Shown here piece after piece: positions 1 through 64,000 of a stretch of 64,000 nucleotides of DNA (positions are counted from its first letter, which is position 1; every line of letters starts with the position of its first letter). The position numbers and the translations under genes are program-made. Below the pieces are notes generated by a model. It was not told the DNA's origin, did not search any database, and saw only the letters and a program-made list of their open reading frames with translations. This DNA comes from Haloarcula salina (lineage in GTDB: Archaea; Halobacteriota; Halobacteria; Halobacteriales; Haloarculaceae): positions 744,001 to 808,000 of the forward strand of contig NZ_WRXL01000001.1 of the NCBI RefSeq assembly GCF_010119195.1. The letters run 5' to 3'.

Positions 1-129
1 TGTTCCGAACGCGGTTACATAAACGCCACGGGGACGTCTGACGGAGAGAGCGCCCCGCTGCGTCCGTGACCGACGGAATCCGGATCGAGTTCGGGGCAAT
101 ACTAAGCGGGAGGCGTCCGAGGACCGGGC

Positions 130-693
130 ATGGAGCAGACCAGACGGCAGCTACTCGGCGTCCTCGGGGCCGCAATCGCGGGATCGACCGCGGGCTGTTC
201 CGGCGACGGCGGTGACGGCGCGACACCGACGGACGCTGCGACGCCGACCGACGCCGGTACGGAGTCGCCGACCGCCACGGACACGCCGACGGAGACGGCG
301 ACACCCACAGCCACGCCGACGGCTACGCCGACGGAGACGGCGACACCCACAGCCACGCCGACGGCTACGCCGACCGAGACACCGACGCCCACACCGACTC
401 CGGTCGACGCCGCCCAGACGGTCGCGGTCGGCCCGGGCGACTTCGTCTTCGACCCGGAGACGTTCGAGGTCCCCGTCGGAAGCACCGTACGCTGGGTCTG
501 GAAAAGCGGGGGGCACAACGTCAAGGCGACCGCGACACCGGAGGGCAGCGACTGGGCGGGGACGCCCGGAGACGACACGTATCCCGGCGGCCACGAGTAC
601 ACTTACACGTTCGAGGTCGCGGGCGAGTACGAGTACCACTGCGTCCCCCATCAGAAGGCTGGGATGACGGGATCGTTCACCGTCACCGAATGA
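130..693 (+). CDS. Halocyanin-type blue copper lipoprotein
   Basis: This is a 187-residue exported, membrane-anchored cupredoxin, a family that carries electrons at the outer face of the haloarchaeal membrane. The N-terminus has a twin-arginine motif (RR at 5-6), a hydrophobic stretch and a lipobox ending at Cys23, so Tat export and lipid anchoring are expected. Residues about 30-92 are a Thr/Pro/Ala/Glu linker of low complexity, probably glycosylated. The C-terminal domain (about 95-187) carries the type 1 copper ligands His129, Cys171, His174 and Met179 in the usual order. The redox partner cannot be told from the neighbours. Family assignment is firm. Confidence 0.93.
   Translation: MEQTRRQLLGVLGAAIAGSTAGCSGDGGDGATPTDAATPTDAGTESPTATDTPTETATPTATPTATPTETATPTATPTATPTETPTPTPTPVDAAQTVAVGPGDFVFDPETFEVPVGSTVRWVWKSGGHNVKATATPEGSDWAGTPGDDTYPGGHEYTYTFEVAGEYEYHCVPHQKAGMTGSFTVTE
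283..366 (+). repeat. Two tandem 42-bp units in the halocyanin linker
   Basis: Positions 283-324 and 325-366 are identical 42-bp units. A partial third unit with a mismatch starts at 367. Each unit encodes 14 residues of the Thr/Pro/Ala/Glu linker. Exact nucleotide identity points to recent slippage or unequal exchange, so linker length may vary between strains. Confidence 0.9.
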
Positions 694-808
694 CGCACGC
701 GTCGGGTTTCAGAGGGCGTCTCGTCGCGCCGCCGGGGCGCACGCGTCGCCATTACGACGAACTTAACTGCGACGGCCGACTCCGTTCTGACAACTTCTGG
801 AGCCATCT

Positions 809-2611
809 ATGTCTGACACGGATGCCACCCCACCCACCGACACCCTTCGGACACCGATCGTCGCCGTTCTCGGCCACGTCGACCACGGGAAGACGAGCCT
901 GCTCGACAAGATCCGCGGCTCGGCCGTGACCGCCGGCGAGTCGGGCGCGATCACCCAGCACATCGGCGCGACCGCCGTCCCGCTGGACGTGATCTCCGAG
1001 ATCGCGGGCGAACTGGTCGATCCGACGGACTTCGACCTGCCCGGCCTGCTGTTCATCGACACGCCGGGCCACCACTCGTTCTCGACGCTCCGCTCACGCG
1101 GCGGCGCGCTCGCGGACATCGCCATCCTGGTCGTCGACGTGAACGACGGCTTCCAGCCCCAGACGCTGGAGGCCATCGACATCCTCAAGCGGACCCAGAC
1201 GCCGTTCATCGTCGCCGCCAACAAGATCGACACCGTCCCCGGCTGGAACCCCACCGAGGGCGCGCCGGTCCAGCAGACGATGGAGTCCCAGTCCGACCGC
1301 GTGCAGTCCGACCTGAACGAGAAGCTCTACGAGATCATCGGCGAACTCTCGGACAACGGCTTCTCCGCCGACATGTACTGGCGGGTCCAGAACTTCCAGG
1401 GCAACATCGGCGTCGTGCCCGTCTCCGCCGAGACCAGCGAGGGCATCCCGGACCTGCTGACCGTCATGATGGGGCTGTCCCAGCGTTACATGAAAGAGGA
1501 GATGGAGATCGACACCGCCGGCCCCGGCGTCGGGACCGTGCTCGAAGTGAAGGACACGCAGGGCTTCGGGACGACGCTCGACGCCATCATCTACGACGGG
1601 ACGATCCGCAACGACGACACCATCGTCGTCGGCGGCCTGCAGGGGCCCATCGTCACCGAGGTGCGCGCGCTCCTCCGGCCGCGCCCGCTGGAGGAGATCC
1701 GGACCGAACAGGAGTTCGAGCAGGTCGACGAAGTCGTCGCCGCCGACGGCGTCAAGATCGCCGCGCCGGACCTCGACGACGCGATGGCGGGCGCGCCGAT
1801 CCGCGTCATCCGGAACCGCGAGCGCAGCGAGGTCATCGCCGAGGTCGAGGAGGAACTCGCCGAGATCGAGGTGCGGACACAGGAGGAGGGCGTCGTCATC
1901 AAGGCCGACACGCTCGGCTCGCTGGAAGCCCTCTCCAGCACGCTCGCGGAGGAGGAGATTCCGGTCATGCGCGCCGAGGTCGGGGCCGTCGCCCCGCGGG
2001 ACGTGCGCGTCGCCGACACGGCCAACGAGTCGACTCACCGTGCGATTCTGGCGTTCAGCGTCGACGTGCTCGACGACGCCCGCGACCTGGCCGAACAGGA
2101 GGGCGTCGAACTGTTCGAAGACGAGGTCATCTACCAGCTCGTCGACGCCTACGACGAGCACGTCACCGCCATCGAGGAGTCCCAGCAGGAGCAGATCCTC
2201 GACAACATCACGCGGCCCGCGAAGTTCCGCATCCTGCATGACCACACCTTCCGGCAGTCGGACCCCGCCGTCGTCGGCGTCGAGATCCTCTCGGGCGAAC
2301 TCCGGCGCAACGTCAACGTCATCAGGTGGGACGACGGCGAGCCGACCCGCGTCGGCCACCTCAAGACCATCCAGGACGAGGGCGAAGACGTCGACTCCGC
2401 GCGCACCGGCGAGCGCATGGCCGTCTCCATCGAGGGCCCGACCGTCGGCCGCCAGATCGAGGAGGGCGACGACCTCTGGGTCGAACTCCCCGAGAAGCAC
2501 GCGAAGATCCTCGAACAGGAGCTCAGAGAGGACATCTCCGTCGACGAGCGAGAGGCCCTGTCGATGTACGTCGAGAAGCACCGGAACCGCGACCCGTTCT
2601 GGGGCAAGTAG
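809..2611 (+). CDS. infB: Translation initiation factor IF-2 (aIF5B type)
   Basis: This 600-residue GTPase belongs to the aIF5B family, which promotes ribosomal subunit joining and initiator tRNA placement. The G domain shows the P-loop GHVDHGKT (22-29), DTPGH (84-88) and NKID (138-141). The rest matches the archaeal/eukaryotic form, without the long N-terminal extension of bacterial or eukaryotic factors. A GGAG lies about 9 nt before the ATG, and the GTPase core begins soon after, so this start is sensible. It is transcribed alone or with the small membrane protein 43 bp downstream. Confidence 0.97.
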
Positions 2612-2654
2612 AGCGAGCCGACACGCATTTTCGGCGGGCGCTCGAACCGCCGCT

Positions 2655-2834
2655 ATGGTCTCCCGCGAGAACCGCGTCATCGCCGCTTGCGTGGTCGCCG
2701 CGCTGGTCCTGTCGTTGCTGCTCGGCGCACTGACACAGTTGGACGACAGAGTGTTGCTCGCCGTGTTGCTGGGCGTCGGCGTGCTCGCACCGCTGGCCGT
2801 CAACGGCTACCTCGACGACCTGCGCCCGGAGTGA
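2655..2834 (+). CDS. Small two-helix membrane protein
   Basis: This is a 59-residue protein. Two hydrophobic segments (about 8-25 and 33-52) separated by a short polar turn suggest a helical hairpin in the membrane, with a charged C-terminus. It lies 43 bp downstream of infB on the same strand and may be co-transcribed with it. I do not recognise a family. Codon use looks like that of the neighbouring genes, so I consider it real. Confidence 0.75.
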   Translation: MVSRENRVIAACVVAALVLSLLLGALTQLDDRVLLAVLLGVGVLAPLAVNGYLDDLRPE

Positions 2835-2884
2835 CTCGCCGCGATCGACACCGGCGGCACCCCTCGCCACCGCTAGTAATAATA

Positions 2885-2892
2885 TTTAATTA
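2885..2892 (+). promoter_or_regulatory. TATA box of the 66-residue protein gene
   Basis: An A/T run at 2876-2892 in GC-rich DNA contains TTTAATTA, centred about 30 bp before the ATG at 2919. This fits a leaderless or nearly leaderless haloarchaeal transcript. Confidence 0.6.
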
Positions 2893-2918
2893 GCAGGCGT
2901 GTCTCCGCACAGACAGGA

Positions 2919-3119
2919 ATGACCGGTCACTCGCTCTCGCTCTCCGTGGCCGATCTCGTGCTCGCCAGCATCGCGCTGTCGATGGCGGCGGCGTCGCTCG
3001 GCGCGGTGCTCACGTCGGTTAGCCTCGTCACCGCGCTGAGCGCCGGGAGCCTCCCGGCCACCGGGTCGATCGGCTACGCGCTGTTCTACGACCCGCCCGT
3101 CCCCGACGGCGCCGGATAG
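2919..3119 (+). CDS. Small hydrophobic protein of unknown function
   Basis: This is a 66-residue protein. Residues about 8-50 are almost wholly hydrophobic or small, giving one long or two short membrane helices, and the tail is Pro-rich. A clear TATA box precedes it, which supports a separate transcription unit. No family is recognised. It is convergent with the gene at 3178-3531. Confidence 0.65.
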   Translation: MTGHSLSLSVADLVLASIALSMAAASLGAVLTSVSLVTALSAGSLPATGSIGYALFYDPPVPDGAG

Positions 3120-3177
3120 CGCCGCTCGCCGAGAGTCGACCGAACAGACGGCTAGCAGCGAAAACGGTCCTCGACGG

Positions 3178-3531
3178 CTACTGGGCCGTCGGCGTGGTGT
3201 CGTCGTTCATCACCTGTTTCACCTGGAGCGCGGCGGAGGCGGCGATCCCCTGTGCGAGGTCGTCGCGCTCGTCGGCGGAGATGCTGGCGCTCTCGGGGTC
3301 CTCGGGCGTGTAGTCCGCGCTGACGACCGATCCCACCGGCGGCTGGACCGCGATGGTGGCCCGCGGGCCCGTCGCCCCGTTGCTGATCTCGGACCCGACG
3401 ACGAACTCGCCCGGGAGCAGTTCGCGGGTCCGCGCGGCGACGCTGGCCAGGTCACGCCGGAGTTCCTGGCGCTGTTCCGCGGTCAGCGTCACCGCTTCGG
3501 ACTCCCCGCCGAACGACGTATTACCGTACAT
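3178..3531 (-). CDS. Conserved haloarchaeal protein (DUF5811-like)
   Basis: This is a 117-residue soluble acidic protein with no export signal. It has a helical N-terminal half rich in Arg/Glu (residues 16-45), a central strand-like part and a second helix near 88-107. It resembles the haloarchaeal DUF5811 family as I remember it; function is unknown. It sits next to pdaD on the same strand. A TATA-like element about 32 bp upstream supports the ATG at 3531. Confidence 0.75.
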   Translation of the reverse strand: MYGNTSFGGESEAVTLTAEQRQELRRDLASVAARTRELLPGEFVVGSEISNGATGPRATIAVQPPVGSVVSADYTPEDPESASISADERDDLAQGIAASAALQVKQVMNDDTTPTAQ

Positions 3532-3558
3532 GAACGTTCTCCGATGCTAGGCGGGGGG

Positions 3559-3566
3559 TACTTAAA
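3559..3566 (-). promoter_or_regulatory. TATA box of the DUF5811-like gene
   Basis: On the minus strand this reads TTTAAGTA inside a T-rich run, about 32 bp before the ATG at 3531. It is the classic haloarchaeal TATA form. Confidence 0.6.
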
Positions 3567-3624
3567 AAACCGGCGGCCTCGAGGCTCGCTGACATGATCG
3601 CGGCGAGCGGTCGCCTCGGCCCCG

Positions 3625-4095
3625 CTAGACGACGGGACGGCTCTCGCCGTACGTCGCGAGGACGACGGCGCTCGCGTACTCGTGTTCCGGCGCGACCGAC
3701 TCGACGTACACCTCCTCCTCGACGAACTCCCAGTCCCGCAGGTCCCGCCCGGCGGCCAGTCCCTCGCGGATCTCCATCCGGACCGCGTCGGGGCTCGTTC
3801 CGTCCACCTCGTAGAAGATGCCCGGGCCGTCGGCGCTCCGGGCCCACCCGACGCCGGCGGCCGCCCGCTCGCCCGGTGCGGCGGTGGCCGACGACTGGAC
3901 GACTTCGAGGGCCTCGCCGGGCGGCCCCAGGTCGGGCGCGCGTCCGACGACCTCGATGTCCGGGCCGGCCGGGATGACCGACGAGAGCGTGACGAGGTTG
4001 TAGTTGTGGACCCCCGCCTCGGCGAGTGCGGCGTCGTACGACGACAGCGCGGTCGGGCCGGTGGCGGTCCCCCAGACGACCCGAATGGTGCTCAT
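3625..4095 (-). CDS. pdaD: Pyruvoyl-dependent arginine decarboxylase
   Basis: This 156-residue proenzyme should cleave itself between two serines to form a pyruvoyl group, then convert arginine to agmatine. The processing site is NLVTLSSVIP, with Ser-Ser at 38-39, and the Gly-Trp-rich and Glu-rich C-terminal motifs of PvlArgDC are present. In archaea agmatine feeds polyamine synthesis and agmatidine modification of tRNA-Ile2. A GTG three codons upstream (4102-4104) is possible, but the ATG at 4095 matches the usual family start better. Confidence 0.93.
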   Translation of the reverse strand: MSTIRVVWGTATGPTALSSYDAALAEAGVHNYNLVTLSSVIPAGPDIEVVGRAPDLGPPGEALEVVQSSATAAPGERAAAGVGWARSADGPGIFYEVDGTSPDAVRMEIREGLAAGRDLRDWEFVEEEVYVESVAPEHEYASAVVLATYGESRPVV

Positions 4096-4142
4096 GGGCG
4101 ACACTCGACGGTCCGAGAGGTAAGGGGTTTCGCTTCACTGCC

Positions 4143-5357
4143 CTACGCCGGGACGAGCTTGTAGCACATGCCGGGGTCGTCGGCCTCGCCGTCGACGGCC
4201 CGCTCGGCGTAGTAGATCGCGTCGTCGGTGACCAGCGGCGCGCTGGTGACGTGCCCGCGGTTCGCCGTGGTCCAGACCGGCTCGCCGCTGTCACGGTCGA
4301 GCGCGTACAGCCGCGTGTCGTAGGAGCCGACGAGGACGTGATCCCGCGTCGCGACGACGCTCCCGATGATCCAGCCGCCGGTCTCGAAGCGCCAGCGTTC
4401 CTCGCCGGTGGCGAGGTCGATCGCGTACACGCGGTCGTCGTGGCTCCCGACGTAGACCGTACCGTCGTGGACCGCCGGCGCGCACATCGCGTCGGCGTCC
4501 GTCGAGAACGTCCACTCCTCGGTGCCGTCGGTCACGTCGACGGCCGTGACCGTCTCGGCCCACGACGGCGCGACGGCGAGCCCGTCGGCGACAGCGATCG
4601 GCGCTTTCACGTCGCCGCCGGTGTCGTAGCGCCAGGCCCGCTCAAGGTCCGGGAACGACCACGCGTAGCAGTACCCGTCGTTCGACCCGAACAGCAGGCG
4701 ACCGTGCTCGCGGTCCAGCGCGACCGTCGAGTGGGGGTGGTTCGTCGGTCTGCTGTCGCGCCACTGCACGTCGCCCGTCGCGGCGTTCACCGCGGCGACG
4801 CTCCCGCTCGGCGCGGCGTGCTCGACGGCGACGTACAGCGACCCGTTGTAGTACGTCGGGCTCGCGCCGATGGCGTCGCCCAGTTCCGTGCGCCAGCGCC
4901 GCCGTCCGGTTTCGAGGTCCAGCGCCGACAGCGCCCCGTCGTAGGCCCCGACGTAGACCGTGTCGTTGGCGACGGCGGGCGTCCCGTGGCTCCCGCGGGT
5001 CGCCTGCGTGATCGTCGTCTCCCACTGGACCTCGCCGTCAGTCGAGATGGCCCGCACCCGGCCGGTGTCGTCGGCCAGGACGATGTCGCCAGTCGGAGCC
5101 AGCACCGGGCTGCCCTTCGCCGCGGTGTGATCGCCGCGGTTCGCCGGCACCTCCCACGCCCGCTCGACCGAGTCGGGGAGCGACACGTCTCGATAGCCTT
5201 GATTCAGGAGCCCCTGGCGAAACTGCGTGGCGGCGTGCTCGTCCAGCGCCGTCGACGCCAGCGGGTCGAACTCGGCCTGACACCCCGCGAGCGTCCCCAC
5301 CGTCGTCGCGCCGAGCGTCGCGAGAAACGCCCGTCGCGTCTGTCCCGTCCCGTGCAC
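4143..5357 (-). CDS. Secreted PQQ-type beta-propeller lipoprotein
   Basis: This 404-residue protein starts with a Tat signal (TRRAFLATLG) and a lipobox ending in GC, so it should be exported folded and anchored to the outer face of the membrane. The body is a run of repeats of the form GTVYVGS..YALD..TG..RW, the signature of PQQ/BamB-like eight-bladed propellers. The repeats alone show neither cofactor binding nor enzymatic activity, so a scaffold role is equally possible. I chose the GTG at 5357 because a TATA box lies 28 bp upstream, which makes the transcript leaderless. The longer frame from 5408 would bury the Tat motif. Confidence 0.88.
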   Translation of the reverse strand: MHGTGQTRRAFLATLGATTVGTLAGCQAEFDPLASTALDEHAATQFRQGLLNQGYRDVSLPDSVERAWEVPANRGDHTAAKGSPVLAPTGDIVLADDTGRVRAISTDGEVQWETTITQATRGSHGTPAVANDTVYVGAYDGALSALDLETGRRRWRTELGDAIGASPTYYNGSLYVAVEHAAPSGSVAAVNAATGDVQWRDSRPTNHPHSTVALDREHGRLLFGSNDGYCYAWSFPDLERAWRYDTGGDVKAPIAVADGLAVAPSWAETVTAVDVTDGTEEWTFSTDADAMCAPAVHDGTVYVGSHDDRVYAIDLATGEERWRFETGGWIIGSVVATRDHVLVGSYDTRLYALDRDSGEPVWTTANRGHVTSAPLVTDDAIYYAERAVDGEADDPGMCYKLVPA

Positions 5358-5381
5358 GCGAAGCGCTACCGGGCGTGGTGG

Positions 5382-5388
5382 CTTAAAT
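5382..5388 (-). promoter_or_regulatory. TATA box of the PQQ-propeller gene
   Basis: The minus strand reads ATTTAAG about 28 bp before the GTG at 5357. It decides the start codon for that gene. Confidence 0.6.
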
Positions 5389-5427
5389 CGCGCGACGGAG
5401 CGCAGCACGTGCGGACGAAAACGAGAC

Positions 5428-6648
5428 TCAGGCGAAGGCGACGGGCACGCTGCTCGCGTCGTCGTCGCCCTCGATCTTCTCCAGGGCGTCGTGGAAGTCG
5501 GCCTGTTCGACCGTCGTCCGGCCGTCCCGGATGGCGAACATACCGGCTTCCGTGGCGAGCGAGGCCAGCTCCGCGCCGGAGAGGCCGTCGGTCTCGGTGG
5601 CGAACGCGCCGAGGTCCACGTCGCCCGCGAGGTTCATGTCCTCGGTGTGGATCTCGAGGATGCGCTCGCGGCCCTCGATGTCGGGGTTCGGCACCTCGAT
5701 GAGGCGGTCGAAGCGGCCGGGGCGGAGGATGGCGCGGTCGAGCATGTCGAAGCGGTTCGTCGCCGCGATGATGCGAATCTCGCCGCGCTCGTCGAAGCCG
5801 TCCATCTCCGAGAGCAGCTGCATCATCGTCCGCTGGACCTCGGCGTCGCCCGAAGTCTTCGACTCGGTTCGCTTGGCCGCGATGGCGTCGATCTCGTCGA
5901 TGAAGATGATGGCCGGTTCGCGCTCGGTGGCCAGTTCGAACAGGTCCCGAACGAGTCGCGCGCCCTCGCCGATGAACTTCCGGACCAGTTCGGAGCCGGC
6001 CATCTTGATGAACGTCGCGTCGGTCTCGTTGGCGACGGCCTTCGCCAGCATCGTCTTGCCCGTCCCGGGCGGGCCGTGCAACAGGACGCCGCTCGGCGGC
6101 TCGATCCCGATCTCTCGGAACTGATCGGCGTTGATGAGCGGCTCCTCGACGGCCTCGCGGACCTCCAGGATCTGCTCTTCGAGCCCGCCGATGTCGTCGT
6201 AGCTCACGTCGGGCGAGCCGTCGACCTGCATCGCCTGGGCGCGGGCGTCCGTCTCGGGGTCGAGGATCTGCTTGACGCCGAAGGAGTCGTTGATGGCGAC
6301 CCGGTCGCCGGCTTCGAGGTCGTCGCGGATCGACGGCGACACCTCGGTCAGGACCTCCTGGTTGTTGCCGTGTTGCTTGACGACGACGCCGTCGTCCGTC
6401 AGCTCCTCCGCCGTCGCGATGTACAGCGAGGAAGTCTTGAGCGTCTCGTTCTCCCGTTCGAGCTGGTCGACCTCGTCCGTGAGATCGGTCTGGCGGTCCC
6501 GGGCGGCGTCCAGTTGTTCGGTGAGCTGTTCGTTGACCTCGACGATCTCCGTGAAGTGTTCCCGGAGCGCCTCCAGACGCTCGTCAGGCGTCATATCGGG
6601 GTCGAGTTCCAACCGTGGTCGTTCCGGAAGCGAGGGACTGCGCGACAT
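5428..6648 (-). CDS. pan: Proteasome-activating nucleotidase (PAN)
   Basis: This 406-residue AAA ATPase unfolds substrates and feeds them into the archaeal 20S proteasome. An N-terminal coiled coil (about 25-75) is followed by the OB domain (about 75-145) and the AAA domain with Walker A GPPGTGKT (192-199), Walker B IIFIDE (247-252) and the second region of homology ending RPGRFDR. The protein ends in Ala-Phe-Ala, not a canonical hydrophobic-Tyr-X tail. The ATG at 6648 was preferred over a frame extension 33 bp upstream because PAN proteins start shortly before the coiled coil. Confidence 0.96.
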
Positions 6649-6754
6649 TTGGATGAGCGGTACTAAACGGTTGAGACACAAAGTGCCTTCGGGTCACGGG
6701 GGTGAGAAACAGTGGCAAACAGAGAGCGGTACTCGGCGGCCGCCGATGGCCGAC

Positions 6755-8545
6755 CTACAGCAGGCTCGCGAACTCTTCGAGGTAGTCGCCGTAGGTCGAC
6801 AGCGCGGCGTCGACCGGCTCCGGGCTGGCCATGTCCACGCCGGCGTCGCGCAGCAGTTCGAGCGGGTACTCCCGGGAGCCGCTGCGGAGGAAGTCGACGT
6901 AGCGGTCTGCGGCTGGCTCGCCCTCTTCCAGAATCCCGTCGACCAGCGCGACGGCCGCCGAGATGCCGGTCGCGTACTGGTAGACGTAGAACGCGCGGTA
7001 GAAGTGCGGGATGCGCATCCACTCGCGGGCGATGCGGTCGTCGAGCACCGCGGGCTCGTAGTAGTCGCCCTTCAGGTCGGCGTAGAGGTCGTCGAGCCGG
7101 TCGGGCGTCAGCGGCTCGCCGGCCTCGGACATCTCGTGGGTCCGCTGTTCGAACTCGGCGAACATCGTCTGGCGGTACAGCGTCGAGCGGAACCGCTCTA
7201 AGTACTCGTTGAGGATGTGTCGGCGCAGGCGCTCGTCCTCGACGGTGTCGAGCAGGTGGTGGGTCAGCAGCGTCTCGTTGACCGTCGAGGCGACCTCGGC
7301 GACGAAGATCTCGTAGCCGGAGTAGACGAACGGCTGTTCCTCGCTGGTGTACTCCGAGTGCATCGAGTGGCCGAGTTCGTGGGCCAGCGTGTACATCGAC
7401 TCCACGTCGTCCTGGTAGTTCATCAGGATGAACGGCTGGGAGTCGTAGGTCCCGCCGGAGTACGCGCCCGACTGCTTGTGTTTCGTCTCGTAGACGTCGA
7501 CCCACCGGGAGTCGAGCCCCTCGGCCAGCCGGGACTGGTAGTCCTCGCCCAGCGGCGCGACGGCCTCGGTGACGTACTCGCAGGCCTGCTCGTAGTCGAT
7601 TTCGGGCGACTCCTCCTGGACGAGCGGGACGTAGAGGTCCCACATCCGCAGTTCGTCGGCCCCGATGGCCTCGCGCTTGAGGTCGGCGTGGCGGTGGAGC
7701 GTGTCGAGGTTGTCGTGGACGGTGTCGACGAGCGTGTCGTACACCTCGCTCGGCACGTTCGGCCCGTCGAGGGCGGCCTCGCGGGCGGTGTCGTAGTTCC
7801 GCGCGTTCGCCAGTTTCACGTCGGTCTTGACCGCGTTCTTGTAGGCCGTGCCGACGGCGTTGCGGACCGTCTCCCACTCGTCGTAGAACGACTCGTACAC
7901 CCGTTGGCGGAAGTCGCGGTCGGGGTGTTTCTGGAGGGTCGTGAAGTTGTTGAGCGTGACCGGCTGGCGGTCGCCGTCGGGGTCTTCGACGCTCGGGAAC
8001 TCCATGTCGGCGTTGGCGAGCATGTTGTACACCTCGCCGGGCGCGCCGGTGACCTCGCCCAGTTCCGCCAGCAGGGTCTCGACCTCGGCCGAGCGGGTGT
8101 GCGGTTTCATCCGGAGCACGTCGTCGAAGTAGTGCTCGTACGGTTCGAGACCGGGTTCGGTCTCGATCATCGCCTCGATGTCGTCGTACTCCAGGGCCTG
8201 CAGTTCGGGTTCGAGGAACGAGGCCGCCGAACTCGCCTCCGAGGACAGCGACTGCGAGCGCGCGGTCAGCGCCTGGTAGGTGTCGTCTGTCGTGTCCTCG
8301 TCCCGGCGCATCCGGGCGTAGGCCGCGACGTTCGAGACGGTCCGCATCAGTTCCTCGTAAGTCTCTAGCGTCTCTAGCAGGGTCGCGGCGTCCTCGGTGG
8401 CCCGTCCCTCGTAGGCCGCCAGGTCCGCGGTCAGTTCCTCCGCCCGCGCGTAGGCGGCCTCCCAGTCCTCGTCGCTGGCGTAGAGGGAGTCGAGGTCCCA
8501 CTTGTACGCCTCGTCGATGTCGCTCCGTGCGGGTACCGAACTCAT
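6755..8545 (-). CDS. pepF: Oligoendopeptidase F (M3 family)
   Basis: This is a 596-residue cytoplasmic zinc metallopeptidase expected to degrade short peptides, for example those released by the proteasome. The zinc-binding HELGH lies at 389-393, and the length fits PepF. The ATG at 8545 begins the conserved N-terminus; a 14-residue in-frame extension upstream has no family support. The gene follows the thiolase-like gene on the same strand with a 38-bp gap. Confidence 0.95.
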   Translation of the reverse strand: MSSVPARSDIDEAYKWDLDSLYASDEDWEAAYARAEELTADLAAYEGRATEDAATLLETLETYEELMRTVSNVAAYARMRRDEDTTDDTYQALTARSQSLSSEASSAASFLEPELQALEYDDIEAMIETEPGLEPYEHYFDDVLRMKPHTRSAEVETLLAELGEVTGAPGEVYNMLANADMEFPSVEDPDGDRQPVTLNNFTTLQKHPDRDFRQRVYESFYDEWETVRNAVGTAYKNAVKTDVKLANARNYDTAREAALDGPNVPSEVYDTLVDTVHDNLDTLHRHADLKREAIGADELRMWDLYVPLVQEESPEIDYEQACEYVTEAVAPLGEDYQSRLAEGLDSRWVDVYETKHKQSGAYSGGTYDSQPFILMNYQDDVESMYTLAHELGHSMHSEYTSEEQPFVYSGYEIFVAEVASTVNETLLTHHLLDTVEDERLRRHILNEYLERFRSTLYRQTMFAEFEQRTHEMSEAGEPLTPDRLDDLYADLKGDYYEPAVLDDRIAREWMRIPHFYRAFYVYQYATGISAAVALVDGILEEGEPAADRYVDFLRSGSREYPLELLRDAGVDMASPEPVDAALSTYGDYLEEFASLL

Positions 8546-8583
8546 GGCCCGCTCTTTGACCGGCGGCGAGGTAAGCCTTCGTT

Positions 8584-9729
8584 TCACCGGCGCGAGAGAA
8601 TCGTCGCGACGGCGGCGTTCCCGAACCCGCCGACGTTACACGCGAGCCCCACGTCGGCGTCGACCTGGCGCGGTCCCGCGGCGTCGGTCAGTTGCTCGTA
8701 CAGCTCGACGGCCTGAGCCACGCCGCTCGCGCCGATGGGGTGGCCCTTCGACTTCAGCCCGCCCGAGGTGTTGACCGGGAGTACGCCGTCACGGGCGACG
8801 GTCCCGTCTTCGACGAGCCGCCACGCCCGGCCCCGCTCGGCGAGCCCGAGCGCCTCGAGTTGCAGGAACTCCAGAATCGTGAACATGTCGTGGAGTTCCA
8901 CCACGTCGAGGTCTGCCGGTTCGAGGCCGGCCGCCTCGTAGGCCCGCTCGCCCGCCGTGGAGACGGCGTCCATCGCCGTCAGGTCCGACCGCTCGTGGAC
9001 GACCTGCCGCCCGGTCGCGCCCGCGACGCCGGCGACGCGGGCGTAGTCGTCGGTCAGTTCGCGGGCGCGCTCCTCGGTCGCGAACAGCAGCGCCGCGCTG
9101 CCGTCGGAGATGGGACAGAAGTCGTACAGTCGGAGCGGGTCGGCGACGATCGGCGAGTCGAGCGCCGTCTCGACGGTGAGGTCCGTCTGGAAGTGCGCGT
9201 TGGGGTTGTCGACGCCGTTGCGGTGGTTCTTGACGGCGACGCGGGCCAGCGACTCCCGTGACGCGTCGAAGCGCTCTAGGTAGCGCCGCGCAGTCAGGCC
9301 CGCGAACGAGGGAATGGTGACGCCGTGTCTGTACTCGGCGGGGTGGGTGATGGCCGACACCACGTCGGATGCGACGGGCGTCGAGAGGTGCGTCATCTTC
9401 TCGCCGCCGACGAGCAGCGACAGGTCGCTCTCGCCCGACGCGACCGAACGCCACGCCGCGGCGATACCGGCCCCGCCGGCCGCCGAGGTCTGCTCGATGC
9501 CGGTGGCGTAGGCGCTCCCGAGGCCGAGGTCGGATTTCAGGGCGTTCACGAGGCCGCCCTTGGACTCGTAGGCCCCGCCGGACTCAGCGAGGTAGAGGTG
9601 GTCGACGGCCCGCGGGTCGACGCCGGCGTCGGCGAGACACGCCTCGCCCGCCTCGACGAGCAGGTCGCGGAGGCGGGCCTCGCGAACGCCGAACTGGGTC
9701 ATCGACGCGCCCGCGACGGCGACGGTCAT
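8584..9729 (-). CDS. Thiolase-family protein with Ser at the usual Cys position
   Basis: This 381-residue protein has the overall thiolase (SCP-x/acetyl-CoA acetyltransferase-like) fold pattern, with VGGEKM near residue 105, ELHDMF in the second half and GGLKSKGHPIGASG near the C-terminus. The segment that normally holds the nucleophilic Cys (ENACASGG type) here reads EQTSAAGG, with Ser82 in place of Cys. The catalytic His motifs remain. It may therefore not be a classical thiolase; a decarboxylase-like, binding or altered acyl-transfer role is possible. No partner DUF35 gene lies beside it. Confidence 0.85.
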   Translation of the reverse strand: MTVAVAGASMTQFGVREARLRDLLVEAGEACLADAGVDPRAVDHLYLAESGGAYESKGGLVNALKSDLGLGSAYATGIEQTSAAGGAGIAAAWRSVASGESDLSLLVGGEKMTHLSTPVASDVVSAITHPAEYRHGVTIPSFAGLTARRYLERFDASRESLARVAVKNHRNGVDNPNAHFQTDLTVETALDSPIVADPLRLYDFCPISDGSAALLFATEERARELTDDYARVAGVAGATGRQVVHERSDLTAMDAVSTAGERAYEAAGLEPADLDVVELHDMFTILEFLQLEALGLAERGRAWRLVEDGTVARDGVLPVNTSGGLKSKGHPIGASGVAQAVELYEQLTDAAGPRQVDADVGLACNVGGFGNAAVATILSRR

Positions 9730-9795
9730 GCCCGAGTGGTCATTCGTCGTCGACCTATCTCTTTCGGTGGGTTGACGGTGTCGGCTGGGCGGTCC

Positions 9796-10773
9796 CTACG
9801 GTTCCAGTAGGACCTTTCCCTGCGTCTGCCGGCTCTCGACGTGTTCGTGGGCGGCCGCCGCGTCGGCGAGGTCGAACGCGCGGTCGACCTGCACCGCGAC
9901 CTCGCCCGCCGACAGCGCCGACAGGACCGGGGCGAACGCGCCGAACACCCGGTCAGGCTCGCGGTCGGCGGCCTCGCCGAGGTGGTAGCCGCGGACGCTG
10001 TGGTTCCCGAAGATGAGCCGCGGCGTCGAGACGCGCGGCACGTCGCCGCTGGCGAGTCCGTAAGTGACGATTCGGCCGCCCGGCGCGAGCGCGTCGAGGC
10101 TCTCCTCGAAAGCGTCGCCACCGACCCCGTCGAGCACGAGGTCGACCCCCGCGCCGTCGGTCGCTTCTTCGACGGCCTCGGCGACGTCCCGGTCGGCGTA
10201 GTCGATGGTCCCGTCCGCGCCGAGTTCGGCGACGAAGGACCGCTTCTCGGCCGTGCTCGCGGCCCCGAGGACCGTCGCGTCGGTCTGCGTCGCGGCCAAC
10301 TGGACCGCGGCGGACCCGACGCCGCCGGCCGCCGCGAGCGCGAGCACCGTCTCGCCGGCGTCGAGACCGCCCCACTCGAACAGCGCGTTGTGCGCGGTGA
10401 GCCACTGGATGGGGACGGCGGCGGCCGCCCGGAGCGAGAGCCCGTCCGGGACGTGCCGAACTCGCGCGGGGTCGGCGACCACGGCCTCGGCGTAGCCGCC
10501 TCGCAGGACGTAAGCCGTGACGCGCTCGCCGGGCGCGAATGCCTCGACCGCGTCGCCCACAGCGTCGACCCGCCCCGCGACCTCGATACCGGGCGCGTAC
10601 GGCGGCGACGGACCCCCGAAGTACGTCCCGCGGCGCTTCGCGACGTCGGCGAAGTTGACGCCCGCCGCGTCCACGTCGATCCGAACCTGCTCCGGGCTCG
10701 GGTCGGGGCGCGACCGCTCCACCACCGTCAAGACCGAGCTATCGCCGTGTTCCGTGACCTGAACGGCTCGCAT
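9796..10773 (-). CDS. NADPH:quinone oxidoreductase-like MDR protein
   Basis: This 325-residue member of the zinc-free medium-chain dehydrogenase/reductase family has an N-terminal GroES-like domain and a Rossmann domain with AAAGGVGSAAVQLA. It resembles quinone or enoyl reductases that use NADPH; the substrate is unknown. The structural-zinc cysteine cluster of alcohol dehydrogenases is absent. The ATG at 10773 gives the standard MRAVQV start; an upstream in-frame extension of nine residues is unlikely. It lies 66 bp upstream of the thiolase-like gene on the same strand. Confidence 0.9.
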   Translation of the reverse strand: MRAVQVTEHGDSSVLTVVERSRPDPSPEQVRIDVDAAGVNFADVAKRRGTYFGGPSPPYAPGIEVAGRVDAVGDAVEAFAPGERVTAYVLRGGYAEAVVADPARVRHVPDGLSLRAAAAVPIQWLTAHNALFEWGGLDAGETVLALAAAGGVGSAAVQLAATQTDATVLGAASTAEKRSFVAELGADGTIDYADRDVAEAVEEATDGAGVDLVLDGVGGDAFEESLDALAPGGRIVTYGLASGDVPRVSTPRLIFGNHSVRGYHLGEAADREPDRVFGAFAPVLSALSAGEVAVQVDRAFDLADAAAAHEHVESRQTQGKVLLEP

Positions 10774-10848
10774 GGGCGTGGGTGCGACGGCGGGGCGCAA
10801 AACCGCTGTGGCTCGCCGTCGGTCCGGGCCCAGTTTCCGAGTCTTTGA

Positions 10849-11688
10849 CTACAGTCCGTCGCTGAGATGGCCCGCGACGCGAGCGACGGCGAGCGCGCGT
10901 CCGCGCCGCTCCTCGAAGGCCGCGCGCGCCGACGCAGCGGCCTCCTCGTCGACGGCGAAGGTCACGCCCGGATAGCGCACGTCGGTCAGCACGAGCGGGG
11001 CGGGCGGGGCTGGCGCGACGCCGTCAGGGCCGCTGACCGGGTCGGGCGAGAGCACTCGGTCGACCCGCGCGAGGTCGGCCGACCCGCGACCGACCGCGGC
11101 CGCCAGGCCGACGAGCCGACGGACCAGTTGCCGGCAGAAGCCGCTCGCGGTGAACCGAACGACCAGCACGTCCCCCTCGCGCGTCCACTCGACGTCAACC
11201 GCTCTGACGGTGCCGTCGTCGTCGGGCGTGAGGTTGTGAAAGTCGTGCTCGCCGGCGAGGGCGTCGACGGCGTCGGCCCAGCGGCCGTCGTCGAATCGCG
11301 GCGAGGAATCGCCGTCGGCGGTCGCTCCGCCCCGGGTCCGCGGTGCGTAGAGGTAGTAGGTGTAGGTCCGCTCCGCGGCGTCGTGGGTCGCGTGGAAGTC
11401 CGCGGGCACGTCGGCGCTGGCCCACGCGCGAACGTCGTCGGGGAGTTCGCCGTTGAACGCGGTCGGGGAGAGCCACTCCGGCGCGGCGAAGGCCACAGTC
11501 TGCGCCCGGGCGGAGACGCCGGCGTCGGTCCGGCCGGCCGCGGCGTATCCCGGCGGGACCTCGTCGCGCTCGCAGATCCCGAGTCGCGCGAGCGCCGAGA
11601 GCAGTCGGCCCTCGACGGTGTCCACGTCGGGCTGGCGCTGGAAGCCGTGATACGCTCGGCCGTCGTATGCCACCCGATAGGCGCGCAT
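10849..11688 (-). CDS. truA: tRNA pseudouridine synthase A
   Basis: This 279-residue enzyme makes pseudouridines in the anticodon arm of tRNAs. The catalytic aspartate is in GRTDAGV (Asp55), and the later motifs (YLY, FCRQLVRRLVG) are typical of TruA. A much longer open frame runs upstream, but the family begins at MRAYRVAYDG, so I use the ATG at 11688. The gene is divergent from the GNAT gene. Confidence 0.95.
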   Translation of the reverse strand: MRAYRVAYDGRAYHGFQRQPDVDTVEGRLLSALARLGICERDEVPPGYAAAGRTDAGVSARAQTVAFAAPEWLSPTAFNGELPDDVRAWASADVPADFHATHDAAERTYTYYLYAPRTRGGATADGDSSPRFDDGRWADAVDALAGEHDFHNLTPDDDGTVRAVDVEWTREGDVLVVRFTASGFCRQLVRRLVGLAAAVGRGSADLARVDRVLSPDPVSGPDGVAPAPPAPLVLTDVRYPGVTFAVDEEAAASARAAFEERRGRALAVARVAGHLSDGL

Positions 11689-11784
11689 ACCGGTGCATCG
11701 CCGGCGAGACACTTGGCTCGCCCGGAATCCCACCTGTTGGGAAGGATAGGTGACCTTAGGCGGCGTGAGTTCGTAGGGGCCCCC

Positions 11785-12300
11785 ATGACTGACGTCCCCG
11801 AGCCCGGAGCGGAAACAGAGCTCCCCCGCCCGCCGAAGACGTTCGCCGACGAGAAAGGGCGATCCGTGACCGTAGAGGCGTACGAGGACGGCGACGACGA
11901 ACCGCTGGTCGAGATGTACGCCGCGTTCGGGTCGGAGTCGCGATCCCAGGGGGTGCCGCCGCGCACGAAACCGGAGATCCGGACGTGGCTGGCGAACCTC
12001 CTCGACAACGGGCTGAACGTCGTCGCCTGGCACGACGACCGCGCCGTGGGCCACGCCGTCCTCGTCCCCTACGAAGACACGTCGGAGCTCGCCATCTTCG
12101 TTCACCCCGACTACCAGCGGGCCGGGATCGGCTCACAGCTCATCCGCGTCCTGCTCGGCTACGGGCGCGACAGCGAACTCGAATCGGTCTGGCTCACCGT
12201 CTCGCGCTCGAACAAGATCGCGCGCGAACTCTACGAGTCGGTCGGCTTCGAGACGGTCACGCGGGACCGGGTCGAACTCGAGATGGAGCTGGCGCTGTAG
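11785..12300 (+). CDS. GNAT-family N-acetyltransferase
   Basis: This 171-residue protein carries the acetyl-CoA pyrophosphate-binding motif QRAGIG (111-116) followed by SQLI, and a C-terminal NKIARELYESVGFE segment typical of GNAT motif B. The substrate (protein N-terminus, lysine or small amine) cannot be read from sequence. It ends directly against the stop of the convergent SHOCT gene, with no gap. Confidence 0.9.
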   Translation: MTDVPEPGAETELPRPPKTFADEKGRSVTVEAYEDGDDEPLVEMYAAFGSESRSQGVPPRTKPEIRTWLANLLDNGLNVVAWHDDRAVGHAVLVPYEDTSELAIFVHPDYQRAGIGSQLIRVLLGYGRDSELESVWLTVSRSNKIARELYESVGFETVTRDRVELEMELAL

Positions 12301-12720
12301 TCACTCCCGTTCGAGTTCGAAAGCGTCACCGTCGGCCGCGTCGGCGGCTTCGTTCGCGTGATCGGCCACCGAAAGTCCCTCCGTCTCAAGCAGTCGGTCG
12401 AGTCGCCGCTCGAACTCCTCGTCGGACAGTTCGCCGCGGGCGTACCGCTCCCGGAGCTGCTCGACGGGGCTCTTCGAATCTACTGTCGGTACGTCTTCTA
12501 CGGTCGGCTCGCCGTCGTCCCCTGGTGACTCGACCAGCGGGAGGTCCGAGCCGAGGAGGGCGACGAGCGGGATCAGGATGAACCAGCCGGTAATCAGCGC
12601 CGCAGGTGCGAGCGACGACCCGAATCCGGCCACGCTGGCGAGCATGGTGACCCCGAGCGACAGGACCCCGATGACCGCCGCGAGCTTCCACCGCGGGAGG
12701 GCAATGGTAGGGAGGGCCAT
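12301..12720 (-). CDS. SHOCT-domain membrane protein
   Basis: This 139-residue protein has two membrane helices (about 10-32 and 37-57), an acidic linker and a C-terminal SHOCT motif (ERYARGELSDEEFERRLDRL, about 91-110). SHOCT domains are thought to mediate oligomerisation; the function here is unknown. The ATG at 12720 gives a compact N-terminus before the first helix. Confidence 0.85.
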   Translation of the reverse strand: MALPTIALPRWKLAAVIGVLSLGVTMLASVAGFGSSLAPAALITGWFILIPLVALLGSDLPLVESPGDDGEPTVEDVPTVDSKSPVEQLRERYARGELSDEEFERRLDRLLETEGLSVADHANEAADAADGDAFELERE

Positions 12721-12784
12721 ATCCGAGAAACGACGTGGCGAGCGCAAAAAACTACTGTCGTGCGGAACGGTCCTCGTGCGCGCC

Positions 12785-14092
12785 TTACTCCGCGAAGTCC
12801 TCGAACGTCGGCCGGTCGCGGTCGCCGGGGAACTCGGACAGCGGAACGCTCACCTGCTCGCCGCCGTCCATCTCCTTGAGCGTCACCTCGTCGTTATCGA
12901 GGTCCTGCTCGCCGACGATGACGACCGTCTCGGCGTTGACGCCGTCGGCGTAGCCCATCTGCGCGCCGAACGAGCGGTCGGCCACGTCCGACTCGACGAC
13001 GTGGCCCCGCTCGCGCAGTTCGCGGGCGATGCGGGCCGCCGTCGGCCGGGTGTCGCCGACCTGCAGGACGTAGTAGTCCGTGGATAGCTCCTCCTCGGGC
13101 CAGACCCCGGCGCGCTGACAGAGCAACTGGAGCGTGGCGTGGCCGGGCGCGAACCCGACGGCTGGCGTGGGCTGGCCGCCGAAGCCCTCGATGAGGTCGT
13201 CGTAGCGGCCGCCGCCGAACACCGACCGAGAGACCTCGCCCGTCGAGTCGAAGCACTCGAAGACGACGCCGGTGTAGTAGTCCAGCCCGCGGGCGGTCGT
13301 CAGCGACAGCGTGAGCTGGTCGCGGACGCCGAAGTCCGCGGCGGCGTCGAGCACCGCGCGGAGGTTCTCCGTGGCCGCCCGAACGTCATCGGAGCCGGTG
13401 ATGTCGCCGAGCGCGTCGAGGCCGTCCGCGTCGACCTGGAGCATCTCGTCGAATTTGTCCGACTGGCCGTAGTTGAGGCCGGCCTCGACGAGGGCGTCGT
13501 GGTACTCCTCGCGGTCGATCTTCGCGCGCTTGTCGACCGCGCGGATGGCCGCGGGCACGTCCACGTCGGCCTCGAAGGACTCCAGCAGCCCCGCGAGGAT
13601 GTCGCGGTGCGAGACGCGGATCTCGAAGTCCTCGTCGGACAGTCCCAGTTCGGTGAGCATGTCGACGGCGACGGCCAGAATCTCGGCGTCGGCGGTCGGC
13701 TCCGACGACCCGAAGATGTCGACGTTGGTCTGGTAGAACTCCCGGAACCGGCCCTGCTGGGGCTCCTCGTAGCGCCAGAACGGCCGCGTCGACACCCACT
13801 TGATCGGCTTCGAGAGCTCCTGTTGCTTGGCGACGACCATCCGCGCGACGGTCGGCGTCAGCTCCGGCGTCAGAGCGACCTCGCGGCCCCCCTTGTCCTC
13901 GAAGCTGTACAGCTCCTCGACGATCTCTTCGCCGCTCTTGTCGACGTACATCTCGGTCGGTTCGAGCGCCGGCGTCCCGATCTCTCGGAAGCCGTAGCGC
14001 CGCGCGACGCCCTCCAGCGTGTCCATGGCCCACCGCCGGGCCTGCATCTCCTCGGGATAGAAGTCGCGAAAGCCCTTGACGGAGTCGTACAT
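12785..14092 (-). CDS. hisS: Histidyl-tRNA synthetase
   Basis: This 435-residue class II synthetase charges tRNA-His. Motif 2 (FWRYEEPQQGRFREF), the histidine-binding ARGLDYYTG segment and motif 3 (GFAPG) are all present, followed by an anticodon-binding domain over about the last 95 residues. Length and order are standard. It is divergent from the RecA-like gene across a 267-bp gap in which I see no other gene. Confidence 0.96.
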   Translation of the reverse strand: MYDSVKGFRDFYPEEMQARRWAMDTLEGVARRYGFREIGTPALEPTEMYVDKSGEEIVEELYSFEDKGGREVALTPELTPTVARMVVAKQQELSKPIKWVSTRPFWRYEEPQQGRFREFYQTNVDIFGSSEPTADAEILAVAVDMLTELGLSDEDFEIRVSHRDILAGLLESFEADVDVPAAIRAVDKRAKIDREEYHDALVEAGLNYGQSDKFDEMLQVDADGLDALGDITGSDDVRAATENLRAVLDAAADFGVRDQLTLSLTTARGLDYYTGVVFECFDSTGEVSRSVFGGGRYDDLIEGFGGQPTPAVGFAPGHATLQLLCQRAGVWPEEELSTDYYVLQVGDTRPTAARIARELRERGHVVESDVADRSFGAQMGYADGVNAETVVIVGEQDLDNDEVTLKEMDGGEQVSVPLSEFPGDRDRPTFEDFAE

Positions 14093-14359
14093 GTCCGCGC
14101 CTACAGGCAGGGCGCGCTTGAAGCTGTCCGTTCACCGGCGTCGTCGGCCGGCCGAGCGTGCTGTGAGCGGTGACTGGAGGAGGGCTCGGGACCGGAACGC
14201 CGGTAGCTGACGGCTTTCAAGCGCTTCTCCCCCGCCGCCGTAGCGTGCGACTACGCGTCGACCGCGCTGGAGTAGCGAGTCCACAACAAAGCCACAAGCC
14301 GCGTACCACGGTACCATGTGCCAAGTCCGAGGGGCGCGCTTCTCCGGCGGGGTGAGACG

Positions 14360-14983
14360 GTGAGCGGACGGGTCGCGACCGGCGTTCGGGCGCTCGACAG
14401 GAAGCTCGACGGCGGGATTCCGACGGGCAGTCTGGTCACGCTGCTGGCCGAACCGGCGAGTCAGGCGGAGCTGTTCCTCGCGGAGTTCGCCGCGGGACAG
14501 CGGACGGTGTACCTCTCCGGCGAGCGGACGCCGACCGCCGTCACGTCGTCGCTCCGGACCCGCGGCGCGTCCGAGGACCTCACCGTCAGCCGCCTCGATC
14601 GCGAGGCCCCGGTGAACGACGCGCTCGGCCACCTCGACGGCCTTCCGAAGGAGTCGCTGCTCGTCGTCGACCCCGTCGAACCGCTCGAACGCGCCGCCGA
14701 CGGCGAGTTCCGCTCGTTCCTCGAAACGCTCCGGGCCGCGCTGTCACGGACCGAGAGCGTCGCCGTCCTGCACGCGCTCAAGCACGGCTCCTCGCCGCCA
14801 CAGCGCCACCGGACGGAGTACCTGAGCGACGTCGTCCTCGATCTCGAAACCGTCCGCGCCGACGACTCGCTCGACAGCAGGCTCTTCGTCCCGAAGTTCC
14901 GCGGCGGCCGCGCGCTCACCGAGCCGCTGCGTCTCGAACTGACCGATCGGATCGACGTCGACACCAGTAGAGACATCGCGTGA
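14360..14983 (+). CDS. RecA/KaiC-superfamily protein lacking a P-loop
   Basis: This 207-residue protein begins like KaiC/RadA-type ATPases (RVATGVRALDRKLDGGIPTGSL), but the segment that should be GxxGxGKT reads AEPASQAE, so the Walker A lysine is missing. A Walker B-like LLVVDPV follows near residue 102. It is probably a non-hydrolysing paralogue with a regulatory or binding role; related haloarchaeal proteins exist, but I know no function. I chose the GTG at 14360, preceded by GGGGTGAG, over a GTG 42 bp upstream. Confidence 0.75.
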   Translation: MSGRVATGVRALDRKLDGGIPTGSLVTLLAEPASQAELFLAEFAAGQRTVYLSGERTPTAVTSSLRTRGASEDLTVSRLDREAPVNDALGHLDGLPKESLLVVDPVEPLERAADGEFRSFLETLRAALSRTESVAVLHALKHGSSPPQRHRTEYLSDVVLDLETVRADDSLDSRLFVPKFRGGRALTEPLRLELTDRIDVDTSRDIA

Positions 14984-15007
14984 GCGGCGGCGTCCAGTAG
15001 ACGGCGG

Positions 15008-15625
15008 CTACCGCAGCCCGCGGACGCGAGACTGCGTGTGGTCGGGAAAGACCTCGTCGACGGCCCCGCCGCCGTACTCGGTCCGCAGGAGCGCCCGCAG
15101 TTCCACCTCGTAGTCGGCCTTCGGGACCTCGGCGCTGGGCCCGCGCTCGACGACGAGTCGGTCGGCGGCCATCGCGTCGATTGCGCCGCGGCCGATTCCG
15201 GCGAGGGGCGCGAGGTAGTCCACGCCGAATCGGTCCTCGACGCTCTGGGCGAGCGGTCGGTCGACCGTCGGCACGCGGTCGTCGCGCCGCGTTCCATCGG
15301 CGACGGCGTCGATAGTCTCGACGGCGTCCGCGTCGGCGACCCACTCGCCGGCCGCTACGGTTTCGACCGCGTGTTCGTGGACTCGCTGGATGCCGTTTCG
15401 CGGGTAGCCGTCGTCGTGCATCTGCTCGACGGCCTCGCGGGCCACGTCCGGGTCCAGGTCGACCGTCGCGTGGTCGAAGCCGACGGCCGACGCGGCCTCG
15501 CGGGCCGGCTCGGCGTCGCGAACGCCGAACGAGCCGCTGACGAGGGTCACGTCGTAGAAGGGGTCGAGCAAGAGCGCGGCGAGCGTCGAGTCTTTGCCCC
15601 CGCTGAACAACAGGGCGCAGTCCAT
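15008..15625 (-). CDS. PP-loop ATPase-superfamily protein
   Basis: This 205-residue protein has the ATP-pyrophosphatase motif SGGKDST at 8-14 at the very N-terminus, as in enzymes that activate tRNA bases or amide acceptors through AMP. The rest is unlike TtcA, ThiI or TilS, so the substrate is unknown. Its start directly abuts the stop of the PDCD5 gene, so S19e, PDCD5 and this gene look like one unit; the context hints at RNA or translation work. Confidence 0.85.
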   Translation of the reverse strand: MDCALLFSGGKDSTLAALLLDPFYDVTLVSGSFGVRDAEPAREAASAVGFDHATVDLDPDVAREAVEQMHDDGYPRNGIQRVHEHAVETVAAGEWVADADAVETIDAVADGTRRDDRVPTVDRPLAQSVEDRFGVDYLAPLAGIGRGAIDAMAADRLVVERGPSAEVPKADYEVELRALLRTEYGGGAVDEVFPDHTQSRVRGLR

Positions 15626-15973
15626 CTACCGGCGCTTGATGTCGAAGCTCTTCGAGTCCGGCGTCAGTTCCGAGAGCAGCTCTTTCATCTGGTCCTCGTC
15701 GATCTGTCCCTGGACGCGCCCGCTCCGAGCCAGGGCGATGACCTGCTGTTCGACCTGCTCGCCGACCTGGGGCTTGGACATCTTGACCGTGTTGAGGCGC
15801 TTGCGCGCGCCGTCGGTGAGGTGCTGGCGGAGCAGCGCCTTCTTCTGGGCGTCGGCTTGCTGCTGGGCGGCCTCCTGGGCCTCGGGGTCACCGCCCTCCT
15901 GCTGTTCTTTGAGCTGTTCCATCTTCTTCTTGCGGAGCTCTTCGATCTCCTCCTCGCTGGGGTCGCCGCTCAT
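15626..15973 (-). CDS. PDCD5-family DNA-binding protein
   Basis: This 115-residue helical protein has the archaeal PDCD5/TFAR19 pattern: a charged N-terminal helix rich in Glu/Lys/Gln (1-50), the core [17 protein letters not shown] (about 53-69) and a C-terminal helix. Family members bind nucleic acids in vitro; the cellular role in archaea is unclear. It lies just downstream of the S19e gene, a pairing I recall as common in archaea. Confidence 0.93.
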
Positions 15974-16061
15974 AACTGGGATAACCTACTGGAGTCGGCC
16001 GGAAAACGATTTCGGAGCGGACGCTATCGGCGGGTCGGTCGAGAGAAGGGAGAGCCGTCAG

Positions 16062-16523
16062 TTACGCGTAGCGTTCGAGTTCCGGGCGGTCGAGATCATC
16101 GAGAACCTCGCCGGCCGTGTCGTCGAGGAGGCTGCGGCCCTCGCCGGTGACGCGGCGGCCGTCGCTCTCGCTGGTCTCGATGTAGCCGGCGTCTTCGAGC
16201 TGCTGGAGCGCCGTCCGGATGATGTTCCCGGAGCCCTTGCTCTTCTGGTGGGGACGGACGCGGTAGCGGGTGGTCCCCTGCTTCGCGGTGCCGTAGTCCG
16301 AGCGGAGGGCGTTGACGCCGACGGGGCCGTCAACGGCCACCTTCCGGAGCAGGCTGGCCGAGCGTCGCGCCCAGAAGTCCTCCTGTTCGGGCGGGAGTTC
16401 GCGGTCGACGCCGGTTTTGGTGAACGCGGCCCACTCGGGTGCTTCGATCTCGTCTTCGGCTGCGAGCGTCTCCGTGAGCGCCTCGATGAGGTCCTCGGGG
16501 GGAACGTCGTAGAGTGTCGCCAT
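16062..16523 (-). CDS. rps19e: 30S ribosomal protein S19e
   Basis: This is a 153-residue small-subunit ribosomal protein. The S19e core (FWARRSASLLRKV, then YGTAKQGTTRYRVRPHQKSKGSGNIIR) is clear, followed by a winged-helix-like C-terminus. Length fits the archaeal family. It appears to be the first gene of the unit that continues with PDCD5 and the PP-loop protein. Confidence 0.96.
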   Translation of the reverse strand: MATLYDVPPEDLIEALTETLAAEDEIEAPEWAAFTKTGVDRELPPEQEDFWARRSASLLRKVAVDGPVGVNALRSDYGTAKQGTTRYRVRPHQKSKGSGNIIRTALQQLEDAGYIETSESDGRRVTGEGRSLLDDTAGEVLDDLDRPELERYA

Positions 16524-16639
16524 TGGGGATTCCTTTCCGTCGCCGTCATTTAAACGCGTCGTTACCGCTCGGTGGGCGTGAACCGTTCACTCGCCGCGAA
16601 CGGCGACGAGGGCGACCGTCGGCGGGCCGGGGCGATCCG

Positions 16640-17674
16640 TCACGTCTCCGGTGACGCCGCGTGGTCGACGCCGAGTGCGGTGGCGACGCCGCCGCCGACG
16701 AGCGTCGGCAGGAGATAGCTCCCGACGCGATGGATGAGGACCGCCGAGGTCGCGACCGGCGCGGACACGGGAGCCGTCGAGACCAGCAGCGTCACCAGGA
16801 CCGTCTCGATGGCCCCGGACCCGCCCGGGAGGGGAACGACGCTGGCGATGCTCCCGACGGGGACCACCAGGAGGACGACCTCGGCGGGGACCGGCGCGCC
16901 GACCGCGTACAGCGAGGTCCACAGCGAGGCGGCCAGACAGGCCCACCCGAACGCGGAGAGGCCGAACGTCTGGATGACCGTCCGGCGGTCCGTCGCGATG
17001 CGGTCGATGGCCGCGAAGAAGCGCTCGATTCGCGCCTCGATGCTCGCCGCGGAGGGCGGCGACCACCGCGGGACGACCCTCGCGACGGTGGTGACGACCG
17101 GCGTGAAGCCCCTGATGACGGCGGCCTCGATGCGGTAGCGGTGCTGCCAGCCGAGGACGGCGGCGACGGGGATGCCGAGCGCGAGGACGGCGACGGCGGC
17201 GGCGGCGAACGCCAGATTTCGCGTCAGTTGGACCGCGCCCGCGGCGACGAACGTGAACCCGACGATGGCGTAACCCACGGAAGGGAGGAAGTGGACGGTG
17301 TCGACGCTGGCGATTGCCGCCAGCCCGGTCTCGTACTCCGTGTCGGCGGCCGTCGAGATGAGCAGCGCGCTCAGGGGCTCGCCCCCGGCCTGTCCGAACG
17401 GCGTGACGTTGTTCGAGAACACCGCGGCGACGAACACGAGAATCGCGATGTGGGGCGACACAGGCGACCCGAGCGCCCGCAGGACCGTCCACAGCGCGAG
17501 GCCCCACGAGACCAGCCAGCACAGCGCGATACCGGCGACGGCGGCCAGCGCGACGGGGTCGGCCGTGGTGAGCGCCGCGAGCGTGTCGTCGATGCCGACG
17601 ACCCACACCAGCCCCGCGAGGACGACGAGCGTCGCCGCGAACCCGACGAGGGTGGCCACCCGGTTCCCGTCCAT
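16640..17674 (-). CDS. UPF0104 / AglD-LPG synthase-type integral membrane protein
   Basis: This 344-residue protein has about eight hydrophobic helices and the FSNNVTPFGQAGGEP and PLPGGSGAIE motifs typical of the UPF0104 (lysylphosphatidylglycerol synthase membrane domain) family. Members act as flippases or in lipid and glycan modification. There is no soluble synthase domain. The ATG at 17674 is at the first membrane helix; a longer frame upstream overlaps the divergent thiL promoter and is not used. Confidence 0.88.
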   Translation of the reverse strand: MDGNRVATLVGFAATLVVLAGLVWVVGIDDTLAALTTADPVALAAVAGIALCWLVSWGLALWTVLRALGSPVSPHIAILVFVAAVFSNNVTPFGQAGGEPLSALLISTAADTEYETGLAAIASVDTVHFLPSVGYAIVGFTFVAAGAVQLTRNLAFAAAAVAVLALGIPVAAVLGWQHRYRIEAAVIRGFTPVVTTVARVVPRWSPPSAASIEARIERFFAAIDRIATDRRTVIQTFGLSAFGWACLAASLWTSLYAVGAPVPAEVVLLVVPVGSIASVVPLPGGSGAIETVLVTLLVSTAPVSAPVATSAVLIHRVGSYLLPTLVGGGVATALGVDHAASPET

Positions 17675-17797
17675 ACCGGGCACGTCGTGAGTCTCCGATT
17701 TCAACCCTCCGACCCCGAGGCGGCGGAGTCCGTCCACCGCCCCGTCCCTCCGGCCGAGATCCCGAGCGTTTTGGTCCGCGGCGTCCGAGGGTCGGAC

Positions 17798-18664
17798 ATG
17801 GACGAGCGGACCGCCCTCGCCGAACTCGCCGACCGCCTCCCGGACGCAGGCGACGACTGCGCCGTGGTCGACGGGCAGGTCGTCACCACCGACATGCTCC
17901 ACGAGCGGACGGACTTCCCGGACGGGACCAGCCGCTACACCGCCGGCTGGCGGGCCGTCGGGGCCTCGCTGTCGGACGTGGCCGCGATGGGGGCCGACGC
18001 GACCGCCGCGGTGGCCGCTTACGGCGCGCCGTCGTTTGACCCGGACGAGCTGGGAGCGTTCGTCGACGGCGCGCGCGACGTGTGCGAGTCGGTGGGCGGC
18101 GAATACGTCGGCGGTGACCTCGACAACCACGACGAGTTCACCGTCGCGACGACGGCGCTCGGAACGGCGAGCGATCCGATTCTCCGCTCCGGCGCGAGCC
18201 CCGGCGAGGCGGTCTGCGTGACGGGCACACTGGGTCGGTCGGCGCTCGCGCTGGCGCTGTTCGACCGCGGCGATACCGAGGGGGCGAACGCCCTCTTTCG
18301 GTTCCAGCCGCGCGTGAGGGCAGGGGTCGCTCTGCGCTCCCACGCGAGCGCGATGATGGATTCGAGCGACGGATTGGCCCGCTCGCTCCACCAGCTCGCC
18401 GAGGCCAGCGACTGCGGCTTCGCCGTCGAGGAGCCGTTACCCATCGACGAGCGGGTGGGAGCAGTCGCCGAGAGCGACGAGGAGCGTCTGGAACTCGGCG
18501 CGTTCTTCGGCGAGGACTTCGAACTCGTCTGTACGATGCCCGAGGCGGCCGTTTCGGCGGCGCGCGAGGCGACGCCCTGCCCGCTCCACCGTATCGGAAC
18601 CGTCACCGAGCGCGGCGTGACGCTCGACGGCGAGGCGCTTCCGGACCGCGGGTACTCGCACTGA
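17798..18664 (+). CDS. thiL: Thiamine-monophosphate kinase
   Basis: This 288-residue protein phosphorylates thiamine phosphate to the active cofactor thiamine diphosphate. The ATP/Mg sites DDCAVVDG (19-26), GWRAVGASLSDVAAMGA and GGDL fit ThiL, as do MMDSSDGLARSL and the C-terminal GEDFELVCT. The open frame extends far upstream, but the family starts near MDERTALAEL, so the ATG at 17798 is right. Confidence 0.94.
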   Translation: MDERTALAELADRLPDAGDDCAVVDGQVVTTDMLHERTDFPDGTSRYTAGWRAVGASLSDVAAMGADATAAVAAYGAPSFDPDELGAFVDGARDVCESVGGEYVGGDLDNHDEFTVATTALGTASDPILRSGASPGEAVCVTGTLGRSALALALFDRGDTEGANALFRFQPRVRAGVALRSHASAMMDSSDGLARSLHQLAEASDCGFAVEEPLPIDERVGAVAESDEERLELGAFFGEDFELVCTMPEAAVSAAREATPCPLHRIGTVTERGVTLDGEALPDRGYSH

Positions 18665-18685
18665 GAGAGACGGGCCGCAGGCAGC

Positions 18686-19903
18686 TCAGATCGGCGTGAT
18701 CTCGAACGGGATCGGCGTGAAGCAGGCGATCCCGAGCGCGAACGTCGTGATACCGAGGAGCGTCCGCGACCGTCCCAGCGACCGGTCGACGGTCGGGTGT
18801 GCAGGACCGGCGTAGGCCAGCCCCGTCGCGAACAGCCCCCAGAACACCCACAGTGTCCAGACGCCGAGGCCGATTGCCGCCTGCTCCTGCGTGAAGTAGA
18901 GGTAGCCAGCGAGCGCGAACAGCGCGCCCGGGACCGCAGCGGCGATGGTCTCCTGGCGCTGGCCGACGATGGCCCGGACGACGTGGCCGCCGTCGAGTTG
19001 CCCCACAGGGAGGAGGTTCAGGAAGGTGAAGAACATCCCCGCCCAGCCGGCGAAGACGATAGGGTGGATCGACTCGCGCGGGCCGAGTTCCGTACCGATT
19101 CCGAGCGCGTGGACCAGCGCTTCGAGCGCCTGAAACAGCAGGGGATAGTTGAACGTGATGACCGCGCCGGTGTCGCTGTTTGCGACTCGCTCGGGGACCG
19201 TGATGGGATCGAGCGAGAGTCCGATCACGGTCACGACGGCGGTGGCGACGAGGCCGGCGAGCGGCCCGGCGACGCCGATGTCGAACAGCGCCTCGCGATC
19301 GGGGATGCGCCCGCGGATGTTGATGACCGCACCCATCGTCCCCAGCAGCGAGGGGAACGGGATGAAGTAGGGCAGGGTCACGTCGACGCCGTGGTACCGC
19401 GCCGCGGCGTAGTGCCCGAGTTCGTGGATGCCGAGGACGCCGAGCATGGCGACCGTGAACGGCCACGCCTCGAAGATGCGAAGCGGCTCCTGCCCGACCG
19501 GGATGTAGTACCAGGTGCTCGCCCCCACGTACAGCGTGGAGGCGATCGTGGCGAGCAACAGGACGACGTTGAGCCACGGGACCCCGCCACCGGTCGCCTC
19601 GGTCGGTTCGGCCACCAGCGCGTACTGTCGTGACGGAGGCGACCGGCCCGGAACGGCGATCGGCCCGGATTCGGGTGCGTGGGCATCGGTACCGCCGTTC
19701 GTCGCTGATGCGGAGAGTCCTTCGAGCCGAACGTCGTAGCCCCGCTGGCGAAAGACCGGGCGGAGCTGTTCCACGACGGCGTCCGGCGGCACGAGCGGAT
19801 CGCCGACGTACCGCACCGTCCCGCCGGTCTGCCGGACGGACGAGACGCGGAACACGCCGGACAACTGTTCGGGCGACGGCGGGTCACCGGCGGGGCCACT
19901 CAT
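18686..19903 (-). CDS. Site-2 protease-family (M50) membrane metalloprotease
   Basis: This 405-residue intramembrane zinc protease has a soluble N-terminal domain (about 1-105), then several membrane helices with HELGH at 160-164 and a second site NLLPVGQLDGGH. The family cleaves membrane-anchored substrates such as regulators or signal-peptide remnants. It is convergent with thiL. A TATA-like element 28 bp upstream of the ATG suggests a leaderless transcript. The substrate is unknown. Confidence 0.93.
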   Translation of the reverse strand: MSGPAGDPPSPEQLSGVFRVSSVRQTGGTVRYVGDPLVPPDAVVEQLRPVFRQRGYDVRLEGLSASATNGGTDAHAPESGPIAVPGRSPPSRQYALVAEPTEATGGGVPWLNVVLLLATIASTLYVGASTWYYIPVGQEPLRIFEAWPFTVAMLGVLGIHELGHYAAARYHGVDVTLPYFIPFPSLLGTMGAVINIRGRIPDREALFDIGVAGPLAGLVATAVVTVIGLSLDPITVPERVANSDTGAVITFNYPLLFQALEALVHALGIGTELGPRESIHPIVFAGWAGMFFTFLNLLPVGQLDGGHVVRAIVGQRQETIAAAVPGALFALAGYLYFTQEQAAIGLGVWTLWVFWGLFATGLAYAGPAHPTVDRSLGRSRTLLGITTFALGIACFTPIPFEITPI

Positions 19904-19927
19904 CGACTCTCGCTACACGTCGCGGCC

Positions 19928-19936
19928 ACTAATACT
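19928..19936 (-). promoter_or_regulatory. TATA-like box of the site-2 protease gene
   Basis: The minus strand reads AGTATTAGT, centred about 28 bp before the ATG at 19903. Confidence 0.5.
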
Positions 19937-20000
19937 CCGCGAACGGCGGCACCGCTCGCGGGGAGCGAAGCGGAAAACTGACAGCGGGGGGACCAATCCG

Positions 20001-20249
20001 TTATGCCGGTTCGACGCGCCAGGTGGTCGCGCTCGTGTACGACCACTTCTCGACCTCGATCTCCGAGGCGCTGTCCTTGAGCTTGACCATCAGGGCGCCG
20101 ATCTCCTTGGGGGAGAGTCCGACTTCGTCTGCGATGAACTTGCTCTTGAAATACATCTCGCCGTCTGCGGCCTTCTCCGCGAGGAAGGACTTCAGACGCT
20201 CTTCTTTGGAGGGCTCTTCCTCGCCGGAGGGCGTTACGGTAGCGCTCAT
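20001..20249 (-). CDS. Small winged-helix protein (DUF7123-like)
   Basis: This 82-residue protein has an acidic N-terminal tail followed by a compact domain (about 18-82) with FKSKFIADEVGLSPKEIGALM, a helix-turn-helix pattern, and a C-terminal wing ending WRVEPA. It is likely DNA- or protein-binding. A GAGGTGA Shine-Dalgarno sequence lies just upstream of the ATG at 20249, and a TATA box upstream of that. It could regulate its own palindrome-rich upstream region (inference). Confidence 0.83.
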   Translation of the reverse strand: MSATVTPSGEEEPSKEERLKSFLAEKAADGEMYFKSKFIADEVGLSPKEIGALMVKLKDSASEIEVEKWSYTSATTWRVEPA

Positions 20250-20285
20250 CTGTGTCACCTCACTCACTCGTAACCCCGCTGGGAG

Positions 20286-20294
20286 TATATAAAG
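20286..20294 (-). promoter_or_regulatory. TATA box of the small winged-helix gene
   Basis: The minus strand reads CTTTATATA, placing transcription start near 20264 with a leader of about 15 nt that carries the GAGGTGA ribosome-binding site. Confidence 0.65.
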
Positions 20295-20310
20295 AAGGGA
20301 ACCTTCAGGT

Positions 20311-20337
20311 CGATTCGGCCACTTTCAGGCCAAATCG
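20311..20337. repeat. Inverted repeat upstream of the winged-helix gene
   Basis: Arms CGATTCGGCC (20311-20320) and GGCCAAATCG (20328-20337) match at 9 of 10 positions around a 7-bp spacer. The element lies directly upstream of the TATA box at 20286-20294 and is a candidate operator. Confidence 0.7.
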
Positions 20338-20339
20338 GA

Positions 20340-20357
20340 GTAAAACGCACGTTTTAC
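20340..20357. repeat. Perfect 8+8 palindrome GTAAAACG..CGTTTTAC
   Basis: Two perfect 8-bp arms flank a CA spacer, 3 bp from the preceding inverted repeat. Related ACGTTT motifs recur at about 20360 and 20379. The arrangement looks like a cluster of operator half-sites. Confidence 0.75.
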
Positions 20358-20572
20358 AAACGTTCCAGAGTTCTTTAGACGTTTTATCGGCTGATTTCAG
20401 GCGGTCTCTCTGACTACGGCCCAACCCATTTTTTCGGGTCTGTAAAAGCAGAATATCACTTACGCTCGGCCGAGTAAACGGTATAAATCGCCGGTAGCGG
20501 CCCCGTCACCGTCAGACGCTCGTCAGCCAGCGCCGGCCCAGGCACAGACGCCAGCGAGAGGTCTTGACAACC

Positions 20573-20580
20573 CTTAAGAG
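20573..20580 (+). promoter_or_regulatory. TATA box of pyrH
   Basis: CTTAAGAG is centred about 28 bp before the ATG at 20604. This predicts a leaderless transcript and fixes that ATG over one 24 bp upstream. Confidence 0.6.
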
Positions 20581-20603
20581 TGCATCGCGGTTACGCCGGG
20601 CTA

Positions 20604-21290
20604 ATGAAAGTCGTCGTCTCAGTCGGCGGAAGCGTACTGGCCCCGGACCTCGATTCGGACCGGGTAGCTGCCTACGCGGACGCCATTCACTCGCTCGACG
20701 CACAGGGACACACGCTCGGAACGGTCGTCGGCGGCGGTCCGACCGCCCGCGACTACATCGAGAGCGCCCGCGAGCTGGGTGCCAACGAGATCGAACTCGA
20801 CCAGCTCGGTATCGCCGTGACCCGGCTGAACGGCCGGCTCCTCATCGCCGCGCTCGACGACCGGGCCGCGCCGACGCCGGCCGAGAGCTACGACGAGGGC
20901 CGCGAGGCGATCCGGCGCGGTGACATCCCCGTCCTGGGCGGCATCGTCGCCGCGCAGACGACCGACGCCGTGGCCGCGGCCTTCGCCGAGTACGTCGGCG
21001 CTGACCTGCTCGTCTACGCCACGTCCGTCCCGGGCGTCTACGACGCGGACCCCAACGACGAGGAGGAGGCGACCCGGTTCGACGAACTGGGAGCGAGCGA
21101 GCTCGTCGACGTGATCGCCGACATCGAGATGGACGCCGGCAGCAGCGCGCCGGTCGACCTCCTCGCGGCGAAGATCATCCAGCGGTCGGGCATTCGAACG
21201 GTCGTGCTCGACGGGACGGACCCCGAGCGCGTCGTCAGGGCGGTCGAGGACGACGACTTCGACGGGACCGAGATCCTCCCGGAGGCGTAG
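20604..21290 (+). CDS. pyrH: UMP kinase
   Basis: This 228-residue amino-acid-kinase-family enzyme phosphorylates UMP to UDP in pyrimidine nucleotide synthesis. The N-terminal VVVSVGGSVLAP, the GGGPTARDYI loop and the uridylate-specific GADLLVYATSVPGVYDADPN segment fit archaeal PyrH. Its stop codon directly abuts the lysS ATG, so the two are co-transcribed. Confidence 0.95.
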   Translation: MKVVVSVGGSVLAPDLDSDRVAAYADAIHSLDAQGHTLGTVVGGGPTARDYIESARELGANEIELDQLGIAVTRLNGRLLIAALDDRAAPTPAESYDEGREAIRRGDIPVLGGIVAAQTTDAVAAAFAEYVGADLLVYATSVPGVYDADPNDEEEATRFDELGASELVDVIADIEMDAGSSAPVDLLAAKIIQRSGIRTVVLDGTDPERVVRAVEDDDFDGTEILPEA

Positions 21291-22928
21291 ATGGCCGAAG
21301 ACCCCTACGAGGTCGGGCGCGGCGGCACGCGCGCGTTCTGGGCGGACTCGGTCGCCGACGCCGTCGAGGCGCGCGATCCCGATGACCCCATCGTCATCAA
21401 GGGCGGCGTCTCGCCCTCGGGCGTGCCTCACATCGGCCACTTCAACGAGATCATGCGCGGGTACTACGTCGCCGAGGCCCTGCGCGACCGCGGCCACGAG
21501 GTCCGGCAGGTGTTCACCGCCGACGACAAGGACCGCCTGCGGAAGGTCCCCCGCCAGCTGGCCGACCTCGACTGGAACGTCGTCGGCCTCGGCGAGGTCG
21601 ACGCCGGCGCGCTCGGCCGGAATCTCGGGAAGCCCTACACGGACATCCCGGACCCGTTCGGCTGCTGTGACTCTTACGGCGCGCACTTCACGACGCTCCT
21701 GCAGCAGAGCGCCGACCTGGTCGGCGTCGACGTGGAGTTCGTCTCCAACACCGAACTGTACGCCGACGGGGAGTTCGAGGCAGTCACGCGCCGCGTCCTC
21801 GAACGCGCGGACCGTGCCCGCGAGGTGCTCGCCGAGTACCAGAACAAGGTCGACGACGACTACGTCCCGTTCCTGCCCCAGTGCGCCGAGTGCGGGAAGC
21901 TCACCGAGGGCGTCACCGCGGTCGACCTCGACGCCGGCGAGGTCAGCTACGTCTGCGAGGACGTGGAGGCCGGCGACCAGACCATCGAGGGCTGTGGCCA
22001 CGAGGGGACGGCGACGCTCCGCGACGGGAAGCTCCCGTGGCGCTTCGAGTGGCCCGGGCAGTGGGAGCTGCTCGGCGTCGACTTCGAGCCGTTCGGGAAG
22101 GACCACGCCGAGGGCTCCTGGCCATCCGGCGAGGACATCGCCGAGAACGTCCTCGACATTCAGCCGCCCGTCCCGATGGTGTACGAGTGGTTCACGCTCG
22201 ACGGCGAACCGCTCTCCTCGTCCTCGGGCAACGTCGTCACCGTCGACGAGGTGCTCGACATCCTCGAGCCGGAGGTGTTCCGGTACTTCTTCGTGAAGGA
22301 CCCGCGCAAGCAGCGGGACTTCTCCGTCGAGCACGTCGACCAGCTCGTCGACGAGTTCGACCGGTTCGAGCGGCGGTACTTCGATGAGGTCGAGACCGAC
22401 GCGGACGAGCGCGAACTCGCCGAGCGGGCGTACCCGATGGTCGTGGACGACCCTCGAGAGGAACGCGTTCGCATCCCCTACACGTTCGCCGCGGTGCTGG
22501 GGATGACCGACGACCCCGACCTGCGCGAGGAGATCGCCCGCAAGGAGGGCCACATCCCCGACGACGCGCCGGAGTGGGCCGTCGAGGCGGCGCTCGCCCG
22601 CGTCGAGCGCGCTCGCGAGTGGGCGCGGCGCACGGACAACGAGTTCAACTACGAACTGAAGCGCGCGGAGCTGCCCGAAGCGGAATTCGACGACGCGACG
22701 GCGGCGGCGCTCGACGAACTGGCCAACTTCGTCGCGGAGGGCCACGACGGCGAGGCGATCCAGGGCGAGATCTACGAGACGGCGAAGCGAAACGACATCG
22801 ACATCGGCGAGTTCTTCTCCGCGGGCTACCGGCTGCTGTTCGACGACACCGAGGGGCCGCAACTCGGCCCGTTCATCGCCAAGCTCGACCAGCAGTTCGT
22901 CGTCGACCGGCTCCGGCGAGAGCGGTAG
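21291..22928 (+). CDS. lysS: Lysyl-tRNA synthetase, class I
   Basis: This 545-residue synthetase is of the archaeal class I type, not the class II type of most bacteria. It has HIGH at 47-50 and the degenerate KMSKS equivalent LSSSSGN. Two Cys pairs (CAEC, then CED..GCGH, about residues 199-243) suggest a zinc-binding insert. It forms an operon with pyrH, with no intergenic base. Confidence 0.95.
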   Translation: MAEDPYEVGRGGTRAFWADSVADAVEARDPDDPIVIKGGVSPSGVPHIGHFNEIMRGYYVAEALRDRGHEVRQVFTADDKDRLRKVPRQLADLDWNVVGLGEVDAGALGRNLGKPYTDIPDPFGCCDSYGAHFTTLLQQSADLVGVDVEFVSNTELYADGEFEAVTRRVLERADRAREVLAEYQNKVDDDYVPFLPQCAECGKLTEGVTAVDLDAGEVSYVCEDVEAGDQTIEGCGHEGTATLRDGKLPWRFEWPGQWELLGVDFEPFGKDHAEGSWPSGEDIAENVLDIQPPVPMVYEWFTLDGEPLSSSSGNVVTVDEVLDILEPEVFRYFFVKDPRKQRDFSVEHVDQLVDEFDRFERRYFDEVETDADERELAERAYPMVVDDPREERVRIPYTFAAVLGMTDDPDLREEIARKEGHIPDDAPEWAVEAALARVERAREWARRTDNEFNYELKRAELPEAEFDDATAAALDELANFVAEGHDGEAIQGEIYETAKRNDIDIGEFFSAGYRLLFDDTEGPQLGPFIAKLDQQFVVDRLRRER

Positions 22929-22988
22929 TCCTGCAAAATCAGCCGGTAAGAACGGCTTACTCGACCGTTCATCCCCGCGTTCGACTGC

Positions 22989-23165
22989 TCAGGCAGACGG
23001 CTCTCGCTCGGTGAGTCGCTCGAACATCGGTCCGAGGTGCTCGTCGTAACATTGCCGGCAGACGTACGCCTCGACGACGCCCGCCTCGCTCCGCGTGTGA
23101 ACCATCGCGTGGACGGTCGCGTCGAACGGAACGGTCTCGCCGCAGATACCGCAGTCTTCTGTCAT
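22989..23165 (-). CDS. 58-residue zinc-finger protein
   Basis: This small protein has CGIC (5-8) and CRQC (36-39), the two knuckles of a treble-clef or zinc-ribbon fold, with an HxxxxH segment between (His19 and His23) and a charged C-terminal tail. It is convergent with lysS and upstream of the Usp gene on the same strand. Codon use is typical of the genome. It is too short for most gene callers. I know no function; nucleic-acid or protein binding is plausible. Confidence 0.8.
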   Translation of the reverse strand: MTEDCGICGETVPFDATVHAMVHTRSEAGVVEAYVCRQCYDEHLGPMFERLTEREPSA

Positions 23166-23312
23166 CGGCTGGCACCACTGTGAGTGATGATCTCAATACC
23201 CAAAGAACGGGTGGATGGTTTTCTCGGAGGTGACCGATTCAGGGAGCCACTACGGGCGAGAGCCGGCGTGGCAGCCGGCGGGGTCGCTCACCGCCTTCGG
23301 GGCTGCGATCCG

Positions 23313-24194
23313 TCACTCACGGCTGTTCACCACCAGCACCGGCACGTCGATGTTGCGGAGCAACCGGGAAGTGACGCTCCCCAGCAGCTGGCGTTTCAGG
23401 TTCGACCGCCCGTGGGACCCCATGACCACGAGGTCGACGTCGTTGGTGTAGACGTACTCGCGAATTCCGACGGCGACGCCGTCGAGCGACGCGGTTCGAT
23501 TGACGGCGGTCTCCACCGACACGTCCGGAGCGCTGGCCGCGAGGTCCTCGGCGACGGCGTCGACGGCCTCTCGACCCTCCCGTTCGAGTCGCTCGACGAA
23601 CTCGTCTTCCAGGCCGCCGGCGTTGAACGCCCCGCCCGCGGCCTGCAGGTCGACGACGCTGAGGACGTGGAGGGCCGCGCCGTACTGGGAGGCGACCGCA
23701 CCCCCGTGGGGCGTCGCGACCTCGGCGTTCGCGCTCCCGTCGGTCGGGACGAGGACCCGCGAGTAGTCGCCGGTCGGTTCGGCGTCGGCGGGGACGACGA
23801 GCACGGGGACCGCGACGTGCTGGACGACGTGCTCGGTCACGCCCCCGAGGAGCCGTTTTCCCAGCCCCGTCGCTCCCTGCCGGCCGAGGACGAGCAGCGA
23901 GGCGTCCGTCTCGCGAACGTGCTTGCTGATCTCGGCCCCGGGTCTGCCGTCGAGGAGCGTCGTCGAGACGGACCGATCGCCGGCGAGGGCCGCGGTTTCG
24001 GCGAGGATCGACTCGCCGCGCTCCCTGAGCCGCTCGCGTTCCCCCGACGACTTGGTGAGACGCAGGGAGCGATGTTCGACGACGTGGACGACCTCGACCG
24101 ACGCGCCGAAGCGGCGAGCCAGATCGAAGCCACGCTTCGCTGCCCGCTCGGCCTCCTCGCTCCCGTCGACGGCGATCACGATGTGTTCGTACAT
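23313..24194 (-). CDS. Universal stress protein, tandem UspA domains
   Basis: This 293-residue protein holds two UspA domains (about 1-140 and 145-293). Both keep the nucleotide-binding glycine pattern: GRQGATGLGKRLLGGVTEH in the first and GSHGRSNLKRQLLGSVTSR in the second, so both may bind ATP. Such proteins are linked to stress adaptation; the precise target is unknown. It is divergent from the second site-2 protease. Confidence 0.94.
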   Translation of the reverse strand: MYEHIVIAVDGSEEAERAAKRGFDLARRFGASVEVVHVVEHRSLRLTKSSGERERLRERGESILAETAALAGDRSVSTTLLDGRPGAEISKHVRETDASLLVLGRQGATGLGKRLLGGVTEHVVQHVAVPVLVVPADAEPTGDYSRVLVPTDGSANAEVATPHGGAVASQYGAALHVLSVVDLQAAGGAFNAGGLEDEFVERLEREGREAVDAVAEDLAASAPDVSVETAVNRTASLDGVAVGIREYVYTNDVDLVVMGSHGRSNLKRQLLGSVTSRLLRNIDVPVLVVNSRE

Positions 24195-24288
24195 TGGCTG
24201 GCGGTTCGACGGCCAGCCCCTTCACCGTTTGCCGACGGCGGTGCCCCAAACCAAACCCTCTTGCTTGGGTGGACCGTCCTTCTGACAA

Positions 24289-26055
24289 ATGGTGAGCACG
24301 CTGACGTGGGTCCTCGCTGGCCTGGTTGCGTACACCCTCCTCGCGATGGCGTTGCAGTCCCGCGGCGTCGTGCCCGAGTACGTCCGCTTCAGCGGCCCGA
24401 TAACGACGATCCACACGCAGAAAGGCAAAGCCGTGCTGAACTGGCTCGCCCGACCGAAGCGGGCCTGGCGGGCGTGGGGCAACCTCGGCGTGGGCTTCGG
24501 CCTCGTCGTGATGGTCGGCTCCTTCCTGCTGGTCGCGCTCGGGGCCTACCAGGCGATCGTCGACCCCCAGCCCTCGGCACTGAACGAACCGCGGAACGCG
24601 CTCGCGATCCCCGGCGTCAACGACTTCCTCCCGCTGTCGGTCGCCCCCGAGATCGTCCTCGGCCTGCTGCTCGGCCTCGTCGTCCACGAAGGCGGCCACG
24701 GCCTGTTCTGCCGGGTCGAGGACATCGACATCGAGTCGATGGGGCTGGCGCTGCTCGCGATCGTTCCCGTCGGCGCGTTCGTCGAACCCGACGAGGACGA
24801 ACTTCTGCGCGCCGACCGCGGCGCCCAGGTCCGGATGTACACGGCGGGCGTGACGAACAACTTCGCGCTGGCACTCGTCGCGTTACTCCTCCTGTTCGGA
24901 CCGATCGCCGGCTCCATCGCCGTCGTCGACGGCGTCCCGGTCGGTGGCGCGCTCAGGGGCGCACCGGCGGACCAGGCCGGCATCGGCTCGGGCGACGTCA
25001 TCACGGCCATCGACGGCCAGCCGGTCGCGAACGGACAGGAACTCGAACGGGCGCTGGCCGAGAGCGACGCGCAGACGGTCGAGGTGTCCAGGCGAAACGC
25101 CGCGCCGGTGACGGTCGAGCGGTCCGTGGTCGTCTCGGCCGCGCTTCAGAGCGCCCCGCTGGGGACCGGGGACACCGTCGTCTCGGTCAACGACTCCGCG
25201 GTCGCGACCGGGAGCGGCTTCGAGCGGGCCGCCCGGAACCACACCGTCGCGACGCTCCAGACGGAGTCCGGCGAGTCGGTCACGACTCCGCTCGGCGCGT
25301 ACGTCCTGGTCGTCGAGGACAGCCCGCTCGACCAGGCCGGCGGCCCCGGCGGAGAGTCGATGATCATCACCGCCGTCGACGGCCAGCGAACCCATAGCGG
25401 AAGCGCGCTCGTCGACGCGCTCGACGGCCGCGAACCGGGCGACAGCGTGACTGTCGTCGGGTACGTCGACGGCCAGCGTGAGACGTTCGACGTGACGCTC
25501 GGCGAGAGCGACACCAGCGACGACGGCATCGTCGGCATCAGCATCCAGCGGGGCATCAGCGGGATGCAGGTCAGCGACTTCGGCATCGATGCCTACCCCG
25601 CCGCCGCGTTCCTCGAGTTCCTGGGCGGGTCGCCGGACGCCCCCACGTCCGTCTCCGATTTCTCGTTCGCCCAGCGGGTGTTCAGCACGCTCTTGCTCCC
25701 CTTCATCGGCGTCGCCGGCGGCTTCGGCTACAACTTCGCCGGTTTCACCGGTATCGCCGCGAACTTCTTCACCGTCGAGGGCCCGCTGGCCGCGCTCGGG
25801 ACGACGCCGGTGTTCCTGCTGGCGAACGTCCTGTTCTGGACCGGCTGGATCAACCTCGTCATCGGCCAGTTCAACCTCATCCCGACCTTCCCGCTCGACG
25901 GCGGTCACATCCTCCGGGCCGCCACCGAATCGTTCGTCTCCCGGCTGCCCGTCTCGGACGCCCGTCGGCTGACGACGGCCGTCTCGGTCGCCGTCACGGT
26001 GTCGATGATCGCGGGCCTCCTGCTGATGGTGTTCGGGCCGCGGCTGCTCGCGTAA
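24289..26055 (+). CDS. Site-2 protease with PDZ domains (M50)
   Basis: This 588-residue membrane protease has HEGGH at 133-137 for zinc binding and a second metal site FPLDGGH near residue 540. Between them are two or more PDZ-like modules (for example [20 protein letters not shown], about 225-245), which in this family gate access to substrate. There are about seven membrane helices. It differs clearly from the paralogue at 18686-19903, which lacks PDZ. The target is unknown. Confidence 0.94.
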
Positions 26056-26070
26056 GGGGTTTCGTTACCC

Positions 26071-26077
26071 ATTTACT
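26071..26077 (+). promoter_or_regulatory. TATA box of argS
   Basis: ATTTACT is centred about 26 bp before the ATG at 26100, giving a leaderless transcript. Confidence 0.5.
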
Positions 26078-26099
26078 CCCCGCCGCGAAAGCCGGGCGT

Positions 26100-27839
26100 A
26101 TGTTCCTGCAGCTCCGCGCGGAGGTCGAGGACGCCCTCGCCGACGCGCTCACAGCACTCGACCTGCCGGCCGAGGACCTCGGTATCGAGGAGCCGCCCGA
26201 GGGCGTCGACGCCGTGCTCGCGTCGAGCGCCGCCTTCCGACTGGCCGGCGAGGTCGGCGCACCGCCGCCGAAGGTCGCCGCCGACATCGCCGACGCCGTC
26301 GACGCGGACGACCTCACCTACGTCAGCGCCGTGACGACGCAAGGCCCATACGTCAACTTCCTGCCGAGCGAGGCGTACTTCGCGGCGACCCTCGACGCGG
26401 TGGCCGACGACGGATTCGGCCGGCTCCCCGACCGCGAGACGAGCGTCGTCGTCGAGCACACCTCGGCGAACCCGACCGGCCCGGTCCACGTCGGCCGGGC
26501 GCGAAACCCTATCATCGGTGACGCCGTCGCTCGCGTGCTGGATTACGCCGGCTACGACGTCGACCGCCACTACTACGTCAACGACGCGGGCCGCCAGATC
26601 GCGGTGTTCACGTGGGCCTACGAGACCTTCGACGAGGAGGACCTGCCCGAGCCGGAGCGGGACTCCCCCGAGTACGAGATGGTCCGGTACTACCGCAAGG
26701 GCAACGCCGTCCTCGAAGACGGCGACCCGGAGGACGTGGAGGCGGCCGAGGCGGAAATCCAGGCCATCCTGCAGGGCCTCGAAGACGGCGACGAAGAGAC
26801 CTACGAGCGGGTCGCCGAGGTCGTCGACACGGTGCTCGGCGGGATGCGGACGACGCTCGAACGCCTGCCCGCCGAGTTCGACGAGTTCGTCAAGGAGACG
26901 CGGTTCATGCGCAACGGCGCCACCGACGCCCTCGTCGATCGGCTCAAGGCCCTCGACTGCGCCGTCTACGAGGAGGACGCCTGGCAACTGGACCTGCCCG
27001 ACTTCGAGAAGCACCTCGTCTTCCTGCGCTCCGACGACACCTCGCTGTACACGACCCGCGACCTGGCCCACCACGAGTGGAAGTTCGAGAACTACGACCG
27101 CGCCGTGACGGTGCTGGGCGAGGACCACAAGCTCCAGGCCGACCAGCTCGACGCCGCGCTCGGTCTGCTCGGCAACGACACCGACCAGCTCCGGCAGGTG
27201 TTTTACTCCTGGGTGAACCTCCCCGAGGGCGGGATGAGCACGCGCGAGGGGACCGGTATCGACCTCGACGACCTGCTCGACGAGGCCATCGACCGCGCCC
27301 GCGACGAGGTCGAGTCCCGCCTCGACGACCGCACCCGCGGCGACCTCGACGACGAGGACGTCGAGCGCATCGCGCGCCAGGTCGGCATCGGCGCGGTCCG
27401 CTACGACATCGTCTCGAAGCAGCCGACGAAGGGCATCACCTTCGAGTGGGACCGCGCCCTCGACTTCGAGGCCCAGTCCGCGCCGTACGTCCAGTACGTC
27501 CACGCACGCTGCTGTGGCATCCTCGATGACGTAGCGGACGAGGTCCCCGACGAACCGGACTTCGGTCCGCTCTCCGAGCCGGAGGAGCGCGACCTGCTCC
27601 GCGAACTCGCCCGATTCCCGGCCGTCATCGAGTCGGCCGCCGACGACCTGACGCCTCACACCGTCGCCACCTACACCCGCGACCTCGCCGAGACGTTCAA
27701 CGCCTTCTACCGGGAGTGCCCGGTGCTCGACGCTGACGCCGAGACGCGCGCCGCGCGGCTTGCGCTCGTCGACGGGACGCGGACCGCGGTCGCGAACGCG
27801 CTCGACGCGCTGGGCGTCGAGGCGCCGACCTCGATGTGA
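26100..27839 (+). CDS. argS: Arginyl-tRNA synthetase
   Basis: This 579-residue class I synthetase charges tRNA-Arg. It has an N-terminal additional domain (about 1-110), the signature [15 protein letters not shown] with HVGR at 130-133, and a C-terminal DALD anticodon-binding domain containing [13 protein letters not shown]. Length and order are standard. Confidence 0.96.
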
Positions 27840-27851
27840 CGGGGAGAAGGG

Positions 27852-28664
27852 TCAGTTGAACAGGCCGAAGACGCCGCCGGAGTCGTCGTCCGAGTCCGAG
27901 TCGAGTTCCTCGTCGTCGAGGAACCACTCCTCGTCGACGATGGCGTCCACGTCGTCGTCGACGACGGCACCCTCGAAGAAGACTCCTTCGAGCATCTCGG
28001 CCAGTCGTCGGTACGCCTCGGCGGCCGTGCTCTCCGGTGCGTTGAGTACGAGCGGTTCGTCGGTCGTCGCCTGCGGGTCGTCCGGAACGACCGCGAGCAG
28101 CGGGAAGTCGAGTCGGTCGGCAATCTCCGCGACGTCGGTGTGACGGGTCGCGCGGTTGATGATCGCCCCGGTGACGGGGCCGTCGATCCGGTTGGCGAGT
28201 TCGGCGGTCTTGACCGTGTCGCCGACTGCAACGTCGTCCGGGGTCGTCACGAGGACGACGCCGTCGGCCAGCCCCAGCGGCACGGCCACCTCGTGGCTCA
28301 GGCCGGCCCCGGTGTCGATCAACACCACGTCGTAAGCGTTGCGGAGCGTCTTGATGACCTTCCGCAGCTTCGCCGGGTCCGCGTCCGCGAACGCTTCGAG
28401 GGACTGCTCGCCCGGGATGACGGTGAGGCCGCCCGGCGCGTCGGTGAGCGCCTCGCTGACCGCCGCGTTGCCGGCCAGGATCTCGTGGAGGCTCTTGTCC
28501 GGTTCCACCGAGAGCATCGATCCGAGGTTGGCCATGCCCAGGTCCGCGTCGACGACGACGACGTCGTGACCCATCTCCTGTAAGACGGCGCCGACGTTGA
28601 CCGCGGTCGTCGTCTTCCCGACGCCGCCTTTTCCGCCTGCGATCGTACACACGTACCCCGCCAT
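27852..28664 (-). CDS. minD: MinD/ParA-family ATPase
   Basis: This 270-residue protein has the deviant Walker A KGGVGKT (12-18), DADLGMANL and the ParA/MinD switch IDTGAGLS. Haloarchaea carry several MinD paralogues that organise motility, chemosensory or division structures. The C-terminal 60 residues are very acidic and end in a short hydrophobic GGVFGLFN, possibly a membrane-targeting tip. The ATG at 28664 is preferred over a GTG 24 bp upstream because the TATA box at 28695-28704 fits it. It is convergent with argS. Confidence 0.9.
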   Translation of the reverse strand: MAGYVCTIAGGKGGVGKTTTAVNVGAVLQEMGHDVVVVDADLGMANLGSMLSVEPDKSLHEILAGNAAVSEALTDAPGGLTVIPGEQSLEAFADADPAKLRKVIKTLRNAYDVVLIDTGAGLSHEVAVPLGLADGVVLVTTPDDVAVGDTVKTAELANRIDGPVTGAIINRATRHTDVAEIADRLDFPLLAVVPDDPQATTDEPLVLNAPESTAAEAYRRLAEMLEGVFFEGAVVDDDVDAIVDEEWFLDDEELDSDSDDDSGGVFGLFN

Positions 28665-28694
28665 ATTCTGATTGCTTGGGTACAACACAGGCAG

Positions 28695-28704
28695 TCATAT
28701 AAAG
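28695..28704 (-). promoter_or_regulatory. TATA box of the minD-like gene
   Basis: The minus strand reads CTTTATATGA, predicting transcription start near 28674 and a leader of about 10 nt. Confidence 0.65.
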
Positions 28705-29062
28705 CCGGCTGTCACGCGCCGACGCGCCGCAACGGGCGGCATTCGCGCTCAGTCGGCGGGACGGCCGTCCGCTGCTGGCGGTCCGCTTCGCTCACTGTTC
28801 GCTCTTTCCGAGGGCCCTCACTTCGTTCGGCCAACCGCGTGGCTCACGGCTTCGCCGTTCGCTCTTTCCGAGGGCCCTCACTTCGTTCGGCCCCTCGCTA
28901 CCCCCGCGGCTCACGGTTCTCCACTCACCGCTCGCTCTATCCGAGGAGCCCTCCCTTCGGTCGCGCCCCTCGCGGTGCTCGACGCCCGAAATACCCCTCG
29001 TTACACTCGGGCTTTCGCTCCCTGTCAACAGGTTCTTACACCACCTCGGCTTATACGGAGTA
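28705..29062. other. Repeat-bearing intergenic region upstream of aRF1, no gene seen
   Basis: These 358 bp separate the minD-like promoter from prf1. They contain the 36-bp direct repeats, many CTTCGTTCG-type words common in haloarchaeal intergenic DNA, and near the 3' end TTCTTACACC and GGCTTATACGG before the ATG. Open frames here are composition artefacts. Confidence 0.6.
28797..28892. repeat. 36-bp direct repeat, 60-bp period
   Basis: Positions 28797-28832 and 28857-28892 are identical over 36 bp, with the perfect palindrome GAGGGCCCTC inside each. A degenerate third copy begins near 28928. The 24 bp between the exact copies are unique. This is too few copies, with no conserved spacer length, to be CRISPR. 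Confidence 0.9.
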
Positions 29063-30319
29063 ATGAGCGAGCAGCAGGAACAGGAGCAGTCTGACAAACA
29101 GAAATACGAGTTCCGAAAGGTCATCGAGGAGCTCAAGGACTACCAGGGCTCGGGGACACAGCTCGTCTCTATCTACGTTCCCGAAGACAAGCAGATCAGC
29201 GACGTCGTCGCCCACGTCACCCAGGAGCACTCCGAAGCCTCGAACATCAAATCGAAGGACACCCGCACGGCGGTGCAGGACGCGCTCACCTCGATCAAGG
29301 ACCGGCTCCGCTACTACGATAACACGCCGCCGGAGAACGGCCTCGTGCTGTTCTCGGGCGCGTTCGACACCGGCGGCGGCCGCACCGACATGGTGACGAA
29401 GGTGCTGGAGTCGCCGCCGGACCCCATCGAGTCCTTCCGCTATCACTGCGACTCGGAGTTCCTCACCGAGCCGCTGGAGCACATGCTGGCCGACAAGGGG
29501 CTGTTCGGCCTGGTCGTGCTCGACCGACGCGAGGCCAACGTCGGGTGGCTGAAGGGCAAGCGCGTCGAGCCGGTCAAGTCGGCGTCCTCGCTGGTCCCCG
29601 GCAAGCAGCGCAAAGGTGGCCAGTCAGCACAGCGGTTCGCCCGTCTGCGTCTTGAGGCCATCGACAACTTCTATCAGGAGGTCGCGGGGATGGCAAACGA
29701 GCTGTTCGTCCCCGAGCGCCACGAGATGGACGGCGTTCTCGTCGGCGGCCCCTCGCCGACGAAAGACGAATTCCTCGACGGTGACTACCTCCACCACGAA
29801 CTGCAGGACATGGTGCTCGGCAAGTTCGACGTGGCCTACACCGACGAGTCGGGGCTGTACGACCTCGTCGACGCGGCCGACGACGTGCTGGCCGAACACG
29901 AGATGCTCCAGGACAAGGAGGTCATGGAGGAGTTCTTCAAGCAGCTTCACGACGGCGAGAAGGCCACCTACGGGTTCGACCAGACGCGCAAGAACCTCAA
30001 CATGGGGGCCGTCGAAGAGTTGCTCATCTCCGAGGACCTCCGGAAGGACGTGGTCGCGTACACCTGCGAGAACGGCCACGACGAGTACGAACTGATCGAC
30101 AGTAACACCGAGACCGAATCTCACGGATGCACGCGCTGTGCCGCGACGGTGGACGCCGACGACGGCGAGCGCGAGGACGCCATCGACCACCTGATGGAAC
30201 TGGCCGACCAGCGCGGGACCGAGACGGTGTTCATCTCGACGGACTTCGAGAAGGGCGAACAGCTCCTGACGGCGTTCGGCGGCGTCGCCGGCCTGTTGCG
30301 GTACTCGACCGGCGTCTAA
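29063..30319 (+). CDS. prf1: Peptide chain release factor aRF1
   Basis: This 418-residue factor recognises all three stop codons and triggers peptide release. The NIKS stop-codon recognition motif lies at 61-64 and the catalytic GGQ at 185-187, followed by the C-terminal domain that contacts the ABCE1/aEF1A-type partner and a CxxC knuckle (CTRC). Length is standard for archaea. Confidence 0.97.
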   Translation: MSEQQEQEQSDKQKYEFRKVIEELKDYQGSGTQLVSIYVPEDKQISDVVAHVTQEHSEASNIKSKDTRTAVQDALTSIKDRLRYYDNTPPENGLVLFSGAFDTGGGRTDMVTKVLESPPDPIESFRYHCDSEFLTEPLEHMLADKGLFGLVVLDRREANVGWLKGKRVEPVKSASSLVPGKQRKGGQSAQRFARLRLEAIDNFYQEVAGMANELFVPERHEMDGVLVGGPSPTKDEFLDGDYLHHELQDMVLGKFDVAYTDESGLYDLVDAADDVLAEHEMLQDKEVMEEFFKQLHDGEKATYGFDQTRKNLNMGAVEELLISEDLRKDVVAYTCENGHDEYELIDSNTETESHGCTRCAATVDADDGEREDAIDHLMELADQRGTETVFISTDFEKGEQLLTAFGGVAGLLRYSTGV

Positions 30320-30405
30320 CGCACGGCTTTTCTACAGACGCTCGTCCTGCAGGTTTCCGCAAGCGCAGTCCATCGGTACGCTTCCGCAGTACAGCAACGG
30401 TGTAA

Positions 30406-30561
30406 TTGAGAGATAGCTGGACTGCCGAAGGGCCCAGCAACCACGAGACGGTCGACAACAATGTCGAATCCCCATCCGACGCGGGGACCCGACTCGCGGA
30501 CCGGACGGCGACTGGCCTGTGGACCGTCACCGTGCTCAGAGAGCGGGTCGGTACCGACTGA
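30406..30561 (+). pseudogene. Possible gene remnant or small ORF
   Basis: An open stretch of 51 codons from a TTG at 30406 to TGA at 30561 has the strong G/C third-position bias of genuine genes here, unlike the AT-rich DNA that follows. It ends in a strand-like LWTVTVLRERV. There is no clear start or upstream extension, so it could be the broken 3' end of a lost gene. No family is recognised. Confidence 0.25.
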
Positions 30562-30634
30562 GCCGATTCATCGAACGGCCCGGATGCCGTCGATAGGCAC
30601 GGTATCCATATAATATCAGACATGTGGTTCCGAC

Positions 30635-30671
30635 TCTAGAAATAGCCTCGATAGTTTGTCGGGTTTCTAGA
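30635..30671. repeat. Inverted repeat TCTAGAAA / TTTCTAGA
   Basis: Perfect 8-bp arms at 30635-30642 and 30664-30671 flank a 21-bp spacer. This could be an operator for the lyase gene or the end of a decayed mobile element. Confidence 0.6.
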
Positions 30672-30730
30672 TACGAACCGTCGAAAGATCAGAAGTCCGT
30701 ACCATCGGGATATCTAATTGCACCACGATG

Positions 30731-30752
30731 CGCTAGTTCAGGGATGCTAGCG
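30731..30752. repeat. Inverted repeat CGCTAG / CTAGCG
   Basis: Perfect 6-bp arms at 30731-30736 and 30747-30752 flank a 10-bp spacer, upstream of the lyase promoter. Confidence 0.45.
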
Positions 30753-30850
30753 GAGTTTACAAATCCGGGCGGCTGCACGACGGGTTGACATCTAATGTAA
30801 CTTATTTATGTAATTATAATGAAAATACATCTTTAGAGATATCTTAGAAA

Positions 30851-30858
30851 CGTATAAG
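30851..30858 (+). promoter_or_regulatory. TATA box of the pectate lyase gene
   Basis: CGTATAAG places transcription start near 30882 and leaves a leader of about 25 nt that includes the ribosome-binding site. Confidence 0.6.
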
Positions 30859-30892
30859 TAATAATTGCGATAAGAGTTGTGTTGCCATGACA

Positions 30893-30900
30893 GGGAGGGG
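30893..30900 (+). promoter_or_regulatory. Shine-Dalgarno sequence deciding a GTG start
   Basis: GGGAGGGG ends 6 nt before the GTG at 30907. It supports that start over the GTG at 30877, which lies upstream of the site. Confidence 0.7.
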
Positions 30901-30906
30901 ACAAGA

Positions 30907-33255
30907 GTGAATACGCGGCGGAAGTTCTTGCAATCGCTCGCGATGGGGTGTATTGGAACTGCAGTACTAAGTGACGTGGTGACAGGTTCCCCACCGGCGG
31001 TCACCATAGACGGTGGTGGCTCTGACGTCTGGGGGACCGAAGACCAGTGTCACTACTACTACGAACAGGTCAGTGGGTCGTTTGACGTGACCGTCCACGT
31101 CGACGATATCGAGGATACCGGTGACTGGGCGAAAGCCGGGATACTGGTCAGGGAGAGTCTCGCGCCTGACGCGAAGAACGCGATGATCAGGCACACGCCG
31201 GACAACGAAAGCTCCGTCCAGTGGCGTCCCGACACCGGTGGTGAAACCAACAGTACGACACAGAGCGATATCGGAAACGGAACGTCCGACGGTGACTGGA
31301 TCCGGCTGGTCCGGGAAAACGATGCGATTGTCGGCTACGGATCGACCGACGGTAGCGACTGGGCCCGTGTCTGCCGGCTACCCAGCAGCCGAATCGAATT
31401 CAGTGACGAGACGTACGTCGGTCTCGCCGTTTCGAGTTTCGACTGGGGAACGCTGTGTTCGGCGACGTTCGACGAACTGTCCGGACTCTCCCCGGAGAAG
31501 AACCAGGATATCGGGAACGTAAATCCGGCAGGGAGCGTCTCTACGAGCGGCGGTAGTGAGACACCGACCGAAACGGAACCCGACGACACTGAGACACCGA
31601 CCGAAACAGAACCCGACGACGACGGTGAGCCGATCGACTCCGGGACCTACAGGGTCCGAAACGAAAACTCCGGCAAGGCACTCACCGTTGAGAACGGCTC
31701 CGAGGAAAACCGTGCGTCGCTGATCCAGCAGCCGTATCAGGGGAGGCCGTCCCAGCAGTGGACCGTCGAGTCGCTCGACGACGGCTCCTATCGCCTGACC
31801 CCGACGCACTCGGGCAAGGCCGCCGACCTCAATAAAGGGCGGGAGACGAACGGAGCCAACATCGTCCAGTGGGACTGGCACGGGAGCGATAATCAGCGCT
31901 GGAACATCGAGGCCGTCGGCGGAGACGTGTACCGGATCCGGTCGGTGCATTCCGGGAAGGTGATGGCCGTCAGCGACGGGTCCGAAGACGACGGCGCGAA
32001 CGTCCACCAGATGGGATGGCACGACACCGCCAGCCAGCGATGGCGCTTCGACGGCGACACTTCCGAACCCGCGACCGAAGAACCCACCGAAACACCCATC
32101 CAGGAGACTTCACAGTTCGGTCTCGATTCTGGATTCGCCGATCCAGCGCCGTGGCTCGACGACAGCGTCTCGGTCAGGACCGTCACGGAACCGACCCGTA
32201 GCGCTGTCGAATCAGCTATCGGTGGTAGTGGTCCCCGAGTCGTCGTCTTCGAAACGAGCGGCACGATAGATCTGGGGGGGATACCCCTGAAGATCACCGT
32301 CGACGACTGCTGGGTCGCGGGCCAGACGGCCCCCTCACCCGGGATCACTTTCATCAACGGCCGCGTCCAGATTAGCGCCGACAACTGCGTTCTCCAGCAC
32401 ATCCGTTCGCGGATCGGTCCGGCTCCGAACGGCGACATCCAGGGCAACGACTCGGTCAACACGGCCTACGATACGCACAACAACGTGATCGACCACGTCA
32501 GTGCCTCGTGGGGTACCGACGAGTGCATGTCTGTCGGCTACAAAACCAGCGAAACGACGTTTACGAACAACCTCGTCTACGAGGGATTGTACGGCCCCTA
32601 CGGCGACCATACCGACCATCACTACGCGACGCTCGTCGGTAACGACGCGGACGACGTCACTCTCGCCGGCAACGTCTGGGCGAAGTGTCGTCGCCGGATG
32701 CCCCGGCTGAAAACCGGCTCCAGCACCGCCGTTGTGAACAACCTCGCGTATTTCTTCGACGGCGGCAGCAACATGGACGGCGATACTGAGGCGAGTTTCG
32801 TCGGGAACAGGTATATCGGCCAGATCGACACCGGTGACAGGGTGTTCGAGGGCGGCAACGCCTACATGGAGGACAACACGGTCACCGAGCCACCGCTCGA
32901 CTCGGATACGCCGAAATACAGCGGCAACGAACTCGATTCCCGGCCGCTGTGGCCTGACGGACTCGACGCCATGTCCTCGTCGGCCGTCGAAGCGCACAAC
33001 CTCGCGAACGCCGGGGCACGACCCGCCGACCGGACAGCGAACGATCAGCGGATCGTCACCGAGATCAGAGAACGGGCCGGCAACGACCGACTCGATTCGC
33101 CCTATGACTACTGGATCGCCGACCATAACGACGTCGGAGGATACCCGGACCTCCCGGAGAACACACATTCGCTGACCGTCCCCGACAGCGGCCTCCGTGA
33201 GTGGCTGGACGCCTGGGCGAAAGCAGTCGAAGACCCGAACGCGAGTCCGCCGTAG
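30907..33255 (+). CDS. Secreted pectate lyase with ricin-type lectin domain
   Basis: This 782-residue protein starts with a Tat signal (RRKFLQSLAMG). Next come a concanavalin-like DUF1349-type domain (about 35-195), a Thr/Glu/Pro/Asp linker (205-243), a ricin-type beta-trefoil (246-382) with three QxW-type repeats (QQW, QRW, QRW), a second linker, and a polysaccharide lyase family 1-like beta-helix (about 410-775) with the hallmark DHVSASWGTDE. It should bind plant-type polysaccharide outside the cell and cut polygalacturonate by beta-elimination. Its AT-rich upstream DNA and isolated position suggest horizontal gain. Domain calls are by eye; exact substrate is inferred. Confidence 0.88.
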   Translation: MNTRRKFLQSLAMGCIGTAVLSDVVTGSPPAVTIDGGGSDVWGTEDQCHYYYEQVSGSFDVTVHVDDIEDTGDWAKAGILVRESLAPDAKNAMIRHTPDNESSVQWRPDTGGETNSTTQSDIGNGTSDGDWIRLVRENDAIVGYGSTDGSDWARVCRLPSSRIEFSDETYVGLAVSSFDWGTLCSATFDELSGLSPEKNQDIGNVNPAGSVSTSGGSETPTETEPDDTETPTETEPDDDGEPIDSGTYRVRNENSGKALTVENGSEENRASLIQQPYQGRPSQQWTVESLDDGSYRLTPTHSGKAADLNKGRETNGANIVQWDWHGSDNQRWNIEAVGGDVYRIRSVHSGKVMAVSDGSEDDGANVHQMGWHDTASQRWRFDGDTSEPATEEPTETPIQETSQFGLDSGFADPAPWLDDSVSVRTVTEPTRSAVESAIGGSGPRVVVFETSGTIDLGGIPLKITVDDCWVAGQTAPSPGITFINGRVQISADNCVLQHIRSRIGPAPNGDIQGNDSVNTAYDTHNNVIDHVSASWGTDECMSVGYKTSETTFTNNLVYEGLYGPYGDHTDHHYATLVGNDADDVTLAGNVWAKCRRRMPRLKTGSSTAVVNNLAYFFDGGSNMDGDTEASFVGNRYIGQIDTGDRVFEGGNAYMEDNTVTEPPLDSDTPKYSGNELDSRPLWPDGLDAMSSSAVEAHNLANAGARPADRTANDQRIVTEIRERAGNDRLDSPYDYWIADHNDVGGYPDLPENTHSLTVPDSGLREWLDAWAKAVEDPNASPP

Positions 33256-33276
33256 GCCGCCCGGTCGTAGGACCGT

Positions 33277-33669
33277 TCACAGCAACTGTTCGAGCTGGCG
33301 ACGCCGGGCCGACAGGTCGACGTGAGCGCGGTCGCCGTAGCTGTCCGCGAGTCGGTCGACGGCGAGCAAGGGATCGACACCCTCGCGCTCGACCCGCTCG
33401 AGCAGCGCGGTGATCTCCTGACGATTCAGCGCCAGCGAGTCGAGCAGACCCACGAGCAGTGCCAGCGGAACAGCCGCATTCGAGTCAGTGGGGAACGCAT
33501 CGTCGACAGCAGAGAGATCCGGCGTCTCGGCCGGCGGGTCCGGTTCGGGATGGATCGACAGACAGGCTCGACAGAGCGCCGTGCCGGGCGTTTCGCCCGG
33601 AAGGTACTCGCGTAACTCCGCGGGAACGGGGATCGAAACGGTCTCGCCGCCGCAGGCTGGACAGGCCAT
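33277..33669 (-). CDS. Zinc-ribbon protein (DUF6276-like)
   Basis: This 130-residue protein begins CPACGGE (Cys3, Cys6) with a second pair CRAC near residue 33, forming a zinc ribbon. A helical acidic C-terminal part follows. It resembles a haloarchaeal DUF6276 family as I remember it; function is unknown. It is convergent with the pectate lyase and 46 bp downstream of atpD on the same strand. Confidence 0.8.
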   Translation of the reverse strand: MACPACGGETVSIPVPAELREYLPGETPGTALCRACLSIHPEPDPPAETPDLSAVDDAFPTDSNAAVPLALLVGLLDSLALNRQEITALLERVEREGVDPLLAVDRLADSYGDRAHVDLSARRRQLEQLL

Positions 33670-33715
33670 ACCGGCTCACGGACGGGCGCGGACAAAAAGG
33701 ACGCGGAGAGAACGG

Positions 33716-34405
33716 TCAGTCGTCGGCGGTGACGGGCTCGGGCTCTTCTTCCGCTTCGGCGGCGGCGACGGCGTCTTCCTCTTCTTCCTTCTTGGCCTTG
33801 ATCTTCTTCATGCGGAAGATCTCCTCGCGTTCCTGCTCTTCGAGCTTCTGCTCGATGTACTCCTGGTTGTCGTAGAGGTCCGGGAGCAGCTTGAACTCCA
33901 GGGCGTTGACGCGGCGCTTGGTCGTCTCGATCTCTTCGAGCATCTTCTTCATCGCCGTCTCGACCTCGGCGGCGAGGATGATGTTCTCCAGCAGGTCCTC
34001 GTAGGCTTCGGCGGCCTCGTCGATCCGGGCGGACGTGCCCATGACGCCGTAGCCCCGCTCGTCGAGGGACTTGCGGACCTTGCTGGACTCGATCTGCGGA
34101 ACGACGACGCCCATGATGTTCTTCGACTGGGTCGTCAGTTCCGGGTGCTCTTTCAGCGCCGAGGCCGCGCCGCGGACGGCCACGTCGCCCTCCATCGCCC
34201 GCGCCATGTTGATGGCCCGTTGGGCGCGCTCGTAGGAGTCGTCGAGGTCCTCGCGCACGTCCTGTGCCTGGTCCAGGATGTCCATGAACTCCATGATGAG
34301 CCCGTCACGCTTCTTCTCCAGCGTGTCGTGCCCACGCTCGGACAGTTCGATGCGGTCCTCGATCTGCATCAGGTTTTTGCGCGTGGGTTTGACGTCCTTA
34401 GCCAT
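33716..34405 (-). CDS. atpD: A-type ATP synthase subunit D
   Basis: This 229-residue central-stalk subunit couples rotation of the membrane ring to the A3B3 head. The N-terminal [25 protein letters not shown] and the long antiparallel helices are typical; the last 35 residues are an acidic halophilic tail. It is separated from atpB by the rhodopsin gene. A TATA-like GTTAAC about 27 bp before its ATG suggests its own promoter. Confidence 0.95.
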
Positions 34406-34451
34406 TACGGGGTCCTTTTCGACGTAGGCAGTTAACGGTTTCCAGTTCTCT

Positions 34452-34483
34452 CGGTTCGAACGGGCGGGACGCCCATCGAACCG
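34452..34483 (-). terminator. Strong hairpin between the rhodopsin gene and atpD
   Basis: Arms CGGTTCGA (34452-34459) and TCGAACCG (34476-34483) are perfectly complementary, with an inner 5-bp stem GGGCG/CGCCC and a 3-nt loop. It lies 24 bp past the rhodopsin stop. No T-tract follows directly, so it may be a processing or stability element rather than a terminator. Confidence 0.5.
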
Positions 34484-34507
34484 GTCCGAGACGACCGCTC
34501 GGCGCGG

Positions 34508-35260
34508 TCAGTCGTCGGCGGGCGTCGCGGCGCGACCCGTCGCCTGTGCCGATCCGTCAAGCACGGTGTGGCTCCGGAGCAGGATGATCCCGAAGCCGAC
34601 CTTCGCGACGAGGTCGATGACCATAAATCCGGCCGTCTCGACGCCGATCCCGACGAGGCTCAGCCCTTCGGTCCCGACGAGCCACCACACGGGGTAGACG
34701 AGCCAGACCACGGTCACGAGGTTTCGCAGGGTCCGGAAGGTGCTCTGCGTGTCGCTGGGGAGGTCGCTGACGCGACCCGACAGCGAACTGAACAGGAAGT
34801 ACAGCAGGATCAGCAGGAAGCCCGTGCTGACTCCCCACCAGACCAGCCGTTCCGCGCCGGCCGACAGCACGCCGCTGCCCGCGCTGAAGGTCGCGACGAC
34901 GCCGGTCCCGATCATCAGCACGTCGAGGCTCACCAGCGTGGCGATGGTGTTCCGGTCAGCGCCCGCCAACAGTCCCAGGTCGTACAGCAACAGCGGCGTC
35001 GTGAACAGCCAGTCGGTGTAGCGGGCCCAGTAGATCGGGTGCTCGGTCCCGCCGAACTCGATGAACGTCAGCCCGAACCCCAGCGCCATCGCCAGGTAGT
35101 TCACGAACGCGATGGCCGTGATGAGTATCGTCGCGATGTAGAACTTCTGTCTCCGCTCGTCGGTCTCGCCCCACCCGCGGCCGATGAAGTATAGCATGCC
35201 GACGAACATGCCCACGGTGCCGAGCCACAGCCAGATGCCTTCGGGTCCTGGTGCTGGCAT
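34508..35260 (-). CDS. bop: Bacteriorhodopsin-type light-driven proton pump (cruxrhodopsin-like)
   Basis: This 250-residue seven-helix retinal protein has every key proton-pump residue of bacteriorhodopsin: Arg80, Asp83 (acceptor, D85), Thr87, Asp94 (donor, D96), Glu198 and Glu208 (release group, E194/E204) and Lys220 for the retinal Schiff base (K216). The sequence is very close to Haloarcula cruxrhodopsins as I recall them. Unusually it sits between atpB and atpD on the same strand, with its own Bat-like upstream element. It should build proton motive force in light for the ATP synthase encoded around it. The ATG at 35260 gives the usual MPAPGPEG N-terminus. Confidence 0.96.
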
Positions 35261-35302
35261 AGTACAGCTACACCTTAGGAATGTCAACTGAACTTTCGAT
35301 TG

Positions 35303-35317
35303 CCCAAACAATTAGGT
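35303..35317 (-). promoter_or_regulatory. Bat-type upstream activating sequence of the rhodopsin gene
   Basis: The minus strand reads ACCTAATTGTTTGGG, 43-57 bp before the ATG. It matches 9 of the 12 fixed positions of the Halobacterium bop consensus as I remember it (ACCNNACTAGTTNGG). That element binds Bat and gives induction by low oxygen and light. Placement relative to the start is also like bop. Confidence 0.5.
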
Positions 35318-35337
35318 ATCCTCTGTCGAAGAAGCGG

Positions 35338-35354
35338 CAAAAACCGGAGAAAAC
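35338..35354 (-). terminator. T-rich terminator-like stretch after atpB
   Basis: Seventeen bases after the atpB stop the minus strand reads GTTTTCTCCGGTTTTTG. T-rich runs act as archaeal terminators, so the main atp transcript may end here before the rhodopsin promoter. Confidence 0.4.
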
Positions 35355-35370
35355 GCGTGACGGGGCGGGT

Positions 35371-36792
35371 CTACGCTTCGGCCTCGACGGCCTCTGCGGT
35401 CTCGTCCTCGCGGTAGTGCTCTTCGATGAGGTCCTCGTCGATGCGGTTGAGCGCGTCTTTCGGAAGCATCGAGAGCAGATCCCAGCCGAGTTCGAGCGTC
35501 TCGTCGATGTCGCGGGCCGTGTCGAAGCCCTGGTCGACGAACTCCTCCTCGAACCGGTCGGCGAAGTCGAGGTACTTGTTGTCCAGTTCCGACAGCGCCT
35601 CGCGGCCGACGATGTTCACGAGGTCGCGCAGGTCCTCACCTTCCGCGTACGCGGCGAAGATCTGGTCTTTCACGTCGGCGTGGTCGGCGCGGGTCAGACC
35701 CTCGCCGATCCCGTCGTCCATCAGGCGCGACAGCGACGGCAGGACGTTGATCGGCGGCTGGATGCCCTGGCTGTTGAGGTCGCGGTCGATGTAGATCTGG
35801 CCCTCGGTGATGTACCCGGTCAGGTCCGGGATCGGGTGCGTGTCGTCGTCGCCGGGCATCGTGAGGATCGGCAGCTGCGTCACGGAGCCCTCGCGGCCCT
35901 CGATCCGACCGGCGCGCTCGTAGAGCTGGGCCAGGTCGGTGTACATGTATCCGGGGTAGCCACGGCGGCCCGGGACCTCCTCCCGAGCGGCACCGATCTC
36001 GCGCAGCGCCTCGCAGTAGTTGGTCATGTCCGTCAGGATGACCAGCACGTGGTAGTCCTTCTCGAAGGCGAGGTACTCGGCGGTCGTCAGCGCCAGTCGC
36101 GGCGTGATCGTCCGCTCGACGGCCGGGTCGTCCGCGAGGTTCATGAAGACGACGGAGCGCTCCAGCGCGCCGGTGCGCTCGAAGTCGTCCATGAACTCGT
36201 TGGCCTCTTCGGCCGTGATACCCATCGCGCCGAAGATGACGGCGAACTCCGAGCCCTCGTCGTCGTCGCTCGCCTCGTCCTCTTCCGGCACCGTCGCCTG
36301 TCGGGCGATCTGGAGCGCCAGGTCGTTGTGGGGCAGACCGGACGCCGAGAAGATCGGCAGCTTCTGGCCGCGGACGAGCGTGTTCATGCCGTCGATGGCC
36401 GAGACGCCCGTCTGGATGAACTCCTCGGGATACTCGCGCGAGAATGGATTGATCGCTTCGCCGACGATGTCACGGCGTTCGTCGGGAACGATCTCCGGAC
36501 CGCCGTCGATCGGCTGACCGGTCCCGTCCATCACGCGACCGAGGAGATCCTCGGTGACGGGCATCTTCATCGTCTCGCCGAGGAAGCGAACCGAGGCATT
36601 GCGGTCGATGCCTTCGGTGCCTTCGAACACCTGAATGGCGACGTAGTCGCTGGCGGATTCGAGCACCTGGCCACGGCGGGTCTCGCCGTCGCTGAGCTCG
36701 ATTTCCACGATGTCGTCGTAGCCGACCGGTTCGTCGGTCTCGACGAACACCAGCGGTCCGCTGATTTCCGTGATTGTCTGGTACTCTTTCAT
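35371..36792 (-). CDS. atpB: A-type ATP synthase subunit B
   Basis: This 473-residue non-catalytic subunit of the A3B3 head lacks a P-loop, as expected. The N-terminal [16 protein letters not shown] and the conserved region [19 protein letters not shown] are clear. Only 2 bp separate its ATG from the stop of atpA, so translation is probably coupled. Confidence 0.97.
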
Positions 36793-36794
36793 TG

Positions 36795-38555
<1,761 letters not shown>

Positions 38556-38557
38556 GA

Positions 38558-38881
38558 TTAGTCTTCGTCCATCAGGTCGATACCGATGGCTCGCTTGATC
38601 TGTTCACGCAGTCCGCCGCTACCAGTGCCACCGCCGAGCGTGACCATCACCGGCTCGACGCTCGTCTCGGCGTCCTTCCTGACGCCGCGCGAGAGATGCG
38701 AGAGGTCGTCGTCGTGCATCACGAGGATGCCGACGTCGTCGTCCGTGAGCATCTCTTCGACGGCGTCGTCGAGCTGCTCGTCTTTCTGTTCGGCCGGGAT
38801 GTCCGCGAACTTGCGGACGCCGGCGAGTCGGAAGCCCGTCGTGAACTCCGGGCTGCCGACGACAGCGATCTCCTGGCTCAT
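38558..38881 (-). CDS. atpF: A-type ATP synthase subunit F
   Basis: This 107-residue central-stalk subunit has the small Rossmann-like fold pattern ([19 protein letters not shown], then [10 protein letters not shown]). Its ATG overlaps the atpC stop by 4 bp, indicating coupled translation. Confidence 0.94.
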
Positions 38882-39954
38882 AGTATCACCAGTTCCTGTT
38901 CGATTTCGTCGGGTCCGAGTCCGGCCTCGCGACCGCGGGCGATGGCGCGGATATTGTCGACCTCGCGCTCCTTGGCGAGGACGTAGGACAGCACCGGACA
39001 GACCGACAGCGGATAGCGGTTCGAGAGCCGGTCCGCGTACTCGAGCAGCGCCGCTTCCAGCGCGCGCTCGAAGTCGAGGAGGTTCTCGGCGTCTTCGAGT
39101 GCCGAGAGCGCCGCATCGAGGTCGTCACCGTACTTGCTCTCGCGGACGGCGCTGACCAGCTGGTCGAGGTTCGTCGACAGCTGGGCGACCTCCTTGGCGT
39201 CGAAGAGCTGTCCGCCTTCGATGAAGTACTCCGAGGGGTCGACGTCGGCCCCGCTGTGAGCCAGCCGGAGCGCGTTCCGAAGGTTCCGGAAGTCGACCTC
39301 GGTTTCGAGGAACTCGACGTACAGGCCGGTCGGGCTGTCGATCTCCGGGTTCTCCGGGAGACCCGACAGCAGCGTCTCGTAGAACGCGCGGTCGAGCGCG
39401 TTCTCGAGGGGGACCAGCACGCCGCTCTCCTCGTAGACCTCGAAGGCTTCGGCCAGCGACTCACCGAAGACCGTGTCGTCGAGCAGTTCGACGACCTCCT
39501 CGATGGAACCGGCGTTCAGCAGCGATTCGATACGGCGGTCGGAGAACTCGCCGGCCCGGATGAGGTCGTCTTCGACCTCGGTGCGGTCGAGGTCCGAGTA
39601 CAGTCCCCGAATCACCGTTTTGGCGTTCCACACGTCGAACTTCCGGAGGTAGCGGGCGATGTAGTCGTACAGCGCGCCCTCGGACCACTCCAGCAGGTCG
39701 TCGAAGTGTTTCGCGAGGTTCCGGTTCAGCGCGTACTCGACGAGGTCGACGCCGCTGTAGCGGGAGCCGAGCGCGTTCATCTCCGTCTCGTACTCCGTCT
39801 CCTCCATGAAGCGGGCGATCTCGCCCGTCCCCATACGGACCAGCTTGCGGTAGTCGTCGTCGTCGAACAGCGAGGCACGACGAGAGCGGACCCGTGCGAT
39901 GACGTACTCGTAGTTGCTTCCCTGGCCGCGCTTTCCCGTCGTTCGCGGACTCAT
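38878..39954 (-). CDS. atpC: A-type ATP synthase subunit C
   Basis: This 358-residue subunit links the central stalk to the membrane ring. It begins with a short basic segment, then NYEYVIARVRSRRASLF, the family start; the rest is helical. It overlaps both neighbours (atpE and atpF) by 4 bp, so the genes are tightly coupled. Confidence 0.94.
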   Translation of the reverse strand: MSPRTTGKRGQGSNYEYVIARVRSRRASLFDDDDYRKLVRMGTGEIARFMEETEYETEMNALGSRYSGVDLVEYALNRNLAKHFDDLLEWSEGALYDYIARYLRKFDVWNAKTVIRGLYSDLDRTEVEDDLIRAGEFSDRRIESLLNAGSIEEVVELLDDTVFGESLAEAFEVYEESGVLVPLENALDRAFYETLLSGLPENPEIDSPTGLYVEFLETEVDFRNLRNALRLAHSGADVDPSEYFIEGGQLFDAKEVAQLSTNLDQLVSAVRESKYGDDLDAALSALEDAENLLDFERALEAALLEYADRLSNRYPLSVCPVLSYVLAKEREVDNIRAIARGREAGLGPDEIEQELVIL

Positions 39955-40535
39955 TGGTCTTCGAACAGGCGCTCACTGATTGCTTTCAGGTTGTCCTCCC
40001 AGACGCTCTCCAGGATGGAGTCGAACGTGTTGTTCACACGAACGCGGGATTCGCTGCTCTCGACGACGACGCCGCCGAGGCAGTCCCGTTCACCAGCGTA
40101 GGTTACGTTGTCGTAGTCACTGAGCACATCTTCGAGAAGCGCCTGATCCGACGCGCGACCGTACACCGACAGGTCTGCTCCGTCCTCGAACTCGTCGGTC
40201 GCGGCGTCGAGCAGCGCGCGCGTCAGCTCTTCTCGCCGGTCTCCCTCGAGATCGGCGAGCGCGTCCTCGACGCTCTCGCGAACGTCTTCGAGGATGTCGC
40301 GTCGAGCGTTCAGTCGGGCCTGCTTGGCCTCGAGCTTCGCAGAGGAGAGCCGCTGCTCTCGCTCCTGCTCGATCGTGCGCTCGACCTCGGCCTGGCGCTC
40401 CTCGCGGATCTCCTCCGCGTCGGCCTCGGCCTCCGCGATGATCTGCTCGGCGCGCTCGTCGGCCTCGCCGCGAATCTCCTCTGCACGCGCGCGGGCTTCG
40501 TCTCGGATGTCCTCTACGACTGTATCAAGGCTCAT
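39951..40535 (-). CDS. atpE: A-type ATP synthase subunit E
   Basis: This 194-residue peripheral-stalk subunit has a long charged N-terminal coiled coil (about 1-100, rich in Glu/Arg/Ala) and a globular C-terminal domain. It pairs with subunit H to form the stator. It lies 20 bp downstream of atpK and overlaps atpC by 4 bp. Confidence 0.94.
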   Translation of the reverse strand: MSLDTVVEDIRDEARARAEEIRGEADERAEQIIAEAEADAEEIREERQAEVERTIEQEREQRLSSAKLEAKQARLNARRDILEDVRESVEDALADLEGDRREELTRALLDAATDEFEDGADLSVYGRASDQALLEDVLSDYDNVTYAGERDCLGGVVVESSESRVRVNNTFDSILESVWEDNLKAISERLFEDQ

Positions 40536-40555
40536 TGTTGGAAAAGGGGGGTGCG

Positions 40556-40822
40556 TTAATTAGGAACGACGAAGACGACGACCAGCGCGAGGATGACGAG
40601 TGTCTCCGGCAGGACCGTCAGGATGAGGCCGCGACCGAACATGCTGTCGTCCTCGGCGATGGCGCCGACTGCGGCGGCACCGATACCGCGTTCCGCGTAT
40701 CCCGAGCCGAGCGCCGCCAGACCGACGGCGAGGGCCGCAGCAGCTTTGTTTGGGATAGCCGGCGCAGCAGCGGTACCTTCTTGCAGTACAGCGTTGACAA
40801 CGAGTGCGATGTTCTCGATCAT
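40556..40822 (-). CDS. atpK: A-type ATP synthase proteolipid subunit K
   Basis: This 88-residue two-helix hairpin forms the rotor ring. The ion-carrying acid is Glu73 in VLPETLVILAL; the glutamine of sodium-binding rings is absent, so proton use is likely. The ATG at 40822 is chosen over upstream in-frame starts because AGAGAGGAC lies just before it, and the extra residues would be charged and unlike the family. A separate TATA box precedes the gene. Confidence 0.9.
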   Translation of the reverse strand: MIENIALVVNAVLQEGTAAAPAIPNKAAAALAVGLAALGSGYAERGIGAAAVGAIAEDDSMFGRGLILTVLPETLVILALVVVFVVPN

Positions 40823-40884
40823 GTTGTTGAAGTCCTCTCTGGGATTGCTCGTGTCCGAACAGGCGTATGTGCCCCCACGTTCTT

Positions 40885-40894
40885 CATAAAGCTT
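40885..40894 (-). promoter_or_regulatory. Internal TATA box upstream of atpK
   Basis: The minus strand reads AAGCTTTATG in the 221-bp gap between atpI and atpK, placing a start near 40863. It could give extra mRNA for the proteolipid, which is needed in many copies per enzyme. Confidence 0.5.
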
Positions 40895-41043
40895 CCCAAA
40901 ACGCTTCGCCAAGATGCTGTCCCGACGGTTTAGCCGCTCTCTGACCCGGGGTTGTGAGCTGATACCAGCCGGCGCTGTCGGGAGACTGGTGCGACGCTAC
41001 AACAGCGAGGGAAACGCGGTAAAGTGCGGCGAACGACCAGTGG

Positions 41044-43281
41044 TCAGTCGTCGGTCGTGTACGTCCGCTCGTAGCCGAACGGGGAGTAGGGCTTGCCGCC
41101 GCCCTCGAAGAACTTGCCGAAGAACTCGACGTACTCGAGACGCACGCCCTGCAGCCCCGCGCTGGTGACGCCGAGCGTGAGGACGAGCACGTGGCCGAGC
41201 ACGAGGACGAGCAGACCGCCGACGATGCCGGCTACGCCGGAGTGCATCAGACCGCCGAACATGACCTCGGTGACCTCGTGTCCGTGGTAGGTCCCCTGTT
41301 CGAGCATGTGCGCCGGCGAGTGGTTGATCCCGAAGTGCCACTCCGCACCGTGGTCGGTCTCGACGACGTACACGCCGAAGAACAGTAGATTGACCACGAA
41401 GGCCATCCCGGCCTTCGCCAGGAGCACCGCGGCGAGTCGCGTGTACGACAGCACGTTCACGAGGACGTTGAGGAACTCGACGACCTCGATGAGGTCTGCC
41501 ATCGCCAGCAGCACGAGCCCGACGAAGAACACGATCAGCCACGCCGAGATCGGGAATCCGGCGACGCTGAACAGATTGATGGCCGGCAGCCCGGTGAATC
41601 CGAACGCGTACGGGTGGCCGGCGAAGATGCCTTCCTCGGCCGTGTAGAGGAAGTTCGGCGCGGAGCCGTTCGCGCCGGAGAACACCCACGCCCACAGGCC
41701 GAAGAGCATCAGCAGCCACGATCCGCTCTCGGTGACCGCGTCCCAGAGACCGTGTCGCATGTTCTTCACGAAGTCGAAGATCCATCCGACGGCGAGGTGA
41801 ATCATACCGACGAGCAGGCTGATCGTCAGCCACGCGATGGCGTAGTCACCGTACGCAGGCTGGAGACCCTTGTGCATCGGCGGATTACCGCCCCAGACGA
41901 TCTCTCCGAGTTGGTGCAGACCGAACACCTCACCGTAGAGGACGCCGAACAGCGCGGTGAATCCACCGGCCCACATCGCGACGCCGCCGAGGCTCTTGAG
42001 CACGTCGCTGTCGACGTTCGCGTAGAGTCCGTAGCCGGCGAGGAAGTACAGCAGCCCGTAGCCGAGGTCCCCGATCATGAACCCGTAGAACGCCGGGAAG
42101 GTCAGGAAGAACACGACCGTCGGGTCGAACTCGCTGTACTTCGGTCGGTTGACGACCTCGACGAGGTCCTCGAACGGCCGGGCAACGCCGGGGTTGTCCA
42201 TGATGACCGGCGGCTGGTCGTCGCTCATCGTCACGAGACCGCCGTCGGCGACAGCCTCCTGAGACTGGTCGTCAGCCTCGGAGATGGTCGCGCCCTCGTG
42301 TTCGTCGGCGCCACCGCCGCCCTCGTGTTCGACCTCCTCGCGAGAGTGAGCGTGGCCCTCCTCGTACTCGGCGACCTCGAGCTTGTCGATGTCGACGGCC
42401 TCGGAGACCGCCGAGTCGACCGTGCGCTTGAACTCGGTGTAGTGCTCGTTCGGAATCCACCCCTCGGCGATGAACGCGTTCTCGGTGGTCGCGAACGTCA
42501 GCGGCGCTTCGCCCTTCTGGGACTCGATCGCCAGCTTCTCCTCGGCGGCGAGCAGGAAGCCGGCGTAGTCGAGACGGAGCGCCTCCAGTTCCTCCTCGAC
42601 GGTCGAGAGCTTCGACTCGAGCTGCTGTTTCTTGTGTTCGAGCTCCTCAAGGTACGCCGTCGGACTGCCGTCGCCCTCGGGGATGTCGAGCCGAGAGAAC
42701 GTCGCGCCGACGAGCGCGTCCTGCAGTTCGTCCTCGTCGGCCTGCGCGAAGACGGCGACGACGCCGTCCTCGGCGAACAGTTCGAACGTCCGGATGTCGC
42801 TCTCGACGAGCGTGGTGTCGATCTCGTCGCGGTCGCCCTCACCGACGGCGACGGCGAGCGAATCGTAGCCCCGCAGGAGGTCGAGGTCGATGCCGAGCGC
42901 CACGAACGGCTCCATCGTGCTGATCTGGTCCTCGACCGCGCGGAGGTCGTCGCGGATCTCGTCGCGGCGGTCGTCGAGTTCGTTGACCTCGGTGCGGACC
43001 TCTTCGAGCTGTTCCTGGATGGCCTCGTCGGTGACGACGCGCGTCGGGCCGGCGTCTTCCTCGTCGACGCCGAGGATCGACTGTAGCGAGCGGACCGTGA
43101 CGAGCTTATCTGCCGCCTCATTGGTCCCCTCGAGAGAGTCACCCGGCTCGAATCCGTCCCACGAGCCGTCGTACTCGGTGACGTGGAGCATCTCGAGGTC
43201 GTGAACGGCCTCGATAGTGGCTTCCATCGCCCGTTTCGATCCCGTCACCGAAACGCGGCACATCTTCTCAGGTCTGAGCAT
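41044..43281 (-). CDS. atpI: A-type ATP synthase subunit I (a-subunit)
   Basis: This 745-residue stator subunit forms the proton half-channels. The N-terminal half (about 1-360) is cytoplasmic and coiled-coil rich; the C-terminal half has about seven to eight helices. Between them, around residues 304-346, is an unusual acidic and His-rich segment. The gene overlaps atpH by 14 bp. Confidence 0.95.
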   Translation of the reverse strand: MLRPEKMCRVSVTGSKRAMEATIEAVHDLEMLHVTEYDGSWDGFEPGDSLEGTNEAADKLVTVRSLQSILGVDEEDAGPTRVVTDEAIQEQLEEVRTEVNELDDRRDEIRDDLRAVEDQISTMEPFVALGIDLDLLRGYDSLAVAVGEGDRDEIDTTLVESDIRTFELFAEDGVVAVFAQADEDELQDALVGATFSRLDIPEGDGSPTAYLEELEHKKQQLESKLSTVEEELEALRLDYAGFLLAAEEKLAIESQKGEAPLTFATTENAFIAEGWIPNEHYTEFKRTVDSAVSEAVDIDKLEVAEYEEGHAHSREEVEHEGGGGADEHEGATISEADDQSQEAVADGGLVTMSDDQPPVIMDNPGVARPFEDLVEVVNRPKYSEFDPTVVFFLTFPAFYGFMIGDLGYGLLYFLAGYGLYANVDSDVLKSLGGVAMWAGGFTALFGVLYGEVFGLHQLGEIVWGGNPPMHKGLQPAYGDYAIAWLTISLLVGMIHLAVGWIFDFVKNMRHGLWDAVTESGSWLLMLFGLWAWVFSGANGSAPNFLYTAEEGIFAGHPYAFGFTGLPAINLFSVAGFPISAWLIVFFVGLVLLAMADLIEVVEFLNVLVNVLSYTRLAAVLLAKAGMAFVVNLLFFGVYVVETDHGAEWHFGINHSPAHMLEQGTYHGHEVTEVMFGGLMHSGVAGIVGGLLVLVLGHVLVLTLGVTSAGLQGVRLEYVEFFGKFFEGGGKPYSPFGYERTYTTDD

Positions 43282-43600
43282 GTACCGCCTCCTCGAACAG
43301 GTCTATGACGTATTCGACGACCGCCTCGGTCTCGTCTGCGGCCTGCGCTTCGAGGTCGGCGCGAGCACTCTCGCCGTCCTCGAGTATCTGCTCGCGCTCG
43401 GCCTCTATTTTCTCGCGGGCCGTTTCGAGGCGGTCCTCGGCCGCCGCCTCGGCGTCTTCGCGGGCCGTCTCGCGGATTTCCTCGGCTTCCTCGCGAGCCT
43501 CGGCGATCCGCTCCTCGCGGTCTTCTTCGGCCTCTGCGACGATCTCGTCGGCCTCCTGCTCGGCCTCCTGTATCCTGTCGAGAACTTCTGGCCGTGGCAT
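43268..43600 (-). CDS. atpH: A-type ATP synthase subunit H
   Basis: This 110-residue, almost fully helical Glu/Ala/Arg-rich peripheral-stalk subunit is a heptad-like coiled coil throughout. It is the first gene of the atp operon. The divergent methyltransferase gene starts 132 bp away, so both promoters lie in that gap. Confidence 0.92.
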   Translation of the reverse strand: MPRPEVLDRIQEAEQEADEIVAEAEEDREERIAEAREEAEEIRETAREDAEAAAEDRLETAREKIEAEREQILEDGESARADLEAQAADETEAVVEYVIDLFEEAVHAQT

Positions 43601-43732
43601 TTGCTAATCACGTGAGGGTTGCCAGAGCGCCTATTTGGTAGTTGCGAAGTTCGCCCGCCGAGAGTCGCGTCCGTGGCGGCACGCCGGCCGAAATCCGGGG
43701 AATTATGACCGCCAAGCGCGAACGCAGAGACA

Positions 43733-44353
43733 ATGGGAGTCCTCGAGAACAAGGCACGCGCGCGGACGTTCTACAAGTACCTCTCGAAGGTGTACGACCA
43801 GATCAACCCCTTCATCTGGGACGAGCGGATGCGCGACGAGGCGATCGCGATGCTCGACCTCTCCCCCGACGACCGCGTCCTCGACGTGGGCTGTGGGACC
43901 GGCTTCGCCACCGAGGGGCTCCTCGAACACGTCGAGACTGTGTACGGACTCGATCAGAGCGCCCACCAGCTCTCGAAGGCCTACCGGAAGTTCGGCAAGC
44001 GCGGGGACGTTCGTTTCCACCTCGGCGACGCCGAGCGACTCCCGTTCAAAGACGACAGCTTCGACGTGGTCTGGTCGTCCGGGTCCATCGAGTACTGGCC
44101 CAACCCCGTGGACGCCCTCGCGGAGTGTCGGCGGCTGACCAAACCCGGGGGACGGGTCCTCATCGTCGGCCCAGACTATCCGAACTCGAGCATCTTCCAG
44201 AAGATGGCCGACGCCATCATGCTGTTCTACGACGAGGCGGAGGCCGACCGGATGTTCACCGAGGCCGGCTTCGAGGACTTCGAACACCACATCCAGCAGT
44301 CCCGCCCCGGCAGCCCGCGCGCGATCACGACCATCGCGACCGTGCCGGAGTGA
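43733..44353 (+). CDS. Class I SAM-dependent methyltransferase
   Basis: This 206-residue enzyme has motif I VLDVGCGTGF (49-58) and motifs typical of UbiE/MPBQ-type quinone methyltransferases (FDVVWSSGSIEYWPNP, then LTKPGGRVLIVGP). The C-terminal part resembles plant plastoquinone or tocopherol methyltransferases. A quinone or lipid substrate is plausible, and menaquinone chemistry would fit the respiratory setting, but no biosynthetic partner lies nearby. Confidence 0.88.
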   Translation: MGVLENKARARTFYKYLSKVYDQINPFIWDERMRDEAIAMLDLSPDDRVLDVGCGTGFATEGLLEHVETVYGLDQSAHQLSKAYRKFGKRGDVRFHLGDAERLPFKDDSFDVVWSSGSIEYWPNPVDALAECRRLTKPGGRVLIVGPDYPNSSIFQKMADAIMLFYDEAEADRMFTEAGFEDFEHHIQQSRPGSPRAITTIATVPE

Positions 44354-44374
44354 GGGCAGGCCAGTCCGCGGGCG

Positions 44375-45616
44375 TCAGCGCCCGTTCTCGACGCGAACGG
44401 AGATCCGTTCGCCGTCCTGTGTCGTCACGGTGACCGTGTAATCGTCCTGCGGTTCGATCGACCAGAGCGCGCCGTCCGTGCCGGTCGTGCCGACGCGCTG
44501 GCCGTTGATGGCGACGGTACCCTCGATCGGCGCGGCGGTCGCGTTGTCGGACACGGCGATCAGGAGCGGCCCCGATTCGTAGGACTGACTGACTTGGAGG
44601 CGCGTCGACTGGTCCACTGCGGTAGCAACGGTCGAGCGCTCGACGGTCGACAGCTCGATCGACTGGTACTCGTAGAAGACGTTCGCCGTCCCGCCGTCGA
44701 GGAAGGCCGTCAGCTGGCCGTTCGGGTGATCGGCCTGGAGCTGGTAGATCGCGGTTCGGCCGTACGTCTGGACGGCCGGGTACTGCTCGCTGTAGAGCCA
44801 CGGGTAGAGGCCCTCGGCGCGTGAGTTGACCGCCCCGAGCGGGTCCGGCGTGTCGGCGAACTGATCGGGCGACTCCGGCCGGCGCTCGCTCCCGAGGTAC
44901 GTCTCGCGGGTGTACTGCCCGTCGGTGACCGTCGATAGCATGTATCCGGTCGAGGACGCCTCGAGGTACACCGTGGTCGCGTCTGCCTCGCCGGTGGCTT
45001 CAGTCGCCACCTGCCGGCTGATGGGGCCACGGAAGGTCTTGAGGACGCCGCGGTTGTTCTCCAGTCGGAACCGCTGGGCCTGCGACAGCGAGTAATCGGG
45101 GGCCGTCCCCGCGGCGGTCCGAACCCGTTCGAGCCGCCGCGTCAGCTGTCTGGATTCGGTGTCGACGAGCGCGCGCTGGCGAAGGAACTCTTGGGTGGTG
45201 AGCGCGCCGCTCGCGTATCGCTGCGTCGCGGATTCTTGCTGCCGTTCCAGACGCTCGACGCGCGTCTCGATGTCGGCCAGCGTGTCGGCGACGAGCTGGT
45301 CGCGTGCGGCATCGGTATCCCGCCGGAAGAACTCCTGTTCGAACTTCGAGACGGCGTAGCGCGAGCGGAGCTCACGGGAGCCGGCCGCGACGGCCACCCC
45401 GACGTCGATCGAGGTCCGGTTGTAGGTCGCCACGCGGACTTCGCTGTCGGGTATCGAGAGGTGGTTCGTCGTGTTGTCGACGACGGTGATCTGCGGGAGG
45501 GACTCGCCGTCGGCCGCCTGTGCGGGTGCGGTCGGCGCCGCGACGGACCCGGTCGCCGGAACGGCGAGTGGCACCACCAGGAGGAGGGCGACGAGAGGTG
45601 CGAGGAGGGGGCGCAT
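44375..45616 (-). CDS. Secreted or surface protein of unknown function
   Basis: This 413-residue protein has a Sec-type signal (hydrophobic 4-24, cleavage likely near 25-35). The mature part has a coiled-coil-rich region (about 85-160) followed by beta-rich segments; the last 60 residues look like a carboxypeptidase-regulatory or Ig-like fold. It has no membrane anchor. It is divergent from a membrane-tethered winged-helix protein, a neighbourhood I recall from other haloarchaea. Function is unknown. Confidence 0.82.
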   Translation of the reverse strand: MRPLLAPLVALLLVVPLAVPATGSVAAPTAPAQAADGESLPQITVVDNTTNHLSIPDSEVRVATYNRTSIDVGVAVAAGSRELRSRYAVSKFEQEFFRRDTDAARDQLVADTLADIETRVERLERQQESATQRYASGALTTQEFLRQRALVDTESRQLTRRLERVRTAAGTAPDYSLSQAQRFRLENNRGVLKTFRGPISRQVATEATGEADATTVYLEASSTGYMLSTVTDGQYTRETYLGSERRPESPDQFADTPDPLGAVNSRAEGLYPWLYSEQYPAVQTYGRTAIYQLQADHPNGQLTAFLDGGTANVFYEYQSIELSTVERSTVATAVDQSTRLQVSQSYESGPLLIAVSDNATAAPIEGTVAINGQRVGTTGTDGALWSIEPQDDYTVTVTTQDGERISVRVENGR

Positions 45617-45770
45617 CAGCGGCGATTACTCACTGACCGTACAAAAACCCCACCATTCTCCACGCAAAGATAGTCGCCTGAGACGGCACGAGACCTTTCA
45701 AAGAGCGCTCTGACGTTTTATTCACGGATGGAAAGGGTTTTGCCCCCAGGCTGATGAGCAGTGAACGAGA

Positions 45771-46865
45771 ATGACCCCGCGGGTATCAGGTGCCCTCCTC
45801 CTCGTCCTGGTCGCCGTGCTGGCGATCACCCCGCTCGCGACCGCGGCGACCCCGGCGGCCGCCACCCCCCTCCAGCAGACGACGGCGACACCGGAGCCGG
45901 TCGCGGAGAACACGACGTTCTCGCTGCAGATCCGCGAGAACGGCGACGCGAGATGGACGATTACGGACACGTACGCGCTCGAGACCGAGAACGAGAGTCA
46001 GGACTTCAGCGGCTTCGGTGAGGACTTCGCCAACGGCGACGCCGAGGTGGGATGGCTCGACGCGTTCCGGACCGCGAACGACGCGGCGGGCACGGCGACG
46101 GGTCGCGAGATGGAGATCACCGCGGTCTCCCGCAACTACACGGTCTCGGACCGGAAAGGGCAACTCGTCCTCGCGTTCACGTGGACGAACTTCGCGACGC
46201 GCTCCGGCGAGGATATCGTCGTCGGTGACGCGTTCAACACGACCCGCGGAACGTGGTTCAACAGCCTGACCGAGGACCAGCGGCTGGTGATCTCGCCGCC
46301 GACCGGATACGGGGTCGAGAGCGCACCGAGCGCCGTCGACGACGGCAGGCTCACGTTCGAGGGCCCGCGGACGTTCGAGCCCGGCTACCTGTCGATCGTG
46401 TACACGGGCGAGCAGTCGCTGGAGGCGACCGACACGGACACGCCGGCGACGTTCCTCGGTGACGGCGGCTCGCTCTGGATCGGCGGAGTCGTCCTCGCGA
46501 TGCTCCTCGTCGGCGCTGTGGGCTACATGGTCAGACGAGGCCACGCCGGCTCGCTGCCGTCGGCGGCGAGCGGGACCGACGACGAGGACGACGGGGACGT
46601 GACCGAGCCCCCGGCCGACGGGGAATCGGCGGACGACGTCGACGTCGAACTGCTCAGCGACGAGGAGCGGGTCGAGCGGTTGCTCGAGGAGAACGGCGGC
46701 CGCATGAAACAGGCCCGGATCGTCACCGAGACCGGGTGGTCGAACGCGAAGGTCTCCCAGTTGCTCTCCTCGATGGACGAGGACGACCGGATCGACAAGC
46801 TCCGCATCGGCCGCGAGAACCTCATCTCGTTCCCCGACGAGGACATCACCGACTTCGACGAGTAA
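45771..46865 (+). CDS. Membrane-tethered winged-helix regulator candidate
   Basis: This 364-residue protein has a signal peptide (1-25), an extracytoplasmic beta-rich domain (about 45-220, DUF7345-like), one membrane helix (about 235-254), an acidic linker and a cytoplasmic winged helix (about 297-355: VERLLEENGGRMKQARI, then WSNAKVSQLLSSM). That topology would pass an outside signal to a DNA-binding domain in one polypeptide. The divergent secreted protein gene may be its target or ligand (inference). Confidence 0.87.
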   Translation: MTPRVSGALLLVLVAVLAITPLATAATPAAATPLQQTTATPEPVAENTTFSLQIRENGDARWTITDTYALETENESQDFSGFGEDFANGDAEVGWLDAFRTANDAAGTATGREMEITAVSRNYTVSDRKGQLVLAFTWTNFATRSGEDIVVGDAFNTTRGTWFNSLTEDQRLVISPPTGYGVESAPSAVDDGRLTFEGPRTFEPGYLSIVYTGEQSLEATDTDTPATFLGDGGSLWIGGVVLAMLLVGAVGYMVRRGHAGSLPSAASGTDDEDDGDVTEPPADGESADDVDVELLSDEERVERLLEENGGRMKQARIVTETGWSNAKVSQLLSSMDEDDRIDKLRIGRENLISFPDEDITDFDE

Positions 46866-46921
46866 GGACCAGCGCGGCGGTCAGCCCTAATAAACGACCC
46901 CGCGGTGGTTTCTGGTTCGGA

Positions 46922-46930
46922 AACGTTTAT
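46922..46930 (+). promoter_or_regulatory. TATA box of the etf operon
   Basis: AACGTTTAT is centred about 28-30 bp before the ATG at 46956 and favours that start over an in-frame start 51 bp upstream. Confidence 0.55.
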
Positions 46931-46955
46931 TCGCGGTCCGGTCGCACGGGCCAGT

Positions 46956-47747
46956 ATGAAAATCCTTGTCACGGTGAAGGAGGTGGCGGTCGTCGACGAC
47001 GAGTTCGAGATCGACGGGCTCGGCATCGACGAGCGCTACGTCACGGCCGATCTCAACGAGTGGGACGAGTACGCCGTCGAGGAGGCCGTCCAGATCAAGG
47101 AGGCCGGCGACGACGTGGAGGTCGTCACCGTCACAGTCGGACCGGAGGGGACCGAGGAGACGATCCGGCAGGCGCTAGCGAAGGGGGCCGACCGCGCGAT
47201 CCGGGTCTGGGACGACGCGCTCGCGGAGGCGGGACTGCTCGACCCCGAGACGAAGGCCGAGATCGTCGCCGCCGTGGCCGCCGACGAGGACCCGGACCTG
47301 GTGTTGACGGGCGTCCAGTCTGCCGACGACGGGTTCGGCGCGACAGGCGTGACACTCGGCGAGAAGCTCGGCTTCGAGTGGGCCGCCGTCGTCAATGCCC
47401 TCGATCTCGACCGTGACGCGGGCGTCGCCCACGTCCGCCGGGAGCTGGAGGGGAGCGTCGAAGCGCTGACCGACGTGGAACTGCCCGCGGTGCTGACGAT
47501 CCAGACGGGCATCAACGATCCACGGTACGCGAGCCTCCGGGGCATCCGGCAGGCACAGAGCAAGGAGCTGGCGACGAAGTCGCTGTCGGAGGTCGGCCTC
47601 GACGCGGCGGCCGTCGAGAGCCCGCTCGAACAGACCTCGCTGTACGAGCCGGAGACCGAGAGCGAGGCGACGGTGTTCGAGGGGAGCGCCGAGGAGACGG
47701 CCGGAGAGCTTGCGACGCTCCTCCGCGAGAAGGGGGTCGAGAACTGA
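46956..47747 (+). CDS. etfB: Electron transfer flavoprotein beta subunit
   Basis: This 263-residue subunit pairs with EtfA to carry electrons from acyl-CoA-type dehydrogenases to quinone. The MKILVTVKEVA start, AVEEAVQIKE, and TGVQSADDGFGATGV nucleotide-binding segment are typical of FixA/EtfB. Stop and next start share one base with etfA. FixC/FixX-type partners are not in this window. Confidence 0.94.
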   Translation: MKILVTVKEVAVVDDEFEIDGLGIDERYVTADLNEWDEYAVEEAVQIKEAGDDVEVVTVTVGPEGTEETIRQALAKGADRAIRVWDDALAEAGLLDPETKAEIVAAVAADEDPDLVLTGVQSADDGFGATGVTLGEKLGFEWAAVVNALDLDRDAGVAHVRRELEGSVEALTDVELPAVLTIQTGINDPRYASLRGIRQAQSKELATKSLSEVGLDAAAVESPLEQTSLYEPETESEATVFEGSAEETAGELATLLREKGVEN

Positions 47748-48700
47748 TGTCGGTCCTCGCAGTCGCCGAGCACCGGCGCGGCGAGCTCCGCGACGTGAGC
47801 CTCGAACTGCTGACCGCCGGGCGCGAACTGGCAGACGACCTAGACGGGGAGCTCCACGCGGCGGTCGTCGGCGGCGACGTGGACGCCTTCGGCGAGAAGC
47901 TGAACCGCGAGGGCGTCGACGCCGTGCACACGGTCGACGCCGGCGAGGAGTTCAACCACGACGTGTACACGCAAGTGGTCGCCCAACTCGCCGAGGAGCT
48001 GTCACCCTCTGTCGTGCTCATGCCGAACACGGTCGACGGCATGGACTACGCACCGGCCGTCGCCAGCCGCCTCGACCGGCCGCTGGTGACCGACGCTGTC
48101 GCCCTCGACACCGACGACGGGCTCACCGTGACTCGGGAGCTGTACGGCTCGAAGGTCGAGACGACCATCGACGTGCACGCCGAGCGGGCGGCCGTGACGC
48201 TCCGTCCGTCGGAGTGGCCGACGGCGGAGGGCGTCGGCGACGCGACGATCGAGGCGTTCGACGCGACGATCGACGAGAGCGCGGTCCGGTCGACCGTGAC
48301 CGGCTTCGAGGAAGTCGGCGGCGGCGACGTAGACATCACCGACGCCGACGTGCTGGTGTCGGTGGGCCGCGGTATCGAGGAAGAGGAGAACCTCGACATG
48401 ATCTTCGACCTCGCCGACGCGCTCGGCGCGACGGTCTCGGGGTCCCGACCGCTCATCGACAACGGCTGGCTGGCGAAAGACCGGCAGGTCGGCCAGAGCG
48501 GGAAGGTCGTCACGCCGGACGTGTACATCGCCATCGGCATCTCCGGAGCCGTCCAGCACGTCGCCGGCATGAAGGGGTCTGACACCATCGTCGCGATCAA
48601 CACCGACCCGAACGCGCCGATCTTCGACATCGCCGACTACGGCATTCAGGACGACCTGTTCGACGTGATCCCCGCGCTCATCGAGGAGTTCGGCGGCTGA
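47747..48700 (+). CDS. etfA: Electron transfer flavoprotein alpha subunit
   Basis: This 317-residue FAD-binding subunit has a C-terminal domain with the signature VGQSGKVVTPDVYIAIGISGAVQH and VAINTDPNAPIFDIADYGI. Overlap with etfB by one base (TGATG) implies coupled translation. Confidence 0.95.
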   Translation: MSVLAVAEHRRGELRDVSLELLTAGRELADDLDGELHAAVVGGDVDAFGEKLNREGVDAVHTVDAGEEFNHDVYTQVVAQLAEELSPSVVLMPNTVDGMDYAPAVASRLDRPLVTDAVALDTDDGLTVTRELYGSKVETTIDVHAERAAVTLRPSEWPTAEGVGDATIEAFDATIDESAVRSTVTGFEEVGGGDVDITDADVLVSVGRGIEEEENLDMIFDLADALGATVSGSRPLIDNGWLAKDRQVGQSGKVVTPDVYIAIGISGAVQHVAGMKGSDTIVAINTDPNAPIFDIADYGIQDDLFDVIPALIEEFGG

Positions 48701-48765
48701 CGCTCGGACGGTCCGGGCGGTTCGGTGGATTCGAGCGGTCGACAGCCATCGCGGGTGGCAAGGTA

Positions 48766-48773
48766 CTTTTTAC
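48766..48773 (+). promoter_or_regulatory. TATA box of the prenyl synthase operon
   Basis: CTTTTTAC is centred about 26 bp before the ATG at 48795, predicting a leaderless transcript. Confidence 0.55.
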
Positions 48774-48794
48774 GCTAGTCCTAAGGGGGCGATA

Positions 48795-49637
48795 ATGGAG
48801 TATCTGGAGCGCCGGCGCGACCGGGTCGAGGAGCGGTTACAGGCGGTCCTCGACGGCGTCGAGCCGGACGAACTCGCCGAGGAAATCCGCCACGTGGCGC
48901 TCTCCGGCGGCAAGCGGGTCCGCCCGACGGTGACCGTCCTCGTCTGTGAGGCGCTCGGGGAGGAGCCGGCGGACGCTGTCGACTACGCGGTGGGCATCGA
49001 ACTCGTCCACAACGCCTCGCTGGTCATCGACGACATCATCGACGAGTCCGAGCTTCGCCGGGGGACCCCGGCCGCCTGGGCGGCGTTCGGCCACGGCCCG
49101 GCGATCATCGCCTCGGACGGCCTGCTCGGCGAGGCGTTCGACCTGTTCTCGACGGACGAGCGCGCGATGCAGACCGTCTCTGAGTCGATGGTCGAACTCG
49201 GCGAGGGCGAGGCGATGGAGCTCGTCGAGCAGCCCTCGAACGAAGAGGAGTACATGGAACTGGCCCGGCGGAAGACCGGCGCGCTGTTCCGGGCGGCCGC
49301 GGAGCTGGGCGCGATAGCCGCGGATTCGGACCCCTACACGGTCGAGGCCGTCGGACGGTACGCCGAGCGGGTCGGCGTGGCGTTCCAGATGCGCGACGAC
49401 GTGCTGGACGCGACGGCCGACGCCGAGACGCTGGGCAAGCCCACCGGTCACGACGCCGAGATGGACCGCCCCTCGCTGGTCGAGGTGACGGACCTGACGC
49501 CCGAGGAAGCGAACGAGCGCGCCCACGCCGAGTCCGACGCCGCGCTGGAGGCGCTGTCGACCGTCGACGCGCCCGACTCCCAGTCGATGGAGTACCTGCG
49601 CGACCTCGCGGAGTTCGTCGTCGTCCGCGAGCGCTAG
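48795..49637 (+). CDS. Polyprenyl (short-chain isoprenyl) diphosphate synthase
   Basis: This 280-residue enzyme condenses isopentenyl diphosphate onto allylic primers. The first aspartate-rich motif is DDIID (79-83) and the second is RDDVLDAT near residue 198. It may make geranylgeranyl diphosphate for archaeal lipids or a shorter or longer chain; the length-determining residues cannot be judged without alignment. It heads a tight same-strand run with the UPF0200, UPF0201 and HAD genes. Confidence 0.92.
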   Translation: MEYLERRRDRVEERLQAVLDGVEPDELAEEIRHVALSGGKRVRPTVTVLVCEALGEEPADAVDYAVGIELVHNASLVIDDIIDESELRRGTPAAWAAFGHGPAIIASDGLLGEAFDLFSTDERAMQTVSESMVELGEGEAMELVEQPSNEEEYMELARRKTGALFRAAAELGAIAADSDPYTVEAVGRYAERVGVAFQMRDDVLDATADAETLGKPTGHDAEMDRPSLVEVTDLTPEEANERAHAESDAALEALSTVDAPDSQSMEYLRDLAEFVVVRER

Positions 49638-49679
49638 CCGAACGGGAGGCTTTTGGCCGCCGCTCGATTACGGCCGCCA

Positions 49680-50243
49680 ATGACAGTTATCGGCATCGTC
49701 GGGTTACCGGGCAGCGGCAAGAGCGAGGCGGCCAACGTCGCCGCCGAGATGGGCGTCCCGGTGGTGACGATGGGCGACGTGATCCGCGAGGAGTGTCGCG
49801 ACAGAGGTCTCGATCCGGCGGCGGACCACGGGACCGTCGCGAAGGCGCTCCGCGAGGAGAACGGGCCGGCCGCCATCGCCGAGCGGTCGCTCCCGATCAT
49901 CGAGGACGCGCTCGACGACCACGACACGGTGCTCGTCGACGGCCTCCGCTCGGACGTGGAGGCCGAGGCGTTCGCGTCGGCGTTCGGCGAGGACTTTCTC
50001 CTCGTCCAGGTCGACGCGCCCTTCGAACTGCGCGCCGAGCGCCTCGACCTGCGGGGCCGCGACGCGTCGGCGGCCGACGGCGGCGAGTCGCTCGAAGCCC
50101 GCGACGAGCGCGAACTCGGCTTCGGCATGGGCGAGGCGATGGAGATGGCCGACGTGACCATCGAGAACACGGAGACGCTGGCGGCGTTCCAGCGGAAGGT
50201 GCGCGTACTGATCCGGGACGGCCCGGAGGGGCTCGACGGATGA
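49680..50243 (+). CDS. UPF0200-family P-loop kinase-like protein
   Basis: This 187-residue P-loop protein has GLPGSGKS at 8-15 and resembles archaeal adenylate or dephospho-CoA kinase-like NTPases of UPF0200. The VDGLRSDVEAEAF segment is typical. Substrate is not proven for the family. Its stop overlaps the UPF0201 start (ATGA). The two are fused in some archaea, so they probably work together. Confidence 0.88.
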   Translation: MTVIGIVGLPGSGKSEAANVAAEMGVPVVTMGDVIREECRDRGLDPAADHGTVAKALREENGPAAIAERSLPIIEDALDDHDTVLVDGLRSDVEAEAFASAFGEDFLLVQVDAPFELRAERLDLRGRDASAADGGESLEARDERELGFGMGEAMEMADVTIENTETLAAFQRKVRVLIRDGPEGLDG

Positions 50244-50662
50244 GCGCGGTCTACAGCGTCGACGTGGCCATCGCGGCCCCGGTCAACGACACCGAGGTGA
50301 CGGACAGGGTCGCAGACGCGGTCCGGACCCTCTTCCCCGAGGCCGAACTCGACCACCGGCGGGGCGAACTCGTCGCGGAGGTCCACGCGATGGAGGCGTT
50401 CTCGGAACTGCTACACCGGGCCGAGATCCTCGACACCGCCCGCTCGGTCTTCTTCGACTCGCTCGAGGGCGACACGTTCGCCTTCGACGTGAAGAAGCAG
50501 GCCGCCTTCGAGGGCCGCGTGAACTTCGCCGTGGGCGAGCCGTCCGAACTGGGCGACATCCACGTGACCGTGACGGTCCGCGAACCGGACGCCGAGGCGT
50601 ACATCGACTACGTCGCGCCGCCGACCGAAGACGGGACGCCGATCTCGCCGTCGGACGAATGA
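50240..50662 (+). CDS. UPF0201-family protein
   Basis: This 140-residue protein matches the archaeal UPF0201 (RNA-binding-like) fold family, with a split beta-alpha pattern and VFFDSLEGDTFAFDVKKQAA. No enzymatic motif is seen. It overlaps both neighbours by 4 bp, so translation of the three genes is coupled. Confidence 0.86.
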   Translation: MSAVYSVDVAIAAPVNDTEVTDRVADAVRTLFPEAELDHRRGELVAEVHAMEAFSELLHRAEILDTARSVFFDSLEGDTFAFDVKKQAAFEGRVNFAVGEPSELGDIHVTVTVREPDAEAYIDYVAPPTEDGTPISPSDE

Positions 50663-51285
50663 CCACCGCGCTCTGTTTCGACCTCGACGGGACGATCGTC
50701 CACTACCCCGAGCCCTACGAGGCGGTCGTCCGCGAGACGCTGGAAGCGCACGGAATCGCGTTCACCAGCGACCTGGAGTCGGTGGGCGAAGACGCCTTCC
50801 GGGCCGCGTTCAACGCGCTGGAGCCCGATCCATACCGACAGTCGATGGCCGCGGTCGTCGAGGCGGCTGACGCGGACGCCGACCCCGACGCGATGGTCGA
50901 GACGCTCCGCCGGAACGAGTACGCCGCGACGACGGTCCCCGAGGCTGCCCGCCTGAGCCTCTCGGGGCTGGCCGACGACGCGGACGACCGGCTCGCGGTC
51001 GTCACCAACGGCGTCCGCGACTGGCAGGTCGGCAAGCTCGACCACCACGGCCTGACCGACCTGTTCGACGCCGTCGTCGCCTCCTACGAGGTCGGGGCGC
51101 ACAAGCCCGACTCCGCCCCGTTCGACGCCGTCCGCGAGCGGGTGCCGGCCGACGAGTACGTCATGGTCGGCGACGAGTACGAAGCCGACGTCGAGGGCGC
51201 ACGTGCCGCCGGGTTCGTTCCCATCCACTTCGAAGACGGCGACGACGGCCCGGACCTCTGGGCGACTATCGACGCGCTGCTCTGA
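50659..51285 (+). CDS. HAD-superfamily hydrolase
   Basis: This 208-residue phosphatase-type protein has motif I DLDGT (8-12), motif II VTNG, motif III Lys in AHKPD and motif IV VGDEYEADVEGA. The helical cap is of the C1 type. The substrate is unknown; co-expression with a prenyl diphosphate synthase and a P-loop kinase suggests a small phosphorylated metabolite. Confidence 0.92.
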   Translation: MTTALCFDLDGTIVHYPEPYEAVVRETLEAHGIAFTSDLESVGEDAFRAAFNALEPDPYRQSMAAVVEAADADADPDAMVETLRRNEYAATTVPEAARLSLSGLADDADDRLAVVTNGVRDWQVGKLDHHGLTDLFDAVVASYEVGAHKPDSAPFDAVRERVPADEYVMVGDEYEADVEGARAAGFVPIHFEDGDDGPDLWATIDALL

Positions 51286-51423
51286 CCGGGGCGCGAATAC
51301 CGGCTTCGGTCAGCGGGCCGCACAGCCGTCGGTGGCCCCGACTTCGGGTAAGGCAATAGTACCGCGATAGCGCCATCACGAGAGCGAGATAATCCTCAAA
51401 TAACTATCACCGCCTGATTTGGA

Positions 51424-52365
51424 ATGGTCCACATGGGTGACACTGACAAAACAGGCCCTGCAGAGTCTATCGACCGCCGTCGACTCCTCGGCGTTATCGG
51501 TGGCGGGGCCGCGGGCGCGTTGCTCGGGACCGGCGTCGGTGCGGCGAGACCGGACCACGCCAACGGCGGGAACGGAAACCGAGAGCGCGGACCCCCCGGG
51601 AACGGCAACGACGGTGTCGGGCCGTGTACCTGTGACAGCTGTCCCGAGGGGACGTTCTGCGGGAAGATCGAGGGCGCGCCGGAAGACAGCGAAACGTACA
51701 CGTTCGAGTCCGACGGCGACAGTTTCAGCGTGACGATCGAGAGCGTGACCGAAAAGGAGGGCGGAGAGGTCACGTGCTTCGAGTTCTCCACCGACGACGA
51801 GATCGAGCAGGTGTGCGTCAAGGGCGGGCCGGACATCGCGACGTACGACGACGACCCCGAAGGGACGGAACTGTGCGCACCGGAGAATCCCGGCGGCCAG
51901 CAGGCGGCCATCAGCAACGTCTCGTTCTGCGGGACCGCCGGGGACGAACTGGAGTGCTACCAGATCGACCTCGTGGAGGGCGAGGTTATCAAAGAGTTCG
52001 GCGGTGACGACGACCCCGGCGAAGCGGGATACGGTGACGCGCGGCGGTTCGAGGACTTCAGCGTCTGCGAGGACGGGAGTAACCGGCAGAACCTCGATCC
52101 ATCGGGAACGCGTACGAGAGAAGGCTGTGAGATCAAGTGGGAGAATCTCGGCTTCGATTCCGCGGACAACACGGCCAGCGTCTATGTCGAACTCCTGTCG
52201 TCGGACAACGGGTCCTGTACGATCACGCTGGCCGGCTACCTGCTCCCCGACGGCGAGACGGAGTACGACCCGGACACGCTCACCGACCAGGAATACCGCG
52301 ATCACGACACGGCCGGCCTCGAGGAGGGCGAGTCGGTGACCCTGTCGATCGACCTCGACGACTGA
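51424..52365 (+). CDS. Tat-exported Cys-rich protein of unknown function
   Basis: This 313-residue protein has a Tat signal (DRRRLLG at 17-23 followed by Gly/Ala). A Gly/Asn-rich stretch follows, then a mature region with 12 cysteines, including a CTCDSC cluster and FCGK, and many acidic residues. Twelve cysteines are unusual for a haloarchaeal secreted protein and suggest disulfides or a metal site. No family is recognised. A second ATG at 51433 is possible; the TATA-like element near 51400 fits the first better. Confidence 0.8.
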   Translation: MVHMGDTDKTGPAESIDRRRLLGVIGGGAAGALLGTGVGAARPDHANGGNGNRERGPPGNGNDGVGPCTCDSCPEGTFCGKIEGAPEDSETYTFESDGDSFSVTIESVTEKEGGEVTCFEFSTDDEIEQVCVKGGPDIATYDDDPEGTELCAPENPGGQQAAISNVSFCGTAGDELECYQIDLVEGEVIKEFGGDDDPGEAGYGDARRFEDFSVCEDGSNRQNLDPSGTRTREGCEIKWENLGFDSADNTASVYVELLSSDNGSCTITLAGYLLPDGETEYDPDTLTDQEYRDHDTAGLEEGESVTLSIDLDD

Positions 52366-52381
52366 GCCGCGACGGCGGCAC

Positions 52382-52729
52382 TCAGCCGGTGACGGCGACG
52401 AGTATGATGCCGGTGTTCCACACCGTCACCGCCACGCCCAGAATTGACAACCCGAGCGGGATGCCGACCGAATACGGCCACGAGGCGTACTTCCAGATGG
52501 CGAAGAACGCCGCGATGACCCCGGTTTTCAGGAGTGTGAGCGACAGGAGCGCGCGCTGTTCGAGCAGGAGCGCGACGACGGGGCTGAGTTCGACGACGCC
52601 GGCGACGCTGTAGCCGATGGTCGTCGTGACCAGGTCGCCCACGCCGAAGAAGGCGACCGCGACCAGCCAGAGGTGCGCGTCGACGTTGGAGGGCAGCGCC
52701 GCGCGCTCGGGGGAACCACGCCAGTTCAT
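52382..52729 (-). CDS. Small polytopic membrane protein (DUF5658-like)
   Basis: This 115-residue protein has three to four hydrophobic helices, with an acid in the first (VGDLVTTTIG) and SPVVALLLE after it, a pattern I associate with DUF5658 proteins. Function is unknown. It lies convergent with the Cys-rich protein gene and downstream of the Mo oxidoreductase gene. Confidence 0.78.
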   Translation of the reverse strand: MNWRGSPERAALPSNVDAHLWLVAVAFFGVGDLVTTTIGYSVAGVVELSPVVALLLEQRALLSLTLLKTGVIAAFFAIWKYASWPYSVGIPLGLSILGVAVTVWNTGIILVAVTG

Positions 52730-52844
52730 GCCATCCGCTACCCGGGGTCACTACTTCGTTAGCAGTCGCTTCACTGACACCACTCGTCGGTAAGCCCCGC
52801 TTTCCGTGGATAACGGCGCCGTGAAACGTCCCGCACCGCTCCCC

Positions 52845-53900
52845 TCAGAGCCCGCTGACGAAAATCGCGAGCCACTCGCCGACCTCGCGGCGCTCGCTGA
52901 CGCGGACCGACTCGACCCACTTGACCCACTGGAAGCCGCGGCGGCCGGGCGCGACGAGGCGGAGCGGGTAGCCGTGACCGTGGGCCAGTCGCTCGCCGTC
53001 GACGTGCGTGGCCAGCAGCGCGTCGCGGGCCTCCGCCAGCGGGAGGCTCCAGCGGTAGCCCGTGACCGAGCGGAACTGCACCCACGCGGCCTCGTCGGCA
53101 GTGTCGGCGGCGTCGAGCAGGTCGCCCACGCGGACGCCGGTCCACTCGTGGCCCGAGTACCAGCCGCTCGTGCAGTCGAGGATCGCCCGCTCGGTCGCGT
53201 CGGGCGCGAGCTGGTCGGCGTCGTAGGCCCGCTCGTGAGCGACGCGGCCGGCGACCGACAGCGACCAGTCGGCCGCGTCGACGGGGTCCGGGTCGTCGGC
53301 GACCCAGCTCGTGACCGGAAATCGGTTCCCGTCGCCGGTCCCCTCCTCGCGCGACCCGGTGTAGCGCCGGTCCGCGCCGGCCGACTCGATGGCGTCGTTG
53401 ACCGGCCCCTGGACCCGCCAGAGGAGCGCACCGGCGGTCACCAGCCCCGCGTACCGGAGTACGTCCCGTCGCCCGCCGCGCGTCGCGTTGGCCGGGGAGT
53501 GAAAGCGGTCGCAGAGGTGCCACAGGAGCAGCGGCGGAACGAACAGTCCCAGGCCGACGTGGAGGTGAAACAGCCCCCACGGCCCGAGGTCCAGCGTGCC
53601 GCCGAACACCCACCAGACGCCGGTCCCGAGCGCGCCGAGGACGACGGTCGCGAGGACGGCCGAGAACGCGCGGATGCCGGTGAGCCGCGACGGGGCCACG
53701 CGGTGGGCCACCCGTCGGAGCTTCACCGGCAGGAGCAGGACAAGCACGACCCCCGAGAGCGCGTGTGCGTCGATGATCCACGCGGCGCTGGGCGTCCCGG
53801 CGAACGCCGTCGCCACGCCGGTCGAGAGCAGCGTCGCCACCGCGGCGAACAGCCCCCAGTCGACCGCGCGGGGACTCGGGGAGAGCCGCCCGAAGTTCAT
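52845..53900 (-). CDS. Sulfite oxidase-type molybdopterin protein fused to a b-type membrane domain
   Basis: This 351-residue protein has two parts. Residues 1-165 hold four to five membrane helices with paired histidines (His46, His112, His114, His128), as in cytochrome b561/MsrQ-like heme proteins. Residues 185-351 are a sulfite oxidase-family domain with the Moco-ligating Cys243 in DCTSGWYS. In bacteria MsrP and MsrQ are separate proteins. The ATG at 53900 is chosen because a TATA box lies 27 bp upstream; a GTG 15 bp earlier is less likely. Fusion direction suggests electron exchange between the membrane pool and an outer Mo centre. Confidence 0.86.
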   Translation of the reverse strand: MNFGRLSPSPRAVDWGLFAAVATLLSTGVATAFAGTPSAAWIIDAHALSGVVLVLLLPVKLRRVAHRVAPSRLTGIRAFSAVLATVVLGALGTGVWWVFGGTLDLGPWGLFHLHVGLGLFVPPLLLWHLCDRFHSPANATRGGRRDVLRYAGLVTAGALLWRVQGPVNDAIESAGADRRYTGSREEGTGDGNRFPVTSWVADDPDPVDAADWSLSVAGRVAHERAYDADQLAPDATERAILDCTSGWYSGHEWTGVRVGDLLDAADTADEAAWVQFRSVTGYRWSLPLAEARDALLATHVDGERLAHGHGYPLRLVAPGRRGFQWVKWVESVRVSERREVGEWLAIFVSGL

Positions 53901-53923
53901 GAGTATCGTTGGCACTCGACTCG

Positions 53924-53932
53924 GTTATACTC
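53924..53932 (-). promoter_or_regulatory. TATA box of the Mo oxidoreductase fusion
   Basis: The minus strand reads GAGTATAAC about 27 bp before the ATG at 53900. It supports a leaderless transcript. Confidence 0.6.
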
Positions 53933-53937
53933 CCGGC

Positions 53938-54903
53938 TCAGTACGAGCGCTCCAGGACGAGGTCCCCGTCGGCGTTCCTGACGGTGACGGTGTCGCCGCC
54001 GTTGTTCCAGACCGCGCCGGAGCGCCCCCAGTAGCGCTCGGTCGCCGTGTCGGTCCCCTGTCCGGTGTACAGCGTGACCGCGGCCTCCGAGTCGAGCGTG
54101 AGGTTCTCGAAGACGTAGCGGTGGCCCGCCTCGTCGGCGACCGTCCAGCCCGACAGGTCGACCGCCTCCTCGCCGGTGTTCGAGATGGTGACGTATTCAC
54201 CGTTCAGGTTCTCGTTGTCGTTCCCCGAAGCGTCGGCGTGGATGTCGGTGATCGCGAGGCCGTTCGGCGCGGCGGTCACCGTCCCGCCGTCGGCGAGGGG
54301 CGTCCCCGTCACCGCATCGGGGTCCGTACAGCGCCAGAGCCCGTGGCGCTCCGTCCGGGCCGTCTCCTCGGCGGCGTAGAAGGCCTCGGCCCGCGAGAAG
54401 TCGCTGTCGTACACCCGCGCGTGGCCGGTGGCGACGAGGCGGTAGTTGTACAGCGTCTCGCCGACGACGACGTAGGCCAGCAGGCGGTCGTAGTAGCCCC
54501 GGCGGTCGAGCGCGGGGTCGAACGCCAGCCCCACCGTTTCGCCGAGGAGCCGCTGTTTGGCGAGCGTCGACGCGTCGACGCCGGCGTCGCGGAGACAGGC
54601 CGAGCCGGCCGTCGTCTCCGGAACGCCCTCGAACTCGGCTGGATCGTTCTCCACGTGGACCTCGGGCGTGTCGACGCCGACGAGGCGGACGGTGTCAGTC
54701 GTGCCGTTCGCGTACGCGACGCGAATCGTGTCGCCGTCGACCACCGCGGTGACCGACACCGTCAGGGCAGCGTCTGGCGCGTCGACCGTCGACTGCCCGC
54801 CGAGTCCGGCATCGGTCGGCTGTGACGGCGCGCCCGAGAGCGCGCTACAGCCGGCGAGAACGAGCAGAGCGGCGAGCGCGAGAGACACCGTGGCCTGTCG
54901 CAT
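53938..54903 (-). CDS. Secreted thermonuclease lipoprotein with lamin-tail domain
   Basis: This 321-residue protein has a lipobox LAGC (Cys19), a staphylococcal-nuclease-like domain (about 48-190, with VVDGDTIRV and LVGVDTPEV) and a C-terminal lamin-tail domain (about 215-321: EYVTISNTGEEAVDLSGWTV). The SNase catalytic pattern looks intact (DGDT, RLVGVDTPE, YYDRLLAYV). It should hydrolyse nucleic acid at the cell surface; the lamin-tail part may bind DNA or glycans. The stop lies 37 bp upstream of the next gene's ATG on the same strand. Confidence 0.9.
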   Translation of the reverse strand: MRQATVSLALAALLVLAGCSALSGAPSQPTDAGLGGQSTVDAPDAALTVSVTAVVDGDTIRVAYANGTTDTVRLVGVDTPEVHVENDPAEFEGVPETTAGSACLRDAGVDASTLAKQRLLGETVGLAFDPALDRRGYYDRLLAYVVVGETLYNYRLVATGHARVYDSDFSRAEAFYAAEETARTERHGLWRCTDPDAVTGTPLADGGTVTAAPNGLAITDIHADASGNDNENLNGEYVTISNTGEEAVDLSGWTVADEAGHRYVFENLTLDSEAAVTLYTGQGTDTATERYWGRSGAVWNNGGDTVTVRNADGDLVLERSY

Positions 54904-54984
54904 CGTCGGAACGAAGGGGTCGACGGTGACAAGCGTGCCGGTGTCGGTGGCGGAGAGAATCGGCGCCCGCGAGCGACCCGGAAC

Positions 54985-55659
54985 TCAGGCGAAGCGCTCC
55001 AGCAGGCTGGCCCCCTCGACGTACACCAGGCCCTCGCGGTCGGCGTAGGCCCGCGCGGCCGCCGGAGGCAGCGCCGCGCCGGTCTCGTCGTCGAGCATCT
55101 CGCAGACGACGGCGGCCTCGGGCAGGTCGGCCGCGTCGGCGAGTTCGAGCGCGAGTTCGGTGTGGCCCTCGCGGTCGGCCAGGCCGTCGGGGGCGGCGCG
55201 GAGGAGGTGGACGTGCCCCGGGGACCGGAACGCCTCGCTGAAGGCCTCGGGGTCCGGGTCCGTCGCGGCGGCGGCCAGTTCGCGGATGGTCAGCGAGCGG
55301 TCCTCGTCCGTGATGCCGGTGAAGGTGTCGCGGTGGTTCACCGTCAGCGAGAACGACGAGCGCTCGTCGTACGCGAGGTCGTGATCGGCCGCCGTCGGGT
55401 GGTCGAGCACCTCCTGCAGGAACGGCAGTCCGAGCGCGCCGGCGACGCGGTCCGAGAGCGCGACGCAGACGAGCCCGCCGGCGTCGTTTCGCATCCGTGC
55501 GACGGCTTCCGGCGTCACCGCGCCGGCCGGGTAGACGAGGTCCGTCTCGCCCTCGCGGTCGGCGGCGTCGTGGACCAGCACCGGTTCGCCGCGGGCGAAG
55601 GCGGCGACGGCGTCGGCCACGCTGTCGGCGTCGACGGCGGCGTCCTCACTCCGAGACAC
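54985..55659 (-). CDS. ribB: 3,4-Dihydroxy-2-butanone 4-phosphate synthase
   Basis: This 224-residue enzyme converts ribulose 5-phosphate to the four-carbon unit of riboflavin. The [12 protein letters not shown] substrate motif, the [11 protein letters not shown] segment and [12 protein letters not shown] are all present. Its start overlaps the end of the riboflavin kinase gene by 14 bp, so the two are one operon. Confidence 0.95.
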
Positions 55660-56344
55660 GAACGATCACCTCGTCGCCGTCTTCGAGGTCCAGCACCTCG
55701 CGGAGCTTCTCCGGCGCGATGACCTCCAGTTGCTCCTCGCCGTGGTGGGTCCGCTCGGGCGCGATGACGTGGGCCGGCTCGTACTCGCCGTCGCCGCCCT
55801 GAATCGAGGCGGGGTAGCAGTACGCGGGCCCGTAGGTCCGCTCGTCGTCTTCCCAGCCCTCGATAGTGACCGGCTCTAGGGTACCCATCCGCGCGCGCTT
55901 GCGGACGCTCTCCTCGGTGAGTTCGAGGTTGAGCGTGCCCGCGAACGGCTCGTAGTCGAGGCGGTCGATGAACTGCTCCATGTAACCCGGGAGCGTGATG
56001 TAGTGTCTGCCCTCTCCCATCCCGGACGTGACGATGCCGGTCAGGTCGACGCCGGCGTCGGACTCGAAGATGCGCCGGTAGTCGGCGTACTCCGACTGGA
56101 GGCGGCGCTCGCCGTCGCCGGTGAGCGTGACCTCCTGCCCGTCGCTGACGATGTCCCGATCGACCAGCCCGGCGTCCTCCAGTCGCTGGAGGCGCCGCGA
56201 GGCGGTCTGGTTCGAGGCGTCCAGCCGACCCGCGAGGTCGGCACAGGACACCTTCGTCGGCCCGTCGAGCGCGCCGTCGAGCGCGAGCAGTTTCAGCGTC
56301 GCCAGTTCGTCCCGACCGACGCCCTGTCCCGTCGATTCAGCCAT
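55646..56344 (-). CDS. rbkR: CTP-dependent riboflavin kinase with winged-helix domain (RbkR)
   Basis: This 232-residue protein joins an N-terminal winged helix (about 13-85) to a DUF120 archaeal riboflavin kinase (about 95-232), with [14 protein letters not shown] and the FAGTLNLEL segment. The family uses CTP, and the fused form is known as RbkR, a regulator of riboflavin genes. The ATG at 56344 is used; a much longer upstream frame has no family support. An inverted repeat upstream of the promoter is a candidate self-binding site. Confidence 0.93.
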
Positions 56345-56394
56345 ACGCCGGGATACGGAATCGCGCCGGATAAGCATACCGAAGATGAGATGCA

Positions 56395-56408
56395 TTCCAA
56401 AAATGGAA
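56395..56408 (-). promoter_or_regulatory. Inverted repeat, candidate RbkR operator
   Basis: TTCCA and TGGAA arms (56395-56399, 56404-56408) flank an AAAA spacer. The site lies about 51-64 bp upstream of the rbkR ATG, just beyond a TATA-like TGCTTAT near 56375. A role in feedback control of rbkR-ribB is an inference. Confidence 0.4.
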
Positions 56409-56505
56409 CGGCTGGCAACTGACGCGGCGTTGCAAAAGCGTCGCTGTATCCACGTTGGGGACGGGAACGTTTGAATCCAGTGCCGAACGGATTCGAAGCG
56501 GTATC

Positions 56506-56643
56506 GCCTCAGTACTCCGCCACCGCGTCGCGCTCCCGAGACCACCTTTTTCCGCGTCGGATGTGCTCGCATCGCTCGCACACCCTCGCGCAAAAACGTG
56601 GGCGAAAAATGCCTCAGTACTCCGCCACCGCGTCCCGCTCCCA
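56506..56643. repeat. 32-bp direct duplication of the taw1 3' end
   Basis: Positions 56611-56642, the real stop region of taw1, recur at 56506-56537 with 31 of 32 bases identical. The one difference is synonymous in the taw1 frame. Read on the minus strand the extra copy encodes ERDAVAEY and a stop, beyond the terminator-like T-runs. Confidence 0.8.
56591..56610 (-). terminator. T-rich terminator-like stretch after taw1
   Basis: A few bases past the taw1 stop the minus strand reads two T-runs (ATTTTTCG, then CGTTTTTG). Tandem T-runs act as archaeal terminators. Confidence 0.45.
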
Positions 56644-57594
56644 GAACTCGCTCGACTTCTCCAGTTTCGGGACCCATGTCTGCTTCTCGCGGGCGAGCAC
56701 CGCCACGCGCGACTCCTCGACCTCCTTGAGCACGTCGTGGTCGGGCAGGTACTCGCCCAGTTCCTCGGTGAACGCCCTGACCTCGCCGTGCTCGGGCATG
56801 GAGTCCCGGTCGAGGCGGCCCCGCGAGTGGCCGACGTGCATGTACGCCTTCATCTCGACGAAGTCGGCGTCGGCCCGGTCGCACATCGCCGCGTACCACT
56901 CGGGGTGGTGCATGTTGTGGCCCTTCACGAGCGTCGTTCGGATGACCGTTCGGGTGTCGTCTTTCTCGGCGAGCACGTCCAGCGTGTCCACAAGCGAGTC
57001 CCAGGCGTCGTCCTCGACTGCCTTCACGGTCGAGTCGAACGTCTTGCGGTCGGCGGCGTCGACGGAGACGTACAGCTGCGTGGGGTCACACCGTTCCAGC
57101 ATCTCCGTGTTCGTCCCGTTCGAGACGAGGAACGTGGTGATGTCGCGGTCGTGGAACTCCTCGATGAGCTCCGGGAGGTAGGGGTACAGCGTCGGCTCGC
57201 CGTCGAGCGAGATGGCGACGTGGCGGGGCTCCATCGCCTCGTCGAACACCTCGCGAGGCACTTCGTCGTTGCCACCGAAACCCGACAGCAGTTTGCGCTG
57301 GAGTTTCACGGAGGCGTCGGCGACCGCCGCGGGGTCGTCCCACTCCACGTCGCCGAGTTCGTAGGCGTGGCCGGCGTGGTCGCGCCAGCAGAACACGCAG
57401 CGCTCGTTGCACTTGACGACCGGCGTCATCTGGATGCAGCGGTGGGACTCGATGCCGTAGAAGATGTACTTGTAACACTTGCCCTCGCCGCGCAGCGCGT
57501 TCTTCGTCCAGCCGCAGGTCTGGGCCGCCGTGTGGTTCTCGCTGTGGTAGGCCGGGTCCGACACCTGCTTGGGACCGCCGTCGGCGTCGCTCAT
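56614..57594 (-). CDS. taw1: tRNA 4-demethylwyosine synthase (TYW1)
   Basis: This 326-residue radical-SAM enzyme builds the tricyclic base of wyosine at position 37 of tRNA-Phe. The radical-SAM cluster is C62xxxC66xxC69, and three further cysteines (27, 40, 53) match those that hold the second cluster in archaeal TYW1. I use the ATG at 57594: a TATA-like T-run 30 bp upstream fits it, and an ATG 18 bp upstream lies too close to that element. Confidence 0.95.
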
Positions 57595-57668
57595 TGGGAA
57601 CGGGTTCTGCATCCAGCGGCAAAAACTCCCGGATGTCGACGGCCTGTCGACCGCGTACAGCGACTCGA

Positions 57669-57806
57669 TTACGTCAGTTTGACGATTGGGTTACTCATGT
57701 GGTGTCCGACGACCATCCCGTTCTCCATGATCCGGTCGTACCCGTCCGCGTCGACTTCGATCCGCGTTTCGCTGTCCTTCTGCATCAGATAGAGCGTTTT
57801 GTCCAT
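57669..57806 (-). CDS. 45-residue protein of unknown function
   Basis: This small soluble protein (MDKTLYLMQKDSETRIEV start, VVGHHMSNPIVKLT end) has a regular beta/helix pattern and normal codon use. It lies 74 bp upstream of taw1 on the same strand and may be part of its transcript. The His-His-Met near the C-terminus is notable. No family is recognised; it is too short for most gene callers. Confidence 0.7.
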   Translation of the reverse strand: MDKTLYLMQKDSETRIEVDADGYDRIMENGMVVGHHMSNPIVKLT

Positions 57807-57949
57807 GCACGAAGGGAAGCCCTAGACGGGCAAGACCGAAACTGCTAGATGAATAGGTGACCTCCGAAAGCGACGCTATATGTATTAGATCGGCCGCCAA
57901 GCTGTCGCTGAGCCGGAAAATTTTCGGGCGTGGAGACGAGAGTTTTAGT

Positions 57950-58117
57950 ATGGGGATAATTAGCACAGTATCCGGTCTCTTCGGATCGGAAGGGAGGCAT
58001 TACCGATACCGCTGTCGCGACTGCCGGACGGAGTTCGCCCAGCGGGCGACCGGCGAGGACGACCTGATCTGCCCCGACTGCGGGAGCGACGCGGCCCGAC
58101 CCGTCGAGTCGTCGTAA
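57950..58117 (+). CDS. 55-residue zinc-ribbon protein
   Basis: This protein has two CxxC knuckles (CRDC and CPDC), a short hydrophobic N-terminus (GIISTVSGLF) and a Ser/Glu tail. An AAAATTTT element 57917-57924 lies about 28 bp upstream of the ATG, so the transcript is probably leaderless. Similar small zinc ribbons are common in haloarchaea; the role is unknown. Confidence 0.8.
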   Translation: MGIISTVSGLFGSEGRHYRYRCRDCRTEFAQRATGEDDLICPDCGSDAARPVESS

Positions 58118-58124
58118 CGGAACC

Positions 58125-58697
58125 TCAGCGACCCAGGTCGTAGAACTCCTCGTTCGGCCGGATGTCGGCCAGGTGCGCCAGGCGGTTCGAGAGGTTGAAG
58201 AACGCGGCGACGCTGCCGACGTCCCAGATTGCGCGCCGGCTATAGCCGCGTTCTTCGAGGCGTTCGAAGTCCCGCCGCCCGATGCGTTCCGGTGACTCGG
58301 TGAGTTTCACGGCGAAGTCGAGCATGGCCTCGTGGGTCTCGTTGATGTCGGCTGTCCGGTGATTGGTGGCGACCTGCTCGGCCAGTTTCGGCGCGTCGGC
58401 GTAGATGCGAAGCAGCGCGCCGTGGGCGACGACGCAGTAGAGGCAGTCGTTGACGCCGCTGACCGCCACGATTATCAGTTCGACCTCCTCGCGTTCCAGT
58501 TCCGTCTCCTCGACCAGCGCATCGTGGTACGCGAAAAAGGCCCGGAAGTGCGACGGCCGATACGCCAGCGCCGGGAAGATGTTCGGCGTGAACCCCGCGC
58601 GGTCTGTCTCCTCTTCGATACGGTCTCGCAGGTCCTCCGGGAGGCCCTCGACGTCGGGCGTCTCAAACCGACCCATCACCGTGCCATCATCTGCCAT
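58125..58697 (-). CDS. Peroxidase-related carboxymuconolactone decarboxylase-family protein
   Basis: This 190-residue all-helical protein has the AhpD-like CxxC motif CLYCVVAHG, and FRAFFAYHDALV before it, as in the uncharacterised peroxidase-related (YciW-like) family. The redox-active Cys pair suggests peroxide or thiol chemistry. The ATG at 58697 matches the family; a longer frame to 58853 has no support. It is convergent with the zinc-ribbon gene. Confidence 0.9.
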   Translation of the reverse strand: MADDGTVMGRFETPDVEGLPEDLRDRIEEETDRAGFTPNIFPALAYRPSHFRAFFAYHDALVEETELEREEVELIIVAVSGVNDCLYCVVAHGALLRIYADAPKLAEQVATNHRTADINETHEAMLDFAVKLTESPERIGRRDFERLEERGYSRRAIWDVGSVAAFFNLSNRLAHLADIRPNEEFYDLGR

Positions 58698-58842
58698 ACC
58701 ACCGATGCGGTCGGATCGGGCTTGAAACTTGCCGCTCGACCCCCGTTCGGATGGCGACCCGCACATAGCTCTTACGGGGACGTGGCCCCGCCCCGAACAC
58801 CCTCGCCGGCTCTTTTCGCCCGCCCGGCGAGGATTCAGCCGC

Positions 58843-59316
58843 ATGTCCACCACGACCGAAACGACCCGATCCTACGACCTCGGTACCGGCAACTGGAAAG
58901 CAGGCGTCCTCGGCGGCGTCGCGGGCAGCGCCGTCATGGGCGCGCTGATGCTCGCGATGAATCCGCCGACGCTCGCGGTCGCGATTCCCTCGCTGTACGC
59001 GCTCGCGCCGCCACCGAACCCGGCCGCCGGGCTCGCGGTGCACCTCGCCCACGGCGCGGTGTTCGGCGTCGTCTTCGCCGGGCTGGCCCGCCTGGCGAAC
59101 GCGGACTCGCCCGGCACGCTCCTCGGGCTCGGTATCGGCTGGGGGATCGCCACCTGGGCGGTGTTCGCGGCACTGGTGATGCCGGTCTGGCTCGGGGCCG
59201 TCGGCTCGCCCGCGTCGCCCCCGTTCCCGAACTTCGCGCCGCCGTCGCTGCTGTGGCACGTCGTCTTCGGCGTCGTCCTCGGCGGCGTGTACGCGCTGAC
59301 CGCCGACCGGCTCTGA
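58843..59316 (+). CDS. Polytopic membrane protein of unknown function
   Basis: This 157-residue protein has four helices (about 20-40, 62-85, 92-115, 133-152) with small Gly/Ala packing residues and AHGAVFGVVFAG in helix 2. It resembles DUF6789-type small membrane proteins. Function is unknown. It is convergent with the HTH gene, 3 bp away. Confidence 0.8.
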   Translation: MSTTTETTRSYDLGTGNWKAGVLGGVAGSAVMGALMLAMNPPTLAVAIPSLYALAPPPNPAAGLAVHLAHGAVFGVVFAGLARLANADSPGTLLGLGIGWGIATWAVFAALVMPVWLGAVGSPASPPFPNFAPPSLLWHVVFGVVLGGVYALTADRL

Positions 59317-59319
59317 GCG

Positions 59320-59841
59320 CTACGGCTCCTGGAACACCCGCCACCGGCGCTCGCCGGTCTCGGACTCGGCGATCGCCTCCACTTTCTCCCGTCCGAGCTC
59401 GTCGAGCTGACCGGCTGCCAGATTGACCCAGGACAGGAACGCCTCGCGAAGGCGCGCTCGGACGGTCTCGGGGTCCCGCGGCGTGTAGACGTACACGTGT
59501 CCGCCCGCGGGCCGGATCCGTCGCCGCTTCTCGACGACGCCGAGATCGGCGAGGTGATTGAGGTGGCGCGCGACCACGCTCCGGTCGTACTCGATCTGCT
59601 CCGCCAGCTCCGCCACGGTGAGCTCGCCGCCCTCCATGACACAGAGGCAGATTTCGAGTTCGGACCCGGACATCTCGAAGACCGTACGCGTGAGCGCCTC
59701 CAGCGACGGTTCGGTGACCGCGCCGGTCGGCTCGACGGGCGTCATCGCCTCGCCACAGCAGCGCGGCGGCTCGTTCGCGAGCGCCACGCCGTCGCAGTTC
59801 TCACACTCGAACGGACGCATCTGGTCACGGGCGTCTGACAT
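59320..59841 (-). CDS. Zinc-ribbon winged-helix transcriptional regulator
   Basis: This 173-residue protein has an N-terminal CxxC...CC knuckle (CENC, CC, about 13-30) followed by a winged helix (about 55-120: LTVAELAEQIEYDRSVVARHLNHLADLGVVE) and a helical C-terminal part that may dimerise. The pattern is of MarR/TrmB-like haloarchaeal regulators. Target and signal are unknown. Confidence 0.85.
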   Translation of the reverse strand: MSDARDQMRPFECENCDGVALANEPPRCCGEAMTPVEPTGAVTEPSLEALTRTVFEMSGSELEICLCVMEGGELTVAELAEQIEYDRSVVARHLNHLADLGVVEKRRRIRPAGGHVYVYTPRDPETVRARLREAFLSWVNLAAGQLDELGREKVEAIAESETGERRWRVFQEP

Positions 59842-59988
59842 ACGGTCCGGTAGCAGCCGCGCCGGTAGAAGTGTCAGGTATGGTCGAGGTAACCCCTTCA
59901 GCCGACGGTCGACGACGGCTGCGAGGGCCGCCAGGCGAACGGGTCAGTCCAAAGGTCTAAGCCCTCCCGGGACCGAATACCACTCACT

Positions 59989-60360
59989 ATGAGCACCGAG
60001 ACAGAGGACGGGGACGACCTGCGCGAGCGCATCACGAACTTCCTGCGCCGGAACTTCCCGCAGATCCAGATGCACGGCGGGAGCGCCGCCATCGAGGAGA
60101 TCGACCGCGAGACGGGCAGCGTCACCATCCGACTCGGCGGCGCCTGTTCCGGCTGTGGCATCTCCCCGATGACGATTCAGGCGATCAAGACGCGCATGAC
60201 CAAGGAGATCCCGGAGATCGAGGAAGTCACCGCGCGCACCGGGATGGATCAGCAGGAGGGCATGGCCGGCGGCAGCGGCGGCATGAGCCCGTCGTTCCCC
60301 GGCGAGTCCCGCGGCGGCGACGTCGGCGGCGACGACGAGGGTCCCGAAGCGCCCTTCTGA
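59989..60360 (+). CDS. NifU-type iron-sulfur scaffold protein
   Basis: This 123-residue protein is a NifU C-terminal (Nfu) domain with CSGC (53-56) for cluster binding, followed by a Gly-rich acidic tail. It delivers Fe-S clusters to targets; Taw1 and others in this window would need them. Length and motif are standard apart from the tail. Confidence 0.93.
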   Translation: MSTETEDGDDLRERITNFLRRNFPQIQMHGGSAAIEEIDRETGSVTIRLGGACSGCGISPMTIQAIKTRMTKEIPEIEEVTARTGMDQQEGMAGGSGGMSPSFPGESRGGDVGGDDEGPEAPF

Positions 60361-60518
60361 GGTCAGCACTCGCAGTTTTTTCGACGCGACGGCTCGGAGC
60401 CGTCGGCTCGCCGGCCGCCGCGTGGCGGGTCGCCTTTTTGCCGGACCACGTGGGACCCCCGGCGTGACGCCCGCGCCGAGCCACACCGATTAAGACCACG
60501 GGGACAGTCGCCGCGAAC

Positions 60519-61064
60519 ATGGAGACTGTTGGGACCGTCGTGTGGGCGCTGTGGGCGATGTTGCCGGCGTACGTTCCGAACAACGCTGCGGTCCTCGCGG
60601 GCGGGGGGAGACCCATCGACGGCGGCCGGGTGTGGGGCGACAGCCGCCTCCTCGGCGACGGCAAGACCTGGCGCGGAACCGCGGCCGGGACGCTCGCCGG
60701 AACGGCGCTGGCGCTCCTCCTCAACGCGCTGTCGCCGGGCGTGAGCGCCGCCGTCGGATACGCCCTGCCGACGTTTCCGCTGCTGGCCGGCCTCGGGCTG
60801 GCCCTCGGTGCGATGCTCGGAGACATCGGAGCCTCCTTCCTGAAGCGCCGGTCGGGCCGAGAGCGCGGAGCGGCGTTCCCCGGGCTGGACCAGCTCGACT
60901 TCGTCGTCGGCGCGCTCGCCTGTGCGTTCGTCGCCGCGCCGTCGTGGTTCGGCGAGACGTTCACCCTCCCCGTGCTCGTCGTCGTCCTCGTGGCGACGCC
61001 GGTGCTCCACGTCGTGACCAACGCCGTCGCGTACCTCCTCGGCCTGAAGAACGAGCCGTGGTGA
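60519..61064 (+). CDS. carS: CDP-archaeol synthase
   Basis: This 181-residue membrane enzyme activates digeranylgeranylglyceryl phosphate with CTP, giving the precursor of all archaeal phospholipids. It has about five helices with GDGKTWRG (46-53) and LDQLDFVVG typical of CarS. Placement between the NifU-type gene and hemC is by chance as far as I can tell. Confidence 0.95.
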
Positions 61065-61093
61065 GCGAGGGCGGCGAACCGACGAAGAAGTGC

Positions 61094-61100
61094 GTTTTTA
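61094..61100 (+). promoter_or_regulatory. TATA box of the hemC operon
   Basis: GTTTTTA is centred 28 bp before the ATG at 61125 and selects it over the GTG at 61116. Confidence 0.55.
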
Positions 61101-61124
61101 CGCGCTGACCGAGGAGTGTCGAGT

Positions 61125-62297
61125 ATGACTACACGCGGGGAGACGCTGCGACTGGCGACGCGGGGGTCGGACCTCGCGTTGCGGCAGGCGGAGACGGTCC
61201 GGGACGCGCTGTCGAGCCGCCGGCTCTCGGTCGAGCTCGTCGAGGTGGAGACGACGGGCGACCAGATCCGGGACGAGCTCATTCACCGGCTGGGCAAGAC
61301 CGGCGCGTTCGTCCGGAGCCTCGACGAGAAGGTGCTGGACGGCGACCTCGACGCGGCGGTCCACTCGATGAAGGACATGCCGACCGAGCGTCCCGACCGC
61401 CTCGTCGTCGCCGGCGTGCCCGAGCGAGCGCCGGCCGAGGACGTGCTGGTGACACCCGACGGCCGCTCGCTGGACGAGCTTCCGGAGGGCGCGACCGTCG
61501 GCACGTCGAGCCTGCGTCGACGGGCCCAGTTGCTCGCCGAGCGGTCCGACCTGACCGTGGAACCGCTGCGGGGCAACGTCGACACGCGAATCGAGAAGCT
61601 GCTCGCCCCGTCGCTCCAGCGCGAACACCAGGAGCGCCACGAGGCCGAGCAAGAGCGCAAGGGCGAGGCGGGCGGCGACGTTGACGAAGCGGACGAGACA
61701 GACGCCGATAGCGAGGACCACCCCTACGACCGCACGGTCGAGGAGTGGTTCGACGACCTCACGGAACTGGAGCGGCGCTCGATGGGGCGCGACCTCGACG
61801 TGGAGTACGACGCAATCGTGCTGGCGAAGGCCGGCCTCTACCGCGCCGACCTCACGCGCTACGTCGAGCTGAGCGACCTCGACCCCGACCGCTTCGTCCC
61901 GGCCCCAGGGCAGGGCGCGCTGGCCATCACCGCCGTCGACGGCGACCTCGCCCTCGACATCAAGGAGCGCCTCGACGACCCCCAGACCCGCGTCGAGACC
62001 ACCGTCGAGCGGACGATTCTCGAAGAGTTGGGCGGCGGCTGCGTCGCCCCCATCGGCGTCCACGCCACGCTCGAAGGCGGCGTCGTTCACACGCGCGTCC
62101 GGGTCCTCTCGCGCGACGGTGACGAGGAGGTCTCGGTCGCCCGCGACCTCCCCGCCGAGCGCCACATCTCGGCGGCCCAGGACCTCGCCGCGGAACTCGC
62201 CGACCGAGGGGCCGACGACCTCATCGCCGAGGCGAAACGGGAGACCGGTGGCGCTGACGACGACGCCGCGACCGCCCGGGAGGAAGACGACGCATGA
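61125..62297 (+). CDS. hemC: Hydroxymethylbilane synthase
   Basis: This 390-residue enzyme polymerises four porphobilinogens into the linear tetrapyrrole. Core motifs TGDQIRD, HSMKDMPT and the cofactor Cys306 (GGGCVAPIG) are present. About 65 extra acidic residues (163-227) interrupt the core after RIEKLLAP, making it longer than the usual about 310. Its stop overlaps the start of cobA by 4 bp. Confidence 0.95.
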   Translation: MTTRGETLRLATRGSDLALRQAETVRDALSSRRLSVELVEVETTGDQIRDELIHRLGKTGAFVRSLDEKVLDGDLDAAVHSMKDMPTERPDRLVVAGVPERAPAEDVLVTPDGRSLDELPEGATVGTSSLRRRAQLLAERSDLTVEPLRGNVDTRIEKLLAPSLQREHQERHEAEQERKGEAGGDVDEADETDADSEDHPYDRTVEEWFDDLTELERRSMGRDLDVEYDAIVLAKAGLYRADLTRYVELSDLDPDRFVPAPGQGALAITAVDGDLALDIKERLDDPQTRVETTVERTILEELGGGCVAPIGVHATLEGGVVHTRVRVLSRDGDEEVSVARDLPAERHISAAQDLAAELADRGADDLIAEAKRETGGADDDAATAREEDDA

Positions 62298-63049
62298 CCG
62301 AGACGGGGAAGGTGTACCTCGTCGGCTCCGGACCGGGCGACCCCGACCTGCTGACGGTCAAGGCCAAGCGCCTGCTGGAGGAGGCCGACGTGGTGCTCCA
62401 CGACAAGCTCCCCGGCCCGGAGATTCTCGGCGCGATCCCCGAGGAGAAACGGGAGGACGTGGGCAAGCGCGCCGGCGGCGAGTGGACGCCACAGGAGTAC
62501 ACCAACGCGCGCATGGTCGAACTCGCGGAGGAAGGAAAGACCGTCGTCCGCCTGAAGGGCGGCGACCCGACGGTGTTCGGCCGCGGCGGGGAGGAACTGG
62601 CGCACCTCGCGGAGAACGAGATCCCCGTCGAGATCGTTCCAGGAATCACGAGCGCCATCGCCGGGCCCCAGGCCGCCGGCATCCCGGTCACGCACCGCGA
62701 CCACGCCTCGTCGGTCTCGTTCGTCACGGGCCACGAGGACCCGACGAAAGACGAGTCGGCGGTCGACTGGGACGCGCTGGCCGCGACCGGCGGCACGCTC
62801 GTCGTCCTGATGGGCGTCGGCAAACTGCCCCAGTACACCGAGGCGCTGCGCGAGGCGGGGATGGACCCCGAGACGCCCGTCGCCCTCGTCGAGCGCGCCA
62901 CCCGGCCCGACCAGCGCGTGGCGACCGGGACGCTCGACACCATCGTCTCGGTCCGGGACGAGGAAGAGATCGAGCCGCCGGCCATCACCGTCATCGGCGA
63001 CGTGGCCGGCGAGCGCGAGCGGGTGGTCGAGTTCCTGGAGGGGTACTGA
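62294..63049 (+). CDS. cobA: Uroporphyrinogen-III C-methyltransferase
   Basis: This 251-residue SAM-dependent enzyme turns uroporphyrinogen III into precorrin-2, toward siroheme, cobalamin and archaeal heme. GSGPGDPDLLTVKA near the N-terminus and the RLKGGDPTVFGRGGEE segment are typical of SUMT. Overlaps of 4 bp with hemC and 1 bp with hemD indicate coupling. Confidence 0.95.
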   Translation: MTETGKVYLVGSGPGDPDLLTVKAKRLLEEADVVLHDKLPGPEILGAIPEEKREDVGKRAGGEWTPQEYTNARMVELAEEGKTVVRLKGGDPTVFGRGGEELAHLAENEIPVEIVPGITSAIAGPQAAGIPVTHRDHASSVSFVTGHEDPTKDESAVDWDALAATGGTLVVLMGVGKLPQYTEALREAGMDPETPVALVERATRPDQRVATGTLDTIVSVRDEEEIEPPAITVIGDVAGERERVVEFLEGY

Positions 63050-63819
63050 TGCGCGAGGAACCGCGCCTCCGCGTGGCCGCGTTCCGCCCCGACGACGAGC
63101 GACTGGCCGACGCCGTCGAACTCCTCGAATCGCTCGGCGCCGACCCGGTTCCCGACCCGATGCTGGCAATCGAGCCGGCCACCGACGACGGCGGCGAGCC
63201 GGTCGCGCCACGGACCGACGCCGACTTCGTCGTCCTGACGAGCAAGACCGGCGTCGAACTCGCCGCGGACGTGGGCTGGGAGCCCGGCGCGGCCACGGTG
63301 TGCGCCATCGGCGAGCCGACGGCCGATGCGCTCCGCGAGGCCGGCTACGCCGTCGACGTGGTCCCCGAGGAGTACTCCTCGACGGGGCTGGTCGCGGCGC
63401 TCGACGACGAGGTGGCCGGCGCACGCGTCGAGGTCGCCCGTTCGGACCACGGCTCGGCGGTGCTGACCGACGGGCTCGAAGCGGCCGGCGCGTACGTTCA
63501 CGAGACGGTCCTCTACCGCCTCGTGCGGCCCGACGGCTCTGGCGAGTCGGCCGACCTGGCGGCCGCCGGCGACCTCGACGCGGCGCTGTTCACTTCCTCG
63601 CTGACGGTCGAGCACTTCCTCGACGCGGCCGCCGAACGCGGCGTCCGGGACGAGGCGGTTTCGGGCCTGAACGAGGCGACCGTCGGCGCGATCGGTGAGC
63701 CGACGCGCGAGACGGCCGAGGGACTCGGGATCGTCGTCGACGTGGTCCCGGAGCGAGCCGACTTCGAGGAATTGGCCTGCGAGGTCGTCGAGGCGGCGGC
63801 CCCGACCCACCGCGAGTGA
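63049..63819 (+). CDS. hemD: Uroporphyrinogen-III synthase
   Basis: This 256-residue two-domain enzyme cyclises the linear tetrapyrrole. The sequence is poorly conserved in this family, but the operon position, size, VVLTSKTGVELA and the TSSLTVEHFL motif support it. It overlaps cobA by one base and the next gene by 4 bp. Confidence 0.92.
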   Translation: MREEPRLRVAAFRPDDERLADAVELLESLGADPVPDPMLAIEPATDDGGEPVAPRTDADFVVLTSKTGVELAADVGWEPGAATVCAIGEPTADALREAGYAVDVVPEEYSSTGLVAALDDEVAGARVEVARSDHGSAVLTDGLEAAGAYVHETVLYRLVRPDGSGESADLAAAGDLDAALFTSSLTVEHFLDAAAERGVRDEAVSGLNEATVGAIGEPTRETAEGLGIVVDVVPERADFEELACEVVEAAAPTHRE

Positions 63820-64000
63820 CGGGGCGAGAGGCGTCGGGTCGGGGGTCGGCGACGACTCGCCAGCTCGGGCTCGTGACCGGCTGGCAGGTCGTCGCGAGTA
63901 CCTGCTTCTACGCGCTGTTCGCCGGTACCGCACTCCTGCGTGACGCGATCGGTATCTCGCGGTTCCAGGTCGGGATCGTGGTCACCGCCGCGACGCTCGG
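63816..64000 (+). CDS. MFS transporter, N-terminal part (cut by window edge)
   Basis: A GTG overlapping the hemD stop (GTGA) opens a frame of 61 codons to the edge. After a short Arg/Ser/Thr-rich N-terminus comes a membrane helix and then LRDAIGISRFQVGIVV, typical of the first two helices of a major-facilitator transporter. Substrate is unknown; position in the tetrapyrrole operon may be meaningful. Confidence 0.7.
   Translation, partial: MTGREASGRGSATTRQLGLVTGWQVVASTCFYALFAGTALLRDAIGISRFQVGIVVTAATL

Follow-up and report, generated by a model that had tools for sequence, protein, structure and literature searches.

A conserved divergent gene pair of haloarchaea encodes a secreted protein and a predicted membrane-anchored winged-helix regulator

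Introduction

The way in which archaea relay information from the cell surface to DNA is poorly known, and a gene pair in the window (the whole stretch of 64,000 nucleotides analysed here) raises the question whether a secreted protein and a membrane-bound DNA-binding protein encoded side by side may form such a relay. The two genes, designated here P1 (44375–45616, minus strand, 413 aa) and P2 (45771–46865, plus strand, 364 aa), are arranged start to start and diverge from a gap of 154 bp (45617–45770), as the first-pass annotation of this DNA had described them. That annotation saw in the pair a possible one-polypeptide surface-sensing system with its ligand or target encoded next door. The window is haloarchaeal, and so are its relatives.

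Transmembrane transcription regulators are widespread, archaea included; those with a single membrane pass are the commonest class, and some have associated proteins (PMC10269533). In co-component systems, the associated protein inhibits the proteolysis of the membrane regulator or aids the formation of its dimer (PMC10269533). A term search of the main text of that article gave no occurrence of "haloarchaea" or "Halobacter".

Results

Domains and predicted topology of the two proteins

P1 looks like a soluble, secreted protein without a membrane anchor, as judged from its sequence. Three Pfam families match it above their curated cut-offs, all on the minus strand: DUF7096 (PF23379, 1.3e-34, 120.3 bits vs. 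a cut-off of 27; 44984–45607), DUF7094 (PF23375, 9e-33, 113.2 vs. 27; 44642–44971) and Fn3_arc (PF23374, 2e-21, 76.1 vs. 28.9; 44408–44629). The Pfam query began at residue 2, without the first methionine, and the coordinates of the DUF7096 region, which comprises the signal peptide and long helices, were computed from that match. In the AlphaFold2 model (mean pLDDT 81, pTM 0.78), residues ~72–207 form long helices, the DUF7096 part being a helical bundle, and beta domains follow. N-X-S/T sequons are over-represented in P1 (668 seen vs. 317 expected in 137 orthologues), and a hydrophobic segment of mean hydropathy >1.6 was found in the mature part of none of these 137. The domains, the helices followed by beta domains and the sequons agree with the secreted coiled-coil/beta protein proposed at first pass. 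A sequence search of the PDB with P1 returned nothing significant (best E 0.075), and a Foldseek search with its model gave no match at E <= 0.001.

P2 begins with a hydrophobic N-terminus that would serve as a signal peptide (45771–45848, plus strand; its end is approximate and was set by eye). The outer domain DUF7345 (PF24036, 4e-44, 150.4 bits vs. a cut-off of 27.5; 45924–46310), a single predicted transmembrane helix (46476–46535) and the winged helix-turn-helix DUF7343 (PF24034, 2e-30, 104.9 vs. 27.6; 46650–46835) follow on the same strand. The AlphaFold2 model contains the outer domain at residues ~43–212, with ten-residue blocks at pLDDT 81–98, and the winged helix at ~291–358, with blocks at 71–90; the membrane helix, at residues 236–255, is weakly supported in the model (low pLDDT) and corresponds to a hydrophobic segment with K/R residues mainly at its inner flank. 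For the whole P2 model the mean pLDDT is 73.6 and the pTM 0.50, the linker being of low confidence, and both models were built on shallow alignments (17 sequences for P1 and 14 for P2).

The winged helix of P2 matches SelB-, MarR-, ArsR-type and Z-alpha winged helices with Z of 9.5–11 among the 50 matches listed for P2, a list that this domain took up. While its fold is that of MarR/ArsR-type winged helices, P2 gives DUF7343 over the Pfam cut-off without any MarR or ArsR model, and its DNA-binding domain is fused to a transmembrane helix and an outer domain. Many residues of the winged helix are invariant or near-invariant in an alignment of 70 diverse orthologues, picked from 139 of suitable length, as is expected if the domain reads a conserved DNA target. 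The fold and this conservation make it very probable that P2 binds DNA. Neither a sequence search of the PDB with P2 (best E 0.07) nor a search of NCBIfam with either protein gave a match that was significant or over cut-off, respectively. Foldseek with the whole P2 model returned 15 matches at E <= 0.001, namely PA4063 (TMt 0.40) and 14 FMO antenna proteins, the latter with poor geometry (TM about 0.15, rmsd 13–15). The LppM domain fell just short of the threshold (E 1.1e-3, TMt 0.46).

The orientation of P2 in the membrane was scored in the 128 of 143 orthologues that a pattern rule covered, 15 being omitted. In their outer part, N-X-S/T sequons number 379 against 154 expected from shuffles, while the inner part is depleted of them (28 vs. 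70 expected); in the ten residues before and after the helix the mean K/R count is 0.12 and 2.06, respectively. Because of the sequons and the charge, we place P1 and DUF7345 outside the cell and the winged helix inside. P2 almost certainly has an outer DUF7345 domain, one helix and a cytoplasmic winged helix, the architecture that had been read from the sequence at first pass and with which Pfam matches, model, sequons and charge all agree.

The combination of a single transmembrane helix with a long linker behind it (median 63 residues), disordered in the model, would also suit a winged helix that regulated proteolysis frees to act in the cytoplasm. A non-systematic look at the data brought to light neither a protease nor a site of cleavage, and we consider such release rather improbable. 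We favour a winged helix that would bind DNA while tethered to the membrane.

Published data on Haloferax volcanii agree with extracellular exposure. HVO_0307 is an N-glycoprotein with three AglB-type N-glycosites (201 PSMs), and HVO_0306, annotated as "probable transmembrane glycoprotein/HTH domain protein", has one candidate O-glycopeptide with 13 PSMs (PMC8241124). Since HVO_0303 is idsA2 and HVO_0309 is menG (PMC8305020), we infer from synteny and from the descriptions that HVO_0307 corresponds to P1 and HVO_0306 to P2. By description and number alone, HVO_1944, also a "probable transmembrane glycoprotein/HTH domain protein", and HVO_1945, with four N-glycosites (PMC8241124), look like a second such pair of this species; a CdrS motif is located upstream of HVO_1944 (PMC8406309). 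Two other literature leads were set aside: CsmR, considered as a family member, is hvo_1209 and not HVO_0306 (PMC13286277), and the mention of HVO_0307 in PMC6801745 concerns another gene, HVO_A0307 (lrp).

Conservation of the divergent pair

The first-pass annotation had pointed to co-occurrence across genomes as a check, its absence speaking against the idea. In profile searches, DUF7345 and DUF7096 were each found in 145/145 Halobacteria genomes. A scripted count among the matches listed gave a divergent DUF7096/DUF7345 pair within 3 kb in 132 genomes, and the remaining 13, searched again by profile and read by eye, added eight, which brings the divergent pair to 140/145 genomes; because so many share this order, the pairing is not a matter of chance. 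The co-occurrence check did not go against the first-pass idea. Two genomes (G021 and G129) are without the divergent pair, and in a third (G130) a contig end may separate the two genes, with DUF7096 close to the end of one contig and a truncated DUF7345 starting another. In two more (G029 and G068), both genes are retained far apart: the Pfam-confirmed P1 still adjoins atp genes and menG (the latter judged from N-termini), and in G068 P2 adjoins ids.

The flanks were surveyed by tblastn (E <= 1e-3) in 144 fetched stretches of up to 16 kb, a few of which were ended by contig ends. Matches to menG were found in 136 of them, to ids in 107, to atpI in 104 and to etfB in 96; tblastn recovered P1 in 137/140 stretches where the profile search had it. 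A menG-type gene lies convergent beside P1 in 135/144 stretches by our reading of the results, and the whole gene order is preserved in 54/144. Such a neighbourhood would also be seen if P1 and P2 stayed neighbours through vertical inheritance alone, and as the menG-type gene is linked almost equally, linkage by itself is weak evidence. The pair is present, however, where the flanks differ, including four stretches without a menG match (L101, L147, L198 and L222). The linkage between P1 and P2 is thus tighter than that of the pair to etf, ids and atp genes, and menG follows closely. Of 16 loci taken from named genomes, 13 showed P1 beside P2 in a tblastn search, and three (L078, L079 and L080) gave no P1 match.

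Recurrence of the pairing outside the core locus

The pairing recurs elsewhere in the same genomes, which speaks against inheritance of one gene neighbourhood as the whole explanation. In a survey of 58 genomes, one per genus, with "near" meaning within 3 kb of DUF7345, the best-scoring DUF7096 match is near DUF7345 in 53 (that of G021 being a tandem paralogue). The other DUF7096 matches are near DUF7345 in 23 of 36 cases, against 0.2 expected; one of the 23 is the core pair of G117, where the best-scoring DUF7096 is not the core one. Above the curated cut-off the figure is 16/20 and below it 7/16. The paralogous genes are divergent or, often, tandem, and their DUF7345 protein is often short and without the winged helix. 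In L228, L239, L240 and L231, a DUF7345 protein lies beside a DUF7096-like secreted one whose score exceeds the cut-off; the score of the secreted protein stays below it in L232 and in L236, and that of L238 has no Pfam match. The converse pairing is weaker: 28/107 other DUF7345 matches are near DUF7096 and 79/107 are not, a figure in which diverged partners may be missed; many DUF7345 receptors may therefore function without a partner of the DUF7096 family.

Among 120 genomes sampled from the phylum, DUF7345 occurs in 32, namely in 19/19 Halobacteria and 13/101 others, and DUF7096 in 20, namely in the same 19 Halobacteria and in one other genome (G171), where a weak match below cut-off lies about 1 kb from a DUF7345. 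From 12 non-haloarchaeal loci of ten genomes, ten receptor proteins and ten neighbours were put through Pfam. Eight receptors have DUF7345 and DUF7343; in a ninth, DUF7343 is joined by the later part of DUF7345, and the last, which is short, has DUF7345 only. Five of the ten neighbours (in L247, L251, L252, L253 and L254) have DUF5667 over cut-off; their genes encode secreted-looking proteins and are no more than about 600 bp away from the receptor gene. DUF7343 alone is broader, being found in 285/294 phylum genomes at E <= 0.001 and over cut-off in 234.

Co-variation of the extracellular parts

In 67 genomes, with atpI and etfA used to correct for species distance, P1 and the outer domain of P2 co-vary with a partial r of 0.56, compared with 0.38 for P1 and the winged helix and 0.41 for the outer domain and the winged helix. 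For the flanking genes the values are 0.10 (P1 and menG), -0.03 (P1 and etfB), -0.03 (outer domain and menG), -0.10 (outer domain and etfB) and 0.33 (menG and etfB). Within families, the value for P1 and the outer domain is 0.66 (67 genomes, atpI and etfA), 0.77 (133 genomes, menG as control) or 0.78 (102, atpI), as against 0.16, 0.43 and 0.49, respectively, for the outer domain and the winged helix of the same polypeptide. With atpI as the sole control, P1 and menG also correlate (0.58), as do the outer domain and menG (0.41), so the single-control values overstate the effect. The r values were used as the measure rather than permutation counts, which produced odd cases such as P1 and menG with r 0.01 and 0/300.

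That the outer domain co-varies more with P1 than with its own winged helix is expected if P1 contacts the outer domain. Both parts are fast-evolving and extracellular and the controls were atpI, etfA and menG, so the signal may also come from the fast evolution that surface proteins share. Since the co-variation of P1 and P2 exceeds that with flanking genes, and considering the variable flanks and the paralogous pairs, we regard inheritance alone as a very improbable explanation. The linkage despite varying flanks, the recurrence in paralogues and the co-variation point to a real link between the neighbours, as had been supposed at first pass, and it is highly likely that P1 and P2 are functional partners. 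For direct contact between P1 and DUF7345 the balance is even.

The strong co-variation would also fit P1 as a chaperone or stabiliser of the P2 outer domain in the manner of ToxS or TcpH, carrying no signal of its own; such a role is described for the accessory proteins of some transmembrane regulators (PMC10269533). However, P1 has a separate promoter-like element, it comprises three domains, of which one is Fn3-like, and it looks secreted without a membrane anchor, all of which makes this role unlikely in our view. As far as sequence goes, P1 could be a ligand, a co-receptor, a stabiliser or a regulated product.

Putative promoter elements and a candidate operator

Measured between start codons that were assigned by rule, the gap between P1 and P2 has a median of 157 bp and a range of 96–382 bp over 137 genomes. 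Upstream of P2 lies ATRGAAAGNGTTTT (45728–45741, plus strand), and a similar element scores well in 135/137 gaps at a nearly fixed distance from the P2 ATG. It is partly palindromic by eye and, with 22.5 bits in 143 genes, the most informative of seven upstream regions compared, features that would suit a dedicated P2 operator. On the other hand, an equivalent element, TTCGAAAACGTTTA, stands at the same distance from the start of etfB with 20.1 bits in 93 genes (22.2 vs. 20.0 bits in 91 shared loci), and both elements match the proposed haloarchaeal BRE (CGAAA) and TATA (TTWT) motifs (PMC4983044). A dedicated operator is thus highly improbable; because of the etfB equivalent and the fit to these motifs, ATRGAAAGNGTTTT is best read as the BRE/TATA-like core promoter of P2 with leaderless spacing. 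A short upstream reading frame from an ATG within this element was dismissed, as A replaces G there in about a fifth of genomes. P1 has a TATA-like element of its own, TTTTTGTA (45640–45647, minus strand, at -31, 12.5 bits), so that, by sequence, each gene has a separate core-promoter-like element. A shared promoter is not essential, because the two genomes with the genes far apart (G029 and G068) keep both.

Upstream of the P2 core promoter, at -79/-59 of P2, a tandem direct repeat, GACCTTTCA-N11-GACGTTTTA, with a 20-bp period (45692–45720, plus strand) is a candidate operator. Its units are GACNTTTYA-like and were scored as RACNTTTHM, of which at least one copy occurs in 42/137 gaps, with none on the reverse strand and a mean of 3.4 (maximum 10) in shuffles. 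Two copies, always 20 bp apart, occur in 17/137 gaps (shuffles: mean 0.1, maximum 2). Fifteen of these 17 belong to the family of the window, 15 of whose 28 members have them, and nine to its genus; this concentration in one family indicates few independent origins. The genome of the window holds one exact match of the tandem repeat and one with two mismatches, so no regulon could be proposed from the motif. The repeat, which occurs mainly in the window's own family, is the only candidate operator and may act as one.

These features bear on the possibility that P1 is an output of P2, which would sense the state of the envelope and set the expression of P1, and its own, through the shared gap, P1 being a structural or stress protein of the envelope. 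The divergent order with a short gap, and a tandem repeat with so poor a second match in its own genome, are what one would expect of such control. The repeat is confined to some lineages, however; the genes lie apart in G029 and G068, the paralogous loci are often tandem in order, and the way in which the two extracellular parts co-vary suggests contact at the protein level. We therefore consider P1 as output unlikely, and we somewhat doubt, as a question in itself, that P2 controls the shared gap. The reading of P1 as a partner that acts on P2 from outside is retained below.

Discussion

Results of this analysis lead us to propose, with about as much reason for as against, that P2 is a transmembrane transcription regulator, that P1 is its secreted partner, and that the two are the archaeal equivalent of a co-component system with reversed (type I) topology. 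In this proposal, DUF7345 would sit outside the membrane, the single helix would cross it, and the DUF7343 winged helix would be held on a flexible cytoplasmic linker and bind DNA from the membrane. P1, probably located beneath or inside the S-layer, or P1 together with something bound by it, would dock on DUF7345, and docking would alter the oligomeric state or the stability of P2 and hence its affinity for or occupancy of DNA, in a way similar to the action of accessory proteins on regulators of the ToxR and TcpP type. The physical contact, the direction of control, the signal and the targets are our inference only.

The pairs ToxR/ToxS, TcpP/TcpH and VtrA/VtrC offer an analogy to P1 and P2, each comprising a membrane regulator and an associated protein. 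In ToxR and CadC, the DNA-binding domain is N-terminal. The topology of P2 is the reverse, and P1 differs from the associated proteins in being apparently soluble, in comprising three domains and in the divergent orientation of its gene. As in co-component systems, the gene for an associated extracytoplasmic protein lies nearby, in nearly all genomes searched, and P1 carries extracellular signals; as regards binding to the regulator, the observation made for P1 is the co-variation alone.

By sequence and model, P2 unites in one polypeptide a DNA-binding domain of winged-helix fold and a transmembrane region, the features by which transmembrane transcription regulators are defined (PMC10269533), and the one-polypeptide regulator architecture suggested at first pass is thereby upheld. 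It departs from these regulators in having a signal peptide and in the order of its parts, which starts with the outer domain and places the winged helix at the C-terminus. Among archaeal proteins, ArnR and ArnR1 of Sulfolobus are membrane-bound HTH regulators of surface structures and in kind akin to P2; ArnR carries its HTH at the N-terminus and two transmembrane helices at the C-terminus, and also has a HAMP-like domain and a sensing domain (PMC6396743), whereas in P2 the winged helix is C-terminal and the transmembrane helix single. Proteins with the Pfam combination DUF7345-DUF7343, such as, by synteny, HVO_0306, are expected to have the same domains in the same order as P2. The open-licence PMC papers searched report no function for such proteins, and searches of that literature by name for DUF7345, DUF7343, DUF7096, DUF7094, Fn3_arc and DUF5667 found nothing. 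What looks new here is a type I layout together with a secreted partner that is large and soluble, a combination kept throughout an entire class of archaea.

More tentatively, the pair may represent a class-wide archaeal ligand-receptor system in which a secreted, glycosylated helical protein signals to a type I receptor whose cytoplasmic end is a transcription factor. Such a system could be the core of a larger DUF7343 family with exchangeable outer domains (DUF7345, TSP3 repeats) and exchangeable secreted partners (DUF7096 in haloarchaea, DUF5667 in their relatives).

The presence of a receptor-partner pair in nearly all sampled haloarchaea points to an unstudied signalling pair, and experimental tests are straightforward, as Haloferax volcanii, a species amenable to genetics, apparently has orthologues by synteny (HVO_0306/HVO_0307). 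Of the five domains in P1 and P2, four are Pfam families of unknown function. If the proposal is true, several of these domains would gain functions, and co-component membrane regulators would extend to archaea, with reversed topology.

Conservation of the locus

The gene encoding a menG-like methyltransferase (43733-44353), which is convergent with the gene of the secreted protein P1, is linked to this locus almost as tightly as P1 is to the divergently transcribed gene of the putative membrane receptor P2, with tblastn matches in 136 of the 144 stretches from Halobacteria genomes. In two genomes, G068 and G029, the P1 and P2 genes lie far apart, yet both are kept (loci L227, L229, L110, and L149). 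No P1 match beside P2 was obtained by tblastn, which a diverged P1 may escape, in three loci of named genomes (L078, L079, and L080), namely, those of two Halarchaeum and one Halobacteriales MAG.

Related receptors and domain combinations

In non-haloarchaeal loci L247, L251, L252, L253, and L254, a gene of a secreted-looking DUF5667 protein is located close to that of a DUF7345-DUF7343 receptor. The receptor frame of L251 (4141-4938, genome G149) is broken by one TGA, which may reflect either a pseudogene or an assembly error.

Paralogous clusters L228, L231, L236, L238, L239, and L240 encode a short DUF7345 protein devoid of the winged helix, possibly a decoy or a co-receptor, and its gene is immediately adjoined by a gene of a secreted, mostly DUF7096-like protein.

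A 572 aa protein of the H. salina genome itself (L234:6655-8373, contig C7) comprises an N-terminal hydrophobic segment, ten matches to TSP3 repeats, and a C-terminal DUF7343 winged helix. Its predicted architecture suggests that the putative DNA-binding module DUF7343 is fed by outer domains other than DUF7345 as well.
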